Shown here: piece by piece, positions 1 through 64,000 of the stretch
How positions within the stretch are numbered: position 1 is the stretch's first letter
Layout: the number at the start of each line of letters is the position of its first letter
Translations under genes and position numbers: made by a program
Notes under the pieces: generated by a model
Told to the model about the DNA's origin: nothing
The model's input: only the letters and a program-made list of their open reading frames with translations
Database searches by the model: none
Source of the DNA: Bosea sp. OAE506
Lineage (GTDB): Bacteria > Pseudomonadota > Alphaproteobacteria > Rhizobiales > Beijerinckiaceae
Assembly: GCF_040546595.1 (NCBI RefSeq)
Contig: NZ_JBEPOB010000001.1
Span: forward strand, 2,667,001 to 2,731,000
Length of the DNA: 64,000 nucleotides
Direction: 5' to 3'

Positions 1-1188
1 CAGCAGCGCAGGCTTCTTGTTGGTGCTGCGCGCGATCGAGGCAATGGTGAACCGCACCCAGTCGTCCTCGGGGTCCAGCCGCGTCGCGCCGAAGCGCTCT
101 GCGCCGGGCATGACGATCTCGACCATCGAGAAGCCGTGACGGTCGAGATGGCGGCGCAGCGCCGGCACGACGTCCGTGGGATCGATGCCGACGACGAAGC
201 GCAGGGCGCAGCGCGCCCAGGCGCTCGGCGGCACGGCGTTGACCGGCGTTTCCGGCACGCCCGACTTCATCGCCAGCACGTCGAACGAGCACCAGCCGAA
301 GACCTGCTCGGCCGGCGACAGATCCGGCTCGCCCCAGCCGGGGTCTATGGTCGGGCCATCGGGGCCGCCGTCGACGACGCAGTCTGACACCGCCTCGCGC
401 ACCGCGTGCGGCAGCTCCTTCGGGACCCATTCATGGATGCGGATCTGGCCGGTCGGGGAGGTGATCGAGGCGATGGCGTGGGCGAGCTGGATCGCCGGGT
501 CGGAGAGAATGCCGCCCCAGTTGCCGGAATGATGGCCGCCGTCGCGGGCCACGATCGAGAGATCGAAGGTGATGACGCCGCGCGCGCCGAGGAAGACGGT
601 GGGGCGCTCGGCATTGAGCCGCGGCCCGTCGGAGGCCACCAGCACGTCCGCCTTGAACAGCTGCGCCTCGTCGGCACAGAGCTCGCGCAGGCCAGGCGAA
701 CCAGATTCCTCGCCCATCTCGATCAGGTATTTGGCGTTGAAGCCGAGCTTGCCGCGCGATTCAAGGACGGCGCGCAAGGCATTGATGTTGACGACATGCT
801 GGCCCTTGTTGTCGACGACGCCGCGGCCGTACCAGCGGCCGTCCCGCTCGGTCAGCGTCCAGGGCGAGAGGCCCTCGCTCCACTGCGCGTCGAGCCCGCG
901 AATGACGTCGCCATGGCCGTAGCCGAAGATCGTCGGCAGGCTCTCATCCTCGATGCGCTGGGCGAAGAGGAAGGGGCCCTTGGCCTTGGGATGGTGCAGG
1001 ATCCGGCACTCGAACCCCAGCCCCTCGAAGAGCGGGCGCATCTCGCGCTCGAGATATTCCGTGAGGACCGGCGCCCGGTCCGGATTCTGGCTTTCGGTCG
1101 GTATCGCGATGAGGCGGCCGAGGTCGCTCTTGAAGGCGCCGGTGTCGAAATAGTCTTGCGCATGCGCGATGGCTTGGGCGCGGGTCAT
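1..1188 (-). CDS. M20 family dipeptidase, C-terminus beyond window
   Basis: Zinc metallopeptidase of the M20 (ArgE/DapE/CPG2) family, which cleaves dipeptides or acylated amino acids. About 396 residues are visible from the ATG at 1188; the rest runs off the left edge. Metal-site motifs are in order: GHGDV (about residue 91), YGRGVVDNKGQ with the bridging Asp (about 120), and GEESGSP with the catalytic and ligand Glu pair (about 158). A GGHHSGNWGG stretch (about 216) fits the dimerisation-domain side of the active site. No signal peptide, so cytoplasmic. It is divergent from the helicase at 1314. Substrate cannot be told. The family is clear; only the end is missing. Confidence 0.9.
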   Translation of the reverse strand, partial: MTRAQAIAHAQDYFDTGAFKSDLGRLIAIPTESQNPDRAPVLTEYLEREMRPLFEGLGFECRILHHPKAKGPFLFAQRIEDESLPTIFGYGHGDVIRGLDAQWSEGLSPWTLTERDGRWYGRGVVDNKGQHVVNINALRAVLESRGKLGFNAKYLIEMGEESGSPGLRELCADEAQLFKADVLVASDGPRLNAERPTVFLGARGVITFDLSIVARDGGHHSGNWGGILSDPAIQLAHAIASITSPTGQIRIHEWVPKELPHAVREAVSDCVVDGGPDGPTIDPGWGEPDLSPAEQVFGWCSFDVLAMKSGVPETPVNAVPPSAWARCALRFVVGIDPTDVVPALRRHLDRHGFSMVEIVMPGAERFGATRLDPEDDWVRFTIASIARSTNKKPALL

Positions 1189-1313
1189 GGAAGCTCGCTG
1201 TCTGTAAGGCCGCTGGATGAGGCGGTCCCGTTGCCGGGGCCGCGACGCGTTGATACTGCCATGCCCATGCAAGAATCGGCCACCGGCGATGGCGCGCGAC
1301 GGCTGTGCGCCCG

Positions 1314-2729
1314 ATGACGGACGCAGAGCGGCCCATGGTGCCCCATGACCATCAGCGTATCGCCTGTGCGGCGATCCTCGCGGCGCGTGTGTCGGGCGCG
1401 CCCGGTTTCCTGCTCGGCGACCTCACGGGCCTCGGCAAGACGCTCTCGGCCTGGCTCGCGCTCTCGGCCATGCCCGAGGACGAGATCCTGGTGATCTGCC
1501 CCAAGGGGGCAATCCCGCAATGGCGGCGCACCATGGCGCTATCGGGCCTGCCGCCGAAGCGCGTCACGCTGATGAATTTCGAGAAGACCAAGTCGCTGCT
1601 GGCGCCGCCGCCGGATTCGAAGAAGCGCTCGGTGCGGGCGAAGAACAACGAGCTGGCCAAGCTCGGCGTGCCCAAACGCATCTGGCCGCTGGTCGTGATC
1701 GACGAGGCGCATCGCATCCGCAACCCCAACTCGCAGCAGGGGCTGGTCTGCCGGCAGATGGCGGCCGCTGCCTCCTTCACGATCTATATGAGCGCGACCG
1801 CCGGCCAGTCGCCGCACGAACTCTCCTATCTCGGGCCGCTGCTGGCGCGCGCGGCCGACATGCCGAGCGCGGATCTCGATGGTTTCCGCCAGCTGATGAA
1901 GCGGCTGAAAATGGGCAGGGCGAGGGGCCGCTGGAAGAACTGGAGCTGGGCGCCCAACGAGGCCGACCGCGCGCGGATGGCCGGTCTGCTCTATCGCGGC
2001 CCGCGGGCCATCGGCTTGCGGCGCCGTCCGGAGGAGATCGCCGGCTGGCCGGAGGTGCAGCGCGAGCTCGCCCCGGTCGCGCTGGATGCAGCCGCGCGCA
2101 AGCTCTACGAGGCGACCTGGCGCGAGTTCCGCCGGGAGCTCGGCTTGGCCGGTGGCTCGACCCGCAAGCCGCAGGGCTGGGCGGCCGATCTGCGCTTCCG
2201 CCAGAAGGCGAGCCTGCTGCGCATCCCCGGCACGGTAGATTTCTGCGACGACCTGCTCGGCAATGATGAGCAGGTCGCGGTCTCCGTCGCCTTCCTTGAG
2301 ACCAGCGCGATGCTGGCCGATGCGCTGCGCGGGCGCGGCTGGCGTGTCGGCGAGATCAATGGCGAGCGCAGCGGCCTGCAGAACGAAGAAACACGGCTGT
2401 CCTTCCAGACCGGGCAGCTCGACGCCGTGATCTTCACCGTCACGGAGTCGATCTCGCTGCATCGCGGGGAGATGCCGGGCGGCGAGCGCGAACGTTCGCT
2501 GGTGATCCACGACATGCGCCACAGCGCGATCCAGCTCCAGCAGATCGAGGGGCGCTGCCACCGCGACGGCCAGCACGCGACGATCTTCTACGCCTATGCC
2601 GAGGATACGGTGGAGGAAGCGGTGGCGGGCACGGTGATCGCGCGCATGGCGGCGATGGAAGGGCTGGCGGGCGACGATACCCGCATGCTCGAGGCGATCG
2701 CCGGCATCGTCGAGAGCCGGGCCGCCTGA
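1314..2729 (+). CDS. SNF2-type DEAD/DEAH helicase-like ATPase
   Basis: Compact superfamily 2 helicase-like ATPase of about 471 residues. Motif I is GDLTGLGKT (about residues 35-43), motif II is VVIDEAHRI (about 127-135), motif III is MSATAGQ, and the second RecA lobe ends in motif VI QIEGRCHRDGQ, which resembles SNF2/RapA proteins and phage helicases. It has no extra DNA-binding or nuclease domain, so it is near the minimum for the fold. ATG codons at 1314 and 1335 and a GTG at 1305 are all possible starts; none has a clear ribosome binding site. Neighbours (peptidase, malQ) give no functional link. DNA translocation is the family role; the biological role is unknown. Confidence 0.85.
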   Translation: MTDAERPMVPHDHQRIACAAILAARVSGAPGFLLGDLTGLGKTLSAWLALSAMPEDEILVICPKGAIPQWRRTMALSGLPPKRVTLMNFEKTKSLLAPPPDSKKRSVRAKNNELAKLGVPKRIWPLVVIDEAHRIRNPNSQQGLVCRQMAAAASFTIYMSATAGQSPHELSYLGPLLARAADMPSADLDGFRQLMKRLKMGRARGRWKNWSWAPNEADRARMAGLLYRGPRAIGLRRRPEEIAGWPEVQRELAPVALDAAARKLYEATWREFRRELGLAGGSTRKPQGWAADLRFRQKASLLRIPGTVDFCDDLLGNDEQVAVSVAFLETSAMLADALRGRGWRVGEINGERSGLQNEETRLSFQTGQLDAVIFTVTESISLHRGEMPGGERERSLVIHDMRHSAIQLQQIEGRCHRDGQHATIFYAYAEDTVEEAVAGTVIARMAAMEGLAGDDTRMLEAIAGIVESRAA

Positions 2730-2741
2730 GGGCGGCGGTCC

Positions 2742-4805
2742 TCAGCTCTCCGAGCGCGGCGGGCCGAGATCCGCGAGGCGGCGCTTCACGCGGTCGTCGT
2801 CCAGCAGCGTGCCGGCATCGCCATCGAGCCTATGGCGCCAGTTCGGCTTTTCGGTCGTGGTACCCGGCACGTTCGGCTGCGTGCGGATGCCGAGCGCATC
2901 CTCGATCGGCAGCAGCTTCAGCGTGCTGGGTGTGCGGGCGACGAAACGGATCGCGGCATCGACGACGGGGTCGGTGTCCTCCGGTGCGGGCCGGTCGCCC
3001 TCGGCGACGCCGGCCTCCTGGAAGGCGCCCCAGAGCAGGCCCCGGTCCCAGGCGCGGATGCCCTCATGGTCGACGCCGTCCTCTGCCGGTTCCAGATCGC
3101 TCCCGGCCCACCAGCCCGCGGTGGGGACGAGGTCATGTGTCGTCGTCAGGGCGACGGCGCCTGCGTCCCAATGCTCGGGCGCGATATAGGAGTGGTCGGT
3201 CCGCTCGAAGCGCAGCACGCGCAAGCCCGCCACACCCTGCCGGCGCAGATCGTCGCGGAAGCCGTCGGGGAGGGTGCCGAGATCCTCGCCGATGACGATG
3301 GCGCCATGGCGCCAGGATTCGAGCGCGACGAGCCGGAACAGCGTCTCGGAGGGGAAGGCGACATAGGCGCCGTCCAGCGCGGATGCGCCCTCCGGCACCA
3401 GCCAGAGCCGGCTGAGCCCCATGACATGGTCGATGCGGATGCCGCCGACATGGCGCAGGCTCGCCCGCAGGGTCTCGATGAAGGGCGCAAAGCCGCTCGC
3501 CGCCAGCCCCCGGGGCGAGAAGGTGGTCAGGCCCCAGCTCTGCCCCTCGGCGGCATAGTAGTCGGGAGGGGCGCCGACGCTGAGCCCTCCGAGCACCTCA
3601 TGCTGGCGGCTCCAGGCATGGCTGCCCGACGCGTCCATGCCGATGGCGAGATCGGCGATCAGGCCGACCTTCATGCCGGCCTCACGGCAGACGCTCTGGG
3701 CGGCACCATAGGAGGAGGCGGTGAGCCATTGCAGGAAGATCTGGTAGTCGACTTCGGTTGCGTGCTCGGCCGCAAAGGCCGCGACCGCCGGCCCGTCCGG
3801 ATCGCGGAAGGGCGCATCCCAGCTGCGCCAGCTCCAGGCGTTGCGGTTCTGGCGCAGCTGGGCGGCGTGCAGCACCTCGAAGACGGCGTGGGAGCGCAGC
3901 AGCGGCGAAGCTTCCGCCAGCGCCCGCTCCAGCCCGGCTCGGGCCGGGCCGCCGCTGCCATCGGCGGCGCGCAACGCCTCAAACAAGGCGCGCAGCAGCC
4001 GCTGGCGCAGTTCCGTCGCGGCCAGCCAGTCGATCTGGCGCAGCGTCGCGAGCCGGTCCATCTCCGCCCCCAGGCCCTCGCGCGCGATCACCTCGCGGAG
4101 CAGCGTCTCGGGCAGCACGGCGGCGGGATCCGCGTGGAGCGGGTTGTAGAAGAGGCGGGTCGAGGGTGAATAGGGGCTGAAATGCTCCGGCGAGGCGCCA
4201 TAGAGCGCATGGACCGGGCTGATCGCCAGCGCATCGGCCCCACGCGCGGCAGCCCTTTTCCCCAGCGCCGCGACACCGGCGAAGTTGCCAATTCCGCCAT
4301 CCTCCGGCGAGCGCAGGGAATAGATCTGGGCGGCGAGACCGAAGCCGGCTTGTCCGCCGTTCAGATCGGCGAAGGTGATGCAGCGTTCGGGGGCCGTCGC
4401 GATGATGAAATCGCCCTCGTCGCGATGGACCGTGTGATAGCCGGGCCGGTCGAAGGCCGGCAGAGTCAGCGAGCCGTCATAGCCTTCCTCGGAGCGTACG
4501 GTGCGGCGGGTGCCGCCATCGAGCGTCAGTTCCACCGGGCTCCCCGCTTGGGCGGCGATCGGCAGCACGACGGTCTGCCCGGTACGGGCCGTGGTGAAGC
4601 GGGACTGGGCGGACAGGTTCGCCCCAGCCTCGACGGTGGCGAGCGACTGCCGCAGATCGGCGTCTGTGCCGGCCGGCAGGCCGAGCGCCTGCAGGATGAA
4701 GCGCAGGCTCTGGGCCGAGACCTCGCGCTCCGCTCCGTTCTGCTCGGTCCAGCGCGGCGCGATACCGGCCTTGACGGCAAGCTGGCGGAGAATGTCGTCG
4801 CTCAT
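2742..4805 (-). CDS. malQ: 4-alpha-glucanotransferase (amylomaltase)
   Basis: GH77 enzyme that transfers alpha-1,4-glucan segments between maltodextrins in the cytoplasm, 687 residues, close to the usual bacterial length. The catalytic triad is visible: nucleophile D459 in RIDHVMGL, acid/base E507 in GEDLGTLP, and D558 in TTHDLVPTAGW. The N-terminal 130 residues form the variable beta-sandwich part. It lies 56 bases downstream of glgB on the same strand and probably shares its transcript, so it would recycle short maltodextrins released by the phosphorylase and debranching enzymes. The GlgB stop and MalQ start do not overlap, so weak independent initiation is possible. Confidence 0.95.
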   Translation of the reverse strand: MSDDILRQLAVKAGIAPRWTEQNGAEREVSAQSLRFILQALGLPAGTDADLRQSLATVEAGANLSAQSRFTTARTGQTVVLPIAAQAGSPVELTLDGGTRRTVRSEEGYDGSLTLPAFDRPGYHTVHRDEGDFIIATAPERCITFADLNGGQAGFGLAAQIYSLRSPEDGGIGNFAGVAALGKRAAARGADALAISPVHALYGASPEHFSPYSPSTRLFYNPLHADPAAVLPETLLREVIAREGLGAEMDRLATLRQIDWLAATELRQRLLRALFEALRAADGSGGPARAGLERALAEASPLLRSHAVFEVLHAAQLRQNRNAWSWRSWDAPFRDPDGPAVAAFAAEHATEVDYQIFLQWLTASSYGAAQSVCREAGMKVGLIADLAIGMDASGSHAWSRQHEVLGGLSVGAPPDYYAAEGQSWGLTTFSPRGLAASGFAPFIETLRASLRHVGGIRIDHVMGLSRLWLVPEGASALDGAYVAFPSETLFRLVALESWRHGAIVIGEDLGTLPDGFRDDLRRQGVAGLRVLRFERTDHSYIAPEHWDAGAVALTTTHDLVPTAGWWAGSDLEPAEDGVDHEGIRAWDRGLLWGAFQEAGVAEGDRPAPEDTDPVVDAAIRFVARTPSTLKLLPIEDALGIRTQPNVPGTTTEKPNWRHRLDGDAGTLLDDDRVKRRLADLGPPRSES

Positions 4806-4861
4806 GCGGGGCTCCGCTTGTAGGTTCGTTCAGGTCAGGGTGGCGGCAGGGCTGCGACAGC

Positions 4862-7117
4862 TCATGATCCGTCACCCGGAGGGGGGATGAGGGTTGGCGT
4901 GGCCTGTGGGTCATGTTCCAGGACGAGCAGGCCGAGCGGCGGCAGCGTCAGCGACAGGCTCTGCGCACTGCCATGGTCTGCGACGGCTTGAGTCGCCACT
5001 GCACCGCCATTGCCGAGGCCGGAGCCGCCATAGATGTTTGCATCGCTGTTCAGTCGCTCCCGCCAAAGTCCGGCCTGGGGCACGCCGATGCGATAGCCGT
5101 GCCGGGGCACCGGGGTCATGTTGGCGACGGCCAAAACCTCGGCAGCGCCGGGACCGCTGGCGCGGCTGAAGGCAAATACGGCGTTGGTACTGTCGTCGGC
5201 GACGATCCAGGCGAAGCCCTCGGGCCTGTGGTCGAGCCGATGCAGGGCCGGTGTCGCGCGATAGAGCGCGTTGAGATCCCGCACCAGCGTCGAGGCGCCC
5301 TGACGGCGCTCGTCGAAAGGGTGCGGCCAGGGGAAGGGGGCGTCGACGGACCATTCGTCTTCGGCACCGAACTCGCAGCCCATGAAGAGCAGCTTCTTGC
5401 CGGGATGGGTCCACATCATCGCGAGATAGAGCCGCAAATTGGCGAAGCGCTGCCAGTCGTCGCCGGGCATGCGCGAGATCAGCGAGCCCTTCCCATGCAC
5501 GACCTCGTCATGGGAGATCGGCAGCACGAAGTTCTCTGAGAAGGCGTAAACGAGGCCGAAAGTGACGTCGTCGCCGTGATGGCTGCGATGGATGGGATCG
5601 TGCGCGATATAGCGCAGCGTGTCGTGCATCCAGCCCATGTTCCATTTGAAGTGAAAGCCGAGCCCGCCATGGTGGACCGGACGCGTCACGCCCGGCCAGG
5701 CGGTCGATTCCTCGGCGATGGTGACGGCGCCGCGCCCGCGCGCGCCGACCAGCGTGTTGAGTTCCTGGAAGAAGCCGACCGCCTCTAGATTCTCGCGGCC
5801 GCCGAGATGGTTGGGCACCCATTCGCCCGGCTTGCGGCTGTAATCGCGGTAGAGCATCGAGGCGACCGCATCGACGCGCAGGCCATCGAGATGGAAGGTC
5901 TCGATCCAGAACAAGGCGGAGGCGATCAGGAAGCCACGGACCTCGCTGCGCCCGACATTGTAGATCAGCGTGTTCCAGTCGATGTGGAAGCCCTGGCGCG
6001 GGTCCTCATGTTCGTAGAGCGCCGTGCCGTCGAAGCGGGCGAGCCCATGCTCGTCGGAGGGAAAATGGGCCGGGACCCAGTCGAGGATCACGCCGATGCC
6101 GGCGGCATGGCAGCGATCGACGAAACGGGCGAAGGCCTCGGGCGGGCCCAGCCGCGCGGTCGGCGCGAAGAGCGCCAGAGGCTGGTAGCCCCAGGAGCCG
6201 CCGAAGGGGTGCTCGGTGATCGGCATCAGCTCGACATGGCTGAAGCCCATATGCTGAAGATAGGGGATCAGGCGGTCGCTCGCCTCGTCCCAGGAGCCCA
6301 TCTGGCCCCATTCGGTGCGAAGCCAAGAGCCGACATGGACTTCGTAGATGCTCATCGGCGCCGTCAACGGGTCGGCGCGCTCACGGGCGTCCAGCCAGTC
6401 CGAATCGGTCCAGGCGAAGGCCGGCGCTTGCGCGACGACGGAGCCGGTGCGAGGCGGCAGCTCGGTGCAGCGCGCCAGCGGGTCCGCCTTCCAGGGCAGG
6501 GCCTCGCCCGTGCCGGACACCAGCGCATATTTGTAGACCGCGCCGGCCTGGATGCCGGGAATAAACAGCTCCCAGATGCCCGCGCGGCGGCGCATCGGGT
6601 GGCGGGTCGCGCTCCAGCCATTGAACTCGCCCACGACCGCGACATGGGCGGCATTCGGCGCCCAGACGGCGAAGAGAACGCCAGCGACGCCGTCGATCTC
6701 GCGCAGATTGGCACCGAGCCGCGTCGCCAGGTCGAAATGGCGACCCTCGGCGGCGAGATGGAGATCGTCCTCGGAGAGCAGAAGGCCAAAGCTGTAGGGG
6801 TCTGCCGTCTCGGTGATGCCGCCCGGCCAGGCGGTGCGAATGCGATAGGGAGCACCCTGAGGCAACGCCGCCTCGAACAGGCCGTCCCCCTGTCCGACCA
6901 TCGGCAGCGCGCGGCGTTGCCCGTTCTCGTCGACGATCAACTCGACATAGTTTGCACCCGGCAGGAAGGCCCGAACCAGATCGACCTCTTCAAGACGGTG
7001 CCGTCCGAGGATGGCGAACGGATCGGGATGGCGCCCCTCTCTGAGCTGTTCGATGTCGCGCGCCGGAAGGCTGGGCAGTCTGGGCGGCATCGGGCGCGTC
7101 ATCCGGTCGGGCTCCAT
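4862..7117 (-). CDS. glgB: 1,4-alpha-glucan branching enzyme
   Basis: GH13_9 enzyme that makes alpha-1,6 branches in glycogen. About 751 residues from the chosen ATG at 7117 (MEPDRMTRP), which has GGAG upstream; an in-frame start at 7162 is also open. N-terminal branching-enzyme repeat and CBM48 carry HPDPFAILG and [18 protein letters not shown]. The triad is D416 (LRVDAVASM), E469 (IAEESTAW) and D537 (SHDEVVHGK), spaced exactly as in E. coli GlgB (D405, E458, D526). Divergent from the DUF2934 gene at 7302 and followed by malQ, in line with a glycogen operon. Confidence 0.97.
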
Positions 7118-7301
7118 CGCAAAAGCGACTCCACCCGCGGCGGGGAATCGTCGATGATGCAACGCAGCGAAGCCCGCCCGCGTTCCGCGCTACCGCCTGC
7201 ATTCTCCGGCGATTCCCGCCGCCCTCCAAGGGGCAGGGAACCATCGGCAGCCGGCATGGTTGTCGCACTGCAATGCTGGCATTTCAGAGGGAGGATGCCG
7301 A

Positions 7302-7601
7302 ATGAGCCGGGAGCAGACCGTCCGCGACGTGGCCTACGCCATCTGGGAGGCGGAAGGCAAACCGCAGGGCCGCGACGCCCAGCACTGGCGGATGGCGGAG
7401 GAGCGGGTCGCCGCAGGCACGGGCAAGGATGCCAGCGCCAAGGATGCGGGGACCAAAGCCAAGGCTACCGCGAAAAGCCCGGCCAAGGGCCCGGCGAAGA
7501 GCCCTTCGCCGTCCGCAGCGCCCGCCAAGGGCAAGGCAGCCCCTGCCAAGGCGACCGAGACCGCGCCGGCGAAGGCGAAGCCCGCCACGTCGAAGAAGTA
7601 G
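7302..7601 (+). CDS. DUF2934 protein with Ala/Lys/Pro-rich tail
   Basis: Small protein of 99 residues. Residues 4 to about 35 (VRDVAYAIWEAEGKPQGRD...HWRMAEE) match the short DUF2934 helical domain, common next to glycogen genes in Rhizobiales; its function is unknown. From about residue 38 onward the chain is low-complexity Ala, Lys and Pro with SPAKGPAKSP-type steps, like a histone H1 tail. The ATG at 7302 is chosen because GAGGGAGG lies 8 to 15 bases upstream. It is divergent from glgB and followed by its own terminator at 7622. The tail is strongly basic, so nucleic acid or polyanion binding is possible but is inference. Confidence 0.85.
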   Translation: MSREQTVRDVAYAIWEAEGKPQGRDAQHWRMAEERVAAGTGKDASAKDAGTKAKATAKSPAKGPAKSPSPSAAPAKGKAAPAKATETAPAKAKPATSKK

Positions 7602-7621
7602 GATTGCGCCACGACCCTTCC

Positions 7622-7652
7622 AAGCCGGCCGTCTGCGGACGCGCCGGCTTTT
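7622..7652 (+). terminator. Rho-independent terminator after DUF2934 gene
   Basis: Perfect 8-bp stem AAGCCGGC (7622-7629) with GCCGGCTT (7643-7650), a 13-base loop, then further T. It begins 20 bases after the DUF2934 stop. Confidence 0.7.
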
Positions 7653-7812
7653 GTCGTTTGTCGGCAGCCAAGCCGTTGCAGACGTGATGACGTGCCTGAC
7701 AGCAACCCGGCGCGATCGACCGTTGCGCTCATTCGTTTAGAGCTTTCGCGGGTATAGACCGCCGCAAAAGCAGTTGACGATTGGAAGGTTGGAAGTGTTC
7801 GCCCGGAGGCCT

Positions 7813-9336
7813 TCAGCTTGCCAGCGCCCGCGCATAGACGTCGGCGTAGCGGTCCGTCGGGCGGCTCCAGTCGAAGCGCTTGGCCATGGCGTGCTGGCGC
7901 ATCTGCAGGAAGGCCGCCTTGGAGCGAAAGGCGTCGAAGGCCCGCGTGACGGCCGAAGCCAGGCCCGCGCCGGTCAGCGAGGAAAACAGGAAGCCGGAGC
8001 GCCCGTCCTCGATCGTGTCCACCAACCCGCCGGTGCGGTAGGCGATGGGCAGGGCGCCGGAGCGCTGCGCATACATCTGGCTCAGGCCGCAGGGCTCGAA
8101 CCGCGAGGGCATCAGCAGGAAGTCGCTGGCGGCGAAGATCCGCCGCGCTTCGGCATCGTCGAAACCGATGCGCGCCGCCACCGCCTGCGGATGCCGGCGG
8201 GCAAGGCGCTCGATGGCGTCCTCGAGGCGCGGCTCTCCGCGGCCCGTCACCACGAGCTGGCCGCCATTGCCGATGATGGTCTCGGCGGCCTCGATCGAGA
8301 GGTCGATCCCCTTTTGGTGGACGAGGCGCGAGATGATCGAGAACAGCGGCCCGCGCGAGGGCGGCAGCTCGAAGCTCTTGCGGATGTCGGCGGCGCTGCG
8401 GCGCTTCCACTGGCGGATGCCGCGTGTCGCCTCGGCAGCGGGGGAAGCCCAGCTGTCGTCGATGCCGTTGACGATGCCGGTCAGCCGCCCCTCATCCATG
8501 CGCAAACGGAGCAGGCCGTCCAGCCCGCAGCCATGCTCGGCGGTCGTGATCTCGCGCGCGTAAGTCTCGCTCACCGTGGTGACGTGCGAGCTGTAGAAGA
8601 TGCCGCCCTTCAGGAAGGAAATCTTGCCGTGAAACTCGGCCCCGTTGACCGAGAAGGCGAGGTCCGGAATGCCCAGCGCCGCCATGCGGCTGGGCTGGTA
8701 GAGCCCCTGATAGGCGAGATTGTGGATGGTCAGAATCGAGGGCGTGGCGAGGCCCTTCCAGCGCATGTAGCCGGGTGCCAGGGCCGAGGGCCAATCGTTG
8801 ACATGGACGACGTCGGGCTTCCAGTTCGGGTCGGCCTCGCCGGCTGCGATTTCGGCCGCCGCCAGCGAGAGGCGGGCGAAGCGGATGTCGTTGTCGAGGA
8901 AGTCGCCGCCGGAATAGGGGCCGTAGGGCGAGCCCTCGCGGTCATAGAGCTCGTCGCAGAGCACGGCGTAGATCGTCAGCCCGTCGGCCGTGCGGAAGCG
9001 GCCGAGCGACCAGGGCGGCAGCCCGGCCGTGCGCGGCATCTCACGGACGATATCCATCACCGGGCTGGCGGAGCGGACCTGGCGGAATCCGGGGAGCAGG
9101 ACGCGGACGTCGCAGAGGGTGCGCAGCTGCCGGGGCAGAGCCGTCGAGACCTCGCCGAGGCCGCCGGCCTTGATGAAATCGCCCATCTCTGAGGTGACGA
9201 AGAGCAGCCGCGTCGTGCTGGGCAGTTTGGCGCCCGGTTCGGGAACGCCATCCTTGACCGCCTGCGCATAGTTCAGCGCGTGACCCGAAGTCGAGGGGCC
9301 ACCTTCGGTCCCGGGTTCCTTCAGCGTCTCGGCCAT
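7813..9336 (-). CDS. glgA: Glycogen synthase, GT5
   Basis: GT5 glycogen/starch synthase, ADP-glucose or UDP-glucose to alpha-1,4-glucan, 507 residues. The sugar-nucleotide loop KAGGLGEV is at residues 57-64, after an N-terminal extension of about 40 residues that the short enzymes lack. The C-terminal donor-binding motif is SRFEPCGLSQMYA followed by GALPIAYRTGGL. The extension is hydrophilic with no export signal. It is divergent from glgX at 9557, with a 220-base gap that must hold both promoters. No glgC is present to supply ADP-glucose. Confidence 0.96.
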   Translation of the reverse strand: MAETLKEPGTEGGPSTSGHALNYAQAVKDGVPEPGAKLPSTTRLLFVTSEMGDFIKAGGLGEVSTALPRQLRTLCDVRVLLPGFRQVRSASPVMDIVREMPRTAGLPPWSLGRFRTADGLTIYAVLCDELYDREGSPYGPYSGGDFLDNDIRFARLSLAAAEIAAGEADPNWKPDVVHVNDWPSALAPGYMRWKGLATPSILTIHNLAYQGLYQPSRMAALGIPDLAFSVNGAEFHGKISFLKGGIFYSSHVTTVSETYAREITTAEHGCGLDGLLRLRMDEGRLTGIVNGIDDSWASPAAEATRGIRQWKRRSAADIRKSFELPPSRGPLFSIISRLVHQKGIDLSIEAAETIIGNGGQLVVTGRGEPRLEDAIERLARRHPQAVAARIGFDDAEARRIFAASDFLLMPSRFEPCGLSQMYAQRSGALPIAYRTGGLVDTIEDGRSGFLFSSLTGAGLASAVTRAFDAFRSKAAFLQMRQHAMAKRFDWSRPTDRYADVYARALAS

Positions 9337-9556
9337 TCCGCATTCCCCAGGCAGCTGTGATCCCCAACTCGTTCGGCGGTGCGATGTTCCCGGTGCACTG
9401 CAAAAATTTCATGCAATTTCGGGGCCGGCGTTCGGAACCGTGCGCGGCCAGGCCACGTTAGTCGGTCTGCGGCAGGCTCGCGACGAGGATGTGACGGGGC
9501 GAGAAGCGGCATGATGCCGCCAACACCCGTCCGGCCTGATCCGTACAGGGGATTCC

Positions 9557-11644
9557 ATGTCCGACGGCAAGGCCACGCAATTCGACGTCCAGGCAGGCGA
9601 CAGCACCGATCTGGGAGCCGTCCATGACGGCGAGGGCACCAATTTCGCGATCTTCTCAGCCCATGCCGAGCGTGTGGAACTCTGCCTCTTCGACGAGAGC
9701 GGCGAGACCGAGACGGCGCGGATCACGCTGCCCGAATACACCAACGAGGTCTGGCACGGTTATCTGCCGGGGGTGAAGCCGGGGCAGCGCTATGGCTACC
9801 GGGTCCATGGCCGCTTCGCACCCGAGGAGGGGCATCGCTTCAACGCGAACAAGCTGCTGCTCGACCCCTACGCCAGGGAGTATTCCGGCTCCGTCGACTG
9901 GAACGACGCCCATTACGGCTATGTCGTCGATGCCGAGGGCGAGAAGGATCTGAGCTTCAGCGAGCTCGACAGCGCGCCCTTCATGCCCAAATGCGTGGTC
10001 TGCGACTGGCGGGCGGACCCCAACCCGCCGGCGCGTCCCGACATCCCCTGGGACCGCACGATCTTCTACGAGACCCATGTGCGCGGCTTCACCAAGATGC
10101 ATCCGGCGGTGCCGCAGGATCTTCGCGGCACCTTCGACGGGCTCGGCGAGAAGGCGATCGTCGACTACATCAAGAGCCTCGGCGTCACCTCGGTCGAGCT
10201 CCTGCCGGTCCACGCCTATCTCGACGACCACCACCTCGCCGCCAAGAACCTGACGAACTACTGGGGTTACAACACGATCGGCTTCTTCGCGCCGATGCAG
10301 CGCTACGAGGGCAAGGCGCACCTCTCATCCTTCCGCGACATGGTGCGCAAGTTCCATGATGCCGGCCTCGAGGTCATCCTCGACGTGGTCTACAACCACA
10401 CCGCCGAAGGCAACGAGATGGGGCCGACACTCTCCTTCAAGGGCATCGACAACTTCGCCTATTACCGGACGATGCCGGACGAGCCGCGCTTCTACATCAA
10501 CGACACCGGCACCGGGAACACGGTCAACACCAGCCACCCGCGCGTGCTGCAGATGATCCTCGATTCCCTGCGCTACTGGGTCGAGGTCATGGAGGTCGAC
10601 GGCTTCCGCTTCGATCTCGGCACCATTCTGGGGCGTGAGCCGCATGGCTTCGACCAGCGTGGCGGCTTCTTCGATGCGATCGGCCAGGACCCGGTCCTGC
10701 GCAAGGTCAAGCTCGTCGGCGAGCCCTGGGACATCGGTCCGGGCGGCTATCAGGTCGGCGGTTTCCCGCCCGGCTGGGGCGAGTGGAACGACAAGTACCG
10801 TGACACCACCCGCGCCTACTGGGTGGGCGAGCCCGGCATCGTGCGCGACCTCGCCGCGCGGGTCACCGGCTCGGGCGACATCTACGATCTGCGGGGGCGC
10901 CGCCCCTGGGCCGGCGTCAACTTCCTGACCGCCCATGACGGCTTCACGCTCGCCGATCTCGTCTCGTACAATGAGAAGCACAACGAGGCGAATGGCGAGG
11001 ACAACAAGGACGGCCACGGCCACAACCTGTCCTTCAATTTCGGGGTCGAAGGACCGACCGAGGACGACGGCATTCTCGCCGCCCGCGAGCGCCAGAAGCG
11101 CAACCTGCTGGCGACGCTCCTGCTCTCCCATGGCACGCCGATGCTGCTGGCCGGCGATGAGCACGGCCATTCGAACCGCGGCAACAACAACGTCTACTGC
11201 CAGGACAACGAGATCGCCTGGATGCGCTGGGAGGAGCTGACCGAGCGCGACCATGCGCTGACCCGCTTCGTCCAGCGCGTGACGCAGCTGCGTGCCGACC
11301 ACCCGATCTTCCGGCGCGCCTCCTTCCGCGACGGTTGCCTGCTGCGCTGGGTCAACCCGGCCGGCGGCGACCAGCAGGAAGAGCATTGGGACGATGAGGG
11401 CCTGCGCGCGATCGGCCTGCTGATGCACATGCCCGACGTCGAGCAGGGCGGCGACGAAGCACTGATTCTTTTCAATGCCTTCGACGGCGACGTTCCCTTC
11501 AAGATTCCGCCGCGGATCAAGAAGGGGTCGTGGTCGGTGGTGCTCGACACCGACACCGGGCCGGGGTCCGACGAGGGCCGCAAGGGCCTTAAGGCCGATG
11601 CCGAGCTGACGCTGTCGCCGCGCTCGCTGATCGTGCTGATGTAA
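9557..11644 (+). CDS. glgX: Glycogen debranching enzyme GlgX (copy 1)
   Basis: GH13_11 isoamylase-type enzyme that hydrolyses alpha-1,6 branches of limit dextrin, 695 residues. N-terminal CBM48 (GEGTNFAIFSAHAERVELCLF) is followed by the TIM barrel with nucleophile D353 (DGFRFDLG), acid/base E389 (LVGEPWDIG) and D461 (TAHDGFTL). AGGGGA lies just before the ATG. It is divergent from glgA and converges on the second, frameshifted glgX, from which it is clearly distinct in sequence. This intact copy would cover debranching if copy 2 is truly broken. Confidence 0.96.
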   Translation: MSDGKATQFDVQAGDSTDLGAVHDGEGTNFAIFSAHAERVELCLFDESGETETARITLPEYTNEVWHGYLPGVKPGQRYGYRVHGRFAPEEGHRFNANKLLLDPYAREYSGSVDWNDAHYGYVVDAEGEKDLSFSELDSAPFMPKCVVCDWRADPNPPARPDIPWDRTIFYETHVRGFTKMHPAVPQDLRGTFDGLGEKAIVDYIKSLGVTSVELLPVHAYLDDHHLAAKNLTNYWGYNTIGFFAPMQRYEGKAHLSSFRDMVRKFHDAGLEVILDVVYNHTAEGNEMGPTLSFKGIDNFAYYRTMPDEPRFYINDTGTGNTVNTSHPRVLQMILDSLRYWVEVMEVDGFRFDLGTILGREPHGFDQRGGFFDAIGQDPVLRKVKLVGEPWDIGPGGYQVGGFPPGWGEWNDKYRDTTRAYWVGEPGIVRDLAARVTGSGDIYDLRGRRPWAGVNFLTAHDGFTLADLVSYNEKHNEANGEDNKDGHGHNLSFNFGVEGPTEDDGILAARERQKRNLLATLLLSHGTPMLLAGDEHGHSNRGNNNVYCQDNEIAWMRWEELTERDHALTRFVQRVTQLRADHPIFRRASFRDGCLLRWVNPAGGDQQEEHWDDEGLRAIGLLMHMPDVEQGGDEALILFNAFDGDVPFKIPPRIKKGSWSVVLDTDTGPGSDEGRKGLKADAELTLSPRSLIVLM

Positions 11645-11650
11645 CGTCAC

Positions 11651-11718
11651 GACGGCTTCGGCGCATGCCGAAGCCGTCACCCCGGGCTGGTTGCCGGGGC
11701 TCCTTCCGGAGCCCCGGC
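11651..11718. repeat. Two strong hairpins between convergent glgX genes
   Basis: First palindrome GACGGCTTCGGC (11651-11662), loop GCAT, GCCGAAGCCGTC (11667-11678). Second palindrome GCCGGGGCTCC (11693-11703), loop TTCC, GGAGCCCCGGC (11708-11718). Neither is followed by a T run. They may act as a bidirectional transcript barrier or belong to a palindromic intergenic repeat family. Confidence 0.7.
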
Positions 11719-11777
11719 GATCAATGCTTCGGAATGGGGCCCCTGATCTCCGCTTGGCTGTGGTGACCTGACCGACC

Positions 11778-13770
11778 TCACGGCGAGGTGGGCTCTGGGC
11801 CTTTCTGCCTGCTGAACAGGCTGACGCTGCGGGCCGGCAAGAGGCCTTCGCCTCCCTCCGGCGCCGAGCAGAGCAATCGCTGCCAACCCTGAGAAGGCCC
11901 ATCGGGCAGGGCGAGCGTGACATCGCTCCGGCTGCGATTGACGGCGATCAGCAGGGAGTTCCCGTCGCCGTTCAGCATCAGGCACAACGCGTCCAGCCGG
12001 CCCCACTCCTCATCGGCGATCGTCGTCCCGTCGGGTGTCAGCCAGCGGGCGTCGGGAGGCTCTCCGGCTCCGGTCAGGAAGGTCGAGGCCGACAAGAGCG
12101 GGTGCTCAGCGAGCAACGCTGCAATCCCGGCTACGAAGGCGGCCAACTCGCGATCCGCACCCTCCCAGTCGAGCCAGAAGGCCGCATTGTCCTGACAATA
12201 GGCGTTGTTGTTCCCGTGTTGCGAGCGACCGAGTTCGTCGCCGGCTGTCAGCATGGGTACGCCGCGCGACAGGAACAGTGTCGCCAGCAAAGCGCGGACG
12301 TCGCGTCTGCGCGCGGCGGTCACGGCAGGGTCGCCGGTCGCGCCTTCGATGCCACCATTCCAGCTGTGGTTCTCGTTCTCACCGTCGCGGTTGCCCTCGC
12401 CATTGGCCTCGTTGTGCTTGACGGTATGGGCGACGAGGTCGGCCAGCGTGAAGCCGTCATGGGCGGCGATGAAGTTGACGCTGGCCGGCGGCCCACGATG
12501 GCGCGGCGCATAGAGATCGGCTGAGCCGGCCAGCCGCGTCGCCAGCGCTCCCGCTAAACCGGCATCGCCCCTCCAGAAGCGGCGAACATCGTCCCTGTAG
12601 CGGCCGTTCCATTCGGCGAAGGGCGCGGGGAATTCGCCAACGCGGTAGCCGCCAGGGCCGATGTCCCAGGGTTCGGCGATCAGCCGCGCCTGCGACAGGT
12701 CGGGGTCCTGCAGGATCGCGGCAAAGAGCGGGGCATCCTGCGAGTAGCCAGTATCCGAGCGGCCCATCACCGTGCCGAGATCGAAGCGGAAGCCGGCGAC
12801 GCCGAGGGCGCGCCAGTGCCGCAGCGCGTCCATCGCCATGCGGATGACCGGCGCGCGGTCCAGCGCCAGCGTGTTGCCGCAGCCGGTGTCGTTGATCAGT
12901 TTGCCGGGTTCTTCCTTGGCGTGGCGGTAATAGACAGCGTTGTCGAGCCCGCGCAGGCTGATCGTGGCGCCGAATTCGTCGCTCTCGGCGGGTGTGGTTG
13001 AGGACGATGTCGAGGATGATGCCGATGCCGGCCTGGGCATAGGTCGCGCAGAGATGGGCGAGATCGGGCTCACCGCCCGGTGCGAGCCTCGGGTCGAGCG
13101 CGACGAAATTGACGGGGTTGTAGCCCCACGCATTGGCCAGCCCGAGGGGCGGCAGATGGCGCTCGTCCATCCAGGCCGTGACCGGCATGAGTTCGACATG
13201 GCTGACGCCGAGGCCGCGGATATGGGCGAGTATGGCTGGCTCGCAGAGCGCCTCCAGCGTGCCGCGGATGCGGTCCGGCACGGCCGGGTGGCGCATCGTG
13301 AAGGACTTCACCGCGAGTTCGTAGATGAAGGCGGGTGTCTTCTCCCTCCCCACCGCAAGCGGGGGGAGGGCTTCACCGACGATGCCGCGCGGCACGAGAT
13401 CGGCCGTATCGACGCCTCGCTGCGCCAACCGCGGGTCCCAGCGGAACGCGCGGTCGATCCGGGTCGCATAGGGATCGACGAGCAGCTTCGTCGCGTCGAA
13501 CCGGTGGCCGCGCTGAGGCTGCCAGGGGCCCTCGGCCCGCAGCGCATAGCGCAGGCCGGGGCCGGCGCCTGGCAGCAGGCCGTGATGAATGTCGCCGCTG
13601 CGGCAGGGCAGGGGCAGGCGTGCGATTTCGGCCTCGCCCGCCTCGTCGAAGAGGCAGAGGTCGATCCGTTCGCCATGGCGGGAGAAGACCGCGAAGGTGA
13701 CGCCCGCCTCGCCGGCCACCGCGCCGAGGCGGGCGGGCAGCGGGCAGGCGACCAGCGCAGGCCTCGGCAC
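11778..13770 (-). pseudogene. Second GlgX-type debranching enzyme, single frameshift
   Basis: Second GH13_11 debranching gene, expected product about 663 residues from a GTG at 13770, 5 bases after the glgP stop. The reading frame is intact to ILDIVLNHT, then breaks at a GGG run (12990-12992); removing one base restores NHT-AESDEFGATISLRG and the rest of the family pattern. Downstream catalytic motifs GFRFDLG, LIAEPWDIG and AAHDGFTL are all intact, with no other lesion. That pattern favours a very recent mutation or a sequencing error over old decay. As read, the product would stop early in the barrel. It follows glgP in the same operon. Confidence 0.85.
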
Positions 13771-13775
13771 CCGCC

Positions 13776-16253
13776 TCAGCCTCCGGCCGTGACGTCCGGC
13801 GAGGTCGGCACGTGCCAGATCCGCTCGGCATATTCGCGGATGGCGCGGTCGGCGCTGAACCAGCCGCAATGGGCGGTGTTGGTCACCGACATGCGCCACC
13901 ACTTGCCCTGGTCGGCCCAGAGCGAGTCGATGCGGCGCTGGGCCTGGCGGTAGCTCTCGAAATCGTTGAGCACCATGAACCAGTCATTGGCGCGCAGCCC
14001 CTCGACGAGGCCGAGATAGCGGTCGCGCTCGCGCGGCGAATAGGCGCCCGACGCCACCGCATCGAGCACGCCTTCGAGATGGGGCGTGGCGGCGATGACC
14101 TCGCTCGTCGGGCGGGGATTGCGCTTGGCGGCCTCGACCTCCTCGGCCGTCATGCCGAAGATGACGATATTGTCGGCGCCGACGCGCTCGCCGATCTCGA
14201 TATTGGCGCCGTCCAGCGTGCCGATAGTGATCGCGCCATTGAGGGCGAACTTCATGTTGCCGGTGCCCGACGCCTCCATGCCGGCGGTCGAGATCTGCTC
14301 CGAGACGTCGGCGGCCGGGATGATCAGCTCGGCGGCGCTGACGTTGTAGTTCGGCAGGAAGACGACCTTGAGCCGGTCGCGGGTGGTGATGTCGTTGTTC
14401 ACGACGACGGCGACGTCGTTGATCAGGTTGATGATCGCCTTGGCGGTGCCGTAGTTCGAGGCGGCCTTGCCAGCGAAGATCTTCACCCGCGGCGCCCAGT
14501 CGCGATAGGGCTCGGAGCGGATCGCGTCATAGAGCGCGATCGTCTCGAGGATGTTGAGCAGCTGGCGCTTGTATTCGTGGATGCGCTTGATCTGGACGTC
14601 GAAGATCGCGTCGGGATCGACCGTCACGCCGGTGTCCTGCCGGATGATCTTGGCGAGCTTGAGCTTGTTCTCGCGCCGGATGGCGGCAAGGCGCTGGTGC
14701 AGCGCGGCGTCGCCGGTATGCGCCGCGAGGCGACGGATCTGGCCGATATGGTCGGTCATGTCCTCGCCGCAGACCTCCTGCAGCAGCTTCGTCAGGCCGG
14801 GATTGGCGCCGAAGAGCCAGCGCCGCGGCGTGATGCCGTTGGTGACGTTGGTGATGCGGCCGGGGAAGATCGCGTTCAGCGGTGCGAAGACCGTCTGTTC
14901 CATCAGCTTGGAATGCAGCGCCGAGACACCGTTGACGGTGTGCGAGCCGACGAAGGCGAGATGGGCCATGCGCACGCGCCGGCCGTGATGCTCGTCGATC
15001 AGCGAGATCGTCGAGAGATCGATATTCTCGCCGCCGCTGGAGCGCCGGACCTCCTCCAGGAAGCGGGCGTTGATGGCGAAGATGATCTGCATGTGGCGCG
15101 GCAGCAGCCGCTCCATCAGCGCCACCGGCCAGGTCTCCAGCGCCTCTGGCAGGAGGGTGTGGTTGGTGTAGGAAATGGTGGCGTTGGTGATCGTCCAGGC
15201 CTCTTCCCAGGGCAGGCCGTGCTCGTCCACGAGCAGGCGCATCAGCTCGGCGACGGCCAGCGACGGATGGGTGTCGTTGAGCTGGATCGCGACCTTGTCG
15301 GCGAGGTTGTCGAGCTTGCCGAACTGGCGGTAGTGCCGGCGCACCAGATCCTGCAGCGAGGCGGAGGTGAAGAAGAACTCCTGCCGCAGCCGCAACTCCT
15401 GCCCCGCGGGGGTGGAATCATTGGGGTAGAGCACCTTCGAGATCGCCTCGGCGCGGTTGCGCTCGGCGACCGCGCCGACGATGTCGCCCTGGTTGAAGGC
15501 ATCGAGCGACAGCGGGTGCAGGGCGCGCGCGCGCCAGAGCCGTAGCGTCGTCGCATCCCGGCCGCGCCAGCCGACGACCGGTGTGTCGTAAGCGACGGCA
15601 AAGACCGCCTCTTCCGGCTCCCAGAAGACCTCGCCGGGCTTCTGCGTGGCGGTCAGCGAGCCGCCGAATCCGATCTTGTAGGAGGCTTCGCGGCGCTCGA
15701 ATTCCCAGGGGTTGCGGAAGGAGAGCCAGTCCTCGGGCACCTCGATCTGCTTGCCGCCGTCGATGCGCTGCTTGAACAGGCCGTGGTCGTAGCGGATGCC
15801 GTAGCCGAGCGCCGGTACGCCGGTCGAGGCCATCGCCTCGAGATAGCAGGCGGCGAGACGGCCAAGGCCGCCATTGCCCAGAGCGGCATCGGGCTCGATC
15901 GACTCGATCGCCGAGAGATCGACACCGAGTTCGCGCATCGCCTGCGCCATCGGCCCGGTGAGCCCGAGATTATTAAGGGCGTCGCCGAGCGAGCGGCCAA
16001 TCAGGAACTCGAGCGAGAGATAATAGACTCGCTTGCGGCCGGTCTCGTAGCTCTCGCGGGTCGAGCGGTGCCAGACATCGACGACATGGTCGCGTGCTGC
16101 GAGGATGCCGGCGGTCAGCCAGTCATGCGGCTGGGCGACGGAGGCGTTCTTGCCCAGCGAGTAGGTGAGCTTCCGCAGAATCTCGGCCTTGAGGGCCTCG
16201 ACCCGCCCGGCGGCGTCGGCAGGGCGGGTGGCGGTGGAGGCGGTCTCGGTCAA
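13776..16253 (-). CDS. glgP: Glycogen/starch/alpha-glucan phosphorylase
   Basis: GT35 phosphorylase releasing glucose-1-phosphate from non-reducing ends of glycogen, 825 residues, normal length. The PLP lysine is K668 in GTGNMKFALNGA, followed by TIGTLDGANIEI. Other family signatures are NGGLGRLAACYLEAMAS near residue 126 and NDTHPSLAVAELMRLL near 325. It is the first gene of a glgP-glgX2 unit. Divergence from the upstream region is interrupted by a small gene at 16364-16543 on the same strand, 110 bases upstream, so the promoter may lie before either. Confidence 0.97.
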   Translation of the reverse strand: MTETASTATRPADAAGRVEALKAEILRKLTYSLGKNASVAQPHDWLTAGILAARDHVVDVWHRSTRESYETGRKRVYYLSLEFLIGRSLGDALNNLGLTGPMAQAMRELGVDLSAIESIEPDAALGNGGLGRLAACYLEAMASTGVPALGYGIRYDHGLFKQRIDGGKQIEVPEDWLSFRNPWEFERREASYKIGFGGSLTATQKPGEVFWEPEEAVFAVAYDTPVVGWRGRDATTLRLWRARALHPLSLDAFNQGDIVGAVAERNRAEAISKVLYPNDSTPAGQELRLRQEFFFTSASLQDLVRRHYRQFGKLDNLADKVAIQLNDTHPSLAVAELMRLLVDEHGLPWEEAWTITNATISYTNHTLLPEALETWPVALMERLLPRHMQIIFAINARFLEEVRRSSGGENIDLSTISLIDEHHGRRVRMAHLAFVGSHTVNGVSALHSKLMEQTVFAPLNAIFPGRITNVTNGITPRRWLFGANPGLTKLLQEVCGEDMTDHIGQIRRLAAHTGDAALHQRLAAIRRENKLKLAKIIRQDTGVTVDPDAIFDVQIKRIHEYKRQLLNILETIALYDAIRSEPYRDWAPRVKIFAGKAASNYGTAKAIINLINDVAVVVNNDITTRDRLKVVFLPNYNVSAAELIIPAADVSEQISTAGMEASGTGNMKFALNGAITIGTLDGANIEIGERVGADNIVIFGMTAEEVEAAKRNPRPTSEVIAATPHLEGVLDAVASGAYSPRERDRYLGLVEGLRANDWFMVLNDFESYRQAQRRIDSLWADQGKWWRMSVTNTAHCGWFSADRAIREYAERIWHVPTSPDVTAGG

Positions 16254-16363
16254 GCGCTGTTATCCCGGCTGTTAATCTATGATGACTTTCGGAGCTAGGC
16301 ACCGCCAAGTCCAGCCGAAACTACCGCAGCGCATCATCGCAGCGCATCAGGGCGACCTTGCTC

Positions 16364-16543
16364 TCACGGGCGAAGGGGAGCCGGTTCCTCCCGGGTCTCC
16401 TGACCCAGCTGCTTGGCGCTGGTCACGGCGGAGTCGGTCAGGCCGACGACGCTCGCCCAAGCGCTGCGGGTATGGCTGCCCTGATGGGCGATGGCGTCGT
16501 AGCCGATCAGGATAACGGCGACGAGAAGCAGGATCCGGAACAT
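16364..16543 (-). CDS. Small single-span membrane or exported protein
   Basis: Unrecognised 59-residue protein. It starts MFRILLLVAVILIGYDAIAH, a hydrophobic helix that could be a signal anchor or signal peptide, followed by a polar tail ending in QETREEPAPLRP. Support comes from an AAGGAG ribosome binding site 6 bases upstream of the ATG at 16543 and a start-to-stop frame filling the gap between glgP and the radical SAM gene. No homologue is recognised. It lies between glgP (same strand, downstream) and the LexA-type box (divergent side). Confidence 0.6.
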   Translation of the reverse strand: MFRILLLVAVILIGYDAIAHQGSHTRSAWASVVGLTDSAVTSAKQLGQETREEPAPLRP

Positions 16544-16655
16544 CGGTGTCTCCTTGAAATGACGTGCCGCCCCAACGCGCGGCAGTTGCGCCTGTTCCGG
16601 AGAAGGCTGCCGCGACGAAAGGTCTCTGGCGGGAGCACGCCATCCGCGCTACCTA

Positions 16656-16670
16656 GAACAAAGAATGAAC
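16656..16670. promoter_or_regulatory. LexA-type SOS box, alphaproteobacterial
   Basis: GAAC at 16656-16659 and GAAC at 16667-16670, separated by seven bases. This is the reverse complement of GTTC-N7-GTTC, the known alphaproteobacterial LexA operator. It lies 14 bases upstream of the GTG of the radical SAM gene, a position where LexA would block transcription. No other copy was noticed in the window, but no systematic search was done. Confidence 0.75.
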
Positions 16671-16683
16671 GAAAGGGCGCGGT

Positions 16684-17916
16684 GTGGCACAGCTGTCGGT
16701 GATGGAGAAGCTCGAGATCCTAAGCGACGCGGCCAAATACGACGCCTCCTGCGCCTCCAGCAGCACGACCAAGCGCAATTCGCTGAAGGGCGGCCTCGGC
16801 TCGACCACGGGATCGGGCATCTGCCATTCCTATGCGCCGGACGGCCGCTGCATCTCGCTTTTGAAGATCCTGCTGACCAATTACTGCAGCTATGATTGCA
16901 TTTTCTGCATCAATCGCTCGTCGAGCAATGTCCGGCGCGCGCGCTTCACGGTGGAGGAGGTCGTCGACCTCACGCTGAGCTTCTACAAGCGCAACTACAT
17001 CGAGGGGCTCTTCCTCTCCTCGGGCATCATCCGCTCGCCCGACTACACGATGGCGGAATTGGTGCGGGTGGCGCAGACGTTGCGTGAGGTCCATGGCTTC
17101 CGCGGTTACATCCACCTCAAGCTGATCCCCAGCGCCAATGCCGATCTGGTGGCGCAGGCCGGCCTCTATGCCGACCGCGTCTCGATCAATGTCGAACTGC
17201 CGACCGAGGTTTCACTGGAGCGCTTCGCGCCCGAGAAGCGTCCGCGCGAGATCAGTGCCGCCATGGGCGGGCTGCGGCTGCGGATCGAGGAGAGCAAGGC
17301 CGAACGGGCGAAGACGCGGCGCGCGCCGGTGTTCTCGCCCGCGGGGCAGAGCACGCAGATGATCGTCGGCGCCGACGGGACGAGCGATGCGACGATCCTG
17401 CAGCGCAGCGCGCAGCTCTATGGCTCCTTCGGCCTCAAGCGGGTCTATTATTCCGCCTTCAGCCCGATCCCCGATGCCAGCCGCCAGCTGCCGCTGTCGG
17501 AGCCGCCATTGCTGCGCGAGCACCGGCTCTACCAGGCCGACTGGCTGACGCGGTTCTACGGCTTCGAGGTCGGCGAGATTCTCGACGACGGCGCGGACGG
17601 GATGCTCGACCTCACCGTCGATCCCAAGCTCGCCTGGGCTTTGCGGCATCGCGCGCGCTTTCCGGTCGACGTCAACCGCGCCGATCGCGAGACGCTTTTG
17701 CGCGTGCCGGGGCTGGGCACGAAAAGCGTCGCGCGCATCCTGGAGACGCGCCGCTTCCGCCGCTTAAGGCTGGAGGATGTCGGCAAGCTTGCGCGCTCCA
17801 TGGCGACGCTACGCCATTTCATCGTTGCGGAGGGCTGGCGGCCCGGCGCTTCTCTCGACAGCGAGCGGCTGAAGCAGCATCTGGCGCCGAAGCCGCAGCA
17901 ACTCGCATTGCTGTGA
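16684..17916 (+). CDS. Radical SAM protein, putative DNA modification/repair
   Basis: 410-residue radical SAM enzyme of the family annotated as putative DNA modification/repair radical SAM protein (TIGR03916 type). The 4Fe-4S cysteines are C68, C72 and C75 in NYCSYDCIFC. The C-terminus carries a helix-hairpin-helix, LLRVPGLGTKSVARIL (about residues 339-354), typical of DNA binding. GTG at 16684 is chosen because GAAAGG precedes it; an ATG at 16702 is possible. It overlaps the UdgX fusion by 4 bases (GTGA), so they are co-translated. The reaction is not established for the family. The LexA-type box immediately upstream suggests DNA-damage induction. Confidence 0.9.
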   Translation: MAQLSVMEKLEILSDAAKYDASCASSSTTKRNSLKGGLGSTTGSGICHSYAPDGRCISLLKILLTNYCSYDCIFCINRSSSNVRRARFTVEEVVDLTLSFYKRNYIEGLFLSSGIIRSPDYTMAELVRVAQTLREVHGFRGYIHLKLIPSANADLVAQAGLYADRVSINVELPTEVSLERFAPEKRPREISAAMGGLRLRIEESKAERAKTRRAPVFSPAGQSTQMIVGADGTSDATILQRSAQLYGSFGLKRVYYSAFSPIPDASRQLPLSEPPLLREHRLYQADWLTRFYGFEVGEILDDGADGMLDLTVDPKLAWALRHRARFPVDVNRADRETLLRVPGLGTKSVARILETRRFRRLRLEDVGKLARSMATLRHFIVAEGWRPGASLDSERLKQHLAPKPQQLALL

Positions 17917-19394
17917 GGCCCGCCATGGCGCAGCCCGGCATCCTGGCGCGTCTCGACCACCCGGCCGATTTCGACGGCTGGCGGCGGCAGGCGCGCGCGC
18001 TGGCGCTGGCGGAGGTGGCGCCGGCGCGGATCGAGTGGCAGGTCGGGGCGGAAGCGTCCGGGCTGTTTTCCGGGTTGGCCGAGCCCCCGCCGCTGCCGGC
18101 GAACGGGACGGAGCTGCGCGTGCCGCGCGATTTCGTCGAGCTGGCGCAGGCGGTCGTGTGCCATCGCGACGTCAGCCGCTTCGATCTGCTCTACCGCCTG
18201 CTGCTGCGGCTCCAGCGCGAGCCGACCTTGCTGCATGTGATTACCGACGACGAGGTCCATCGCGCCCGGGCGATGGCGAAGTCGGTCCGCCGCGACCTGC
18301 ACAAGATGACCGCCTTCGTCCGCTTCCGCGAGGTCGTCGGACCCGATGGCGGGGAGGCTTTCGTCGCCTGGTTCGAGCCCGAGCACCACATCGTCGAGCG
18401 CGTCTCGCGCTTCTTTGTCGAGCGCTTCGCGGCGATGCGCTGGTCGATCCTAACGCCGCTGCGCTCGCTCCACTGGGACGGTACGACGCTGCATCTGGGG
18501 GAGGGAGCGTCGCGCGCTGACGCGCCCGACGACGACGCGATGGAGGGCTATTGGCGGACCTACTACGCCAACATCTTCAATCCGGCGCGGCTGAAGATCA
18601 AAGCCATGAAGGCGGAGATGCCCGAGAAATACTGGCGCAACCTCCCTGAGGCCGAGCTGATCGCGCCGTTGATCGCGCAGGCCGGCCGCCGTGCGGAGGA
18701 GATGGTGCTGAAGGCCCCGACCCTGCCGCCGGAGCGGCATCTGCGGCAGAGCCAGCGCCAGCGCGAGGGACTGGTGCCGGCGTCGGAGCTGCCAGAGAAC
18801 TGGGCGGATGCGCGCCTGGCGGCGAAGACCTGCTCGCGCTGTGATCTCTGCCACAGCGCGACGCAGACGGTGTTTGGCGAGGGGCCGCTGACCGCGCCGG
18901 TGATGTTCGTCGGCGAGCAGCCGGGTGATCAGGAGGATCTGGCGGGCACACCCTTCGTCGGGCCGGCCGGGCAGGTCTTCGACCGGGTGATGGGGGAGGC
19001 CGGGCTCGACCGCAGCCGCGCCTATGTCACTAATGCGGTGAAGCATTTCAAATTCACCGTGCGTGGCAAGCGGCGCATCCATGAGCGGCCGAATGCCGGC
19101 GAGATTTCGGCCTGCCGTTTCTGGCTCGGGCTCGAGCGGGAGTTCGTGAAGCCGCGGCTCGTCGTCGCGCTGGGTGCGACCGCGCTACACGCCCTGACCG
19201 GCCATCGCGGCTCGCTTTCCTCGATGCGGGAGCGCGATCTCGCGCTGGAGGACGGCACGGCGCTGCTGGCGACCGTCCACCCCTCCTATCTGCTCCGTCT
19301 GCCGGACGAGGAAGCGCGCGAGCGTGAGACGGCCCGCTTCCGCGCCGATCTGGAGCGCGTCGGGTTGCTGGTGCCGGAGATGAGGGCGGCCTAG
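17913..19394 (+). CDS. udgX: DUF4130 domain fused to UdgX-type uracil-DNA binding protein
   Basis: 493-residue two-domain protein. Residues 1 to about 270 match the uncharacterised DUF4130/TIGR03915 module. Residues about 295-490 are a UdgX-type family 4-like uracil-DNA glycosylase, with Fe-S cysteines beginning CSRCDLC, motif GEQPGDQEDLAGTPFVGPAG from G334, and the diagnostic loop KRRIHERP (386-393). In UdgX the loop His, here H390, bonds covalently to the uracil-site sugar. VHPSYLLR near the end is the second UDG motif. Translationally coupled to the radical SAM gene. GTG 17913 or ATG 17925 could start it. Likely cytoplasmic. Confidence 0.93.
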   Translation: MRPAMAQPGILARLDHPADFDGWRRQARALALAEVAPARIEWQVGAEASGLFSGLAEPPPLPANGTELRVPRDFVELAQAVVCHRDVSRFDLLYRLLLRLQREPTLLHVITDDEVHRARAMAKSVRRDLHKMTAFVRFREVVGPDGGEAFVAWFEPEHHIVERVSRFFVERFAAMRWSILTPLRSLHWDGTTLHLGEGASRADAPDDDAMEGYWRTYYANIFNPARLKIKAMKAEMPEKYWRNLPEAELIAPLIAQAGRRAEEMVLKAPTLPPERHLRQSQRQREGLVPASELPENWADARLAAKTCSRCDLCHSATQTVFGEGPLTAPVMFVGEQPGDQEDLAGTPFVGPAGQVFDRVMGEAGLDRSRAYVTNAVKHFKFTVRGKRRIHERPNAGEISACRFWLGLEREFVKPRLVVALGATALHALTGHRGSLSSMRERDLALEDGTALLATVHPSYLLRLPDEEARERETARFRADLERVGLLVPEMRAA

Positions 19395-19417
19395 GCGGGC
19401 CATCATCTGGCGGCCGG

Positions 19418-19507
19418 TCGTCATCGCGAGCGTAGCGAAGCGATCCAGACGGTCTCGCTCTACGTCCCCCTGGATTGCGTCGTCGCTGCGTTCCTCGCAA
19501 TGACGAC
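19418..19507. repeat. Palindromic intergenic repeat, GTCATCGCGAG class
   Basis: Imperfect long palindrome: GTCATCGCGAGCGTAGCGAAG near the left end and CGTTCCTCGCAATGACGAC at the right end, with GATCCAG / CTGGATTGC in the arms. It is of the dispersed CAATGACG-ended type common in alphaproteobacteria and sits just after the udgX stop. Confidence 0.7.
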
Positions 19508-19579
19508 AACGGGTCGAGGGACTGCGATTGACCCACCGCCCGCTGCAGTGTCCCTTCCTGACAATAAAACGAGGAACGC

Positions 19580-20341
19580 ATGGGCGAGAATCTGAAGGGC
19601 AAGCGCGTGTTGGTGACCGGCGCCTCGTCGGGGCTTGGCGCGCATTTCGTGCGGTGTCTGGCCGGGCAGGGCGCCCACGTCGTGGCGGCGGCGCGCCGGG
19701 TCGAGCGGCTGGAGGAACTGGCGCAGGCTTGTGCCACGCTGCCGGGCCAGGTGATGCCGCTTTCGCTCGACGTCGCCTCGGTGCCCTCGATTCAGGCGGG
19801 TGTGTCGGAGGCGGCGCGGCTGCTCGGCGGGCTCGACGTGCTCGTCAACAATGCCGGAATCGGCGAGACGGAAGCCGCGATCTCGGTCACCGAGGCGCAA
19901 TGGGACGCGCAGCTCGACGTCAACCTGAAGGGCTGCTTCTTCGCGGCGCAGGCGGCCGCGCAGGTCATGATCGAGGGAAAACAGGGCGGGGCGATCGTCA
20001 ACATCGCCTCGATCCTGGGCGAGCGGGTGATGACCCGCGTCGTGCCCTATGCGGTCTCCAAGGCCGGCCTGATCCAGATGACCAAGGGGCTGGCGCTGGA
20101 ATGGGCGCGCCACGGCATCCGGGTCAACGCGCTCGCGCCGGGCTACATCGTCACCGACATCAACCGCGATTTCTTCGACAGCGAAGCAGGCGAGGCGCTG
20201 ACCAAGCGCATCCCGAGCCGCCGCATCGGCGATCCTGCCGATCTCGACGGGCCGCTGCTGCTGCTCTGCTCGGAGGCTGGACGCCACATGACCGGAGCCG
20301 TGGTCGCCGTCGATGGCGGGCATCTGGTGAGTGGGTTGTGA
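19580..20341 (+). CDS. SDR family NAD(P)-dependent oxidoreductase
   Basis: Classical short-chain dehydrogenase, 253 residues. Cofactor motif TGASSGLGAHF (about residues 14-24), NNAG (about 91-94), Ser in NIASILGE and catalytic YxxxK in YAVSKAG (about 157). The C-terminal GAVVAVDGGH is the usual family ending. Start ATG 19580 is preceded by a GAGGAA ribosome binding site. The gene stands alone between two palindromic repeats, so context does not suggest a substrate; many relatives are annotated as 3-oxoacyl-ACP reductase-like or as dehydrogenases of unknown substrate. Confidence 0.93.
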   Translation: MGENLKGKRVLVTGASSGLGAHFVRCLAGQGAHVVAAARRVERLEELAQACATLPGQVMPLSLDVASVPSIQAGVSEAARLLGGLDVLVNNAGIGETEAAISVTEAQWDAQLDVNLKGCFFAAQAAAQVMIEGKQGGAIVNIASILGERVMTRVVPYAVSKAGLIQMTKGLALEWARHGIRVNALAPGYIVTDINRDFFDSEAGEALTKRIPSRRIGDPADLDGPLLLLCSEAGRHMTGAVVAVDGGHLVSGL

Positions 20342-20348
20342 TCAAAGG

Positions 20349-20442
20349 CGTCATGCTCGGGCGAAGACCCGAGCATCTCAGGCCGGAGATGATCCTGATG
20401 GAGATTCTCGGGTCTGCGCTGCGCTCCGCCCGAGAATGACGG
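20349..20442. repeat. Palindromic intergenic repeat, CTCGGG class
   Basis: CGTCATGCTCGGG at the left and CCCGAGAATGACGG at the right, with an inner GAGCATCTC / GAGATTCTCGGGTC. Similar copies are at 21934 and 62051. It separates the convergent SDR and puuE genes. Confidence 0.75.
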
Positions 20443-20445
20443 CTT

Positions 20446-21864
20446 TCAGCGCATGATCTCCTTCAGCCGCAGCAGAGAGATCCGCTCGACCTGTCCCAAA
20501 GCGGTCTCGAACTCGACCTCCGGCGTGCTCAGCAGCCGTGTCTCGAAGGCGGCCAAGATCGCGTCCTTGCTGGCGCCCGCCACCGCCATGATGAAGGGGA
20601 TGCCGAAGCGCGCCTTGTAGGCGTCATTGGCTTCCGTGAAGCGGGCGCGTTCGCTTGGCGCGAGGCGGTCGAGCCCGGCGGAGGCCTGCTCGCCGATCGA
20701 TTCTTCCGTCATCTCGCCTGCCGCCGCGAGCTTGCCGGCGAGGTCGGGATGGCCGAGCAGGAGCGCCTTCAGCTTGTCGCGCGGGGCGGCGCGCATCACC
20801 TTCACCATCGCCGCATGCAGCGTCGCGGCATCGTCATGGGCGGGCGTGATCCCGGCGTCGAAGGTGGCCTCGGCGATCCAGGGCGCATTCTCCCAGATCC
20901 GGCCGAAGACCTCGACGAAGAGCGCCTTGGGCACGGCCGAGGGGCGGTAGCCAGCGGCCGGCGGGTGGTGGCGGATCCAGTGGCGGGCGATGTCGAGCCG
21001 CGTCGCGACCCAGACATCGGCATGGCCTTGCACATGGTCGAGGAAGCGCGCCAGCGCGGCAGCGCGGCCCGGCCTGCCGACGAGGCGGCAATGCAGGCCG
21101 ATCGACATCATCTTCGGCGCGGTCGCGCCCTCGGCATAGAGCAGGTCGAAGGAGTCCCGGAGATAGGCGAAGAACTGGTCGCCGCTGTTGAAGCCCTGCG
21201 GCGTGGCGAAGCGCATGTCGTTGGCGTCGAGCGTGTAGGGCACGGCGAGCTGCGGACCCTTCGGTCCGCTCAGCCAATAGGGTAGCTCGTCGGCATAGCT
21301 GTCGGCGGTGTAGAGGAAGCCGCCTTCTTCCATCATCAGCGGCGTCGTGCGCTCCGACGAACGGCCCTGGTAGAAGCCTAGGGGGCGTTCGCCGGTGATC
21401 TCGCGCTGGATGGCGATGGCCTCAAGGATGTCGGCGCGCTCCTTCTCGGCGGGCACATCGCGGTAGTCGATCCATTTCAGCCCATGGGTGGCGATCTCCC
21501 AGCCGGCCTCCTGCATCGAGGCGGCGATCTCGGGATAGCGCTGCAGCGCGCTGGCGATGGCAAAGACCGTCACCGGCAGCTTGCGCTCCGTGAACATCCG
21601 CCAGAGCCGCCAGTAGCCGGCGCGCGAGCCGTATTCGTAGATCGACTCCATGTTCATGTGGCGCTGGCCGGGCCAGGGCGCGGCGCCGACGATTTCGGAG
21701 AGAAAGGCCTCGGAGGCCGCGTCCCCATGCAGGATGTTGTTCTCGCCGCCCTCCTCGTAATTGATCACGAACTGCACGGCGATGCGGGCCTTTCCCGGCC
21801 AGCGCGGATTCGGCGGAGTGCGGCCATAGCCTTCGAGATCGCGCGGATAGGCAGTGTCGGTCAT
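20446..21864 (-). CDS. puuE: Allantoinase PuuE fused to OHCU decarboxylase
   Basis: 472-residue bifunctional enzyme from the ATG at 21864 (MTDTAYPRDLEGYG). Residues 1 to about 300 form a polysaccharide-deacetylase-type barrel of the cofactor-light allantoinase PuuE family (NYEEGGENNILHGD, ATHGLKWIDYRDV). Residues about 310-472 are 2-oxo-4-hydroxy-4-carboxy-5-ureidoimidazoline decarboxylase, with the GHPDLAGK catalytic His region and YKARFGIPFIMAVAG. The two halves catalyse nearby steps: OHCU to S-allantoin, then allantoin to allantoate. It sits downstream of uraH on the same strand with divergent puuD, so the set covers urate to allantoate. Confidence 0.93.
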   Translation of the reverse strand: MTDTAYPRDLEGYGRTPPNPRWPGKARIAVQFVINYEEGGENNILHGDAASEAFLSEIVGAAPWPGQRHMNMESIYEYGSRAGYWRLWRMFTERKLPVTVFAIASALQRYPEIAASMQEAGWEIATHGLKWIDYRDVPAEKERADILEAIAIQREITGERPLGFYQGRSSERTTPLMMEEGGFLYTADSYADELPYWLSGPKGPQLAVPYTLDANDMRFATPQGFNSGDQFFAYLRDSFDLLYAEGATAPKMMSIGLHCRLVGRPGRAAALARFLDHVQGHADVWVATRLDIARHWIRHHPPAAGYRPSAVPKALFVEVFGRIWENAPWIAEATFDAGITPAHDDAATLHAAMVKVMRAAPRDKLKALLLGHPDLAGKLAAAGEMTEESIGEQASAGLDRLAPSERARFTEANDAYKARFGIPFIMAVAGASKDAILAAFETRLLSTPEVEFETALGQVERISLLRLKEIMR

Positions 21865-21933
21865 GGCGGACGGCGCTCGCAAAGTGATTCAGGTCGGGGT
21901 CGTAAGCTGTTGATCGATAAGCAAGTTACGGGC

Positions 21934-22012
21934 CGTCATTCTCGGGCGGAGCGAAGCGGAGACCCGAGAAGCTCTGGCCCGAGATGCTCCGGTCAAGCCC
22001 GAGCATGACGAC
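21934..22012. repeat. Palindromic intergenic repeat, CTCGGG class
   Basis: CGTCATTCTCGGGCGGAGCGAAGC at left pairs in part with the right end CCCGAGCATGACG, and an inner ACCCGAGAAG matches the left arm. It is the second copy of the family also seen at 20349 and 62051, and it sits between uraH and puuE. Confidence 0.75.
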
Positions 22013-22017
22013 GGGGC

Positions 22018-22371
22018 TCAGCTCCCGCGATAGGTCGTGTAGCCATAGGGCGAGCAGTTGAGCGGCACATGCCAGTGCCGGCTGGTGTCGGCGATGCCGA
22101 AGCGCACCGTGACGGTCTCGAGGAAGGCGGGGTCGGGCAGGGCGACGCCGCGGCCGCGGAAATAGGGGCCGATCGCGAAGTCGATCTCATAGAGGCCGGG
22201 CTGCGTCGCCTCGGGCGTCAGCAGCGGCGCGTCGGTCCGGCCGTCGGCATTGGTGACGGTGGTCGCCAGCGTTTGCGCCTGGCCGTCGGTGATCCGGCGC
22301 AGGGTGATCGCCACGCCCGCGGCGGGGACACCGCCATGCGTGTCGAGGATATGTGTCGTTAGTCCCGCCAT
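22018..22371 (-). CDS. uraH: 5-hydroxyisourate hydrolase
   Basis: Transthyretin-like HIU hydrolase, 117 residues, converting 5-hydroxyisourate to OHCU. Family signatures are LTTHILDTHGGVPA at the N-terminus (His ligand region), the RTDAPLL segment and the C-terminal YRGS tetrapeptide that separates HIU hydrolases from true transthyretins. The start at 22371 gives the normal length. It is upstream of the PuuE-OHCU decarboxylase fusion, which takes its product, and divergent from puuD, which would make its substrate. Confidence 0.97.
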   Translation of the reverse strand: MAGLTTHILDTHGGVPAAGVAITLRRITDGQAQTLATTVTNADGRTDAPLLTPEATQPGLYEIDFAIGPYFRGRGVALPDPAFLETVTVRFGIADTSRHWHVPLNCSPYGYTTYRGS

Positions 22372-22500
22372 GCCCGTCCTTCCTGCTGCGCCTTCGCCGC
22401 TCGTGCGGCGCCGCGCTTGCATGCTGCCTTGCGCCAACCGTAACTTCGGCGCGGGCGAAGTCCATCGTCCTGCGCGCCAGATCAGGAGACCACCGCGGCG

Positions 22501-23736
22501 ATGCTCGACGCCTATCTGATGGAATGGGGCGGCATGCTGCTGCGCTGGCTGCATGTGATCACGGCGATCGCCTGGATCGGCTCGTCCTTCTTCTTCATCC
22601 ATCTCGACGCGTCCTTGCGTCCCGCGGCCGACATCCCGCCGGGCGAGGGTGGGCGCGCGTGGCAGGTGCATGGCGGCGGCTTCTACGAGATGCGGAAATA
22701 CCTGGTCGCGCCCGCCGTAATGCCGGCCGAGCTGACCTGGCACAAATGGCAGGCCTACTGGACCTGGATCTCGGGCTTTTTCCTGCTGGTCTGGGTCTAT
22801 TATGCGCAGTCCGAGCTCTACCTGATCGACCCGGCGGTGATGCAGCTCTCGCCGCTTGCGGCCGGCGCCCTCGGCATCGCGGCGCTGGTCTTCGGCTGGC
22901 TGTTCTACGACTGGCTCTGCCGCTCGCCGTTGGGACGCAACGACGTCGTGCTCGGCGTGCTCGGCTTTTCCTATGTGGTCGCGGCGAGCTGGGCGTTCGC
23001 CTCGGTGTTCTCCGGGCGCGGCGCGCTGATCCACACCGGCGCGCTGATGGCGACGATCATGACCGCCAATGTCTTCTTCAACATCATGCCCGGCCAGCGG
23101 AAGGTCATCGCGGCGCTGACCGCCGGCGAGAAACCGGACCCGAAATACGGCAAGGCGGCCAAGCAGCGCTCGCTGCACAACAATTACATCACCCTGCCGG
23201 TGCTGTTCCTGATGCTGTCGAACCACTACCCTGTGACCTACGCCAATTCGGCGGTGATCCCGGTGCTGGTGGCGCTGATCATCGTGGCGGGGGCGCTGAT
23301 CCGGCACTTCTTCAATGTCCGTCATGCCGACCACTCGCGCTCGCCCTGGTGGACCTGGGCGGTCGCGCTGGTGGCGCTCTGGCTCGCCTTCTGGTTGGCG
23401 ATGGCGTCCTCGCCCGGCGGGCGCGAGCGGCTCGGCCTCACGCCTCTGCCGGCGACAAAGCCTGTGATGCTCGCCGGGCTGCAGCCTCCGCCGGAGGCGG
23501 TCGCCAACATCGTCACCGGGCGCTGCGCGATGTGCCATGCGCCGGAGCCCACATGGCCCGGCATCCAGATTCCGCCCAAGGGCGTCCTCCTGCATGAGCC
23601 GGAGACGATTGCGGCCCATGCGCGGGCCATCCGCGTCCAGGCGGTGATGACCCATGCGATGCCGCCCAACAACCTCTCCGGCATGACCCCGGAGGAGCGG
23701 CGCGTGCTGGCGCAATGGCTGGCCCAGGCACGGTGA
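22501..23736 (+). CDS. puuD: Membrane urate hydroxylase with cytochrome c domain
   Basis: Urate hydroxylase PuuD, 411 residues: about eight membrane segments (from LRWLHVITAIAWIGSSFFF) followed by a periplasmic cytochrome c domain with heme motif C342-AM-C345-H346. It oxidises urate and passes electrons to the respiratory chain rather than to oxygen directly. AGGAGA lies about 13 bases before the ATG. It is divergent from uraH, and with the decarboxylase-allantoinase fusion it completes urate to allantoate. The urate oxidase, HIU hydrolase and fused last steps are therefore all within 3.3 kb. Confidence 0.95.
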   Translation: MLDAYLMEWGGMLLRWLHVITAIAWIGSSFFFIHLDASLRPAADIPPGEGGRAWQVHGGGFYEMRKYLVAPAVMPAELTWHKWQAYWTWISGFFLLVWVYYAQSELYLIDPAVMQLSPLAAGALGIAALVFGWLFYDWLCRSPLGRNDVVLGVLGFSYVVAASWAFASVFSGRGALIHTGALMATIMTANVFFNIMPGQRKVIAALTAGEKPDPKYGKAAKQRSLHNNYITLPVLFLMLSNHYPVTYANSAVIPVLVALIIVAGALIRHFFNVRHADHSRSPWWTWAVALVALWLAFWLAMASSPGGRERLGLTPLPATKPVMLAGLQPPPEAVANIVTGRCAMCHAPEPTWPGIQIPPKGVLLHEPETIAAHARAIRVQAVMTHAMPPNNLSGMTPEERRVLAQWLAQAR

Positions 23737-23903
23737 TCGCCGCCGAGCCGGCCCACGTCGCCAATCCCGGTAACAAATCCCTTACGCTACGGAATATCGT
23801 GATCACGGCTGCGTGAGTTCATTCAGTTTCAGTTCACCTCGTTGCGGGCATGGTCCGGCCACTGACAGGCTGGACTGTGGTTCCCGATCCGGGTGCCTCC
23901 GGC

Positions 23904-26426
23904 ATGAAGATGGGACCGGGGGGTCCGTTGAACGCGCATTCGAGAAGGGTCGCCGGCTACGGGTTGGCGGCCATGGCCTTCATCTGTGTCTGGGCGCTGC
24001 TGTGCTGGCCCTGGCTTTCGGGCGCGGTCACCATCCCGTTCGATGCCAAGGCCCATTTCCAGGCGCAAATCCAGTTCCTCGCGCGGGCGCTCCATTCGGG
24101 CCAGTCCCCGTTCTGGACGCATAACGTCTTCGGCGGCTCGCCGCAGGTCGCAGACCCGCAGTCGCTGATCTTCTCTCCCGCCATCCTGCTGGCGCTGCTC
24201 GTTCCCTCGCCGAGCTTCCGCGCCGTCGATGCCTATGTGCTCGCCCATCTGCTGGCGGGCGGGCTCGCCCTGATGATGTTCTTCCGCGACCGCAACTGGC
24301 ATCCCGCCGGGGCGGTGCTGGCGGCGATGGTCTTCGCCTTCGGCGCCTCGGCGGCGTGGCGCGTCCAGCATGTCGGCCAGATCGCCAGCCTCGCCTTCTT
24401 CGCCATCTCCTTCTGGCTGACGGCGCGCATGCTGCAGCGAAACTCGCTGCTGGCTGGTGCCTTCGCCGGCTTCGCCGCCGGGCTGATGGTGCTGGAGCCC
24501 GACCAGGTCGCGCTGCTCGGCGCCTATATCCTGATCGGCATGGTGGCCGGGCACTGGCTCTCGGGCGGTTTCGCTGCGATCCGCCGCAGCCTCGCGCCGA
24601 TCGCGCTCGCCTGCATCGTCGGCGGCGCGACGATCGCGCTGCCGCTGCTCTGGACCTGGCTCTTCGCCGAGGCGACGACGCGCCCGGCGATCGATCTCGT
24701 CGAGGCCGGACGCGGCTCGCTGCACCCGGCCTCGCTGCTGACCGCCTTCTTCGGCGATCTCTTCGGCGCGCAGGATCCCGCGGTGGAGTTCTGGGGGCCC
24801 TACAACAATCCGAACTGGGCCAAGGAGCTCTACCTCTCCCAGAACATGGGGCAGGTCTATTTCGGCGCGCTGCCGCTTCTGCTGCTGATCGCGCCGGGGC
24901 TGACGCGCGGCTGGCTGTTCGACCGGGCGGTGCGCCCGCTGACCGTGCTCTTCGTGCTGATGGTGCTGTTTGCGCTCGGCCGCTACACGCCGGTCTTCGA
25001 CCTTGCCTATGACTATCTGCCGGGCGTGAAGGTGTTCCGTCGTCCGGCTGACGCGACCTTCCTCGTCGGCGCGTTGGGCGCGCTTTTATCGGGCTATGTG
25101 CTGCACCGGATCGTCACGGCCGGGCCCGAGATCTCCTTCCGCCGCGACCTCGCCATCGGCGCGGCCGTGGTGCTGGTCGTGGCCGGTATTGCGCTGGGGG
25201 TCTCGCAGGGCGAGGGGCATCTGCGCGATGCGCTGCGTCCCGTCGCCATCGCGCTGGCCTGGTTTTTCGCGGCCGCCTGCCTGGTCCTGATGCTGCGGCA
25301 GCCGCGGGCGACGCTCGGCCCCGTGCTGGCGACGCTGGTCGTCGCCGGGGTGATGGCGGCCGATCTCGGCGCCAATAACGGCCCCAATGAATCGACCGCG
25401 CTGCCGCCGCGGCTTTATGACGTGCTGCGCCCCGAGACCGGCAACGAGACCATCGCGCTGCTGAAGCGGCTGACGTCGCAGCCGGCGGGCTCGCCGCGCC
25501 GCGACCGGGTCGAACTCCTCGGTCTCGGCTTCGAATGGCCCAATGCGAGCCTCGTCCACGGGCTCGACCACACGCTCGGCTACAACCCGCTGCGGCTGGC
25601 CGATTTCTCCGATGCGGTCGGCACGCGCGACGGCGTCGCCTCGCCGTCGGAGCGCAAGTTCACGCCGCTCTTCCCGTCCTATCGCTGCCGCCTCGCCAAT
25701 CTTCTGGGTCTTCGCTACATCGCCTCGCCGCTGCCGATCGAGCAGGTCGACCACGCGCTGCGCGACGGCGATCTCAAGCTGATCGCCCGCACGCGGGAAG
25801 GCTATGTCTACGAGAACCCGCGGGCGCTGCCGCGCGTGCAGTTCGTCGGCGGCTGGGAAATGGCCGATTTCGACGCGATGAAGCAGAGCGGCCAGTGGCC
25901 GGAGGTCGATCCGCTGCAGGCCGTGCTGCTCGAGGCCGAGCCGCCGGTCACCATGCCGGAAGGTCCGGTCCAGACCTGGGCCGACGTTACGGTGCTGCGC
26001 TACGAGAACACCGAGGTCGAGATCGAGGTGACCAGCGCGGCGGCCGGCTTCGTCGTGCTGAACGACACCTATCACCCCTGGTGGCGCGCGCAGGTCGACG
26101 GCGCCGAGGCCGAGATCCTGAAGGCCAATGTCCTGTTTCGCGCCGTGCAGGTGCCGGCCGGGACGCACAAGGTGCGCTTCAGCTTCCGGCCGATCGAGGG
26201 CGCCTTTGCCGAACTGCGCGAGCGCGTCAGCCCGGCTCCGGTGGAGGAGGGCGAGGACCTGCTGCCGCTGCCGCCGCTGAAGGACGAGCCGCTGGTCGCC
26301 GAGGGCGGGACGCTGCTGCCCTCGCTGCTTGCCGGCCCTTCGCAGCAGGTGCGCGATTCGCTGCGGCTCGGCGCGCCGCCGCCGCCGGCGAGCCGTGACA
26401 TGATGTCCTCGGCGCAGGCCCACTGA
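23904..26426 (+). CDS. YfhO-like multispan membrane protein
   Basis: About 840 residues with roughly a dozen transmembrane helices in the first 500 and a large soluble C-terminal part, the layout of YfhO family (GT-C-like) membrane proteins. FDAKAHFQAQIQFLARAL near residue 40 is the first external loop; the C-terminal domain contains NDTYHPWWRAQVDGAEA, the YfhO-type signature (new substance placed on a carrier is the usual guess). Start is uncertain; an ATG at 23850 is also open. YfhO proteins are linked to polymer or teichoic acid sugar decoration in Firmicutes. A lone gene here, so the substrate is unknown. Confidence 0.8.
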   Translation: MKMGPGGPLNAHSRRVAGYGLAAMAFICVWALLCWPWLSGAVTIPFDAKAHFQAQIQFLARALHSGQSPFWTHNVFGGSPQVADPQSLIFSPAILLALLVPSPSFRAVDAYVLAHLLAGGLALMMFFRDRNWHPAGAVLAAMVFAFGASAAWRVQHVGQIASLAFFAISFWLTARMLQRNSLLAGAFAGFAAGLMVLEPDQVALLGAYILIGMVAGHWLSGGFAAIRRSLAPIALACIVGGATIALPLLWTWLFAEATTRPAIDLVEAGRGSLHPASLLTAFFGDLFGAQDPAVEFWGPYNNPNWAKELYLSQNMGQVYFGALPLLLLIAPGLTRGWLFDRAVRPLTVLFVLMVLFALGRYTPVFDLAYDYLPGVKVFRRPADATFLVGALGALLSGYVLHRIVTAGPEISFRRDLAIGAAVVLVVAGIALGVSQGEGHLRDALRPVAIALAWFFAAACLVLMLRQPRATLGPVLATLVVAGVMAADLGANNGPNESTALPPRLYDVLRPETGNETIALLKRLTSQPAGSPRRDRVELLGLGFEWPNASLVHGLDHTLGYNPLRLADFSDAVGTRDGVASPSERKFTPLFPSYRCRLANLLGLRYIASPLPIEQVDHALRDGDLKLIARTREGYVYENPRALPRVQFVGGWEMADFDAMKQSGQWPEVDPLQAVLLEAEPPVTMPEGPVQTWADVTVLRYENTEVEIEVTSAAAGFVVLNDTYHPWWRAQVDGAEAEILKANVLFRAVQVPAGTHKVRFSFRPIEGAFAELRERVSPAPVEEGEDLLPLPPLKDEPLVAEGGTLLPSLLAGPSQQVRDSLRLGAPPPPASRDMMSSAQAH

Positions 26427-26448
26427 GCCGCGCCGAGGCCAGGGCGCC

Positions 26449-26877
26449 TCAGGCGCCGGTATCGCCCACCAGGCCGGCGGCGGCGATGCCAGCCAAGGCC
26501 GCAGCCTCGTCATTGTCGGAGGTATCGCCGGAGACGCCGATCGCGCCGAGCAGCGCACCGGCCGCATCGCGAATCAGCACGCCGCCGGGCACCGGCACGA
26601 GCGAGCCGCCGACGGCATGGGTCGCCGCCTCGACGAAATAGGGCCGGTCCAGCGCCATCTTGTGCAGGGCGCGCGAGCCGATGCCCATGGCGACCGCGCC
26701 ATGCGCCTTGCCGATCGCGATCTCGCCGCGCTTCAGGCTGGTGCCGTCCTGCGCCGCGAAGAGCTTCTGCGCGCCGCGCGCGTCGAGGATGGCGATGGTC
26801 AAGGGCTTGAAGCCGGCGCTCTGGGCATGGGCGAGGGCGGTGGCCATGATCGTCTGGGCCTGGGCGAGGGTCAGCAT
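26449..26877 (-). CDS. GlcG/HbpS-like heme-binding family protein
   Basis: 142-residue protein of the GlcG/HbpS (DUF336) family: LTLAQAQTIMATALAHAQSAG at the start, then LKRGEIAIGKAHGAVAMGIGSR and the glycine-rich GGVLIRDAAGALLGAIGVSG. The ATG at 26877 fits the family length. HbpS binds heme and iron in Streptomyces, but most members, including those next to glycolate genes, are uncharacterised. It is divergent from the BON-LysM gene and has no obvious operon partner. Confidence 0.9.
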   Translation of the reverse strand: MLTLAQAQTIMATALAHAQSAGFKPLTIAILDARGAQKLFAAQDGTSLKRGEIAIGKAHGAVAMGIGSRALHKMALDRPYFVEAATHAVGGSLVPVPGGVLIRDAAGALLGAIGVSGDTSDNDEAAALAGIAAAGLVGDTGA

Positions 26878-27076
26878 CGGTCTACTCCTGTGGGAAACGC
26901 GCCGCGCTTGTGACAGTGACGCCGCCTCGGGGAAACCCCCTTTTTCCATTGTCGCGGCAGGATGATCTGGCCTCCCCCTACGGCAGCGCGTTGCGAAAAT
27001 CGGTTGTCGACGGCTTGGTGCCTTGAACATGCCATCGCAGTTGGGCTTGATGGGGACCCAACGACGGAGGAAACAC

Positions 27077-27514
27077 ATGGGCCTGTTCAGCTTCATCAAG
27101 GATGCCGGAGCCAAGATCTTCGGTTCGGCCAAGGCGGCGACGCCGGACGTACTGCAGAAGGAACTCGCCGGGCACGGTCTGCCCTCCGACGTCGCGATCA
27201 GCATCGATGGCGACAAGGTCAAGGTCTCGGGCACGGCGATGACCACCGAGGAGGCCGAGAAGATCATCCTCGCGCTCGGCAACACGGCCGGCATCGCCAG
27301 CGTCGAATCCGAGCTGATCGTCAGCAAGGAGGTGCCTGCGGCGGTGTTCTACACGGTGAAGAAGGGCGACACGCTCTGGAAGATCGCCGAGGAGCACTAC
27401 GGCAAGGGCCAGGGCGCCAAATACAACGACATCGTCAAGGCGAACACGCCGCCGGTGAAGAACCCCGACCTGATCCAGCCCGGCTGGGTGCTGCGGATTC
27501 CGGCGCAGGCCTGA
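27077..27514 (+). CDS. BON-LysM protein, YgaU/Kbp type
   Basis: 145 residues. N-terminal MGLFSFIKDAGAKIFG is the YgaU/Kbp start; residues about 40-85 are a BON domain (VAISIDGDKVKVSGTAMTTEEAEKI); residues about 97-142 are a LysM domain (YTVKKGDTLWKIAEEHYG...WVLRIP). In E. coli Kbp is a soluble K+ sensor. There is no signal peptide, so it is likely cytoplasmic. The start at 27077 has GGAGG just upstream. It ends at a strong terminator 27538, so it is its own unit. Confidence 0.92.
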   Translation: MGLFSFIKDAGAKIFGSAKAATPDVLQKELAGHGLPSDVAISIDGDKVKVSGTAMTTEEAEKIILALGNTAGIASVESELIVSKEVPAAVFYTVKKGDTLWKIAEEHYGKGQGAKYNDIVKANTPPVKNPDLIQPGWVLRIPAQA

Positions 27515-27537
27515 CGGCGCCGCACCGACTGATCACG

Positions 27538-27564
27538 ACCGCGCCCTCCGGGGCGCGGTTTTTT
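27538..27564 (+). terminator. Rho-independent terminator after BON-LysM gene
   Basis: Stem ACCGCGCC (27538-27545) with GGCGCGGT (27552-27559), then a run of six T. It lies 24 bases after the stop. Confidence 0.85.
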
Positions 27565-27759
27565 GCGCGCAGCACGCCCGCAGGCCAAACGGGGCCTTGA
27601 CGGATTTGGTTGCGTCGGCAACGATCTCGGCAGATCCAGAAGCGGGCGGGCTGCAAGCCCAGACTCGCCGCCGGTCGTGCTAACGTAAAGACCTTGCCGC
27701 GCGCATGCCCCGGAGGGGGGCGGCGCCCGACACCAGACGACATCCTCGGGAGGGAAGTC

Positions 27760-28812
27760 ATGACGTTCGATCGCCGCCAATTGCTGACGGGTGCTGGCGC
27801 TACTGTGGCCGCCCCGCTCGTGCTGCGTGCCACCCGCGTGAATGCGCAGGAGGTGACGCTGAAGATGCACCACTTCCTGCCGCCGGTCGCGGTCGGCCAT
27901 GCCCGCTTCCTCAAGCCCTGGGCCGACAAGGTCGCGGCGGAGTCCAACGGCCGCATCAAGATCGACATCTTCCCGTCGATGCAGCTTGGCGGAACGCCGC
28001 CGCAGCTCTTCGACCAGGCGCGCGACGGCGTCGCCGACCTCGTCTGGACGCTGCCGGGCTACACGCCGGGCCGCTTCACCGGGCTGGAAGCCTTCGAGCT
28101 CCCCTTCGTCGCCAACAAGCGCGCGCTGGTGAACTCGCTGGCGCTGACCGAATACGCGCAGCAGAACCTCGCCGCCGAGCTGAAGGACGTGCACCCGATC
28201 TGCCTGTGGACGCATGATCACGGGCTCATCCACGCCAACAAGCAGATCAAGACGATGGAGGACCTCAAGGGCCTCAAGCTGCGCTTCCCGACGCGCCTGG
28301 CCGGCGAGGCGCTGAAGGCGCTCGGCGCCAATGCCATCGGCATGCCGGTGCCGCAGGTGCCGGAGTCGCTGGCGCAGCGCGTGATCGACGGCGCCGTCAT
28401 CCCCTGGGAAGTCGTGCCCTCGGTCAAGGTGCAGGAGCTGGTGAAGTTCCACACTGAGATCCCGGGCTCGCCGACTTTCTATGTCGCGACCTTCATCCTC
28501 GCGATGAACAAGGCGAAGTACGAGGCGCTCGCTCCGGACCTGAAAGCGATCATCGATCGCAATTCCGGCGCCGCTGCGGCCGGCATAGCGGGCAAGGTCT
28601 GGGACGAGCAGGCCATCACCGTCTCCGAGATGGTGCGCAAGCGCGGCAACACCATCACCGTCATCGATGAGGCGGAAGCCGCACGCTGGCGCAAGACGAC
28701 CGAGCCGGTCATCGAGGCCTGGATCAAGTCGACCAAGGACAAGGGTCTCGACGGCGAGAAGCTGCTCGCCAGCGCGCGGGCCGCGCTCGCCAAGCACGAA
28801 AAGGCGGCGTGA
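27760..28812 (+). CDS. dctP: TRAP transporter substrate-binding protein
   Basis: Periplasmic solute receptor of a DctP-type TRAP transporter, 350 residues. The start MTFDRRQLLTGAGA has a twin-arginine-like RR followed by a hydrophobic stretch and an AQE cleavage region, so Tat export is likely. The conserved ligand Arg lies in the LRFPTR region (near residue 176). It precedes dctQ and dctM in a tight operon, overlapping dctQ by 4 bases. The substrate cannot be told from sequence; carboxylates are typical. Confidence 0.92.
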   Translation: MTFDRRQLLTGAGATVAAPLVLRATRVNAQEVTLKMHHFLPPVAVGHARFLKPWADKVAAESNGRIKIDIFPSMQLGGTPPQLFDQARDGVADLVWTLPGYTPGRFTGLEAFELPFVANKRALVNSLALTEYAQQNLAAELKDVHPICLWTHDHGLIHANKQIKTMEDLKGLKLRFPTRLAGEALKALGANAIGMPVPQVPESLAQRVIDGAVIPWEVVPSVKVQELVKFHTEIPGSPTFYVATFILAMNKAKYEALAPDLKAIIDRNSGAAAAGIAGKVWDEQAITVSEMVRKRGNTITVIDEAEAARWRKTTEPVIEAWIKSTKDKGLDGEKLLASARAALAKHEKAA

Positions 28813-29324
28813 CGGACGCCATGGCGGGAGCGGGGGAGGAGGCTGCGGCCTCGATGTTCGAGCGGGCGGTGCGGGCCATCGCCCTGCTCGGGGGGCTGCT
28901 GCTGATCGCGCTCTCGGTCACCGTGGTGGTCAGCGTCACGCTGCGCTCCGACCTCGTCGGCGCGGCCGGCGTGCCGGGAGATTTCGAGCTGGTGCAGATG
29001 GCGACCGCCATCGCCGCCTTCTGCTTCCTGCCCTGGTGCCAGCTGCGGCGCGGCAACATCTTCGTCGATACCTTCACCCTCAAGCTGCCGGAGCGCTGGC
29101 AGCGTCGCATCGATGCGGGCTGGGACATCGTCTATGCGCTGGTGATGGCGCTGATCGCGTGGCGGCTTGCGGTCGGGGCGCGTGCGGCCTTCGGCACGGG
29201 CGAGACCAGCATGGTGCTGCTCGTGCCGAGCTATCTGCCGATCGGCTTCTGTGCCGCTCTCGCGATGCTGGTGTCCGTCTCCGCCGTCGTCAGCGCGCGC
29301 CGCCTGCTGGGGGCGGCTGCGTGA
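28809..29324 (+). CDS. dctQ: TRAP transporter small permease
   Basis: Four-helix small membrane subunit, 171 residues, starting at a GTG that overlaps the dctP stop (GTGA). Helices lie near residues 23-45, 60-80, 100-118 and 137-160. The DctQ-type motif FELVQMATAIAAFCFLPWCQLRRGNIFVD is visible. It forms the membrane complex with the large subunit that starts 4 bases before its stop. Confidence 0.92.
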   Translation: MTDAMAGAGEEAAASMFERAVRAIALLGGLLLIALSVTVVVSVTLRSDLVGAAGVPGDFELVQMATAIAAFCFLPWCQLRRGNIFVDTFTLKLPERWQRRIDAGWDIVYALVMALIAWRLAVGARAAFGTGETSMVLLVPSYLPIGFCAALAMLVSVSAVVSARRLLGAAA

Positions 29325-30640
29325 GCGGCTTTTCCATCGCCATTACCGGTTTTGGTGTTCTGCTCGCGCTGATGGCGCTGCGGCTGCCGATCGGGCTCGC
29401 CATGATGCTGGTCGGCGGCGTCGGCTACGTCCAGCTCAACGGGCTCGACCCGTTCCTGAACTACATCCGCACGACGCCCTACCAGATCTTCGCCAACTAT
29501 ACGCTGTCGGTGATCCCGCTCTTCGTTCTGATGGGCGCCTTCGCCGAGCGCTCGGGGCTGGCCGGCGACCTGTTCAAGGCGGCCTCCGCCGTGGTCGGCC
29601 ACCGGCGCGGGGGGCTGGGCATGGCGGTGATCGGCGCCTGCACCGGCTTCGGGGCGATCTGCGGCTCGGCCGTGGCGACGACCGCGACCTTTTCGCGCGC
29701 CGCGCTGCCGGAGCTGCGGCGCTACCGCTACGACCCCGGCTTCTCCTGCGGTGTGATCGCGGTGGGCGGCACGCTGGGCATTCTCATCCCGCCCTCGGTC
29801 ATCCTCGTCGTCTATGCGATCTCGACCGAGCAGAACATCGCCAAGCTGTTTAAGGCGGCGCTGGTCCCCGGCCTGATGGCGGCGGCCTTCTACTGCGTCA
29901 CGATCGCGCTGATGACGCGCCGCCACCCGGAATGGGGCCCTGCGCAGGCGCGCGTCGCCTGGCGCGACCGCGTCCGGCCGCTGCTCGGCATCATCCCGGC
30001 GCTGCTGGTCGCGCTCGTCGTCGTCGGCGGCATCTATGGCGGCGTCTTCACGCCGACGGAGGGGGCTTCGGTCGGCGCCTTCGTGATGCTGGCGATCGGT
30101 GTGTTGCGCGGCACACTGTCGCTCTCGGGCATCCGGGAGGCGATCCTGCAGACAGCCGAGACCTCGGCGATGATCTTCGCGATTCTGCTGGGAGCGGAAA
30201 TCTTCAACGCCTTCCTCGCCCTGACTCAGGTGCCGACGGCTGCGGCCGAGATGATCGCCGCCTCGGGCTGGGCGCCCTATACGGTGCTGGTCGGCCTGCT
30301 GCTGTTCTACATCGTGCTCGGCGGCGTGATGGACGAGCTGGCGATGATCCTTCTGACGCTGCCGGTGTTCTTCCCTATCGTCACTGCGCTCGATTTTGGC
30401 ATGCCGGCCGATGATGTCGCGATCTGGTTCGGCATCCTCGTCCTGATCGTGGTCGGCATCGGCATGACCTGCCCGCCGATCGGCCTCAACGTCTTCGTCG
30501 TCGCCTCGCTGGCGCGCGACGTGCCGGTGACCAGCATCTATCGCGGCGTGCTGCCCTTCGTCGTTTCCGATGTCGTCCGGTTGGGCATCGTGGTGGCATT
30601 TCCCGCGCTCACACTCTATCTGGTGAAGCTGCTGGAGTGA
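29321..30640 (+). CDS. dctM: TRAP transporter large permease
   Basis: DctM/SiaT-M transport subunit, 439 residues with about twelve helices from the GTG at 29321, overlapping the dctQ stop. Signatures include SGSAVATTATFSRAALPELRRYRYDP-like loop (GSAVATTATFSRAALPE) and GGTLGILIPPSVILVVYAI, then a second half with GGVMDELAMILLTLPVFFP, the paired helical-hairpin repeat of this family. Sodium-coupled uptake is the family role. A rhodanese gene follows 18 bases later. Confidence 0.93.
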   Translation: MSGFSIAITGFGVLLALMALRLPIGLAMMLVGGVGYVQLNGLDPFLNYIRTTPYQIFANYTLSVIPLFVLMGAFAERSGLAGDLFKAASAVVGHRRGGLGMAVIGACTGFGAICGSAVATTATFSRAALPELRRYRYDPGFSCGVIAVGGTLGILIPPSVILVVYAISTEQNIAKLFKAALVPGLMAAAFYCVTIALMTRRHPEWGPAQARVAWRDRVRPLLGIIPALLVALVVVGGIYGGVFTPTEGASVGAFVMLAIGVLRGTLSLSGIREAILQTAETSAMIFAILLGAEIFNAFLALTQVPTAAAEMIAASGWAPYTVLVGLLLFYIVLGGVMDELAMILLTLPVFFPIVTALDFGMPADDVAIWFGILVLIVVGIGMTCPPIGLNVFVVASLARDVPVTSIYRGVLPFVVSDVVRLGIVVAFPALTLYLVKLLE

Positions 30641-30658
30641 CCGCGCCGGAGCCTGCCC

Positions 30659-30976
30659 GTGACCGTGAACGATCTCGACATCGACGACATCAAGGCCGGC
30701 CTCGCCGATGGCTCCATCCTCGTCGTCGATGTCCGCGAGCCGCATGAATTCGCGGCCGGGCATATTCCGGGCTCGGTCTCGCGGCCGCTCTCGCGCTTCG
30801 ACCCCGCCGACCTGCCGAACGAACCGGGCAAGCGGCTGGTGCTGTCCTGCGCCGCCGGCGTCCGCTCGCTGCGGGCGCTGGAATTCGCGCAGTCGGCCGG
30901 GCTCGACGTCGACAGCCATTATCTGGGGGGATTCCGGGACTGGGCGATGCGGGGCGAGCCGGTGGAGCAGGGATGA
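30659..30976 (+). CDS. Rhodanese-like domain protein
   Basis: 105-residue single rhodanese domain: VVDVREPHEFAAGHIPGS (about residues 22-39) and catalytic loop with C64 in CAAGVRS. Sulfur transfer is the family role; single-domain members often act on persulfide or cyanide, or as protein partners. It lies 18 bases after dctM and may be the last gene of that operon. No signal peptide. Confidence 0.92.
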   Translation: MTVNDLDIDDIKAGLADGSILVVDVREPHEFAAGHIPGSVSRPLSRFDPADLPNEPGKRLVLSCAAGVRSLRALEFAQSAGLDVDSHYLGGFRDWAMRGEPVEQG

Positions 30977-31022
30977 GTCGCAGCGCTCCGTCCGGCCCGC
31001 CGATCATGACGAAAGCTGACGC

Positions 31023-31976
31023 ATGACGATCCGAGACGTTCTCCGCGGCGCGGCCTGTGCCGCCCTTCTCGCCGCCGCGCCCGGCGCCGCCGTCGCGCAG
31101 GCGCCGGCAGCTCCGGCGGCCCGCACGGTCCCGGCCCAGGATGCCGAGCTTCAGGCTGCGATCGCGAAGTCGAATGCCTATACGGCGCTGATGAACCGCA
31201 CGCTGCGGGCGATCCAGTCCTGGGAGCGCTATGGCAGCTGGGTCGATCTGAAGAAGGGGCCGACCGGCAAGGAGCGCTATATCAGCTACGGGCTCTACAG
31301 CCTCTACGACGTCACCGGCGAGATCCGGAAGGCCGAGGAGGCGCTGACGCGTGAGCCGAAGCTGCCGGCGATCGATGCCTCGGTCGCGAACTACATCAAG
31401 GCCTATCAGGAGCTGGCGCCGCTGGTCACCCGCGCCGAGCGCTACTACGACCGCAAGGATTATCGCGACGACAACCTCGCCGAGGGGCAGAAGCTGCACG
31501 CGCTGATGGTGCCGGCGGCGCAGGGCTTCCTGGCCGAGCGCGCCCGGCTGGACGGGCTAATGCGCGACTACAAGAAGGGGCTCGACCAGCGCGAACTCGC
31601 CTCGGTGGAGCAGCGCGAGGGGCGCTCCGCCCGCTGGCAGATCCGCAACGTCATGATCAATGCGCGGGCCGTGATGGATCTGATGCCCAGCAACGAGAAG
31701 CCGATCGTCGATCTGAAGGCCTTCGATGCCACCGTCGCCGGTTATGCGGCCGCGATCCGCGAGCTCGACGCGTTCAAGGACAAGAACCCCGGCACGTCGC
31801 TGATGATCGACAGCCAGGCCGGGTCCTGGCTCGGCAAGCTGCGCGATTTTTCCGACAAGCTCGCCAAGGGCAAGGGCGATGTCCGCCGCGGCGCCGCCAA
31901 TGACGCCAACTGGATCGTCAATAGCTACAACATGATGGTCAGCCTGTCGGAGACCGCGGTGCGGATGCCGCGGTGA
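31023..31976 (+). CDS. Exported DUF3829/YiiG-like protein
   Basis: 317 residues. The first 26 (VLRGAACAALLAAAPGAAVA) form a Sec signal peptide with an AxA-type site. The mature part is mostly helical and polar; it contains IQSWERYGSWVDLKKGPTG and NWIVNSYNMMV, which recall DUF3829/YiiG-like periplasmic proteins. The assignment is by resemblance only. Neighbours on the same strand are a rhodanese and a molybdenum hydroxylase subunit; 47 bases separate it from the rhodanese, so shared transcription is possible. Function unknown. Confidence 0.65.
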   Translation: MTIRDVLRGAACAALLAAAPGAAVAQAPAAPAARTVPAQDAELQAAIAKSNAYTALMNRTLRAIQSWERYGSWVDLKKGPTGKERYISYGLYSLYDVTGEIRKAEEALTREPKLPAIDASVANYIKAYQELAPLVTRAERYYDRKDYRDDNLAEGQKLHALMVPAAQGFLAERARLDGLMRDYKKGLDQRELASVEQREGRSARWQIRNVMINARAVMDLMPSNEKPIVDLKAFDATVAGYAAAIRELDAFKDKNPGTSLMIDSQAGSWLGKLRDFSDKLAKGKGDVRRGAANDANWIVNSYNMMVSLSETAVRMPR

Positions 31977-32078
31977 CCGCGATGCGCTGCATGCATCCCC
32001 GCGCGCGATCCGGCGGGGCTGACGGCGGCCGGTTTCTATTTCACTGTTTCATTCGACCAATCTGAGGGACTTTCGACC

Positions 32079-34388
32079 ATGCGCCCCATGAAATTCGGAT
32101 TCGGACAGCCGGTTCGCCGCGTCGAGGACCAGCGCCTGACCACGGGCGCGGGCCGCTACACCGATGACACCGCCGTCGAAGGCGCGCTGCACGCCTTCGT
32201 CCTGCGCTCGCAATATGCCCATGCCACCTTCCGGATCCGCGACAAGGAGACGGCGCGCCGGATGAAGGGCGTGAAGCTCATCCTGACGGGTGAGGATGTC
32301 GCCCATCTTGGGGACCTGCCCTGCAAGGGGTTGATCAAGACGATCTCGGGCGAGCCGGTGACGCCGCTGCCCGTTCCGGTGCTGCCGACCGACACGGTCC
32401 GCCATGTCGGCGAGGCGGTCGCCTTCATCGTCGCCGAGACGCTGGCCCAGGCCCGCGACGCTGCCGAGGCGATCGACATCGAGTGGACGACGCTGCCCTC
32501 CGTCACCGGCATCGAGGAGGCGCTCTCGCCCAAGGCGCCGCAGCTCTGGCCCGACCGGCCGGGCAATGTCGCCTTCGAGGCCGAGCAGGGCGACAAGGCG
32601 AAGACCGACGCCGCCTTCGCCAAGGCCGACCGCACGGTCGCCGTCACCATCGTCAACAACCGGCTGGCCTCCAACTACATGGAGACCCGCGCCTGCATCG
32701 CCGAATACGACAAGGCGACGAAGCGCTGGACGCTGACGCTCGGCAGCCAGGGCAGCCATGGCACGCGCGACATCCTCGCCAAGAGCATCCTGAAGGTCGA
32801 TCCCGCGCGCATCCGCGTGGTCACGCCCGATGTCGGCGGCGGCTTCGGCACCAAGATCTTCATGTACCGCGAATACCCGCTGACTATGGTCGCGGCGGAG
32901 ATGCTGAAGCGCCCCGTCCGCTGGGTCGCCGACCGCACCGAGCATTTTCTCGCCGACACCCATGGCCGGGCCAATCTCGCCACGGCGACGATGGCGCTCG
33001 ACAAGCGCGGCAAGTTCATCGCGCTCAAGGTCGATCTCGCTGCCGAGATGGGCGCCTATCTCTCGCAGTACGGGCCCTTCATCCCCTGGGTCGGCACGAC
33101 GATGACGCCGGGCTGCTACAGCATTCCGGCCGTGCATGTGCGCTTCCGCGGCGTGCTGACCAATACGATGGCGGTCGATGCCTATCGCGGCGCGGGGCGC
33201 CCCGAGGCCGCCTATCTGATCGAGCGGCTGGTCGACGCCATCGCCCGCGAGACGGGCAAGACCCCGGACGCCGTGCGCGCGCTCAACTTCGTCAAGCCGA
33301 GCGAGATGCCGCACAAGACACAGACCGGGCCGGTCTATGATTCGGGCGAGTTCGAGGGGCACATGCGCCGCGCCATGGAGGTGGCGGACTGGAAGGGCTT
33401 CAAGGCCCGCCTCAAGACCGCCACCAAGGCCGGCAAGCTCCGCGGCATCGGCATGGCCAGCTATATCGAGGCCTGCGGCGGCGGCGGCCCCGAGAGCTCG
33501 ACCGTGATCCTCGAGAAGGACGGCATGGTCACCGTGCTGATCGGCACGCAGTCGAACGGGCAGGGGCATGAGACGGCCTATTCGCAGCTCGTGTCCCAGC
33601 ATCTCGACATCCCGATGGACCGCATCCGGGTCATCCAGGGCGATACCGACAAGGTCGAGACCGGCTCGGGCACCGGCGGTTCGCGCTCGATTCCCGTTGG
33701 CGGCGCGGCGCTGGACAAGGCGACCGCGATCCTCTCCGACAACCTGAAGCAGCTCGCCTCCGAGAAGCTCGAGGCCGGCATCGGCGACCTCGAGATCGTC
33801 GACGGGGCCGTGCGCGTCGTCGGCACCGACAAGGCGCTCGACCTTGCGGCGATCGCGGCGTTGCCCGGCGCCACGACGGAGAAGCTGCGCGTTCACCAGA
33901 GCTGGCAGCCGCCGGAGGCGACCTATCCAAACGGCACCCATGTCTGCGAGCTGGAGATCGACCCGCAGACCGGCGCGACCGAGATCGTGAACTATGTCGT
34001 CGTCGACGATTTCGGCATGACGCTGAACCCGATCATGCTTCAGGGCCAGGTCCATGGCGGCGCGGCGCAGGGCATCGGCCAGGCGCTGATGGAGGAGATC
34101 CGCTTCGACTCCTCGGGCCAGATGCTCACCGCGACCTTCATGGATTATGCGCTGCCGCGCGCCATCGACATCCCGAACTTCCATTTCGAGACGCGCAATG
34201 TCCGCTGCGTCACGAATGCGCTCGGCGTGAAGGGGGCAGGCGAGGCGGGTGCCATCGGCGCCTGCCCGGCGGTGATGAACGCGATGGTCGATGCGCTGGA
34301 CCGCGCCGCGGGCATCAAGGCCATCGACATGCCGGCGACGCCGCTGAAGGTGTTCAACGCGCTGAAGGACGCCGGGTATCGGCTCTGA
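32079..34388 (+). CDS. CoxL-like molybdenum hydroxylase large subunit
   Basis: 769-residue molybdopterin-binding subunit of the xanthine oxidase/CO dehydrogenase family. GGGFGTK (about residue 255) and KGAGEAGAIGACPA with catalytic E722 are present. The active-site loop is A368-YRGAGR-374, the form II type, not the AYxCSFR of true form I CO dehydrogenase, so CO oxidation is unlikely; aldehydes or heterocycles are more probable. No Tat signal, so cytoplasmic as written. The usual FAD and 2Fe-2S subunits are not adjacent; two cytochromes follow instead. Confidence 0.9.
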   Translation: MRPMKFGFGQPVRRVEDQRLTTGAGRYTDDTAVEGALHAFVLRSQYAHATFRIRDKETARRMKGVKLILTGEDVAHLGDLPCKGLIKTISGEPVTPLPVPVLPTDTVRHVGEAVAFIVAETLAQARDAAEAIDIEWTTLPSVTGIEEALSPKAPQLWPDRPGNVAFEAEQGDKAKTDAAFAKADRTVAVTIVNNRLASNYMETRACIAEYDKATKRWTLTLGSQGSHGTRDILAKSILKVDPARIRVVTPDVGGGFGTKIFMYREYPLTMVAAEMLKRPVRWVADRTEHFLADTHGRANLATATMALDKRGKFIALKVDLAAEMGAYLSQYGPFIPWVGTTMTPGCYSIPAVHVRFRGVLTNTMAVDAYRGAGRPEAAYLIERLVDAIARETGKTPDAVRALNFVKPSEMPHKTQTGPVYDSGEFEGHMRRAMEVADWKGFKARLKTATKAGKLRGIGMASYIEACGGGGPESSTVILEKDGMVTVLIGTQSNGQGHETAYSQLVSQHLDIPMDRIRVIQGDTDKVETGSGTGGSRSIPVGGAALDKATAILSDNLKQLASEKLEAGIGDLEIVDGAVRVVGTDKALDLAAIAALPGATTEKLRVHQSWQPPEATYPNGTHVCELEIDPQTGATEIVNYVVVDDFGMTLNPIMLQGQVHGGAAQGIGQALMEEIRFDSSGQMLTATFMDYALPRAIDIPNFHFETRNVRCVTNALGVKGAGEAGAIGACPAVMNAMVDALDRAAGIKAIDMPATPLKVFNALKDAGYRL

Positions 34389-34518
34389 CGCAAGGGTGCC
34401 CTTGCGTCAGCGCAAGACTGCTCACGCGAATGGCACTTGGCGCCGAGGACGGGATCGGTTGTTCTGGAATGGTTCCAATCGGCGCCATTCCCGGCGACCG
34501 AAGCCTTAGGGAAGCGCC

Positions 34519-34950
34519 ATGATCCGTACCATCGCCGTCGCCGCCGTTCTGGGATTGGGCGTCACCGCCGTCCTCGCCCAGTCCGACCCGATCACCGAAC
34601 GTCGCAACGCGATGAAGGCCGTCGGTGCGGCCACTCGCGACGGCGCGGCGATCGCCAAGGGCGAGGCTCCCTTCGAGGCGGCGAAGGCGCAGGCCATCGC
34701 CAAGGTCTATATCGACTCGGCGAAGAAGATGCCGGGCCTCTATCCGGACAGCTCGAAGACCGGCGGCGAGACCACCGCCGCTCCGAAGATCTGGGAGGAC
34801 CAGGCCGGCTTCAAGGCCGCCTTCGTCAAGTTCGAGACCGACGCTGCGGCCATCGGCACGGCGGCCGACGTGGCCGCCTTCCGCACCGCCTTCGGCAACG
34901 CGACCAAGAATTGCGGCAGCTGCCACGAGGTCTATCGCATCAAGAAGTGA
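34519..34950 (+). CDS. Cytochrome c-prime/c556-like protein
   Basis: 143 residues with a signal peptide (IAVAAVLGLGVTAVLA, cleaved at AQ) and one C-terminal heme motif, C132-GS-C135-H136, the cytochrome c-prime/c556 layout: four-helix bundle with the heme near the C-terminus. DPITERRNAMKAVGAATRDGA matches the family first helix. It lies between the molybdenum hydroxylase subunit and the diheme cytochrome and is likely a periplasmic electron carrier or gas-binding protein; role inferred. Confidence 0.92.
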   Translation: MIRTIAVAAVLGLGVTAVLAQSDPITERRNAMKAVGAATRDGAAIAKGEAPFEAAKAQAIAKVYIDSAKKMPGLYPDSSKTGGETTAAPKIWEDQAGFKAAFVKFETDAAAIGTAADVAAFRTAFGNATKNCGSCHEVYRIKK

Positions 34951-35065
34951 CGCGGGCCGCTAAGGCGGCCGAGGGAGCTTTCCGGCTCCCGTCACGTTGT
35001 GCTGACATGCACGCGCCGCGGCCACAGCTGCGGCGCGAATTTGCCGTCTTCCGGGGAGTATCGAG

Positions 35066-36007
35066 ATGCTGCGCCTTCGCCGTCTGCTGGTCACGCTCTT
35101 GCTGCTGGCGGCGGTGGGATTGGGCGGCTTCTATCTGCTCACCGATCCGCGTGTGGTCTCGCCATCGCCCGAGATCGGCACGCTGGGCGCGCCCGACCTC
35201 GAGAACGGGCGCATCCTGTTCGTGGCCGGCGGCTGCGCCTCCTGCCACGCCACGCCGAACCAGGACGACAAGCTGAGGCTCGGTGGCGGGCTGGCGCTGG
35301 AATCGCCCTTCGGGACCTTCCACGCGCCCAACATCTCCCCCCATACGCGGGACGGCATCGGCAATTGGGGCGTGCAGGATTTCGTCGACGCAATGGCGGC
35401 CGGCGTCTCGCCGAAGGGCCAGCACTACTACCCTGCCTTCCCCTACACCTCCTACCGGCTGATGCCGCCGAAGGCGCTGGCGGATCTGTTCGCCTATATC
35501 CGCACGTTGAATCCCGTCGAGGGCCGGGCGCCGGCGCATGAGCTGCCGTTCCCCTTCAACATCCGGCGCGTCGTCGGTGGCTGGAAGCTGCTCTTCTTCG
35601 AGCGCGCGGCCTTCCGGCCCGATCCGACGAAGAGCGGGGAGTGGAATCGCGGCGCTTATCTGGTGAACGGGCCGGGCCATTGCGCCGAATGCCACTCCAA
35701 CCGCAACGCGCTGGGCGCCATCGTGGCCGCGACGCGCTTCGCCGGCGGGCCGGACCCGGAAGGGAAGGGCTTCGTTCCCAACATCACCCAGACGCCCGAG
35801 GCGCTCGGCAAATGGTCGAAGGGTGAGATCGCCGAACTGCTGAAGACCGGCTTCACGCCGAATTTCGACAGCGTCGGCGGCACGATGGCAGCGGTGGTGC
35901 GCAACATGGCGCAACTGCCCGAGGCCGATCGCCAGGCGATGGCGGAGTATCTGAAGTCCCTGCCGGCGGTGCAGGGCCCGCCACGACCGGCGAAGACGGG
36001 CGGGTGA
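35066..36007 (+). CDS. Diheme c-type cytochrome
   Basis: 313 residues with a single N-terminal hydrophobic anchor or signal (LRRLLVTLLLLAAVGLGGFYLL) and two heme motifs, C57-AS-C60-H61 and C206-AE-C209-H210, in two homologous cytochrome c domains. It resembles the diheme subunits that take electrons from periplasmic dehydrogenases to the respiratory chain (gluconate/aldehyde dehydrogenase type). It is third in the order CoxL-like subunit, c556-like cytochrome, diheme cytochrome, all on one strand with gaps of about 100 bases. Confidence 0.92.
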   Translation: MLRLRRLLVTLLLLAAVGLGGFYLLTDPRVVSPSPEIGTLGAPDLENGRILFVAGGCASCHATPNQDDKLRLGGGLALESPFGTFHAPNISPHTRDGIGNWGVQDFVDAMAAGVSPKGQHYYPAFPYTSYRLMPPKALADLFAYIRTLNPVEGRAPAHELPFPFNIRRVVGGWKLLFFERAAFRPDPTKSGEWNRGAYLVNGPGHCAECHSNRNALGAIVAATRFAGGPDPEGKGFVPNITQTPEALGKWSKGEIAELLKTGFTPNFDSVGGTMAAVVRNMAQLPEADRQAMAEYLKSLPAVQGPPRPAKTGG

Positions 36008-36049
36008 CGAGGGGGAGCGGCGCTAACGGGCGGGTCTGACCCTGCCTGC

Positions 36050-36670
36050 CTACTCCATCACCGCGGCCTTGAGGATGCAGACCATCATCGCGGTGCCCGG
36101 CTCGTTGCCGACGCAGCGGACGATGTGGCGGCGGTCGCAGCGATAGCGCAGCGTCTCGCCGGCCTTGGCGCGCTGGACGATGTCGCCGACCTCGACCTCG
36201 AACTCGCCTGAGGTGACGGAGAGCGACTCGATCGAGCCGCGCTGATGGCCTTCGGAGTCGAGTTCGCCGCCGGGCTCGGACTGCACGTCGTACCATTGCA
36301 GCCATTCGACGGTCTTGATCCAGCCGACGATGGCGAGCTTCAGCTTGCCGTCCTCGGAGACCAGGATCGGCGTGTCGGCGCGGGCGGTCTTGTCGATGAA
36401 GGGCTCTTCCTCGCCGCTGGAGAGCACGCGCTCGATCGAGATGTCGAGCGCCTGCGACAGCCGCCAGATCGTCGCCAGCGTCGGGTTGGTCTCGTTGCGC
36501 TCGATCTGGCTGATGATCGACTTGGCGACGCCGGACTGTTCGGCGAGCTCCGACAGCGAGAAGTTGTAGGCCTTGCGCAGGCGCTGGATCGTCTTGCCGA
36601 GCTGCCCCGAGATGACGTGAGCTCCGGAATCGAACTCGCGTCCGCCACGCTCTTTCGTCTCGATACCCAT
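36050..36670 (-). CDS. XRE-cupin transcription regulator
   Basis: 206 residues. Helix-turn-helix of the HTH_3/XRE type (residues about 23-80; ELAEQSGVAKSIISQIERNETNP) followed by a C-terminal cupin (residues about 130-200; GDIVQRAKAGETLRYRC). This design binds a small ligand in the cupin and regulates nearby genes. Start ATG 36670 fits the family length. It is downstream of the EamA exporter on the same strand and convergent with the diheme cytochrome. The EamA gene is a plausible target. Confidence 0.92.
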   Translation of the reverse strand: MGIETKERGGREFDSGAHVISGQLGKTIQRLRKAYNFSLSELAEQSGVAKSIISQIERNETNPTLATIWRLSQALDISIERVLSSGEEEPFIDKTARADTPILVSEDGKLKLAIVGWIKTVEWLQWYDVQSEPGGELDSEGHQRGSIESLSVTSGEFEVEVGDIVQRAKAGETLRYRCDRRHIVRCVGNEPGTAMMVCILKAAVME

Positions 36671-36798
36671 GTGAACCGGCCTGCCTCGCCTGTCGGATCG
36701 TTTGCACGATCGAACGAAAATGTTTGTCTGAGCGGACAATGCCCCTTGCGGCTGCGCGGAGCAAGCCGCCGCAGTGGCGCGGAACAGGCGCGCGCGGC

Positions 36799-37728
36799 TC
36801 AGGTCGGGCGGGTCGAGCTGATTTCGCGCTGCTCGCGCTTGAGCAGGCCGAGGCGCTGCTCGCGCAGGATGACGCAGATTCCCGAGGCGATCACGATGGC
36901 CGCGCCGATCAGGATGGTCGAAACCGGCCACTCGCCGAAGACGAACCAACCGATCAGCACGGCCCAGATCATCGTCGAGTACTCGAAGGGCGCGATCAGC
37001 GAGGCGTCGCCGAAGCGGTAGGCCTGAACGAGCAGGATCTGTCCGAAGCCGCCGAGAATGCCGATCGCCACCAGCATGGCGGCCTCGGTCAGGTCCGGCA
37101 TGCGCCAGCCGAAGGCGAGCGTGATCAGACCGAGCGCGCTGGTCAGCAGCATGAAGTAGAAGACGATGGCGCCGGTGGGTTCGGTCTTGGTCAGGAGCCT
37201 AACCTCGATCGAGGCAAAGGCGGAGCAGAAGGCGCCGGCGAGGCCGAGTGCCGCGCCGAGCGCCGGGCCTCCCTTCAGCCCCTGCGACAGCGTTCCTGCC
37301 GAGAGATGCGGCGAGAGCATGATGAGAACGCCAACGAAGCCGATGGTCACTGCGCTCCAGCGATAGATCCGCACGCGCTCCTTCAGCACCAGCGCGGCCA
37401 GGACAACGACGCCGAGCGGCGCGGCATAGCCGAGCGCGACCGCATCCGAGAGCGGCAGGAACTGCAGCGCGGCGAAGCCGCAGAACATGCCGGTCGAGCC
37501 GATGACGCCGCGCTTGAGATGGCCGCGCAGATTGCGGGTCTTGAGCGCGCCCGGAAGCTCGGAGCGCCAGGCCAGCCAGATCAGCAGCGGAATCAGGGCG
37601 AAGAAGGAGCGGAAGAAGACGAGCTCGCCGGTCGGATAGCGCGTCGACATATGCTTGATGCCGGCCGACATCAGCGTGAAGGCCAGGGCCGAAAGCAGTT
37701 TCAGGCTGATGCCGAGGAGCGGGGACAA
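36799..37728 (-). CDS. EamA/DMT family exporter
   Basis: 309-residue drug/metabolite transporter with ten transmembrane segments as two EamA repeats of five. The first repeat starts LSALAFTLMSAGIKHMS; the second includes GAFCSAFASIEVRLL. Family members export amino acids or small metabolites. The gene lies just upstream of the XRE-cupin regulator on the same strand, separated by 128 bases. Substrate unknown. Confidence 0.92.
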   Translation of the reverse strand: MSPLLGISLKLLSALAFTLMSAGIKHMSTRYPTGELVFFRSFFALIPLLIWLAWRSELPGALKTRNLRGHLKRGVIGSTGMFCGFAALQFLPLSDAVALGYAAPLGVVVLAALVLKERVRIYRWSAVTIGFVGVLIMLSPHLSAGTLSQGLKGGPALGAALGLAGAFCSAFASIEVRLLTKTEPTGAIVFYFMLLTSALGLITLAFGWRMPDLTEAAMLVAIGILGGFGQILLVQAYRFGDASLIAPFEYSTMIWAVLIGWFVFGEWPVSTILIGAAIVIASGICVILREQRLGLLKREQREISSTRPT

Positions 37729-37935
37729 GGGACCGGCGCGGTGGGAGAGCGCGGGAGGCGCCCCGCTTCGCGTTCCTTAGATCATGTCCAGTCCGGCCCT
37801 CAAAGCGCCGAGGCTGCAACCCCGCTAGGCGGCTCGCGGGAGGGCGGGGTCCAGAGCCCGCCGCCCCGATTGCCCCCAGCCCTGATCCATGAGGAGCGCT
37901 CCGCAGGGTGAGGGCTGAGGGAATCGAGCCGGCTC

Positions 37936-38715
37936 TCAAAAGCTCCCCCGGAACGCCCCGCCGTCGATCAGGATGTTCTGGCCGGTGATGTAGCCGGCAT
38001 GGGCGCTGGCGAGGAAGGCGCAGAGCCGACCGAACTCGTCGGCCTCCCCGAAGCGCCCGGCCGGCACGTCGGCGCGACGCGCTTTCGCCATCTCCTCGAC
38101 GCTGAGGCCCTTCATCGCCGCCATCTTGGTCAGCCCGCTTTTCAGCCGGTCGGTGTCGAACATGCCGGGCAGGATGTTGTTGATGGTGACATTGGCATGA
38201 GCGACCTCGCGAGCCACGCCCGACAGGAAGGCGGTCAGCCCGGCGCGGGCGGCCGAGGAGACGTCGAGCCCCGTCAGCGGGGTCAGCACGCTCGCCGAGG
38301 TGATGTTGACGATCCGCCCGAAGCGCCGGGCGATCATGCCGTCCACCACCCGCTGCACCAGTTCCAGCGGGGTCGCCATGTTCTGGACGACGCCCTCCAG
38401 AAGCGCCTCCCGCGACACATCGCGAAACGGTTTCGGCGGAGGGCCGCCATTGTTGTTGACCAGGATGTCGGGTTCGGGGGCGGCGGCGAGCAGGGCGTCC
38501 TGCCCGGCGCGGGTGGAGACGTCGGCGACGACGGGAACCACGGTTGCGCCGGTGCTGGCACGGATCTGGCTGGCTGTTTCCTCGAGTGTCGTGCCGTCGC
38601 GTCCGTTGATGACGACGGTGCAGCCGGCTTCCGCGAGCGCCTGTGCGCAGCCGCGGCCGAGCCCCTTGCTGGAGGCGCAGACAATGGCCGTGCGGCCGGA
38701 AATTCCCAGATCCAT
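37936..38715 (-). CDS. SDR family protein with altered active site
   Basis: 259-residue SDR fold: N-terminal CASSKGLGRG (about residues 12-21) in place of TGxxxGxG but keeping the glycine pattern, NNNGGPPPK, and a C-terminal GQNILIDGGAF. At the position of the catalytic YxxxK, the sequence is S-S-A-A-R (VSSAARAGLTAF), so the Tyr is Ser and the Lys is Arg. Such SDRs are known as a subgroup of FabG-like proteins and may be non-catalytic or use another residue. The ATG at 38715 is preceded by GGAGGAATGCG. Divergent from the phosphoesterase gene. Confidence 0.88.
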   Translation of the reverse strand: MDLGISGRTAIVCASSKGLGRGCAQALAEAGCTVVINGRDGTTLEETASQIRASTGATVVPVVADVSTRAGQDALLAAAPEPDILVNNNGGPPPKPFRDVSREALLEGVVQNMATPLELVQRVVDGMIARRFGRIVNITSASVLTPLTGLDVSSAARAGLTAFLSGVAREVAHANVTINNILPGMFDTDRLKSGLTKMAAMKGLSVEEMAKARRADVPAGRFGEADEFGRLCAFLASAHAGYITGQNILIDGGAFRGSF

Positions 38716-38839
38716 CGCATTCCTCCGGAGGCTTTTCTTATCGAGCGGCAGTGAGACCACGGATCGCGGGTCCCGTCATCAAAGCGCAACGCAAATCAGA
38801 CACATGCCGGACGCATCGCAACGAGACGGGCCCGACGGC

Positions 38840-39670
38840 ATGAGCGACGAGGACGACGCGAAGCAGGTTCGCAGCATCTTCATTTCGGACCTGCATCTCG
38901 GTACGCGCGGGGCGCAGGCCGATCTGGTGCTGGAATTCCTGCGCGCCTACGACGCCCCGCAGATCTATCTGGTCGGCGACATCATCGACGGCTGGCGGCT
39001 GAAGAGCGGCTGGTACTTCCCGCAGTCGCACAACGACGTCATCCAGAAGCTGCTGCGCAAGGTCCGCAAGGGCTCGAAGCTGGTCTATGTCACCGGCAAT
39101 CACGACGACTTCCTGCGCGATTTCACCGGCCTCCAGTTCGGCGGCATCACCATCGTCGACGAGGTCATCCACGAGACGGCGGACGGCAAGCGTCTGCTCG
39201 TCATCCATGGCGACCTGTTCGACCTCGTCGTGCGCAACGCCAAATGGCTCGCGCTGCTGGGCGACTGGGCCTACACGCTGGCGCTCGCCTCCAACACCGT
39301 CGTCAACAAGGTGCGGCGGCTGCTCAACCTGCCGCACTGGTCGCTTTCGGCCTGGGCCAAGAACAAGGTCAAGAACGCGATCAGCTATATCGGCGAGTTC
39401 GAGACCTGCCTTGCTGCCGAGGCGCGCCGGCACCAGGCCGACGGCGTCGTCTGCGGCCATATCCACCATGCCGCCTTCCGCGAGATCGAAGGGCTCACCT
39501 ACATCAATACCGGCGACTGGGTCGAAAGCTGCACGGCCGTGATCGAGCATCACGACGGCCGCTTCGAGATGATCCGCTGGCCGCAGGGGCGCCTGAAGGG
39601 GCAGACGGCGATTCCCGTGGTCGTCCCGGCCCGGCCGGCTCCGGTTCCGGCGCTGGTGGAAGCCGCCTGA
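38840..39670 (+). CDS. LpxH-like metallophosphoesterase
   Basis: 276-residue calcineurin-like phosphoesterase with ordered metal motifs: SDLHLG, GDIIDGW, GNHDD, VIHGDLFD and GHIHH. It resembles UDP-2,3-diacylglucosamine diphosphatase (LpxH) homologues, but is longer at the C-terminus with a Pro/Ala-rich tail. An ATG at 38804 is also possible. Its stop overlaps the start of the glycosyltransferase (TGATG), so they are co-translated. Lipid sugar processing is likely; exact substrate not shown. Confidence 0.85.
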   Translation: MSDEDDAKQVRSIFISDLHLGTRGAQADLVLEFLRAYDAPQIYLVGDIIDGWRLKSGWYFPQSHNDVIQKLLRKVRKGSKLVYVTGNHDDFLRDFTGLQFGGITIVDEVIHETADGKRLLVIHGDLFDLVVRNAKWLALLGDWAYTLALASNTVVNKVRRLLNLPHWSLSAWAKNKVKNAISYIGEFETCLAAEARRHQADGVVCGHIHHAAFREIEGLTYINTGDWVESCTAVIEHHDGRFEMIRWPQGRLKGQTAIPVVVPARPAPVPALVEAA

Positions 39671-40749
39671 TGCGGGTGATGATCGCGACGGATGCCTGGC
39701 GTCCGCAGATCAACGGCGTGGTGCGCTCGCTCGAGCGCATGGCGGAGGCGGGGCCGGATTTCGGCGTCACCACGAAGATGCTGACGCCGGACGGCTTCCG
39801 CCAGATCGGTCTGCCGAGCTATCCCGATATCCGGATCGCGCTGGCGACGCAGCGCGCCATCGCCGAACGCATCACCGATTTCGCGCCCGACCATGTCCAT
39901 ATTGCGACCGAGGGGCCGATCGGCTGGCTCGCCCGCGCCGTCTGCCTCGCGCAGAAGCGGGTCTTCACGACGAGCTACCACACCCGCTTCCCGCAATATG
40001 TCGTGGCGCGCTGGCCGATCCCGGAAAGCTGGAGCTACGGCTTCCTGCGGCGCTTCCATGGGCCGGCCGCTGCGGTGATGGTCTCGACAGCGACCGTCGA
40101 GGCGGAGCTGCGCCAGCACGGCTTCGGCAACATCGTGCGCTGGGGGCGCGGCGTCGATCTCTCGCTGTTCCATCCGCGGCCGCAGAGCGTGCTCGACCTG
40201 CCGCGCCCGATCTTCCTCAGCGTCGGCCGCGTCGCGGTCGAGAAGAACCTCGATGCCTTCCTTTCGCTGCGGCTGCCGGGCAGCAAGGTCGTGGTTGGCG
40301 ACGGGCCGGCGCGGGCCGACCTGCAGCGCGCCTATCCCGATGCGGTGTTCCTCGGCACGCAGGAGGGGGAGGAACTGGCCGCCATCTACGCCTCCTCCGA
40401 CGTCTTCGTCTTTCCGAGCCTGACCGACACCTTCGGCATCGTGCTGCTGGAGGCGGCGGCGAGCGGGCTTCCGGTCGCGGCCTTCCCGGTCCAGGGTCCG
40501 CGCGACGTCTTCGCCGGCAGCGGCGCGGCGGTGCTGCATGAGGATCTGCGCGCGGCGGCGCTGCAGGCGCTGCGCATTCCGCGCGAGACCTGCCTCGACC
40601 TCGCGGGGCGCCACAGCTGGCAGGCCAGCGCGGCGCAGTTTTACGGCCATATCCGGCGCGTGGCGCGGCCCCATGTAGCGCCGGACGCTACAGCCTTCGC
40701 GAGCGTGTGTGCCGCGGAAGGCCGGGAGCGGCACCATCTGACGGCTTGA
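39670..40749 (+). CDS. GT4-type glycosyltransferase
   Basis: 359-residue GT-B retaining glycosyltransferase. N-terminal DAWRPQINGVVRSLERM, C-terminal donor motifs VGRVAVEKNLDAFL and FPSLTDTFGIVLLEAAASG are typical of the GT4 mannosyl/glucosyltransferases acting on lipid acceptors. The ATG overlaps the phosphoesterase stop by one base. Its last 62 bases overlap the end of the convergent antiporter gene. No export signal; cytoplasmic face of the membrane likely. Confidence 0.9.
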   Translation: MRVMIATDAWRPQINGVVRSLERMAEAGPDFGVTTKMLTPDGFRQIGLPSYPDIRIALATQRAIAERITDFAPDHVHIATEGPIGWLARAVCLAQKRVFTTSYHTRFPQYVVARWPIPESWSYGFLRRFHGPAAAVMVSTATVEAELRQHGFGNIVRWGRGVDLSLFHPRPQSVLDLPRPIFLSVGRVAVEKNLDAFLSLRLPGSKVVVGDGPARADLQRAYPDAVFLGTQEGEELAAIYASSDVFVFPSLTDTFGIVLLEAAASGLPVAAFPVQGPRDVFAGSGAAVLHEDLRAAALQALRIPRETCLDLAGRHSWQASAAQFYGHIRRVARPHVAPDATAFASVCAAEGRERHHLTA

Positions 40750-42478
40750 GCAGCGCGCGGAAGCCGTCCCGCCGCTCGTGGATCGAGGCGATCACGAAAC
40801 CCATGGGTACGCCGAGCCCCACCAGTGCGGCTTCCGAAAGCTGCAGGCTGGCCTCGATCGTCTCGGGCACCGCATCGTTGACGCCGATCCGGTAGAGATG
40901 GCGCGCATGGTCGGAATCGCGTGCGCGGGCGACGATGACGAGATCGGGCCGCAACTGCCGCGCCGCCTGGACGATCGCATCGACCGCGCGGGGATTGTCG
41001 ATGGTGACGATGAGCGTCGTCGCTTCCATGACGCCGCAGAGGCGCAGGAAATCGGGCCGCGTCGCATCGCCGTAGAAGGCCGGGCGGCCGGCGCGGCGCT
41101 GGGCTGAAATCAGCGTCGGGTCGGCGTCGATCACGATATAGGGCTGCTTGTGCTCCTCCAGCATGCTGGCGACGAGCTGGCCGACGCGCCCCCCGCCGAC
41201 GACGAGCGCGCGCGCCGAATGGTCGTCGGGCGGCAGGATCTTCGCCTCGTCGGGCAACGCCACGGGCACGGCCAGCGTCCGGGCCAGGCTGCGCGCGAGG
41301 CGGGCGAGCAGCGGCAGGGCGATCATCGTCAGGGAGACACTGGCGAGAACCAGGCTCGCCGGCGCCTGATCCAGCAACTTCGCGGCAACCGCGCCATTGA
41401 GCAGGACGAAGGCGAACTCTCCGCCCGGCCCGATCATGATGGCGGTTTCGAGCGCGGTGGCCTTCGACAGGCGCAGCATCCGGGCAAGGCCGAAGACGAG
41501 CAGCGATTTCGCGGCGAAGAGGCCAACCGCGATGCCGAGGATGGCAAAGGGATGGGCCGCGATCTCGGCCGGGTTCACGCCCATGCCGACCGTGAGGAAG
41601 AAAACGCCGATCAGCAGCGACTTGAACGGCTCGATCGTGACCTCGATGGCGCGGCGGTATTCGGTCTCGGCCAGCAGGAGCCCGGCGATGAAGGCGCCCA
41701 GCCCCATGGAGAGACCAGCCGCGGCGGCGATCATGCCGGTTCCGAGCGCGATCAGCAGCGTCGCCGCCATGAAGCTCTCGGAGGAATCGGTCGAGGCGAC
41801 GAGGCGGAACAGCGGCCGCAGCGCCCGCCCGCCGACCAGCACGATCAAGGCGATGGCGGCGAAGGCCTGCAGCAGGGCCTGGGCGAGGCCCGCGAGCAAG
41901 GAGCCGCCGCCGCCCTGCGCGCCGAGCACGCTGACCAGGAAGAGCAGGGGCACGACCGCGATGTCCTGGCTGATCAGCACGGCGAAGCTCGCGCGGCCGG
42001 CCGAGGAGGTCATCCGTTTCTTGGCCGAGAGGAGCTCGACGACCATCGCCGTCGAGGACAGGGCCAGGCCGAAGCCGATGATCAGCGCCGCCGTCGTCGG
42101 TTGGCCCAGCGCGTAGGCGACGCCGCCGATCGCCGCCGCCGACAGGACGATCTGGCCGAGCCCGAGCCCGAAGACCAGGCGGCGCATGGTCTTGAGGCGC
42201 TCGAAGGAGAGTTCGAGCCCGATCACGAACAGCAGGAAGGCGACACCGAGTTCCGCGGGGCCGGCGAGGGCCTCGGGGCTAGAGACGGTGATGGTGCTGA
42301 GCAGCGGGATCGAGGAGACGAGCCCACCCAGGCCGAACGGACCGAGGAGCGCGCCGCAGGCGATGAAGGCGACGACCGAGTTGATCTTGAAGCTCTTGGC
42401 GAAGGGCACGATGACGCCCGCCGTCGCGAGCACCACGGCAGCATCCTTGTAGACGGAAGGGTCGACGGTCGCGGCCAA
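40688..42478 (-). CDS. CPA2-type cation:proton antiporter
   Basis: About 596 residues from a TTG at 42478 with AAGG upstream. Twelve or more helices of the Na+/H+ exchanger fold (LFVIGLELSFERLKTMRRLVFG), then a C-terminal TrkA-N Rossmann domain with GGGRVG and VIDADPTLISAQRRAG. This is the KefB/KefC-like layout; no KefF/KefG ancillary protein is adjacent, so glutathione gating is not shown. The final 62 bases overlap the convergent glycosyltransferase, so the tail of this protein is shared coding DNA on both strands. Confidence 0.88.
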   Translation of the reverse strand: MAATVDPSVYKDAAVVLATAGVIVPFAKSFKINSVVAFIACGALLGPFGLGGLVSSIPLLSTITVSSPEALAGPAELGVAFLLFVIGLELSFERLKTMRRLVFGLGLGQIVLSAAAIGGVAYALGQPTTAALIIGFGLALSSTAMVVELLSAKKRMTSSAGRASFAVLISQDIAVVPLLFLVSVLGAQGGGGSLLAGLAQALLQAFAAIALIVLVGGRALRPLFRLVASTDSSESFMAATLLIALGTGMIAAAAGLSMGLGAFIAGLLLAETEYRRAIEVTIEPFKSLLIGVFFLTVGMGVNPAEIAAHPFAILGIAVGLFAAKSLLVFGLARMLRLSKATALETAIMIGPGGEFAFVLLNGAVAAKLLDQAPASLVLASVSLTMIALPLLARLARSLARTLAVPVALPDEAKILPPDDHSARALVVGGGRVGQLVASMLEEHKQPYIVIDADPTLISAQRRAGRPAFYGDATRPDFLRLCGVMEATTLIVTIDNPRAVDAIVQAARQLRPDLVIVARARDSDHARHLYRIGVNDAVPETIEASLQLSEAALVGLGVPMGFVIASIHERRDGFRALLKPSDGAAPGLPRHTRSRRL

Positions 42479-42690
42479 GGGGCGCCTTGCGATTCGCGGG
42501 GACAGAAGGGGCAGGCGGACTGTGCGGTTTCGACCACGCCGACACAACCGTTGCGGCGCAGCATCGCGGCGATATTCGCTTGTCCGGCTGAGGGCTTAGC
42601 ATCGCCGGCTTGTCCGAGGCCGATGCGAGGCGGTTCCCTGACGGACGCTTCCGGGCTAGCGTCCGGCGCTCCCGTTCAGAAGGCTCGCGC

Positions 42691-43536
42691 ATGCGTTTCA
42701 CCGGCACCGAGAACTATGTCGCCACCGAGGACCTGACGGTGGCGGTCAATGCCGCGATCCGGCTGCAGCGACCGCTGCTGGTCAAGGGCGAGCCCGGCAC
42801 CGGCAAGACGGTTCTGGCCGAGGAGATCGCGGCCGCGCTGGGCGCGCCGCTGATCACCTGGCACGTCAAGTCGACGACCAAGGCGCAGCAGGGCCTGTAC
42901 GAATACGACGCAGTCAGCCGCCTGCGCGACAGCCAGCTCGGCGACCCCCGCGTCTCGGACATCGCCAACTACATCCGGCGCGGCAAGCTCTGGGAGGCCT
43001 TCGTCGCTCCGGTGCGGCCGGTGCTGCTAATCGACGAGATCGACAAGGCCGATATCGAATTTCCCAACGACCTTCTGCTCGAGCTCGACCGCATGGAGTT
43101 CCATGTCTACGAGACCGGTGAAACGGTGCGGGCAGAGCAGCGGCCCGTGATCATCATCACCTCCAACAACGAGAAGGAGCTACCCGACGCGTTTCTGCGG
43201 CGCTGCTTCTTCCACTACATCCGCTTCCCCGACGCGCAGACGATGCAGGCTATCGTCGAGGTGCATTTCCCCGGCATCAAGAAGCGGCTGATGGAGGAGG
43301 CGCTGAAGCTGTTCTTCGAGGTGCGCGAGGTGCCCGGCCTGAAGAAGAAGCCCTCGACCTCGGAGCTGCTCGACTGGCTCAAGCTGCTCGTCGCCGACGA
43401 GATGACGCCGGAGATGCTGCGCGAGCGTGATCCCCGCAAGCTGATCCCGCCGCTGCACGGCGCGCTTTTGAAGAACGAGCAGGACGTCTCGCTTTTCGAG
43501 AAGCTGGCGTTCATGACCCGGCGCGAGGGGCGCTGA
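42691..43536 (+). CDS. MoxR-type AAA+ ATPase
   Basis: 281-residue AAA+ ATPase of the MoxR/CoxD type. Walker A GEPGTGKT (G33-T40), Walker B VLLIDEIDKAD (D115, E116), sensor TSNNEKELPDAFLRRC. MoxR proteins act as chaperones with VWA-domain partners (CoxE type) that usually sit next to them. Here the next gene is a cell wall hydrolase and no VWA protein is adjacent. ATG at 42691 is the family start. Confidence 0.92.
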   Translation: MRFTGTENYVATEDLTVAVNAAIRLQRPLLVKGEPGTGKTVLAEEIAAALGAPLITWHVKSTTKAQQGLYEYDAVSRLRDSQLGDPRVSDIANYIRRGKLWEAFVAPVRPVLLIDEIDKADIEFPNDLLLELDRMEFHVYETGETVRAEQRPVIIITSNNEKELPDAFLRRCFFHYIRFPDAQTMQAIVEVHFPGIKKRLMEEALKLFFEVREVPGLKKKPSTSELLDWLKLLVADEMTPEMLRERDPRKLIPPLHGALLKNEQDVSLFEKLAFMTRREGR

Positions 43537-43590
43537 CGAGGCCGTTCGGCGTCGCCGCGGCGGCCCCGCCATTGCCTCTTCCTCCCGACA

Positions 43591-43605
43591 TTAACTTTCT
43601 GTTAA
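43591..43605. promoter_or_regulatory. CtrA-type binding site
   Basis: Perfect TTAA (43591-43594), seven bases, TTAA (43602-43605), the alphaproteobacterial CtrA consensus. It lies about 80 bases before the SleB-like hydrolase ATG, a promoter position. Confidence 0.65.
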
Positions 43606-43685
43606 GACATCCGGCGTTCCTTGCCGGTGACGAGGGGCCGCCGTCTGCGGTGGCCCGCCGCCCGAAACCAGGAGGCCGCCGCTCG

Positions 43686-44591
43686 ATGCGCGCCAAAACT
43701 GCTGCCGACCTGACTGCCGCCGATGCTGTCCGTTCCGTGGGCCCTCTCCACCGCCATCGCCGCAAGGCGATCCCGCTGCTGATCGGTCTGGCCGCTCCGG
43801 CGCTCGGTGCCTGCAGCCTTTCGCCGGTCGAGACCGCCGCGACGAAGCCGACCCCTGTTGCGAAGGCGCCCCATGAGAAGCGCAAGCAGGCGATCGAGCT
43901 GGCCAAGGCCGATCCGCGCGAGAAGGAATGCCTCGTCCGCGCGATGTATTTCGAATCGAACCGCTCCAGCGATGCGGGCCTTCTCGGCGTCGGCACGGTG
44001 GTTCTGAACCGGGTCGAATCGGCGCGCAGCCCCGAGACGATCTGCAGTGTCGTCGGCGCCCCGCGGCAATTCGCGCCGGGCGTACTGACGCGGTCGATGT
44101 CGCCGCGCGACCTTCCGAAGGTCGCGGCCGTTGCCGAGGATATCCTGGCCGGCAAGCGCAACGAGGCCGTCGGGAACGCCAAGCACTTCCATATGGCGGG
44201 CCTGCGCTTCTCCTATCCGAACATGCATTACGTCACCGTCGCCGGCGGCAATGCCTTCTATGTGAAAGGCGAGCGTCCCGAGCGTCGCCGCATCGAGGAG
44301 CCGAGCTACCAGCTCGCCGGCACCTCCGCGCCGATCGAGACCAGCGCCTCCTCGGTGCCGACCTCCTTCGCCAGCGCGCCGCTCGCCTTCGCGCCCCAGG
44401 CGCCGACCGCAGTCGCGCCCGTCGCTCTGGCGGCGAATGTGCTTGTCACCGCCCCGCTGCCGCCCGGCCGGCCGATGGATCTCGGCCTGGCCCGGAAGAC
44501 GGCGTCCGCCAGCCCGGAGGCCCGCGATCTGCGCGTCGCCTCGCTCATGCTGGAAAGCCGCGGCCTGCGCGGCAGCCTCAGGCAGGACTGA
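43686..44591 (+). CDS. SleB-like cell wall hydrolase, lipoprotein
   Basis: 301 residues. Residues about 28-43 are a hydrophobic region ending in a lipobox-like L-G-A-C (C43), so it is probably a lipoprotein facing the periplasm. Residues about 82-170 are the Hydrolase_2 (PF07486) domain: CLVRAMYFESNRSSDAG with E90 as the likely catalytic Glu, and KHFHMAGLRFSYPNMHYVTV. Such enzymes cleave peptidoglycan as lytic transglycosylase-like or amidase-like SleB relatives. The tail is Ala/Pro-rich. ATG 43686 chosen because an upstream frame would add a non-conserved leader. A CtrA-type site upstream suggests cell-cycle control. Confidence 0.88.
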   Translation: MRAKTAADLTAADAVRSVGPLHRHRRKAIPLLIGLAAPALGACSLSPVETAATKPTPVAKAPHEKRKQAIELAKADPREKECLVRAMYFESNRSSDAGLLGVGTVVLNRVESARSPETICSVVGAPRQFAPGVLTRSMSPRDLPKVAAVAEDILAGKRNEAVGNAKHFHMAGLRFSYPNMHYVTVAGGNAFYVKGERPERRRIEEPSYQLAGTSAPIETSASSVPTSFASAPLAFAPQAPTAVAPVALAANVLVTAPLPPGRPMDLGLARKTASASPEARDLRVASLMLESRGLRGSLRQD

Positions 44592-44630
44592 CCGGCGGCG
44601 CCTGAGCCGTCGCAGGCTCATGCGCCGGGA

Positions 44631-45902
44631 TCAGGCCCAGCCCAGAAGGGGTCGCCCGCCCAGCGCGGCGACCAGCGCCGTCAGCGTCACCGCCGCATAG
44701 GCCGTCGCAAAGGCCGCGACGGCGAGCAGGCCCGTTCGCGTCGCTCGCGTCAGCCGCCAGACCAAAAGCCCGAAGAGCGGGACGAACTGCAGCGCGTGCA
44801 GGCCGAGGAAATGCGGCAGGCGCAGATCGCCCACCTCGAGCGACCAGCCGAGGAACGGAACCGTGGCGTGGACCGCAGGTACGGCTCCGACATAATGCCC
44901 GCTGGGGCTGCCACCCATCGCAAAGCCGCTGACGATTCCGAGGACCGCCGTCAGGGCCAGTCCGCCGACCAGCGACCAGCGCAGCACCGCGGGCATCGCC
45001 AACGCGTCGCGGCGGGCGAGCCCATAGGCCAGCACGGCAGGCGCGGCCGTGAACATCACCGCGCCCACCGCCATCAGGCTGTAGAGCGCGGCCCCGAGCG
45101 CGCTGTCGGTGTTGTAATGCGAGGCCTCCACCCGCGAGGCCCGCCAGGCGATGTAGAGCACCTCGGCGATCAGCGGGACGATCACCGGCCAGATCAGGTA
45201 GCGCCCGGCCAGGCTGGCACGAAAGCGATCGCTGGCGAGCGGGACGAACAACGCCATCGTCAGCAGGAACAGCGCCGCCGAGAGCGCGAATTTGAGCGGC
45301 TTGATCCAGGTGCTGACCCCCTGGAACAGGCGCGGGTCGAGCGCCCAGGCCAGCGCCAGCGGCAGCGCCAGGACCAGCATGGCGAAGGCGGCGGCGGCCA
45401 GCCGCGGCTCGATCTCCAGCGCGCGCAGCCAGGCCGGCAGCCGCGCCTGCAGCCGCGCGATCCGGTCGTCGCGGCCGCTTTGGATGCTCGCCTCCAGCCA
45501 GAGATAGGTCAGGTAGCCGAGCGGGCCGAAGAGGAAGGTCAGCAGCAGGACCGGCACGATCAGGCCATGCGCGATGGACTGCTCCTGCGCGCGCCGCAGG
45601 ATCCAACTCCCGACGAGCAGGTCGAAGGCGAGGTAGTGGATCCAACCGGCCAGCAGGAGGGGGCGGGAGCCGAAGAGCGCGGCGACCTGATCGAGTGAGC
45701 CGAAGCCGCCGACGGCCCCCTGCCAATGCATGAGGATGAGGACGGCATAGCCGAGCGACAGGATCGCGGGGATGACGAGGCCGGCCAGCCGGACGGAAAG
45801 CCCGCGCCAGCGCGGCAGCAGGATCAGGCTCGCCCAGCCCGCCATCGCCAGAGCGCCGGCTGCGGAGAAGGCGGCGTCGAGGTCGAGCGGGCCCATCACC
45901 AT
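44631..45902 (-). CDS. Membrane protein with ABA4-like N-terminal domain
   Basis: 423-residue polytopic membrane protein with roughly a dozen helices. Residues about 20-140 match the ABA4-like (DUF4281) domain: GWIHYLAFDLLVGSWI and TFLFGPLGYLTYL. In plants ABA4 is needed for neoxanthin synthesis; bacterial members are uncharacterised. The C-terminal half (about 160-423) is an additional helical membrane region not recognised. It is divergent from a TetR gene with a strong palindromic operator between them, so it is likely repressed by that regulator. Confidence 0.8.
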   Translation of the reverse strand: MVMGPLDLDAAFSAAGALAMAGWASLILLPRWRGLSVRLAGLVIPAILSLGYAVLILMHWQGAVGGFGSLDQVAALFGSRPLLLAGWIHYLAFDLLVGSWILRRAQEQSIAHGLIVPVLLLTFLFGPLGYLTYLWLEASIQSGRDDRIARLQARLPAWLRALEIEPRLAAAAFAMLVLALPLALAWALDPRLFQGVSTWIKPLKFALSAALFLLTMALFVPLASDRFRASLAGRYLIWPVIVPLIAEVLYIAWRASRVEASHYNTDSALGAALYSLMAVGAVMFTAAPAVLAYGLARRDALAMPAVLRWSLVGGLALTAVLGIVSGFAMGGSPSGHYVGAVPAVHATVPFLGWSLEVGDLRLPHFLGLHALQFVPLFGLLVWRLTRATRTGLLAVAAFATAYAAVTLTALVAALGGRPLLGWA

Positions 45903-45947
45903 CCCTCATCTATACAGTGTCAAGTTGTTCCTCTGGCGTAAGGCGCT

Positions 45948-45966
45948 ATCTTGATGCTGTCAAGAT
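45948..45966. promoter_or_regulatory. TetR operator palindrome between ABA4-like and TetR genes
   Basis: ATCTTGA (45948-45954), spacer TGCTG, TCAAGAT (45960-45966): a perfect 7-bp inverted repeat. A further GTGTCAAG half-site lies at about 45918-45925 near the ABA4-like start. Both are in the 94-base divergent gap. Confidence 0.7.
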
Positions 45967-45996
45967 GAGCGGCTGCGGCCGCAGGAGACCGACGGA

Positions 45997-46692
45997 ATGG
46001 CAGAGAAGCGGGGAGCGGGGCGCGACGGCTATCACCATGGTGACCTGCGCCAGGCGATGATCGACGCCGCCGAGGCCGTGCTCGCCGAGCGGGGCGTCGG
46101 CGGCTTCACGCTGCGCGAATGCGCGCGGCGAGCGGGCGTCTCGGCGGCGGCGCCGGCGCATCATTTCGGCAATCTCGCCGGACTCCTGACGGCGGTCGCG
46201 ACTCTCGGCTTCGACGATCTCTCCGATGCGATGGACGCCGCCGCGGCGCGCGCGAGCGCTACAGGCAGTTGCCGGCTCGCGGCGATCTGCCGGGCGTATC
46301 TTGAGACCGCGCTCGCCCGGCCGGGCCGTTTCCGCGTCGTGTTCGGACGCCGCGAGCTCGACAAGGAAGATCCCGAGATGCAGCGCGCCGGGGCCCGGGC
46401 CTTCGGCATCCTGGTTGCGGAGACCCGCGCCCACCGCGCCGGCTTGGCCGCGCCGCCGCCGGGGCCGCTGCCGTCGGAGACCGCGGCGTCGCCGGATTTC
46501 GCCGAAATCCTGCTGGTCTGGTCGGTGACCCACGGCTTCACGACGTTGCTGATCGACGGCCAGTTCGATTTTCTGGTCGGCGAGGATAGCGGCGAAGCCC
46601 TGCTCGAGCTGTTCTCGCAGCGGCTGATGCGCCTGCTCGGCGAGGCGCTGGTGCCCGACGCGGCTCTCGCAAATCTGCGGCACGATGGTTAG
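45997..46692 (+). CDS. TetR/AcrR family regulator
   Basis: 231 residues. HTH of the TetR type in residues about 16-60 (YHHGDLRQAMIDAAEAVLAERG, FTLRECARRAGVSAAAPAHHFGN), with a C-terminal WHG-like ligand domain (GFTTLLIDGQFDFLVG). It is divergent from the ABA4-like gene with a palindrome in the gap and is followed directly by sixA (stop TAG then ATG), so they likely form one operon. The ABA4-like gene is the likely target. Confidence 0.92.
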   Translation: MAEKRGAGRDGYHHGDLRQAMIDAAEAVLAERGVGGFTLRECARRAGVSAAAPAHHFGNLAGLLTAVATLGFDDLSDAMDAAAARASATGSCRLAAICRAYLETALARPGRFRVVFGRRELDKEDPEMQRAGARAFGILVAETRAHRAGLAAPPPGPLPSETAASPDFAEILLVWSVTHGFTTLLIDGQFDFLVGEDSGEALLELFSQRLMRLLGEALVPDAALANLRHDG

Positions 46693-47229
46693 ATGGCCGC
46701 TATGCGACGCCTGATGCTCCTCCGCCATGCGAAATCGAACTGGCCCGAAGGCGTGGCCGATCGCGAGCGGCCGCTCGCCACGCGGGGGCGCGAGGCCGCG
46801 CCCGTAATGGGGCGCTATCTCGCCGAGGAATTGCTGCTGCCGGACCTCGTGCTGGTTTCGCCGGCGCGCCGGACGCAGGAGACCTGGCAACTCGTCGCGC
46901 CGATGCTGCCGGAGAAGCCGGCGGTGCATCACGAGCCGCGCATTTATGAGGCCAAGACCCAGCGCCTGCTCGAGGTCATCCAGGAAGCCGAGCCGCAGGT
47001 GAAGACCCTGCTCCTGATCGGCCACAACCCCGGCTTCGAGGAACTGGCGACGCTGCTGACTGGCCATGGCGACCGCTATGCGGCGGCCCGCATGAGCCAG
47101 AAATACCCGACCTGCGGTCTCGCCGTGCTCGACTTCGCGGTCGAGGACTGGCGCGATGTCGCGGCGCGGGGCGGGCGGCTCGACCGTTTCGTGACGCCGG
47201 CCTCGCTCGGCGAAGGTCCGGACGAGTGA
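46693..47229 (+). CDS. sixA: SixA-type phosphohistidine phosphatase
   Basis: 178-residue histidine phosphatase superfamily member: catalytic LLRHAKS (R11, H12), the TLLLIGHNPGFEEL second His region, and SPARRTQET. SixA removes phosphate from His in phosphorelays or PTS proteins. Its ATG directly abuts the TetR stop and the YcjX gene follows 13 bases later, so the row TetR-sixA-ycjX-DUF697 may be one unit. Confidence 0.92.
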   Translation: MAAMRRLMLLRHAKSNWPEGVADRERPLATRGREAAPVMGRYLAEELLLPDLVLVSPARRTQETWQLVAPMLPEKPAVHHEPRIYEAKTQRLLEVIQEAEPQVKTLLLIGHNPGFEELATLLTGHGDRYAAARMSQKYPTCGLAVLDFAVEDWRDVAARGGRLDRFVTPASLGEGPDE

Positions 47230-47242
47230 GCCTGTCCCCGTC

Positions 47243-48689
47243 GTGAGCGAGCGCTCTTATCTCGACGAGGCGCGCAACGCGGCGCTGGCCTTCGGCGATT
47301 CCCTTCTCGGCATGGCCAGGCCGCGGCTGCGGCTCGGCGTCACCGGCCTATCCCGCTCGGGCAAGACGGTCTTCACCACGGCGCTGATCCAGAACCTGAT
47401 CGAGGGCGCCGCGCTGCCGGTGCTGAAGGCGGCGGGCGAGGGGCGGATCGCCCGCGTGCGCCTCGTGCCGCAGCCCGACCCGGACATCCGCGCGCTTTCC
47501 CTATGAGGCCCACCGGGCCTCGCTGTCGGGGCCGGAACGGCGCTGGCCGGAGTCGACGCGGCGGATCTCCGAGTTGCGCGTCGAGATCGACTATGAGCGC
47601 GCCGCCGGCTGGTTCAAGGGCCCGGCGACGCTGACGCTCGACATCGTCGACTATCCCGGCGAGTGGCTGCTCGATCTCGCCTTGATCGGGCAGGACTACA
47701 AAACATGGTCGCGCCAGGCGGTGGGCGATGCGCGCAAGGCCCATCGTCGCGAGGCGGCGGCGGCCTGGCTCGCCGATCTCCCGGGGCGCGATCCGGCGGG
47801 CGCGCCCGATGAGATGGCGGCCGAGGCCGCGAGCGATCTGTTCAAGGCCTATCTGGCGCGGCTGCGGGCCGATCCCGAGGCTGTGGCGGTGACGCCGCCG
47901 GGGCGCTTCCTGATGCCGGGCGACCTCGAAGGCTCGCCGGCCCTGACCTTCGCGCCGCTCGATCTCGGCGCCGATACGGAGCCTCAGGCCGGCACGCTCG
48001 CCGGGCTGATGGCGGAGCGGTTCGAGGCCTATAAGCGTGTCGTGGTGGCACCGTTCTTCCGCGACCATTTCGCGAGGCTCGACCGGCAGATCGTACTTGT
48101 TGACGTGCTCGCCGCGCTCGATGCCGGGGCGCCGGCCCTGGCCGACCTCGAGACCGCGCTCGGCCAGGCGCTCGCCGCTTTCCAGGTCGGGCGCAATTCC
48201 TGGCTGTCGAGCCTGTTTGCGCCCCGCATCGAGCGGGTGCTCTTCGCCGCGACCAAGGCCGACCATGTCCACCACAGCAGCCATGACCGGCTGGCGGCGG
48301 TGATGAGCCATCTCGTCGGCCGCGCCGCGGCGCGCGCCCAGGGCGCAGGCGCGCGGGTCGATTCGATGGCGCTGGCTGCCGTGCGGGCGACGCGCGAGGT
48401 CCGCATCCGGCAGGGCCGCGAGGAATTGCCCGCCATTGCCGGCGTGCCGGAGGCGGGCGAGATCGTCGCCGGCGAAGCCTTCGACGGCCTGAGCGAGGCC
48501 GCGATCTTTCCGGGCGAACTGCCGGAGCGGCCCGAGGCCGTGTTCGATCCCGCCGCGAGCTGGCAGATCCGGGCCCCGCGCTTCCGGCCGCCCTTGGTCG
48601 CGCCCGATGCGGGCGGGCGCATGAGGCCGCCGCCGCAGATCCGGCTCGACCGCGCCCTGGAGTTCCTGATCGGAGACCGGCTGGCATGA
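47243..48689 (+). pseudogene. ycjX: YcjX-type GTPase, single frameshift
   Basis: DUF463/YcjX GTP-binding protein with Walker A GLSRSGKT (G35-T42) in the first part from the GTG at 47243. The frame reads to VPQPDPDIR, then shifts: about 47486-47495 (GACATCCGCGCGC) one base too many leads to a stop at 47504. The next frame continues RFPYEAHRASLSG and the rest of the family (TLDIVDYPGEWLLDL) to 48689. Both parts are otherwise well conserved. The gene overlaps the DUF697 gene by 4 bases, as in E. coli ycjX-ycjF. As read, the protein would be cut at about residue 87. Confidence 0.85.
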
Positions 48690-49696
48690 GCAAGGCGCCA
48701 CGCGCGATCCGTCTCGATCCGGCTGGACCGGAGGGAGGCCTCGACCCCGCCGTGGGCCGGGGCGACGTCGCGGTCCTGCCAGAGAGCGAGCCGATCGATG
48801 TCGTCGAGCCGGCTGCCGTGGCGCCTGTGAAGCGGCGCTGGTCCTGGGGCGGGCTCTTCGTCGCCGGGCTGTCGGGCTTCCTGGCGCTCGCCTTCGGTGT
48901 CTGGGCCGAGCAGACCATCGCCTGGCTGATGAGCCAGAGCCCTGTGCTGGGCTACGCCGCTCTCGCCTGCGCCGCCCTGGCCGCGCTGGCGCTCGCGGTC
49001 ATACTGGGGCGCGTGATCCGCGACATCCTGCGCGAGCGCAAGGTCGAGGCGCTCAGGCTGCGGGCGACCGCGGCTCTGGCGGATGGCAGCGTCGACGAGG
49101 CGAAGGCCGTAGCGGCCGAGTTGACGGCGCTCTACGGGACACGCGCGGAGACGACCAAGGGCCGCGCCCAGCTCGCCGACAGCCTGCCGCAGCTCTTTGC
49201 GGCCCGCGACGTGCTGACGGTCGCCGAGCGCAGCCTGATGGTGCCGCTCGACGCGCTGGCGCAGGCGCAGATCGCCCAGGCGGCGCGGCGCGTCTCGCTG
49301 GTGACCGCCGTTAGCCCGCGCGCGCTGATCGACATCGTCTTCGTGCTCGTCGCCTGCGCGCGCCTGCTGCGGACGATCGCCGGCATCTATGCCGGCCGGC
49401 CCGGCACGCTCGGCCTGCTGCGGCTGGCCCGGCAGGTGCTCGGCCATCTCGTCGTCACCGGTGGCATCGCGGCGGGCGACGCCGTGATCCAGCAGGTGGT
49501 GGGGCAGGGCCTGGCGGCGCGGCTCTCGGCGAAGCTGGGCGAGGGCGTGCTGAATGGGCTGCTGACCGCGCGCATCGGGCTGGCGGCGCTGGCGGTGTGC
49601 CGGCCGCTGCCCTTCGTCGAGGCGGCGCCGCCGACCTTGGGCGACGTTGCGGGCGATCTCGGCTCCTGGGGCGGCAGCAAGGATTCCGGCGCCTAA
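48686..49696 (+). CDS. ycjF: DUF697/YcjF-like membrane protein
   Basis: 336 residues, TIGR01620/DUF697 family. A variable acidic N-terminus (about 40 residues), two predicted helices (about 53-75, 86-110), then a long helical region with RLAASARRVSLVTAVSPRALIDIVFVLVACARLLRTIA-like hydrophobic pair (SPRALIDIVFVLVACA). Its ATG overlaps the YcjX stop (ATGA), so YcjX and YcjF are translationally coupled. E. coli YcjF is a stress-linked membrane protein of uncertain role. Confidence 0.88.
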   Translation: MSKAPRAIRLDPAGPEGGLDPAVGRGDVAVLPESEPIDVVEPAAVAPVKRRWSWGGLFVAGLSGFLALAFGVWAEQTIAWLMSQSPVLGYAALACAALAALALAVILGRVIRDILRERKVEALRLRATAALADGSVDEAKAVAAELTALYGTRAETTKGRAQLADSLPQLFAARDVLTVAERSLMVPLDALAQAQIAQAARRVSLVTAVSPRALIDIVFVLVACARLLRTIAGIYAGRPGTLGLLRLARQVLGHLVVTGGIAAGDAVIQQVVGQGLAARLSAKLGEGVLNGLLTARIGLAALAVCRPLPFVEAAPPTLGDVAGDLGSWGGSKDSGA

Positions 49697-49822
49697 GACC
49701 GGCGGGCCTGTGCGCGGGGTTCCCGGCAAAATCTGCCGGGGACGGCCAAAACGACCCGGCGGAAACCGGTCCGAAACAGTCCGGAAACCATCCAAGTCCC
49801 TGAAATCAAACGCGTCATGCCG

Positions 49823-49838
49823 TGGCACATGGCGTGCA
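49823..49838 (+). promoter_or_regulatory. Sigma-54 (-24/-12) promoter for flgE
   Basis: TGGCAC (49823-49828), five bases, GTGCA (49834-49838): one mismatch from TGGCAC-N5-TTGCA. The flgE ATG at 49898 leaves a leader of roughly 48 bases. Confidence 0.7.
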
Positions 49839-49897
49839 ATGATCGCCTCGACAGTTGAGGGCCGCCCGATGAGGGCGCCGGTCGAGGTGAGGGTTAC

Positions 49898-51301
49898 ATG
49901 GGCGTCTTCAGTGCGTTGACCACAGCGGTTTCGGGGATGCAGGCGCAGTCCTATGCGCTCGAGAACATCTCCGGCAACATCGCCAACTCCAGGACCGCAG
50001 GCTTCAAGCGGGTCGACACGACCTTCTCCGACCTGGTGCCGGATTCGGCCTTGAACCGGCAGATCTCCGGCTCGGTGACGGCCTACAGCCAGGCGACGAA
50101 CTCGATCCAGGGCGACCTGACCGCCACCCGCATCGACACCAACGCGGCGATCAACGGCGACGGCTTCTTCGTTGTCGACCAGCGCCTGAGCGGGCTCGGC
50201 AGCAACACCCAGTTCGCCAACAGCAACCTCTATACGCGCCGCGGCGATTTCGACTTCGACGCCAACGGCTATCTGGTGAACGGTGCGGGCTACTATCTGA
50301 AGGGCCTGAAGATCGACACGGTCACCGGCCAGCTCATCGGCACCCAGCCCGAGGTGCTGCGCATCACCAAGGAGCAGTTCCCGGCCAAGGCGACGACCTC
50401 GATCGAGTATCGCGCGAACATTCCCGCGAAGCCCGGCACCAACAACGCCAATTCCAATCCCACCGTCGCCGGTTCGGAACTGCTGAGCCCGACGGGCTTC
50501 ACCAGCAACCCGCTCTCGACCACGCAGGGCGGCACCGGTGTCGTCATCGGCAGCGAGATCACGAGCTTCCTGAACCAGTCGATCCCCGGCGGCTCGGTCA
50601 CCGTCTACGACTCGCTCGGCAAGGCGACGAGCGTGGAGCTGCGCTGGGCCAAGACGACCAACGCCTCGGCCGGCCCGCCGGCGACCGTCGACACCTGGAA
50701 CCTCTTCGTCGCCGAGAACACGGCTGCCACCGGTGGCGCGACGGCCTATCGCAACACCAACACCAGCGTCACCTTCGGCCCGACCGGGCAGCTTACCGCG
50801 CCGGCGAGCGGCAACATCACCCTGCCGACGATGACCATCGCGGGCACGACGATCACCGGCGTCCAGGTCACCACCGGTGGCAACGGCCTGACCCAGAACG
50901 GCGACGTCAGCGGCCAGATCGACGCCCGCTCGATCCGGCAGGACGGCTACACGGCCGGCACGCTCGACCGCACCTCGGTCTCGGCCGACGGGCAGGTGAT
51001 CGGTACCTTCAGCAACGGCCAGGTGGTCGCGCTGGCGCAGCTCTCCGTCGCCCGCTTCAACGCCGACAACGCGATGAAGCGGCTGGATGGCGGCGCCTTC
51101 GAGGAGACCATCGAATCCGGCCCGCCGATCATCGGTCTGGGCACCTCGCAGCTCATCGGCGGCAATATCGAGCAGTCGAACACCGACATCGCCGACGAAT
51201 TCTCGAAGATGATCGTCACCCAGCAGGCCTATTCGGCCAACACCAAGGTGATCACCACCGCGCAGGAGATGCTGCGCGACGTCTTCAGCATCATCCGCTG
51301 A
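49898..51301 (+). CDS. flgE: Flagellar hook protein
   Basis: 467-residue hook subunit. N-terminal D0 domain TAVSGMQAQSYALENISGNIANSRTAGFKR is the flagellar rod/hook signature and GDGFFVVD follows. The C-terminal D0 helix ends EMLRDVFSIIR with IADEFSKMIVTQQAYSANTKVI. The middle (about 150-380) is the variable outer domain. It is first of flgE-flgK-flgL with a sigma-54 type promoter upstream. Confidence 0.97.
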   Translation: MGVFSALTTAVSGMQAQSYALENISGNIANSRTAGFKRVDTTFSDLVPDSALNRQISGSVTAYSQATNSIQGDLTATRIDTNAAINGDGFFVVDQRLSGLGSNTQFANSNLYTRRGDFDFDANGYLVNGAGYYLKGLKIDTVTGQLIGTQPEVLRITKEQFPAKATTSIEYRANIPAKPGTNNANSNPTVAGSELLSPTGFTSNPLSTTQGGTGVVIGSEITSFLNQSIPGGSVTVYDSLGKATSVELRWAKTTNASAGPPATVDTWNLFVAENTAATGGATAYRNTNTSVTFGPTGQLTAPASGNITLPTMTIAGTTITGVQVTTGGNGLTQNGDVSGQIDARSIRQDGYTAGTLDRTSVSADGQVIGTFSNGQVVALAQLSVARFNADNAMKRLDGGAFEETIESGPPIIGLGTSQLIGGNIEQSNTDIADEFSKMIVTQQAYSANTKVITTAQEMLRDVFSIIR

Positions 51302-51321
51302 CGGTTTTCGGAACGGATGAG

Positions 51322-51343
51322 GCGCGGTCCAGGAGGACCGCGC
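51322..51343 (+). other. Hairpin between flgE and flgK
   Basis: GCGCGGTCC (51322-51330), AGGA, GGACCGCGC (51335-51343), a perfect 9-bp stem without a T run. It lies 21 bases after the flgE stop and just before the flgK ribosome binding site (AGGAG), so it could tune flgK level or mRNA stability. Confidence 0.6.
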
Positions 51344-51362
51344 GGCAAGACAGGAGCCGACG

Positions 51363-53231
51363 ATGGGTCTGAGCACCTCTCTCAACACCGCGATCCTGGG
51401 GCTGAACGCCACCCAGGTCGGCATCGGCGTCGTTTCTCAGAACGTCGCCAATGCCGGCACGGCCGGCTACGTCCGTCGCGTCGTCACGACGTCGGACAGC
51501 CTGAGCGGCCAGACCGTCGGCACCCAGACCACGCAGGTCCAGCGGTTGCTCGACAAGATCGTCCAGCATCAGCTTTGGCAGGAATCGTCGGGCGCCGCCT
51601 ACACCTCGACGCGGGCCGAGATGCTCGCCGGCGTCGACAAGCTCTATGGTGCGCCGGGCAGCTCGACCGCGCTCGACACGATCTACAACGGCTTCACCTC
51701 CTCGCTGCAGGCGTTCCAGAACGACCCGTCGTCCTACAGCCTGCGCACCTCGGTGCTGGACTCGGCGACGCAGCTCGCCAGCCGGCTGAACACCCTGTCC
51801 GAGGGCGTGCAGAGCCTGCGTTCGCAGGCCGAGAGCGGCATCGCGGCCGGCGTCTCCCAGGTCAATGACCTGCTCAACGCGCTGACGACGGTGAATGCGC
51901 GGATCGTCGGCTCGCCGAACGACCCGGCACTCGCCAACCTCAAGGATCAGCGCGACCTGATCCTGTCCGACCTGTCCCAGTACATGGACATCAAGACGTC
52001 CGAGGATGCGCGCGGCTCGACCAGCGTCGTCACCAGCGGCGGCACGCAGATCTTCGACGGTCGCCCTGCGGTGGTGTTCAGCTTCGATGCGCGTTCCGGC
52101 CTCTCGCCCGACGACCAGTGGAGCAGCAATCCGGCCCAGCGCGGTGTCGGCACCATCACCATGTCGAACGCAACGGGCGGCTCGCTCGACGCGATCGCCA
52201 ACCGCACCTTCCGCTCTGGCGAGATCGCCGCGCTGCTCGAGATGCGCGACACGACGCTGGTGCAGGCCCAGGCCCAGCTCGACGAGATCGCCGCGCAGCT
52301 CGCCAGCGCGCTGTCGGACCGCGAGATCGCGGGCACGGCCGTCACCGCCGGCGCCGCCACCGGCTTCGACGTCGATCTCACCGGTCTCCAGGCCGGCAAC
52401 AAGGTGACGCTCGACTATGCGGTGACCCCGGGCGGCGCGACGCAGCGCTTCACCTTCGTGCGCGTCGACTCGGCGGCGTCGCTGCCGCTGCCGGCCTCCG
52501 CCAGCGGCGACGCCAACAACCGCGTCGTCGGCATCGATTTCTCCGGCGGTCCGGCCTCGGTCGCCGCGCAGATGCAGACTGCCCTCGGCGGCGGCTTCAC
52601 CGTCTCCAATACCGGCTCGGTGCTACGCATTGTCGACGACGGCGCGGCCGGCACGCGCGACGTCAAGGCGCTGACCGCCCGCCCGACCGCCACGACGCTG
52701 TCCTTCGTCGGCGGCAGCGCGGAACTGCCCTTCTTCGTGGATGGCGGCGCGAATGGTGCCGCCTTCACCGGTTCCTATGACAACGGTTCGCAGACGCTGG
52801 GCTTTGCGGGGCGCATCACGCTCAACCAGGCGCTGGTGGCGGACCGCTCCAAGCTCGTCGCCTACGAGCCGACCACCGCCCAGGGCGACACGACCCGCCC
52901 GAAGCTGATGCTGGACCGGCTGACGCAGAGCCAGCGCTCGGTCACCAACCGGCTCGGCATCGACGGCTCGACCGCGACCACCAGCGCCACGGTGACGGGC
53001 CTCGTCCAGCGCGTGGTCTCGACCCAGGGTCAGGCGGTCGAGACCGCCAAGCGCCTGGACGAGGGGCAGCAGGTCGCGCTGGCCGCGGTGCAGAGCCGTT
53101 TCCAGGAGACAGCCCAGGTCAATATCGACCAGGAAATGTCGACCCTGATCGAGCTTCAGAACGCCTATGCCGCCAATGCCCGCATCATCTCCACGGTCAA
53201 GGAGATGATGGACGTGCTGATGAGAGTGTGA
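51363..53231 (+). CDS. flgK: Flagellar hook-filament junction protein 1
   Basis: 622-residue FlgK. The N-terminus (LSTSLNTAILGLNATQVGIGVVSQNVANAGTAGYVRR) and the C-terminal helix (INIDQEMSTLIELQNAYAANARIISTVKEMMDVLM) are the D0/D1 parts; the middle holds the variable domains. It follows flgE by 61 bases and precedes flgL by 7 bases. AGGAG lies upstream of the ATG. Confidence 0.96.
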   Translation: MGLSTSLNTAILGLNATQVGIGVVSQNVANAGTAGYVRRVVTTSDSLSGQTVGTQTTQVQRLLDKIVQHQLWQESSGAAYTSTRAEMLAGVDKLYGAPGSSTALDTIYNGFTSSLQAFQNDPSSYSLRTSVLDSATQLASRLNTLSEGVQSLRSQAESGIAAGVSQVNDLLNALTTVNARIVGSPNDPALANLKDQRDLILSDLSQYMDIKTSEDARGSTSVVTSGGTQIFDGRPAVVFSFDARSGLSPDDQWSSNPAQRGVGTITMSNATGGSLDAIANRTFRSGEIAALLEMRDTTLVQAQAQLDEIAAQLASALSDREIAGTAVTAGAATGFDVDLTGLQAGNKVTLDYAVTPGGATQRFTFVRVDSAASLPLPASASGDANNRVVGIDFSGGPASVAAQMQTALGGGFTVSNTGSVLRIVDDGAAGTRDVKALTARPTATTLSFVGGSAELPFFVDGGANGAAFTGSYDNGSQTLGFAGRITLNQALVADRSKLVAYEPTTAQGDTTRPKLMLDRLTQSQRSVTNRLGIDGSTATTSATVTGLVQRVVSTQGQAVETAKRLDEGQQVALAAVQSRFQETAQVNIDQEMSTLIELQNAYAANARIISTVKEMMDVLMRV

Positions 53232-53238
53232 GCGCGCC

Positions 53239-54756
53239 ATGACCATTTCCGCCTATGGCTCCGGAGCCTATCGTGCGGCGACGCCGAACCGCCTCGTCTC
53301 GACCCGCAACGAGCTCAGCGACCTCGAGCGCCAGCTTTCCACCCAGCAGCGCGCGGAGAGCTATGGCGATCTCGGCATGGACCGGCGCGTCAGCCTCGAT
53401 CTCAACGGCAAGGTTTCGACGCTCGACGCCTGGCTCGAAGGCATCACGCGCGGCAACGTCAACCTCAAGATCTCGTCTCAGGCGGTCGAGAACTACGCCA
53501 AGCTGACCAGCGAGACGGTCAACGACACGCGCTCCAACACCTATATCCCGAGCTCGACCGGCCGCTCCGCGCCGCAGGTGCTGGCCGAGGAGAAGTTCAA
53601 GCAGACGCTCGACCTGCTCAACACGCAGGTCAACGGCCGCTACCTCTTCTCGGGCAAGACCTCCGACGTGCAGCCGACGACGACCTATGCCGAGATGATC
53701 GAGGGCGACGGGGCGGGGCGCGCCGGTCTGCGCCAGATGATCGACGAGCGCCGCCTGGCCGATCTCGGTGCCACGGGCCTCGGCCGCCTGACGACGGGCG
53801 GGGCAGGGGCGACCGCCACCATCGCCGATGCGACGCCGGTTCACAGCTACGGCTTCAAGCTCGCCGGCGCCTCCAGTTCTTCCGCGGCGCTGGCTCCGAC
53901 CTTCACCGCCGGGCCGCCGGCCGATCTCTCCGTGACGGTGGCCAGCCTGCCGGCCGTCGGCGACACGCTGCGGGTCAAGCTCGACCTGCCGGACGGGACG
54001 CAGGAGGAGATCGTGCTGACCGCGCGGGCTCCCGGCACCACCGGCTCCGCCGCAGACAGCTTCGAGATCGGCACCGACGTCAACACGACGGCGGCCAATC
54101 TGCGCGCCTCGATCTCGGCTGCGATCGGCAAGGAGGCGGCGACGACGCTCTCGGCCTCCTCGTCGCAGGTCGCGGCGCGCAATTTCTTCGCCGGCAGCAC
54201 CAGCAGCCCGCCGCTGCGCGTGCCGGGGCCGCCCTATGACACGGCCACTGCCGCGCCTGCCGCCGGGACGGCCGCCAATACGGTGATCTGGTACAAGGGC
54301 GACGACGGCAGCGACCCGGCGCGCAGCACGGCGTCCGTCCAGGTCGACAAGGGCCAGATCGTCGGCACCGGCGCGCGCGCCAATGAGGAGGCGTTCCGGA
54401 TCGGGCTGGCGCAGTTCGCAGTCATGGCGGTCGAGACCTTCCCGGCCACCGACGCCAATTCGCAGGCGCGCTACGAGGCGATGACGGCGCGCGTCAGCGA
54501 CCGGCTGGCCTTCGGCAACGGCGCCCAGAAGCCGGCCGAGATCATCACCGAGCTCGGCTCGGCACAGACGGCGCTGGCGCGCGCCAAGGAGCGCCACGAG
54601 AGCACGAAGAACTATCTGACGAACGCGCTCTCGGATGTGGAGACGGTGTCGAAGGAGGAGGTCGCAGTGCAGATCCTGGCGCTGCAGACGCAGCTGCAGG
54701 CGAGCTACGAGACGACCTCGATCCTCTCCAAGCTGACGCTGACCAACTATCTCTGA
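53239..54756 (+). CDS. flgL: Flagellin-like hook-associated protein 3
   Basis: 505 residues. N-terminal ELSDLERQLSTQQRAESYGDLGMDR and the C-terminal flagellin-type helix (ETVSKEEVAVQILALQTQLQASYETTSILSKLTLTNYL) identify it as FlgL. It is longer than the usual 300 to 350 residues because of a middle insert (about 150-390) rich in Ala, Thr and Gly. It ends an flgEKL operon at the 54779 terminator. Confidence 0.92.
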   Translation: MTISAYGSGAYRAATPNRLVSTRNELSDLERQLSTQQRAESYGDLGMDRRVSLDLNGKVSTLDAWLEGITRGNVNLKISSQAVENYAKLTSETVNDTRSNTYIPSSTGRSAPQVLAEEKFKQTLDLLNTQVNGRYLFSGKTSDVQPTTTYAEMIEGDGAGRAGLRQMIDERRLADLGATGLGRLTTGGAGATATIADATPVHSYGFKLAGASSSSAALAPTFTAGPPADLSVTVASLPAVGDTLRVKLDLPDGTQEEIVLTARAPGTTGSAADSFEIGTDVNTTAANLRASISAAIGKEAATTLSASSSQVAARNFFAGSTSSPPLRVPGPPYDTATAAPAAGTAANTVIWYKGDDGSDPARSTASVQVDKGQIVGTGARANEEAFRIGLAQFAVMAVETFPATDANSQARYEAMTARVSDRLAFGNGAQKPAEIITELGSAQTALARAKERHESTKNYLTNALSDVETVSKEEVAVQILALQTQLQASYETTSILSKLTLTNYL

Positions 54757-54778
54757 GCCCGACGGCTCTTCAAACGTG

Positions 54779-54816
54779 AAAAGGGGCGCCACCGGGTTTC
54801 GGTGGCGCCCCTTTTT
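54779..54816. terminator. Bidirectional terminator between flgL and flaF
   Basis: Perfect 16-bp stem AAAAGGGGCGCCACCG (54779-54794) with CGGTGGCGCCCCTTTT (54800-54815), 5-base loop, T or A runs on both sides. It closes flgEKL and the convergent flaF-flbT-fliC operon. Confidence 0.9.
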
Positions 54817-54843
54817 GTATTCCGGAGTGGGCTCGCGGGCGGC

Positions 54844-55215
54844 TCAGCGGCCGCGCAGGCCTGCCGCGATGTCGCGGTTGATGCTGACGAGCACGGGCAG
54901 GCCCTCGCGCGTCGGGTTCGCGGCGACCGTGAAGGTCTGGTTGAAGATGAAGTTCGCGAGGCCGAGGATGTTGGTCTTGATGCCGACCGGCAGGGGATTG
55001 TCCTCGGCGATCACGGCCGAGACCAACAGCGTCCAGAGCTTGCGGTTGTAGTTGAGCGCCTCGTCGAGATCGCGGTCGGCTAGCGACCAGTCGTCGGCGA
55101 TCGCCTGGAGCCGGGAGGCGGCCTTGATCAGCAGGGAGGCTTCGAGTTCGCGGGGGGAAACGACCGCTTGCGTGGCGCGGGAGGCGGAGGCGTAAGCGTT
55201 AAACCCGTGTTGCAT
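54844..55215 (-). CDS. flaF: Flagellar biosynthesis regulator FlaF
   Basis: 123-residue FlaF, a positive regulator needed for flagellin synthesis or export in alphaproteobacteria. SRATQAVVSPRELEASLLIKAASRL and NYNRKLWTLLVSAVIAEDNPLP match the family. Its start overlaps flbT by 17 bases, so the two opposing regulators are co-translated. Third gene of fliC-flbT-flaF. Confidence 0.95.
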   Translation of the reverse strand: MQHGFNAYASASRATQAVVSPRELEASLLIKAASRLQAIADDWSLADRDLDEALNYNRKLWTLLVSAVIAEDNPLPVGIKTNILGLANFIFNQTFTVAANPTREGLPVLVSINRDIAAGLRGR

Positions 55216-55591
55216 TCTCGATGAGTTCCGCTTCGTAAGCGATCAGCTTCTTGGCTGCCTTGAGAGCTTTGTAGAGGTCGCTGCTTAAGATGCGGTTATT
55301 GATCTCGTGAATATGCGGCAGAGAGCTCGGCGCGGCCTGGACGAAATCGCGCACCAGCTCGAAATAGACCTCGTGCTGATGCATGGGGTCCTGGGCCAGA
55401 TACATGAGCTGGATCGCCAGATAAATCTTCTTGGCCGGGCTGTCGGCGGTGGTGGGCGTGAGGATGTCCTTCTCGCGCAGGATCGGCGCATCGCCCTCGA
55501 TGAAGAAGCGCGTGCGCTGCTCGTCGTTGCGGATCACCACCTGGCCGATGATGATGCGCTCGCGGGGCTTGAGTTCGACCTTGAGGGCCAT
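55199..55591 (-). CDS. flbT: Flagellin translation regulator FlbT
   Basis: 130-residue FlbT; in Caulobacter it binds the flagellin mRNA leader and represses translation or promotes decay. LKPRERIIIGQVVIRNDEQRTRFFIEGDAP and YLAIQLMYLAQDP are conserved. It lies 53 bases downstream of a flagellin gene on the same strand. A CCAGAAGG motif shared with the flagellin leader sits before its ATG. Confidence 0.96.
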   Translation of the reverse strand: MALKVELKPRERIIIGQVVIRNDEQRTRFFIEGDAPILREKDILTPTTADSPAKKIYLAIQLMYLAQDPMHQHEVYFELVRDFVQAAPSSLPHIHEINNRILSSDLYKALKAAKKLIAYEAELIENATRV

Positions 55592-55619
55592 GACGCGCCT
55601 GCCTTCTGGCTGGAGAGGA

Positions 55620-55635
55620 GGGGGCTTTCGCCCCC
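55620..55635 (-). other. GAAA-tetraloop hairpin between fliC and flbT
   Basis: On the minus strand GGGGGC, loop GAAA, GCCCCC (55620-55635), beginning about 9 bases after the fliC stop. A GNRA tetraloop hairpin would protect flagellin mRNA or separate its level from flbT. Confidence 0.6.
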
Positions 55636-55644
55636 GGACGACGA

Positions 55645-56991
55645 TTAGCTGAACAGCCGCAGCACGCTCTGGTCGGCCTGCGAGGCGAGCGACAGAGCCG
55701 TCTGCGAGAGCTGCTGGCGGGTGTTGAGCGCGAGCAGCTTGGCGCCTTCCTCGTTCGAATCGGCCAGGACGAGGTTGTCGGCGCCGGTGGTCAGCGTGTT
55801 GACCATCTCCTTGGTGAAGTCCTGCCGGGTCTGCGCGACCGAGAGGTTCGAGCCGAAGGTCGAGGCCAGCGAGCGCAGCGAGGTTAGCGCGTTCGAGAGC
55901 GAGCCCGTGGCCTTTTCGAGGTCGAGATCGTTCTGGAAGTTGAAGAAGCCGGCGAGCTGGGTGTTGATCGCCTGCGGGATGCCGAGATTGTCCGAGCTCA
56001 GGGTCGTGCCCTGGATGTCGAGCTTGGTCTGGTTGGTGCCGGCCTTCTCGTTGAAGGCGATCGAGAGCCGGTCGCCGGCCAGCAGGTTGATGCCGTTGAA
56101 GCTGGAATCCTTGGCGAGCTGGTCGATCTGCGTGCGCAGGTCGTTGAACTGCTGGATCAGGTTGGAGCGGACGGCCGAGGTGACGCCGGAGGAGGCGATA
56201 CCGGTCGTGCGGTCGGTGGCGTTCAGGCCGAAGGCGGCGCTCTGCGCGCCGGTCGACGAAGCGGTGACGGCCGCGCCGGCGTTGGCGCCCGTGCCGATAC
56301 CGACGCCGAGGGTCTCCGAGCCCATGCCCTTGACGTTGAGCAGGCCCTTCTCGTCGACGAAAGCGGTGGCGACGCCCGAGGCGTTGATGGCGTTGACGAC
56401 GTCACGGATCGTGGTGTTGGCCGTCAGCGTCACGCCGATATTGGTGGTCGAGGTCGGCGCGCCGACCGGGCCGGTGGTGATCTGGATGTTCAGGGCCGGC
56501 GTCGCGGTGACGTCGATGCCGAGGTCACCGGCCGAACCCGCAGTCGCGGCGGCCACCGTGGTGTCGCCGGCACTGCCGACGCGCTTGTCGAGGGCGATGT
56601 CCTTCAGGCTCTTGTTCGTCGCCTGGGTCTCGGCGGCGCTCGCCAGAGCGGTGCCGGTGCCGAGGACGGTCGGGCGGTTCTGGGCCGCGTCGGCCTGAGC
56701 CTGCTTCACTGTGGACTGGAGCGACTGCACCAGCTTGGTGATGCCGTCGATGCCCTTGGAGGCGGCCTGGATCGTCTGGATCCCGTTCGAGATGCCATCG
56801 AGGAGGCCGGTCAGCTGGCTGCCGCGGTCGTTGAGCGACTGGGCGGTGAAGTAGTTCACCGGGTTGTCGATGGCGGAATTCACCTTGCGACCGGTCGCGA
56901 GGCGGTTCTGCAGGACGGCCTGCTCGCTCGTCGTCTTCTGAAGCGTGAGCAGGTTGTTGCGCACGCCACTGGAAAGAATCGTGTTCGCCAT
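55645..56991 (-). CDS. fliC: Flagellin (copy 2)
   Basis: 448-residue flagellin from the ATG at 56991. Conserved N-terminal (SSGVRNNLLTLQKTTSEQAVLQNRLATGRKVNSAIDNP) and C-terminal (TRQQLSQTALSLASQADQSVLRLFS) coiled-coil regions surround a variable middle. It is a close paralogue of the flagellin at 57181 and is the first gene of fliC-flbT-flaF. A CtrA-type site is about 64 bases upstream. Confidence 0.96.
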   Translation of the reverse strand: MANTILSSGVRNNLLTLQKTTSEQAVLQNRLATGRKVNSAIDNPVNYFTAQSLNDRGSQLTGLLDGISNGIQTIQAASKGIDGITKLVQSLQSTVKQAQADAAQNRPTVLGTGTALASAAETQATNKSLKDIALDKRVGSAGDTTVAAATAGSAGDLGIDVTATPALNIQITTGPVGAPTSTTNIGVTLTANTTIRDVVNAINASGVATAFVDEKGLLNVKGMGSETLGVGIGTGANAGAAVTASSTGAQSAAFGLNATDRTTGIASSGVTSAVRSNLIQQFNDLRTQIDQLAKDSSFNGINLLAGDRLSIAFNEKAGTNQTKLDIQGTTLSSDNLGIPQAINTQLAGFFNFQNDLDLEKATGSLSNALTSLRSLASTFGSNLSVAQTRQDFTKEMVNTLTTGADNLVLADSNEEGAKLLALNTRQQLSQTALSLASQADQSVLRLFS

Positions 56992-57054
56992 CTTCGGTCC
57001 CCTGAAGCGCGATTCTGCGCTCATGCGGTGATGGCCGATAATTCCCCGTTAAGG

Positions 57055-57069
57055 ATAACAAACCGTTAA
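57055..57069 (-). promoter_or_regulatory. CtrA-type site before flagellin copy 2
   Basis: Read on the minus strand: TTAA (57069-57066), seven bases, TTAT (57058-57055), one mismatch from TTAA-N7-TTAA. It is about 64 bases before the fliC start at 56991. Confidence 0.5.
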
Positions 57070-57099
57070 TGCGGCGGCGATGGCGTTCACGAATGCAGA

Positions 57100-57129
57100 A
57101 AGGCGGCGGAGCCGGGGCTCCGCCGCCTT
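57100..57129 (-). terminator. Terminator after flagellin copy 1
   Basis: 14-bp stem AAGGCGGCGGAGCC (57100-57113) with GGCTCCGCCGCCTT (57116-57129), 2-base formal loop, weak T run on the minus strand. It lies between the end of fliC copy 1 and copy 2. Confidence 0.7.
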
Positions 57130-57180
57130 CTTGTCTTCGGCCCACATCCTGTGGGCTGCCCGCTTTCTGCGGACGAAGGA

Positions 57181-58518
57181 TCAGAACAGACGCAGGACGG
57201 CCTGGTCGGACTGCGAGGAGAGCGACAGAGCCGTCTGGGACAGCTGCTGGCGGGTCTGCAGCGAGAGCAGGTTCGCGGCTTCCTCGTTGGCGTCGGCGTT
57301 CACCAGGTTGCTGGCGCCGGTCGAGAGGACGTCGGCCAGATCCTTGGTGAAGTCCTGACGGGTCTGGGCGACCGACAGGTTGGCACCGAAGGTCGAGGAG
57401 AGCGACTTCAGCGAGGTGAGGGCGCTCGTCAGGGCCGTGGTGGCCTTTTCCAGATCGGAGTCGTTCTGGAAGTTGATCGTCCCGGCGACCTGGGCGTTGC
57501 CGGCCTGCTGGATGCCGATGTTGTCGGCGGTCAGGCTGGTGCCCTGGATGTCGAGCTTGGTCTGGTTCTTGCCGCCCTTTTCGTTGAAGGCGATCGAGAC
57601 CTTGTCGCCCTGCAGCAGGTTGACGCCGTTGAAGCCCGCATCCTTGGCCAGCGAGTCGATCTGCGTGCGCAGCGTGTTGTACTGCTCGATCAGGTTCGAA
57701 CGCGTCGCCGAGGTCACGCCGGAGGAGGCGATACCCGTGGTGCGGTCGGTGGCGGCGAGGCCGAACTTCGTGTTCTGCAGGCCGGTGGCGGAGTCGGTGA
57801 TCGCGGTGGCCGCATCGGCGCCCGCACCGATACCGACGCCGAGCTGCTCCGAACCGGTGCCCTTGACGTTGAGCAGGCCCTTCTCGTCGACGAAGGCGGT
57901 GGCGACGCCCGAGGTGTTGATCGCGTTGACGACGTCGCGGACGCTCGTGTTGGCGGTCAGGTCGATCGAGATGTTGGTCGTCGAGGTCGCAGCCGCCGGG
58001 TTGGTCACGATCTGGATGTTGAGCGTGTCGGTGGCGGTGATATCGACGCCGAGGTCACCCGCGGCGCTGGCGGTAGCCGTCGCGACGGTGGTGTCACCGG
58101 CGCTGCCGATACGCTTGTCGAGCGCGATGTCCTTCAGGCTCTTGCTGGTCAGCGCGGCTTCGCCGGCGGTGGCCAGGGTCGTGCCCGTGCCGACGACGGT
58201 CGGGCGGTTCTGAGCCGCGTCGGCCTGCGCCTGCTTGACGGTGGACTGGAGCGAACCGACCAGCTTGGTGATGCCGTCGATGCCCTTGGAGGCGGCCTGC
58301 ACCGTCTGGATGCCGTTGGAGATGCCGTCGAGCAGGCCCTTGAGCTGGCTCGAGCGGTCATTCAGCGACTGGGCGGTGAAGAAGTTGACCGGATTGTCGA
58401 CAGCCGTGTTCACCTTCTTGCCGGTGGCAAGACGGTTCTGAACGGCGGCGGCCTGGCTGGTGATGGTCTGGAGCGAGGCGAGCGAAGAACGAACGCCGTT
58501 CGAGATGGCAGTGGCCAT
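57181..58518 (-). CDS. fliC: Flagellin (copy 1)
   Basis: 445-residue flagellin with the same N- and C-terminal signatures as copy 2 (SNGVRSSLASLQTITSQAAAVQNRLATGKKVNTAVDNP; TRQQLSQTALSLSSQSDQAVLRLF). By eye the two are highly similar along the whole length, a tandem duplication. It has its own long leader (58519 upward) containing repeated CCAGAAGG motifs and a TTAACC half-site, and its own terminator. Confidence 0.96.
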   Translation of the reverse strand: MATAISNGVRSSLASLQTITSQAAAVQNRLATGKKVNTAVDNPVNFFTAQSLNDRSSQLKGLLDGISNGIQTVQAASKGIDGITKLVGSLQSTVKQAQADAAQNRPTVVGTGTTLATAGEAALTSKSLKDIALDKRIGSAGDTTVATATASAAGDLGVDITATDTLNIQIVTNPAAATSTTNISIDLTANTSVRDVVNAINTSGVATAFVDEKGLLNVKGTGSEQLGVGIGAGADAATAITDSATGLQNTKFGLAATDRTTGIASSGVTSATRSNLIEQYNTLRTQIDSLAKDAGFNGVNLLQGDKVSIAFNEKGGKNQTKLDIQGTSLTADNIGIQQAGNAQVAGTINFQNDSDLEKATTALTSALTSLKSLSSTFGANLSVAQTRQDFTKDLADVLSTGASNLVNADANEEAANLLSLQTRQQLSQTALSLSSQSDQAVLRLF

Positions 58519-58528
58519 TGTAGTAAAC

Positions 58529-58569
58529 CCTTCTGGTTTGGTGCCTTCTGGCAGTCGCGATCATTCTGG
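58529..58569 (-). other. Repeated CCAGAAGG leader motif upstream of fliC
   Basis: On the + strand CCTTCTGG at 58529-58536 and 58544-58551 and ATTCTGG at 58563-58569, that is CCAGAAGG in the flagellin leader. The nearest copy is also the ribosome binding site. The same 8-mer lies at 55602-55609 before flbT and 59286-59293 before the FlaG-like gene. Confidence 0.5.
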
Positions 58570-58713
58570 CCGCGACGGGTGGACCATCGGTCCCGAGCTC
58601 GTAACAGGAGGTAAATTTCGGCGGTCGAATGCGGCGCGTCCGGCGCGCGCTGCGATCATGGTTAACGATAGGGCAACGCGGGACAGCTGCTGCCGCAGGC
58701 AGTGCTGAACAGC

Positions 58714-58740
58714 AAAACGCCCGCGCGAGGCGGGCGTTTT
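58714..58740 (-). terminator. Terminator after FlaG-like gene
   Basis: 10-bp stem AAAACGCCCG (58714-58723) with CGGGCGTTTT (58731-58740), 7-base loop. It closes the FlaG-like gene (58789-59277, minus) before the flagellin leader; T runs on both strands make it bidirectional. Confidence 0.85.
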
Positions 58741-58788
58741 GGTCTCCGATGAATTTGCTGATGCGGGCGGGGAGGCGGCCTGGCGACT

Positions 58789-59277
58789 TCAGGCGATGCG
58801 CTCGACCTGCGGGGCCACCGGTTGCTCCTCCGCATCGCGGGCGCGGTCGGCGAGTTCGCGCGAATAGATCCGCAGCTTGAGCATCGTCTCGTCGGGGAGC
58901 TGCGAGATGGTCTCGCCGGTCTCGGGGTCGCGCTCCTGCATGACGATGGCGCGGGTGCGCGGTTCGATCACGATGCGCCGGTCGACGGCTGTGTCGAGAT
59001 CCTGTTCGGCCTGGCGTTCCTGCCTCTGGCCCTCGGCGCTGCGGCGCTCGAAGCTGGCGCGGGTCTGGAGATCGCGGGTGCGGGCGTCGAGGTCCCGGGC
59101 GCTGCGTTCCTGCGCGCGCAGGTCGAGCTTCACGGCCTCGCCCGCCTGGGCGGACTGGACCGTCTGCTCGGGCGGCAGCTCGACCGAGACGCTGCCCTGT
59201 GTCGCGACGACGTCGGCGCGAGGGACGACGGGAAGGCCTCCTACGGGCGCCGTCCGGGGCGCATTGCCGAAATCCAT
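58789..59277 (-). CDS. FlaG-like flagellar protein
   Basis: 162 residues. The C-terminal part, IVIEPRTRAIVMQERDPETGETISQLPDETMLKLR, follows the FlaG pattern (D-x-E-T-G-E-x-I-x-Q-x-P-x-E). The N-terminal half is polar and rich in Arg, Gln and Glu, probably coiled-coil. FlaG relatives affect filament length. It stands alone between flgN-like and fliC genes with its own terminator. Confidence 0.7.
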   Translation of the reverse strand: MDFGNAPRTAPVGGLPVVPRADVVATQGSVSVELPPEQTVQSAQAGEAVKLDLRAQERSARDLDARTRDLQTRASFERRSAEGQRQERQAEQDLDTAVDRRIVIEPRTRAIVMQERDPETGETISQLPDETMLKLRIYSRELADRARDAEEQPVAPQVERIA

Positions 59278-59432
59278 GGCTCACTCCTTCTGGAGTCACG
59301 GCGCAGCGGCGTCGGCCGCTGCCAGCCATCCGGACGGGTCAGACCTGTCCGAACCTGACCACGCTGGCAGAGAAACTTGAATCCGGCGTCAAGAAGTTAG
59401 GTAAATATTGACGGATTTCGGTGCAGCCGCCC

Positions 59433-59921
59433 TCAGAGCCGGCGCGACACCACCAGCGGGCCGGCATTCGGGCGCGCGAAGGCGCCGGCGCCGACGGTCG
59501 CGGTCGGGCCGTAGCCGGCCGCCTTGTTGGGCCGGTTGGCATCGGCCGCAAGGTCCCGGACGATCGATTCCGAAACCGCCCGGGCCGTCGCCAGCACGAT
59601 CTGGTTGATCTCGATCAGGCTCTGGAATGAGAGATGCGCCGCCTTCAGCCGCTGCACCTGGTCCGGAACGAAGCGGGCGAGCGCGACCGCATTGAGCTTC
59701 ACCTGCTCGACGCCGCGCATATAGAGGCCGGCGAGCTCGGTCTTGCGCGGCTCGCGCGTCAGCGCCTCCGGCAGGCGCCCGGCCCGGACGAGCTCCGTCT
59801 CTTCGCCGACGAGATGCGACAGCGCCGACAATGCCTCCAGAACGCCTTCGACCAGCGCCCGCGCCTCGGGCGCGGTGGCGATGCGCGGCCGTTCGTCGAC
59901 GACCCGTCTGACGATGGTCAT
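59433..59921 (-). CDS. FlgN/FlbY-like flagellar protein
   Basis: 162-residue helical protein starting MTIVRRVVDERPRIATAPEA. VEGVLEALSALSHLVGEETELVRAGRLPEAL and MRGVEQVKLNAVALARF look like the FlgN-type chaperone layout. The C-terminus is loose and Ala/Gly-rich. It starts one base after the flgJ stop, third gene of flgI-flgJ-flgN. As recalled, Caulobacter has flgI, cheL and flbY in this order, so FlbY is an alternative name. Confidence 0.7.
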   Translation of the reverse strand: MTIVRRVVDERPRIATAPEARALVEGVLEALSALSHLVGEETELVRAGRLPEALTREPRKTELAGLYMRGVEQVKLNAVALARFVPDQVQRLKAAHLSFQSLIEINQIVLATARAVSESIVRDLAADANRPNKAAGYGPTATVGAGAFARPNAGPLVVSRRL

Positions 59922-59922
59922 C

Positions 59923-60279
59923 TCAGGCTCCGGTCGCAGCCGCGCCGGACTGCTCCTGCACGCGCAGGAGGTCGCGCAGGATGCTGTCCGACAGGCCGAT
60001 GCCGCCGGCCTTCTGGATCTGCTTGGCGTATTCCTGGGTGAGCTGCGACTTGTAGACGTCGCCGCCGATGCCGTTCTCGCCGAGCGGGCCTTCGCTGCCC
60101 GAGGGCGCGGCGGTGAGCTGCTGCGTGACCTGCTCGAGGAACATGGTCTCGAAGTCGTCCGCCTGCTTCTTGGCCTTCGCCTTGGCGGGGTCGAGTGCAT
60201 TGGACAGCCCGTTGACGAGGCTGCCCGCGGCGCTGAGGGCCAGCTTGGCGGCCGGCATGGCTAGGGTGGGGCTCATCAC
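59923..60279 (-). CDS. flgJ: Flagellar rod-binding protein, FlgJ N-domain/CheL type
   Basis: 118 residues with only the N-terminal rod-binding domain of FlgJ: ADDFETMFLEQVTQQLTAAP and GGIGLSDSILRDLLRVQ. The muramidase domain is absent, as in many alphaproteobacterial CheL proteins. Its ATG overlaps the flgI stop by 4 bases (ATGA), so it is co-translated with flgI. Confidence 0.9.
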   Translation of the reverse strand: MMSPTLAMPAAKLALSAAGSLVNGLSNALDPAKAKAKKQADDFETMFLEQVTQQLTAAPSGSEGPLGENGIGGDVYKSQLTQEYAKQIQKAGGIGLSDSILRDLLRVQEQSGAAATGA

Positions 60280-61409
60280 ATCACCTCGATTTCGGCCTGG
60301 AGGGCGCCGGACGCCTTGATGGCCTGGAGAATGGAGATCAGGTCGCGCGGGCCGATGCCGAGCGCGTTCAGTCCGTCGACGAGTTCGGCCAGCGTGACGC
60401 TCTCGCGGACGAGGGCGAGCTTGTTGCCGCCGCCGGTATCGACTTTCACATTGGTGCGCGGCGTCACCACCGTCTCGCCATTGGCCAGAGGGCCGGGCTG
60501 GCTGACCTGGGGCTGCTCGGTGATGGTCACCGTCAGGTTGCCCTGCGCCACCGCCACGGTGGAGACGCGCACGTCGCGGCCCATGACGATGATGCCGGAG
60601 CGCTCGTCGATGACGATGCGGGCGAGCTGATCCGGCTCGATCTTGAGCTGCTCGATCTCGGTGAGCATGCGGATCATGTTGCCCTGGAAGCGCGGCGGGA
60701 TCTGCAGAACGACCGTGGAGGGGTCGGTCGGCTCGGCTGCGTCGCCCCCGAGGAAATCGTTGATCGCGGCGGCCATGCGGCGCGCGGTGGTGAAGTCGGG
60801 GTTGCGCAGCGACAGCCGCAGCGTCTTGAGCTTGTTCAGCGCGAAGTCGATCTCGCGCTCGACCACGCCGCCATTGGCGATGCGGCCGACGGTCGGCACG
60901 CCGCGGGTGATCTTGCTGGCGTCGCCCTCGGCCGAGAAGCCGGCGATGGCGACGGGCCCCTGCGACACCGCATAGACCTCGCCGTCGGCGCCCAGCAGCG
61001 GCGTCACCAGCAGGGTGCCGCCCTGCAGCGACTTGGCATCGCCCAGCGCCGAGACGGTGACGTCGATGCGCGTGCCCTGGGTGGCGAAGGGCGGCAGGTT
61101 GGCGGTCACCATCACGGCGGCGACGTTGGCGGTGCGCATGTTGGCGCCGCGCGTGTTGACGCCGAGCCGCTCCAGCATCGCCGTCAGCGACTGCTTGGTG
61201 AAAGGTGCGTTGTTGAGCGTGTCGCCGGTGCCGTTGAGGCCGACAACGATGCCATAGCCGAGGATCTGGTTCGAGCGCACGCCCTCGACCGAGGCGAGGT
61301 CCTTGATCCGGGAGAGCGCCTGCGCCGGGCCCGCGGCCATGGCGAAGCCGAGCGCGACCAGCGCGGCGAGCGGCATCACCAGGGATTTGAGGGTGGCTGT
61401 GCGGAGCAT
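60276..61409 (-). CDS. flgI: Flagellar P-ring protein
   Basis: 377-residue FlgI with a signal peptide (LKSLVMPLAALVALGFAMAAGPAQA) and the conserved SRIKDLASVEGVRSNQILGYGIVVGLNGTGD. The C-terminus has LVDGLNALGIGPRDLISILQAIKASGALQAEIEVM. It builds the periplasmic P-ring of the motor. First of flgI-flgJ-flgN, behind a sigma-54 type promoter, and divergent from fliX. Confidence 0.97.
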   Translation of the reverse strand: MLRTATLKSLVMPLAALVALGFAMAAGPAQALSRIKDLASVEGVRSNQILGYGIVVGLNGTGDTLNNAPFTKQSLTAMLERLGVNTRGANMRTANVAAVMVTANLPPFATQGTRIDVTVSALGDAKSLQGGTLLVTPLLGADGEVYAVSQGPVAIAGFSAEGDASKITRGVPTVGRIANGGVVEREIDFALNKLKTLRLSLRNPDFTTARRMAAAINDFLGGDAAEPTDPSTVVLQIPPRFQGNMIRMLTEIEQLKIEPDQLARIVIDERSGIIVMGRDVRVSTVAVAQGNLTVTITEQPQVSQPGPLANGETVVTPRTNVKVDTGGGNKLALVRESVTLAELVDGLNALGIGPRDLISILQAIKASGALQAEIEVM

Positions 61410-61446
61410 GGTCTCACCGGCTGGAGGAAACGGTCGGATACCCTCC

Positions 61447-61462
61447 TGCGATCCGCGTGCCA
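61447..61462 (-). promoter_or_regulatory. Sigma-54 (-24/-12) promoter for flgI
   Basis: On the minus strand TGGCAC (61462-61457), five bases, TCGCA (61451-61447): one mismatch from TGGCACG-N4-TTGCA. It gives a leader of about 28 bases before the flgI ATG at 61409. Confidence 0.7.
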
Positions 61463-61576
61463 GACGCCGCCAAATTGAAAGTGCTGATTTATCAGTTGTT
61501 TGGGAATCGGGCGCAGAGTCCGTTCCGCCGGATGGTGCCGGCCGATCCTGCCGGGGCGGCAGTTTCTGCCGGGCGG

Positions 61577-61593
61577 TTTACCGCCTGTTAACC
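61577..61593 (+). promoter_or_regulatory. CtrA-type site before fliX
   Basis: TTTA (61577-61580), seven bases, TTAACC (61588-61593), one mismatch from TTAA-N7-TTAACC. It is about 43 bases before the fliX ATG, a promoter position. Confidence 0.6.
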
Positions 61594-61635
61594 ATGCCGG
61601 CGCGAGGGTTCGATGACTGAATTCGCGAGGCGACC

Positions 61636-62043
61636 ATGATACGGATCGACCAGCGCGCCCCCATCTCGAATGCCGGCCCGGCCGGCTCCGCGAGGCGCGC
61701 GGGCGGCGCCGCCTTCACCCTGCCGACCAAGGATAGCGCCGCGAGCAGCCGCAGCGCCGGCATCGCCGCGTCCGGCCCGCTGGATACGCTCCTGGCCGTG
61801 CAGGCCTATGAGGAGCCGCAGGAGCGCAAGAAGCGTCAGGCCAAGCGCGGGCACGATCTTCTCGACGGGCTCGACCGCCTGAAGGCCGCGCTGCTCTCGG
61901 GCCGGGTCAACCTGTCCGAGCTCGAGCAGATCCGGACCAATCTCGCCCAGCGCCGCGAGGCGACCGACGATCCGCGCCTCGACGACGTGCTGGCGCATAT
62001 CGAACTACGCGCGGCCGTGGAGCTGGCGAAGCTCGGGCGGTAG
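61636..62043 (+). CDS. fliX: Flagellar assembly regulator FliX
   Basis: 135-residue FliX, the coupling factor that links basal body assembly to the FlbD activator in Caulobacter. The core LDTLLAVQAYEEPQERKKRQAKRGHDLLDGLDRLKAALLSGRVNLSELEQIRTNL and the end HIELRAAVELAKLGR are conserved. It is divergent from flgI across a 226-base gap holding the CtrA-type and sigma-54 type sites. Confidence 0.95.
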   Translation: MIRIDQRAPISNAGPAGSARRAGGAAFTLPTKDSAASSRSAGIAASGPLDTLLAVQAYEEPQERKKRQAKRGHDLLDGLDRLKAALLSGRVNLSELEQIRTNLAQRREATDDPRLDDVLAHIELRAAVELAKLGR

Positions 62044-62050
62044 GCGAGGG

Positions 62051-62144
62051 CGTCATGGTCGGGCTTGACCCGACCATCTCGGAAACCTGAGCCCTCTTGG
62101 CCTGAGATTCTTGGGTCTGCGCTTCGCTTCGCCCGAGAATGACG
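62051..62144. repeat. Palindromic intergenic repeat, CTCGGG/GACC class
   Basis: CGTCATGGTCGGGCTTGACC near the left and GCCCGAGAATGACG at the right end, with GACCATCTC / GAGATTCTTGGGTC in the middle. It is the third copy of the family seen at 20349 and 21934 and lies between fliX and the dioxygenase gene. Confidence 0.75.
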
Positions 62145-62154
62145 TGATGCCGCG

Positions 62155-62700
62155 TTAACGGATGAATTGGTCCGCGTAGTCGGCGCCCAGCCCGTTGCTC
62201 GCGTAATGCGCGCGGCATTTGTCGAGACGCGTGAAGACGTCGTCATAGCCGAGGCATTTGCCGTCCGGGTCGACATAGATCATCGCGCCATTGACCTGGA
62301 ACATGGTGATCATCTCCTCGGTGTCGGGATCGACCACCAGCGTATGCGTCTCGCCCGGCGCCTCGTAGACGTAAGATCCTTCGGTGGCGACCCAGTCATG
62401 CTCGAGGTAGCGCCACTTCCCCTTCAGCACATAGCCATGGACGGGCTGCGGGTGGCGATGGCGCGAGAGCACGCCGGCCCGGCGCACGCGCAGCAGGTTC
62501 ATCCAGTAACCGCGGGTCACGCTGAGGCATAAGGGTCGGAACCAGACATTGTCGTCGACCGGCACCCAGACGCGCTCATCCTCCGGGATGACGTTGGGCA
62601 CGATCAGCTCGGGCGGGGAATCCTTCGGCTGCGGATGGCGGTAGGGCGTCCAGCGCTCGGCTTCGCTGGCGACGACCGGAATGGGGCTGACCTTGTTCAT
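62155..62700 (-). CDS. 2,4'-dihydroxyacetophenone dioxygenase-like cupin
   Basis: 181-residue cupin of the 2,4'-dihydroxyacetophenone dioxygenase family: LSRHRHPQPVHGYVLKGKWRYLEHDW has the metal-binding His pair, and ETHTLVVDPD the later His. The enzyme cleaves an aromatic ketone with iron in the characterised member; many homologues have unknown substrates. It lies 98 bases downstream of an SDR on the same strand, so they may form a small aromatic degradation unit. Confidence 0.85.
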   Translation of the reverse strand: MNKVSPIPVVASEAERWTPYRHPQPKDSPPELIVPNVIPEDERVWVPVDDNVWFRPLCLSVTRGYWMNLLRVRRAGVLSRHRHPQPVHGYVLKGKWRYLEHDWVATEGSYVYEAPGETHTLVVDPDTEEMITMFQVNGAMIYVDPDGKCLGYDDVFTRLDKCRAHYASNGLGADYADQFIR

Positions 62701-62798
62701 GGCGTTTCTCCCGTTCGATGTTGGCTGAACCGTCGTTGTCGAACTGATTCAGATGTGCCCGGCATCGTCCTGTGCCGGTTGTGTTTTCTTGCTGTCGT

Positions 62799-63530
62799 TC
62801 AGACCGCCAGATAGCCGCCGTCGACCGGCAGGATCGTGCCGGTGATGAAGGCGGCCGCATCCGAAAGCAGGAAGGCGATGGCGCCACCGACATCGCCGGG
62901 CTGGCCCCAGCGGTTCATCGGCGTGCGCGCCAGGATCGGCGCCGAGCGGGCAGCGTCCTCGACCAGCGGCCTCGTCAGTTCGGTCGCGATCCAGCCCGGC
63001 GCGACGGCGTTGACGCGGATGCCGTCGCCCGCCCATGCGGCAGCGAGCGATTTGGTGAGCTGGCCGATCGCGCCCTTGGACGCCGAGTAGCCCGGCGCAT
63101 AGGCCGAGCCGTGGAAGGTCAGCATCGAGGCGATGTTGACGATCGCGCCCTTGCTACCGGCGAGCTTGTCCTTCGCGGCCAGGCACATCCGCATCGTACC
63201 GGTGAGATTGACCTCGACCGTGAAGCGGAAGGCCTCGATCTCGAATTCCTTGCCGCCGCGCTGGATCATGCCGGCGCAGTTCACCAGCGCGTCGAGCCGC
63301 GGGCAGGCGGCGACGGTTGCCGCGACCTCGGAGTCCTTGGTGACATCGAGCCGCGCATGGCGGATTGCGGGGTGGGGCGGGGCGCCCGCCACCTCCTCGT
63401 CGGTCAAGCCCGTAGCGAGCACCTCGTAGCCGGCCAGCGCCAGCGCCAGCGCTGCGCCCTGGCCGATGCCGCGGGTGCCGCCGGTGACCAGCGCGAAGCG
63501 GAGTGTGGAGGAAGGAGCGTCTGTTGTCAT
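62799..63530 (-). CDS. SDR family oxidoreductase
   Basis: 243-residue classical SDR: TGGTRGIGQGAA (about residues 16-27), NCAG (about 83), Ser in NIASMLTFHG and catalytic YSASKGAIGQL (about 148). The C-terminal VDGGYLAV is the family ending. Upstream of the dioxygenase on the same strand. Substrate unknown. Unlike the SDR at 37936, the active site is complete. Confidence 0.94.
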   Translation of the reverse strand: MTTDAPSSTLRFALVTGGTRGIGQGAALALALAGYEVLATGLTDEEVAGAPPHPAIRHARLDVTKDSEVAATVAACPRLDALVNCAGMIQRGGKEFEIEAFRFTVEVNLTGTMRMCLAAKDKLAGSKGAIVNIASMLTFHGSAYAPGYSASKGAIGQLTKSLAAAWAGDGIRVNAVAPGWIATELTRPLVEDAARSAPILARTPMNRWGQPGDVGGAIAFLLSDAAAFITGTILPVDGGYLAV

Positions 63531-63584
63531 GGACCGAAGACTATCGGCGCGCCGGCTCGACGGGAAGGGCGCGCGTCCCGCGTT

Positions 63585-64000
63585 TCAGGGCGTCGGAAGC
63601 TCCAGTTTCAGCAGGGCCGTGCCGTTGGTCTGGACGTCACGGCCGACCATGGGCACCTGCCGGCCGAGGCTGAGATCGAGCGTGGTGCGCCAGGGCGTCG
63701 CGAGCGGCCGGGTCAGATCCGCGGCGAGCTTCACCCGCGGCGTCAGGCTGCCGGCAACGCCGTTCTGCGCGGCGAAGCTGTAGCTGCCGGCAAGCGCGAT
63801 CTCGGTCGTCAGCGTGACGATGTCGTGCGGGCGCAAACGGTAGCCGAGCACGGCCTCGCCGTTTTGCTCGACGGCGCCGGCCGCGGGCAGGCTGCCGCCG
63901 GTCGCCGCGCGCCAGACGACGTCGCCCTCGCTGCCGGAGCCGCGTGTCACGTTCCAGCCCAGCCGGGTGTCGCTGCGCTGCCAGCCACCCTGGCCCGAGA
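63585..64000 (-). CDS. Putative outer-membrane beta-barrel protein, N-terminus beyond window
   Basis: Only the C-terminal 138 residues are in the window; the gene enters from the right edge. The visible chain alternates polar and hydrophobic residues in short strands (VTLTTEIALAGSYSF, LTPRVKLAADLTRPL) as in beta-barrel proteins, and ends LLKLELPTP, which lacks the usual terminal aromatic residue. No family recognised. It is upstream of the SDR on the same strand with a 54-base gap. Confidence 0.5.
   Translation of the reverse strand, partial: SGQGGWQRSDTRLGWNVTRGSGSEGDVVWRAATGGSLPAAGAVEQNGEAVLGYRLRPHDIVTLTTEIALAGSYSFAAQNGVAGSLTPRVKLAADLTRPLATPWRTTLDLSLGRQVPMVGRDVQTNGTALLKLELPTP

Follow-up and report, generated by a model that had tools for sequence, protein, structure and literature searches.

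A radical SAM/helix-hairpin-helix gene and a DUF4130-UdgX fusion gene form a conserved operon with a predicted LexA operator

Results

We analysed a window of 64 kb (the whole stretch of DNA under study) from a host genome of 5.0 Mb that is present as a single contig. The locus comprises a candidate SOS operator, two overlapping genes and a short divergent reading frame:

16656..16670, + strand: predicted LexA (SOS) operator, GAAC-N7-GAAC; GAACAAAGAATGAAC, which reads GTTCATTCTTTGTTC on the - strand
16684..17916, + strand: radical SAM/helix-hairpin-helix (HhH) protein, 410 aa, assigned to TIGR03916 (rSAM_link_UDG) by profile match
17913..19394, + strand: DUF4130-UdgX fusion protein, 493 aa, TIGR03915 plus TIGR03914
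16364..16543, - strand: divergent short ORF, 59 aa, with a hydrophobic start (translation beginning MFRILLLVAVILIGYDAIAHQG)

A sequence-only reading of this DNA had placed GAAC-N7-GAAC 14 bases before the radical SAM gene. The box is indeed present, and the distance from GAACAAAGAATGAAC (16656-16670) to the GTG start at 16684 is 13 bases; an ATG at 16702, 18 bases downstream of this GTG, is a possible alternative start. The radical SAM and DUF4130-UdgX genes overlap by four bases, with the start of the fusion (17913) lying within the end of the first gene. Consensus scanning detected neither a terminator nor, over positions 16500-16760, a sigma-70 promoter for the box. The 59-codon ORF on the opposite strand (16364-16543) has its intergenic region in common with the box; its product is possibly a small membrane peptide, its start region is kept, as judged by eye, in the upstream alignment with two related loci (L182 and L183), and its membership of the operon is not established. 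The wider neighbourhood was considered as a guide to function and proved uninformative: glycogen-metabolism-like genes lie upstream and a short-chain-dehydrogenase-like gene downstream, names that come from reading the sequence and not from a family search.

The radical SAM protein matched TIGR03916 with 568.4 bits (cut-off 343.5) over model positions 1-399 of 415, and PF04055 with 31.9 bits (cut-off 29.5). At an E value of 0.001, TIGR03916 was the sole family reported, with no match to either lipoyl synthase (TIGR00510) or the PA0069 family (NF033668). Its HhH matches fell below the Pfam cut-offs, so that DNA binding by this protein is likely but not secured. The best match among named organisms, at 92% identity, came from Bosea vaviloviae SD260 (taxonomy: Allobosea, Hyphomicrobiales, Alphaproteobacteria). 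Six cysteines (C23, C47, C56, C68, C72, and C75) are invariant in our alignment A1 and retained in 236 of 237 rows across the loci. Three of them, C68-C72-C75, make up the invariant CX3CX2C motif by which the radical SAM superfamily is recognized in sequence. The N-terminal cysteine stretch (residues 17-57) was modelled at pLDDT <50, and a second Fe-S cluster in this region is therefore a guess from conservation. Solved relatives found by sequence matched over short HhH and radical SAM stretches only, apart from a few weak matches that were read as noise. The likeness of the protein to lipoyl synthase is one of fold resemblance alone; in contrast to lipoyl synthase and the auxiliary-cluster radical SAM enzymes, it has a C-terminal HhH extension, and its cysteine spacing, as we take it, differs from theirs as well.

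The second gene encodes a protein in which DUF4130 (TIGR03915, 213.6 bits, cut-off 112.25) is joined to UdgX (TIGR03914, 320.5 bits, cut-off 189.95). The sequence-only reading had correctly named the radical SAM/HhH protein and the UdgX type but had missed DUF4130, which forms the first half of the second protein. The signature residues agree with the UdgX assignment: the KRRIH loop, which holds the nucleophilic histidine, and motif A, GEQPG, are identical to those of 6ajo, and a histidine occupies the nucleophile position of KRRIH in 19 of 19 fused proteins (alignment A2, by eye). Judged from these residues and from a fold search, the UdgX fold of the fusion protein is intact. Motif B reads HPSYLLR, compared to HPS(S/A)(L/V)(L/V)R in Mycobacterium smegmatis UdgX, which is a chain of 205-229 residues in solved structures, whereas here UdgX is fused to DUF4130. 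For DUF4130 itself sequence searching yielded no solved relatives (three matches at E 1 to 1.6 in one search were read as noise, and a second search gave none), and the fold search with the fusion model returned lists dominated by UDG folds, in which the DUF4130 fold was barely sampled.

Within the 64-kb window, GTTC-N7-GTTC matched twice, against a shuffle mean of 0.97, and 27 of 100 shuffles reached two matches. By window count alone the box pattern is thus not significant, and its significance comes from genome-wide counts, from the company of boxes with AT-rich spacers, and from recurrence in homologous operons. The second match (34461-34475) lies just past a xanthine-dehydrogenase-type subunit gene, as judged by eye, and looks like chance.

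The whole-genome scan, a check that the sequence-only reading had named, returned 81 exact GTTC-N7-GTTC sites versus 41 for the reversed pattern. Spacers with six or seven A/T were found at only 5 of the 81 sites, and the operon box is among them. The other four adjoin umuD-umuC, an imuA-like gene, a PA0069-family radical SAM gene, and a DUF3072/HlyU pair. We inspected 20 stretches covering 21 of the 81 sites, plus the lexA locus, with genes assigned by codon position. Boxes were found before recA (L007), ssb, umuD-umuC, the imuA-like gene (a weak assignment, its 46.8 bits falling short of the cut-off of 150), and lexA (box at 1415 of L022). Several inspected stretches contained no recognizable SOS gene, which is expected if about half of the exact genome sites are chance matches.

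Two of the inspected boxes have neighbours of a different kind. In L011 (G000:C1:3631469-3634483), the AT-rich box GTTCCTGTTTTGTTC precedes by ~200 bases a gene that, as far as it is visible, has its best match in the alpha subunit of the replicative DNA polymerase III; such a gene would be an unusual SOS target. In L006 (G000:C1:2455273-2458287), the AT-rich-spacer box GTTCCTATTTTGTTC is flanked by a DUF3072 gene and a gene of the HlyU family; both families are small and have an unclear role in DNA damage.

We then compared homologous loci. TIGR03916 was above its cut-off in 97 of 397 genomes sampled from the order, and all 97 loci were analysed. The exact box was present within 350 bases upstream in 91 of them, and a DUF4130-UdgX relative followed downstream on the same strand in all 97. 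The other orders of the class gave the exact box at 33/33 loci. A further set of named alphaproteobacterial genomes comprised 80 loci, of which 5 duplicate earlier genomes and 78 had enough upstream sequence; here the exact box was found in 74/78 and the partner in 77/78, the remaining locus (L226) lying on a contig that ends ~120 bases after the gene. Summed over distinct alphaproteobacterial loci with duplicates removed, the exact box precedes 194 of 203. The same box searched inside the gene as a control gave 0/97, 0/33, and 0/78, and no group had more than 2 matches (range 0 to 2) when the spacer was altered or the half-sites were reversed or inverted. In windows of similar size, recA loci carried the exact box in 17 of 29 cases and lipA loci in none of 29.

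All ten rows that lack the exact box (nine distinct loci) retain a box with one mismatch within 150 bases, where the background of a similar looser test was 5/130 in 160 bases inside the gene; the one-mismatch box of L229 overlaps the gene start, and that of L040 is 99 bases off.

Outside the class, among 27 loci of the same phylum, the exact alphaproteobacterial box was not found (0/27). CTGT-N8-ACAG was present exactly in 19 of these loci and with one mismatch allowed in 22, while the one-mismatch control inside the gene gave 1/27. Gamma- and Betaproteobacteria, we take it, use this second pattern as their LexA operator. No LexA-type box, even at one mismatch, was found at five of the 27 loci (L122 and L156-L159).

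Aligning the upstream regions of the window, three Bosea loci, and one Hyphomicrobiales MAG (five sequences) showed diverged sequence in which the box is preserved as a distinct block. Measured from a fixed codon, the nearest box lies anywhere from about -27 to -109 across the order, and the orientation of the half-sites varies too. The loci compared share ancestry and are not independent samples; the varying distance and orientation, together with the different operator outside the class, nevertheless argue for active upkeep of the box. The Caulobacter LexA consensus is given as GTTC(N7)GTTC in the available part of PMC12907096. The box of the operon thus matches this consensus near the gene start and is conserved in relatives, and the genome contains both lexA and recA, each with a box of its own. 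The conservation, the operator switch outside the class, and the genomic company of recA, lexA, the imuA-like gene, umuD-umuC, and ssb support the proposal of the sequence-only reading that the box is the alphaproteobacterial LexA operator in reverse. Absence of the box from homologous operons was one of the outcomes by which that reading would have been refuted, and the box clearly recurs there. Placement of the operon under LexA control is, in our view, well supported in silico.

Three loci of the order sample (L092, L096, and L099) carry three boxes ahead of the radical SAM gene, and a spacing of 35-36 bases between two of these hints at stacked LexA sites; L092 is Methylopila capsulata, as identified via its duplicate L256.

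Among the 397 genomes of the order, the radical SAM family occurs in 97, DUF4130 in 100, and both in 96, so that the pair is found together in 96 of the 101 genomes with either family; DUF4130 stands without the radical SAM family in four genomes and the reverse holds in one. The four (G171, G194, G216, and G376) belong to one genus and have DUF4130 above the cut-off; they may represent decaying operons, since three of the four matches stop before the end of the domain. Caulobacter vibrioides, included as a control genome, matched both families, DUF4130 above its cut-off; for the radical SAM family two of the three control genomes passed the cut-off.

The UdgX part is less constant. By a pattern-based count, which misjudged a few diverged proteins, UdgX is fused to the partner in 92 of 97 loci of the order, and 14 of the 27 operons outside the class stop after DUF4130. 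In the 14 genomes with these DUF4130-only operons, TIGR03914 never exceeded its cut-off of 189.95 bits: six gave no match, seven gave 23-36 bits, and G716 gave 154 bits. Over all 23 genomes searched with this model, the cut-off was reached in two (G597 and G609); in both, the gene is situated immediately beyond the retrieved stretch. Thirteen of the 14 DUF4130-only operons keep a LexA box, CTGT-N8-ACAG being exact in ten and carrying one mismatch in three. Thus, the SOS switch follows the radical SAM and DUF4130 genes with or without UdgX. The operon has radical SAM plus DUF4130 as its constant core, with UdgX as an optional part. The sequence-only reading had paired the radical SAM/HhH protein with a UdgX-type protein that can bond covalently to DNA; this covalent partner is not the core, and many operons carrying a LexA box lack it.

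The operon is patchily distributed: it occurs in 97 of the 397 genomes of the order, and of three further genomes from the same genus two lack it, which argues that it is not a core repair function. The radical SAM protein was also found in 158 plasmid records, and on both counts the operon behaves as an accessory module. The radical SAM protein has relatives at 48-55% identity in ten records of a phage collection (H31-H40; eight from human faecal samples and two from Acinetobacter phage); these could represent genuine phage genes or DNA from the host. Anti-phage defence was considered as a function and set aside, the PADLOC models giving no families (0) for both proteins at E 0.01.

Discussion

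We propose that the locus is a LexA-repressed damage operon whose radical SAM and DUF4130 components, induced in the SOS response, would repair DNA directly or edit its bases, a reading to which we give a probability of about 0.72. In the undamaged cell, LexA bound at 16656-16670 would keep the operon off. Upon damage, RecA-stimulated cleavage of LexA would allow expression of both overlapping genes, a regulatory step that comparative sequence supports. The enzyme encoded by the radical SAM/HhH gene most likely acts on DNA, as its weak HhH matches and the identity of its UdgX partner suggest: its HhH region would bind DNA, the presumed substrate, its CX3CX2C cluster would make the 5'-deoxyadenosyl radical, and its three further invariant N-terminal cysteines would probably hold a second Fe-S cluster. 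DUF4130, as the near-constant partner, may recognize or present the lesion, and the two proteins together would reverse the damage to a base, which may be a pyrimidine, or edit that base. The fused UdgX would be accessory, excising uracil, staying covalently on the abasic site and thereby shielding it.

A bolder form of this proposal, which we advance tentatively and at somewhat less than even odds, is that the radical SAM-DUF4130 pair represents a novel class of enzyme reversing DNA damage or editing bases, which would act on DNA bases by combining a deoxyadenosyl radical with an auxiliary Fe-S cluster and which the SOS systems of different bacterial classes would each hold under a LexA operator of their own, with UdgX as a safety module capping abasic or uracil intermediates.

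The most serious alternative centres on uracil. UdgX would capture the uracil raised by SOS polymerases and damage and shield abasic sites, and the radical SAM protein would be only a helper, for instance in resolving the covalent adduct. The intact residues and fold of UdgX agree with such a role, as does the fusion being the rule in Alphaproteobacteria (92/97 in the order). The covalent complex of M. smegmatis UdgX with uracil-derived abasic DNA is published, and PMC10359453, in its available text, holds the authors' proposal that UdgX protects abasic sites under stress, terming its physiological role largely unknown; PMC8565304, likewise in the part available, terms the operon a putative UDG-based base excision repair system. 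Against this, the 14 of 27 operons outside the class that end after DUF4130 retain the LexA box in all but one case, and the part that stays constant is the radical SAM-DUF4130 pair. We therefore regard a uracil-centred function as unlikely.

Rather less likely still is a role in damage tolerance or mutagenesis, whereby the pair would edit template bases to let SOS polymerases pass, with mutation and survival both rising. The imuA-like gene and umuD-umuC do have the box in common with the operon, but no imuAB-dnaE2 or umuDC genes were seen around it by eye (about 9.6-23.7 kb). A chance match at the box, with the operon outside LexA control, is highly improbable: two matches in the window are unsurprising and the simple scan found no sigma-70 promoter, but conservation in three locus sets measured against the recA and lipA yardsticks, the switch of operator type, the controls, and the published SOS regulation of this operon type led us to reject it.

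The preferred reading, direct repair or base editing by the radical SAM-DUF4130 pair, has to be set beside what is already in print. COG4277 is, we presume, the radical SAM/HhH family of the operon. In the available part of PMC8565304 (2021), SOS control is predicted for a two-gene COG1573-COG4277 operon in Bacteroidetes, and reports in Verrucomicrobia (2016) and Alphaproteobacteria (a Caulobacter SOS regulon study, 2008) are cited. That operon resembles ours in pairing a UDG with an HhH/radical SAM protein under a LexA operator, although the operator sequences in Bacteroidetes are different, and the text available interprets it as base excision repair, whereas we see radical SAM plus DUF4130 as the core and UdgX as optional. 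The description of the system as undescribed in the sequence-only reading is not supported: SOS control of what appears to be the same operon has been published, and at NCBI the families are already listed as putative DNA repair proteins (TIGR03916 being a putative DNA modification/repair radical SAM protein). The regulation is thus most likely not a discovery.

DUF4130 has also been linked to SplB-like radical SAM proteins and UDGs and predicted to be a mutagenesis-related enzyme, according to the portion of PMC3765255 available. The UdgX papers PMC10359453 and PMC10776899 mention neither radical SAM nor SOS in their available parts, and our literature search found no paper joining radical SAM, UdgX, and SOS. 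Nor did it find a switch of operator between classes for this operon or a dispensable UdgX with the LexA box kept, either of which the cited Caulobacter and Verrucomicrobia studies may hold.

The PA0069/SplB-like radical SAM proteins (COG1533) offer a parallel in having an SOS box upstream, with one such gene in the same genome; they differ in family (NF033668 versus TIGR03916). That gene (L012:253-1557, G000:C1 about 4707382-4708686) scored 558 bits with NF033668 and has an SOS box. Relatives of the PA0069 family found by tblastn had the exact box in the scanned stretch in 25 of 30 cases, and the other five loci each had one site elsewhere. PA0069 presumably belongs with SplB. SOS control of splB has been predicted for alpha- and betaproteobacteria in the part of PMC3323433 available to us.

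The comparison makes radical SAM plus DUF4130, instead of UdgX, the focus of interest, and it offers clean natural controls in operons that have or lack UdgX while sharing one kind of switch. To our knowledge, spore photoproduct lyase is the only DNA-repair radical SAM enzyme with worked-out chemistry. If our proposal is true, the operon would encode a second, widespread, SOS-controlled DNA-repair radical SAM enzyme and so add to the chemistry of DNA repair, and UdgX would gain a physiological setting.
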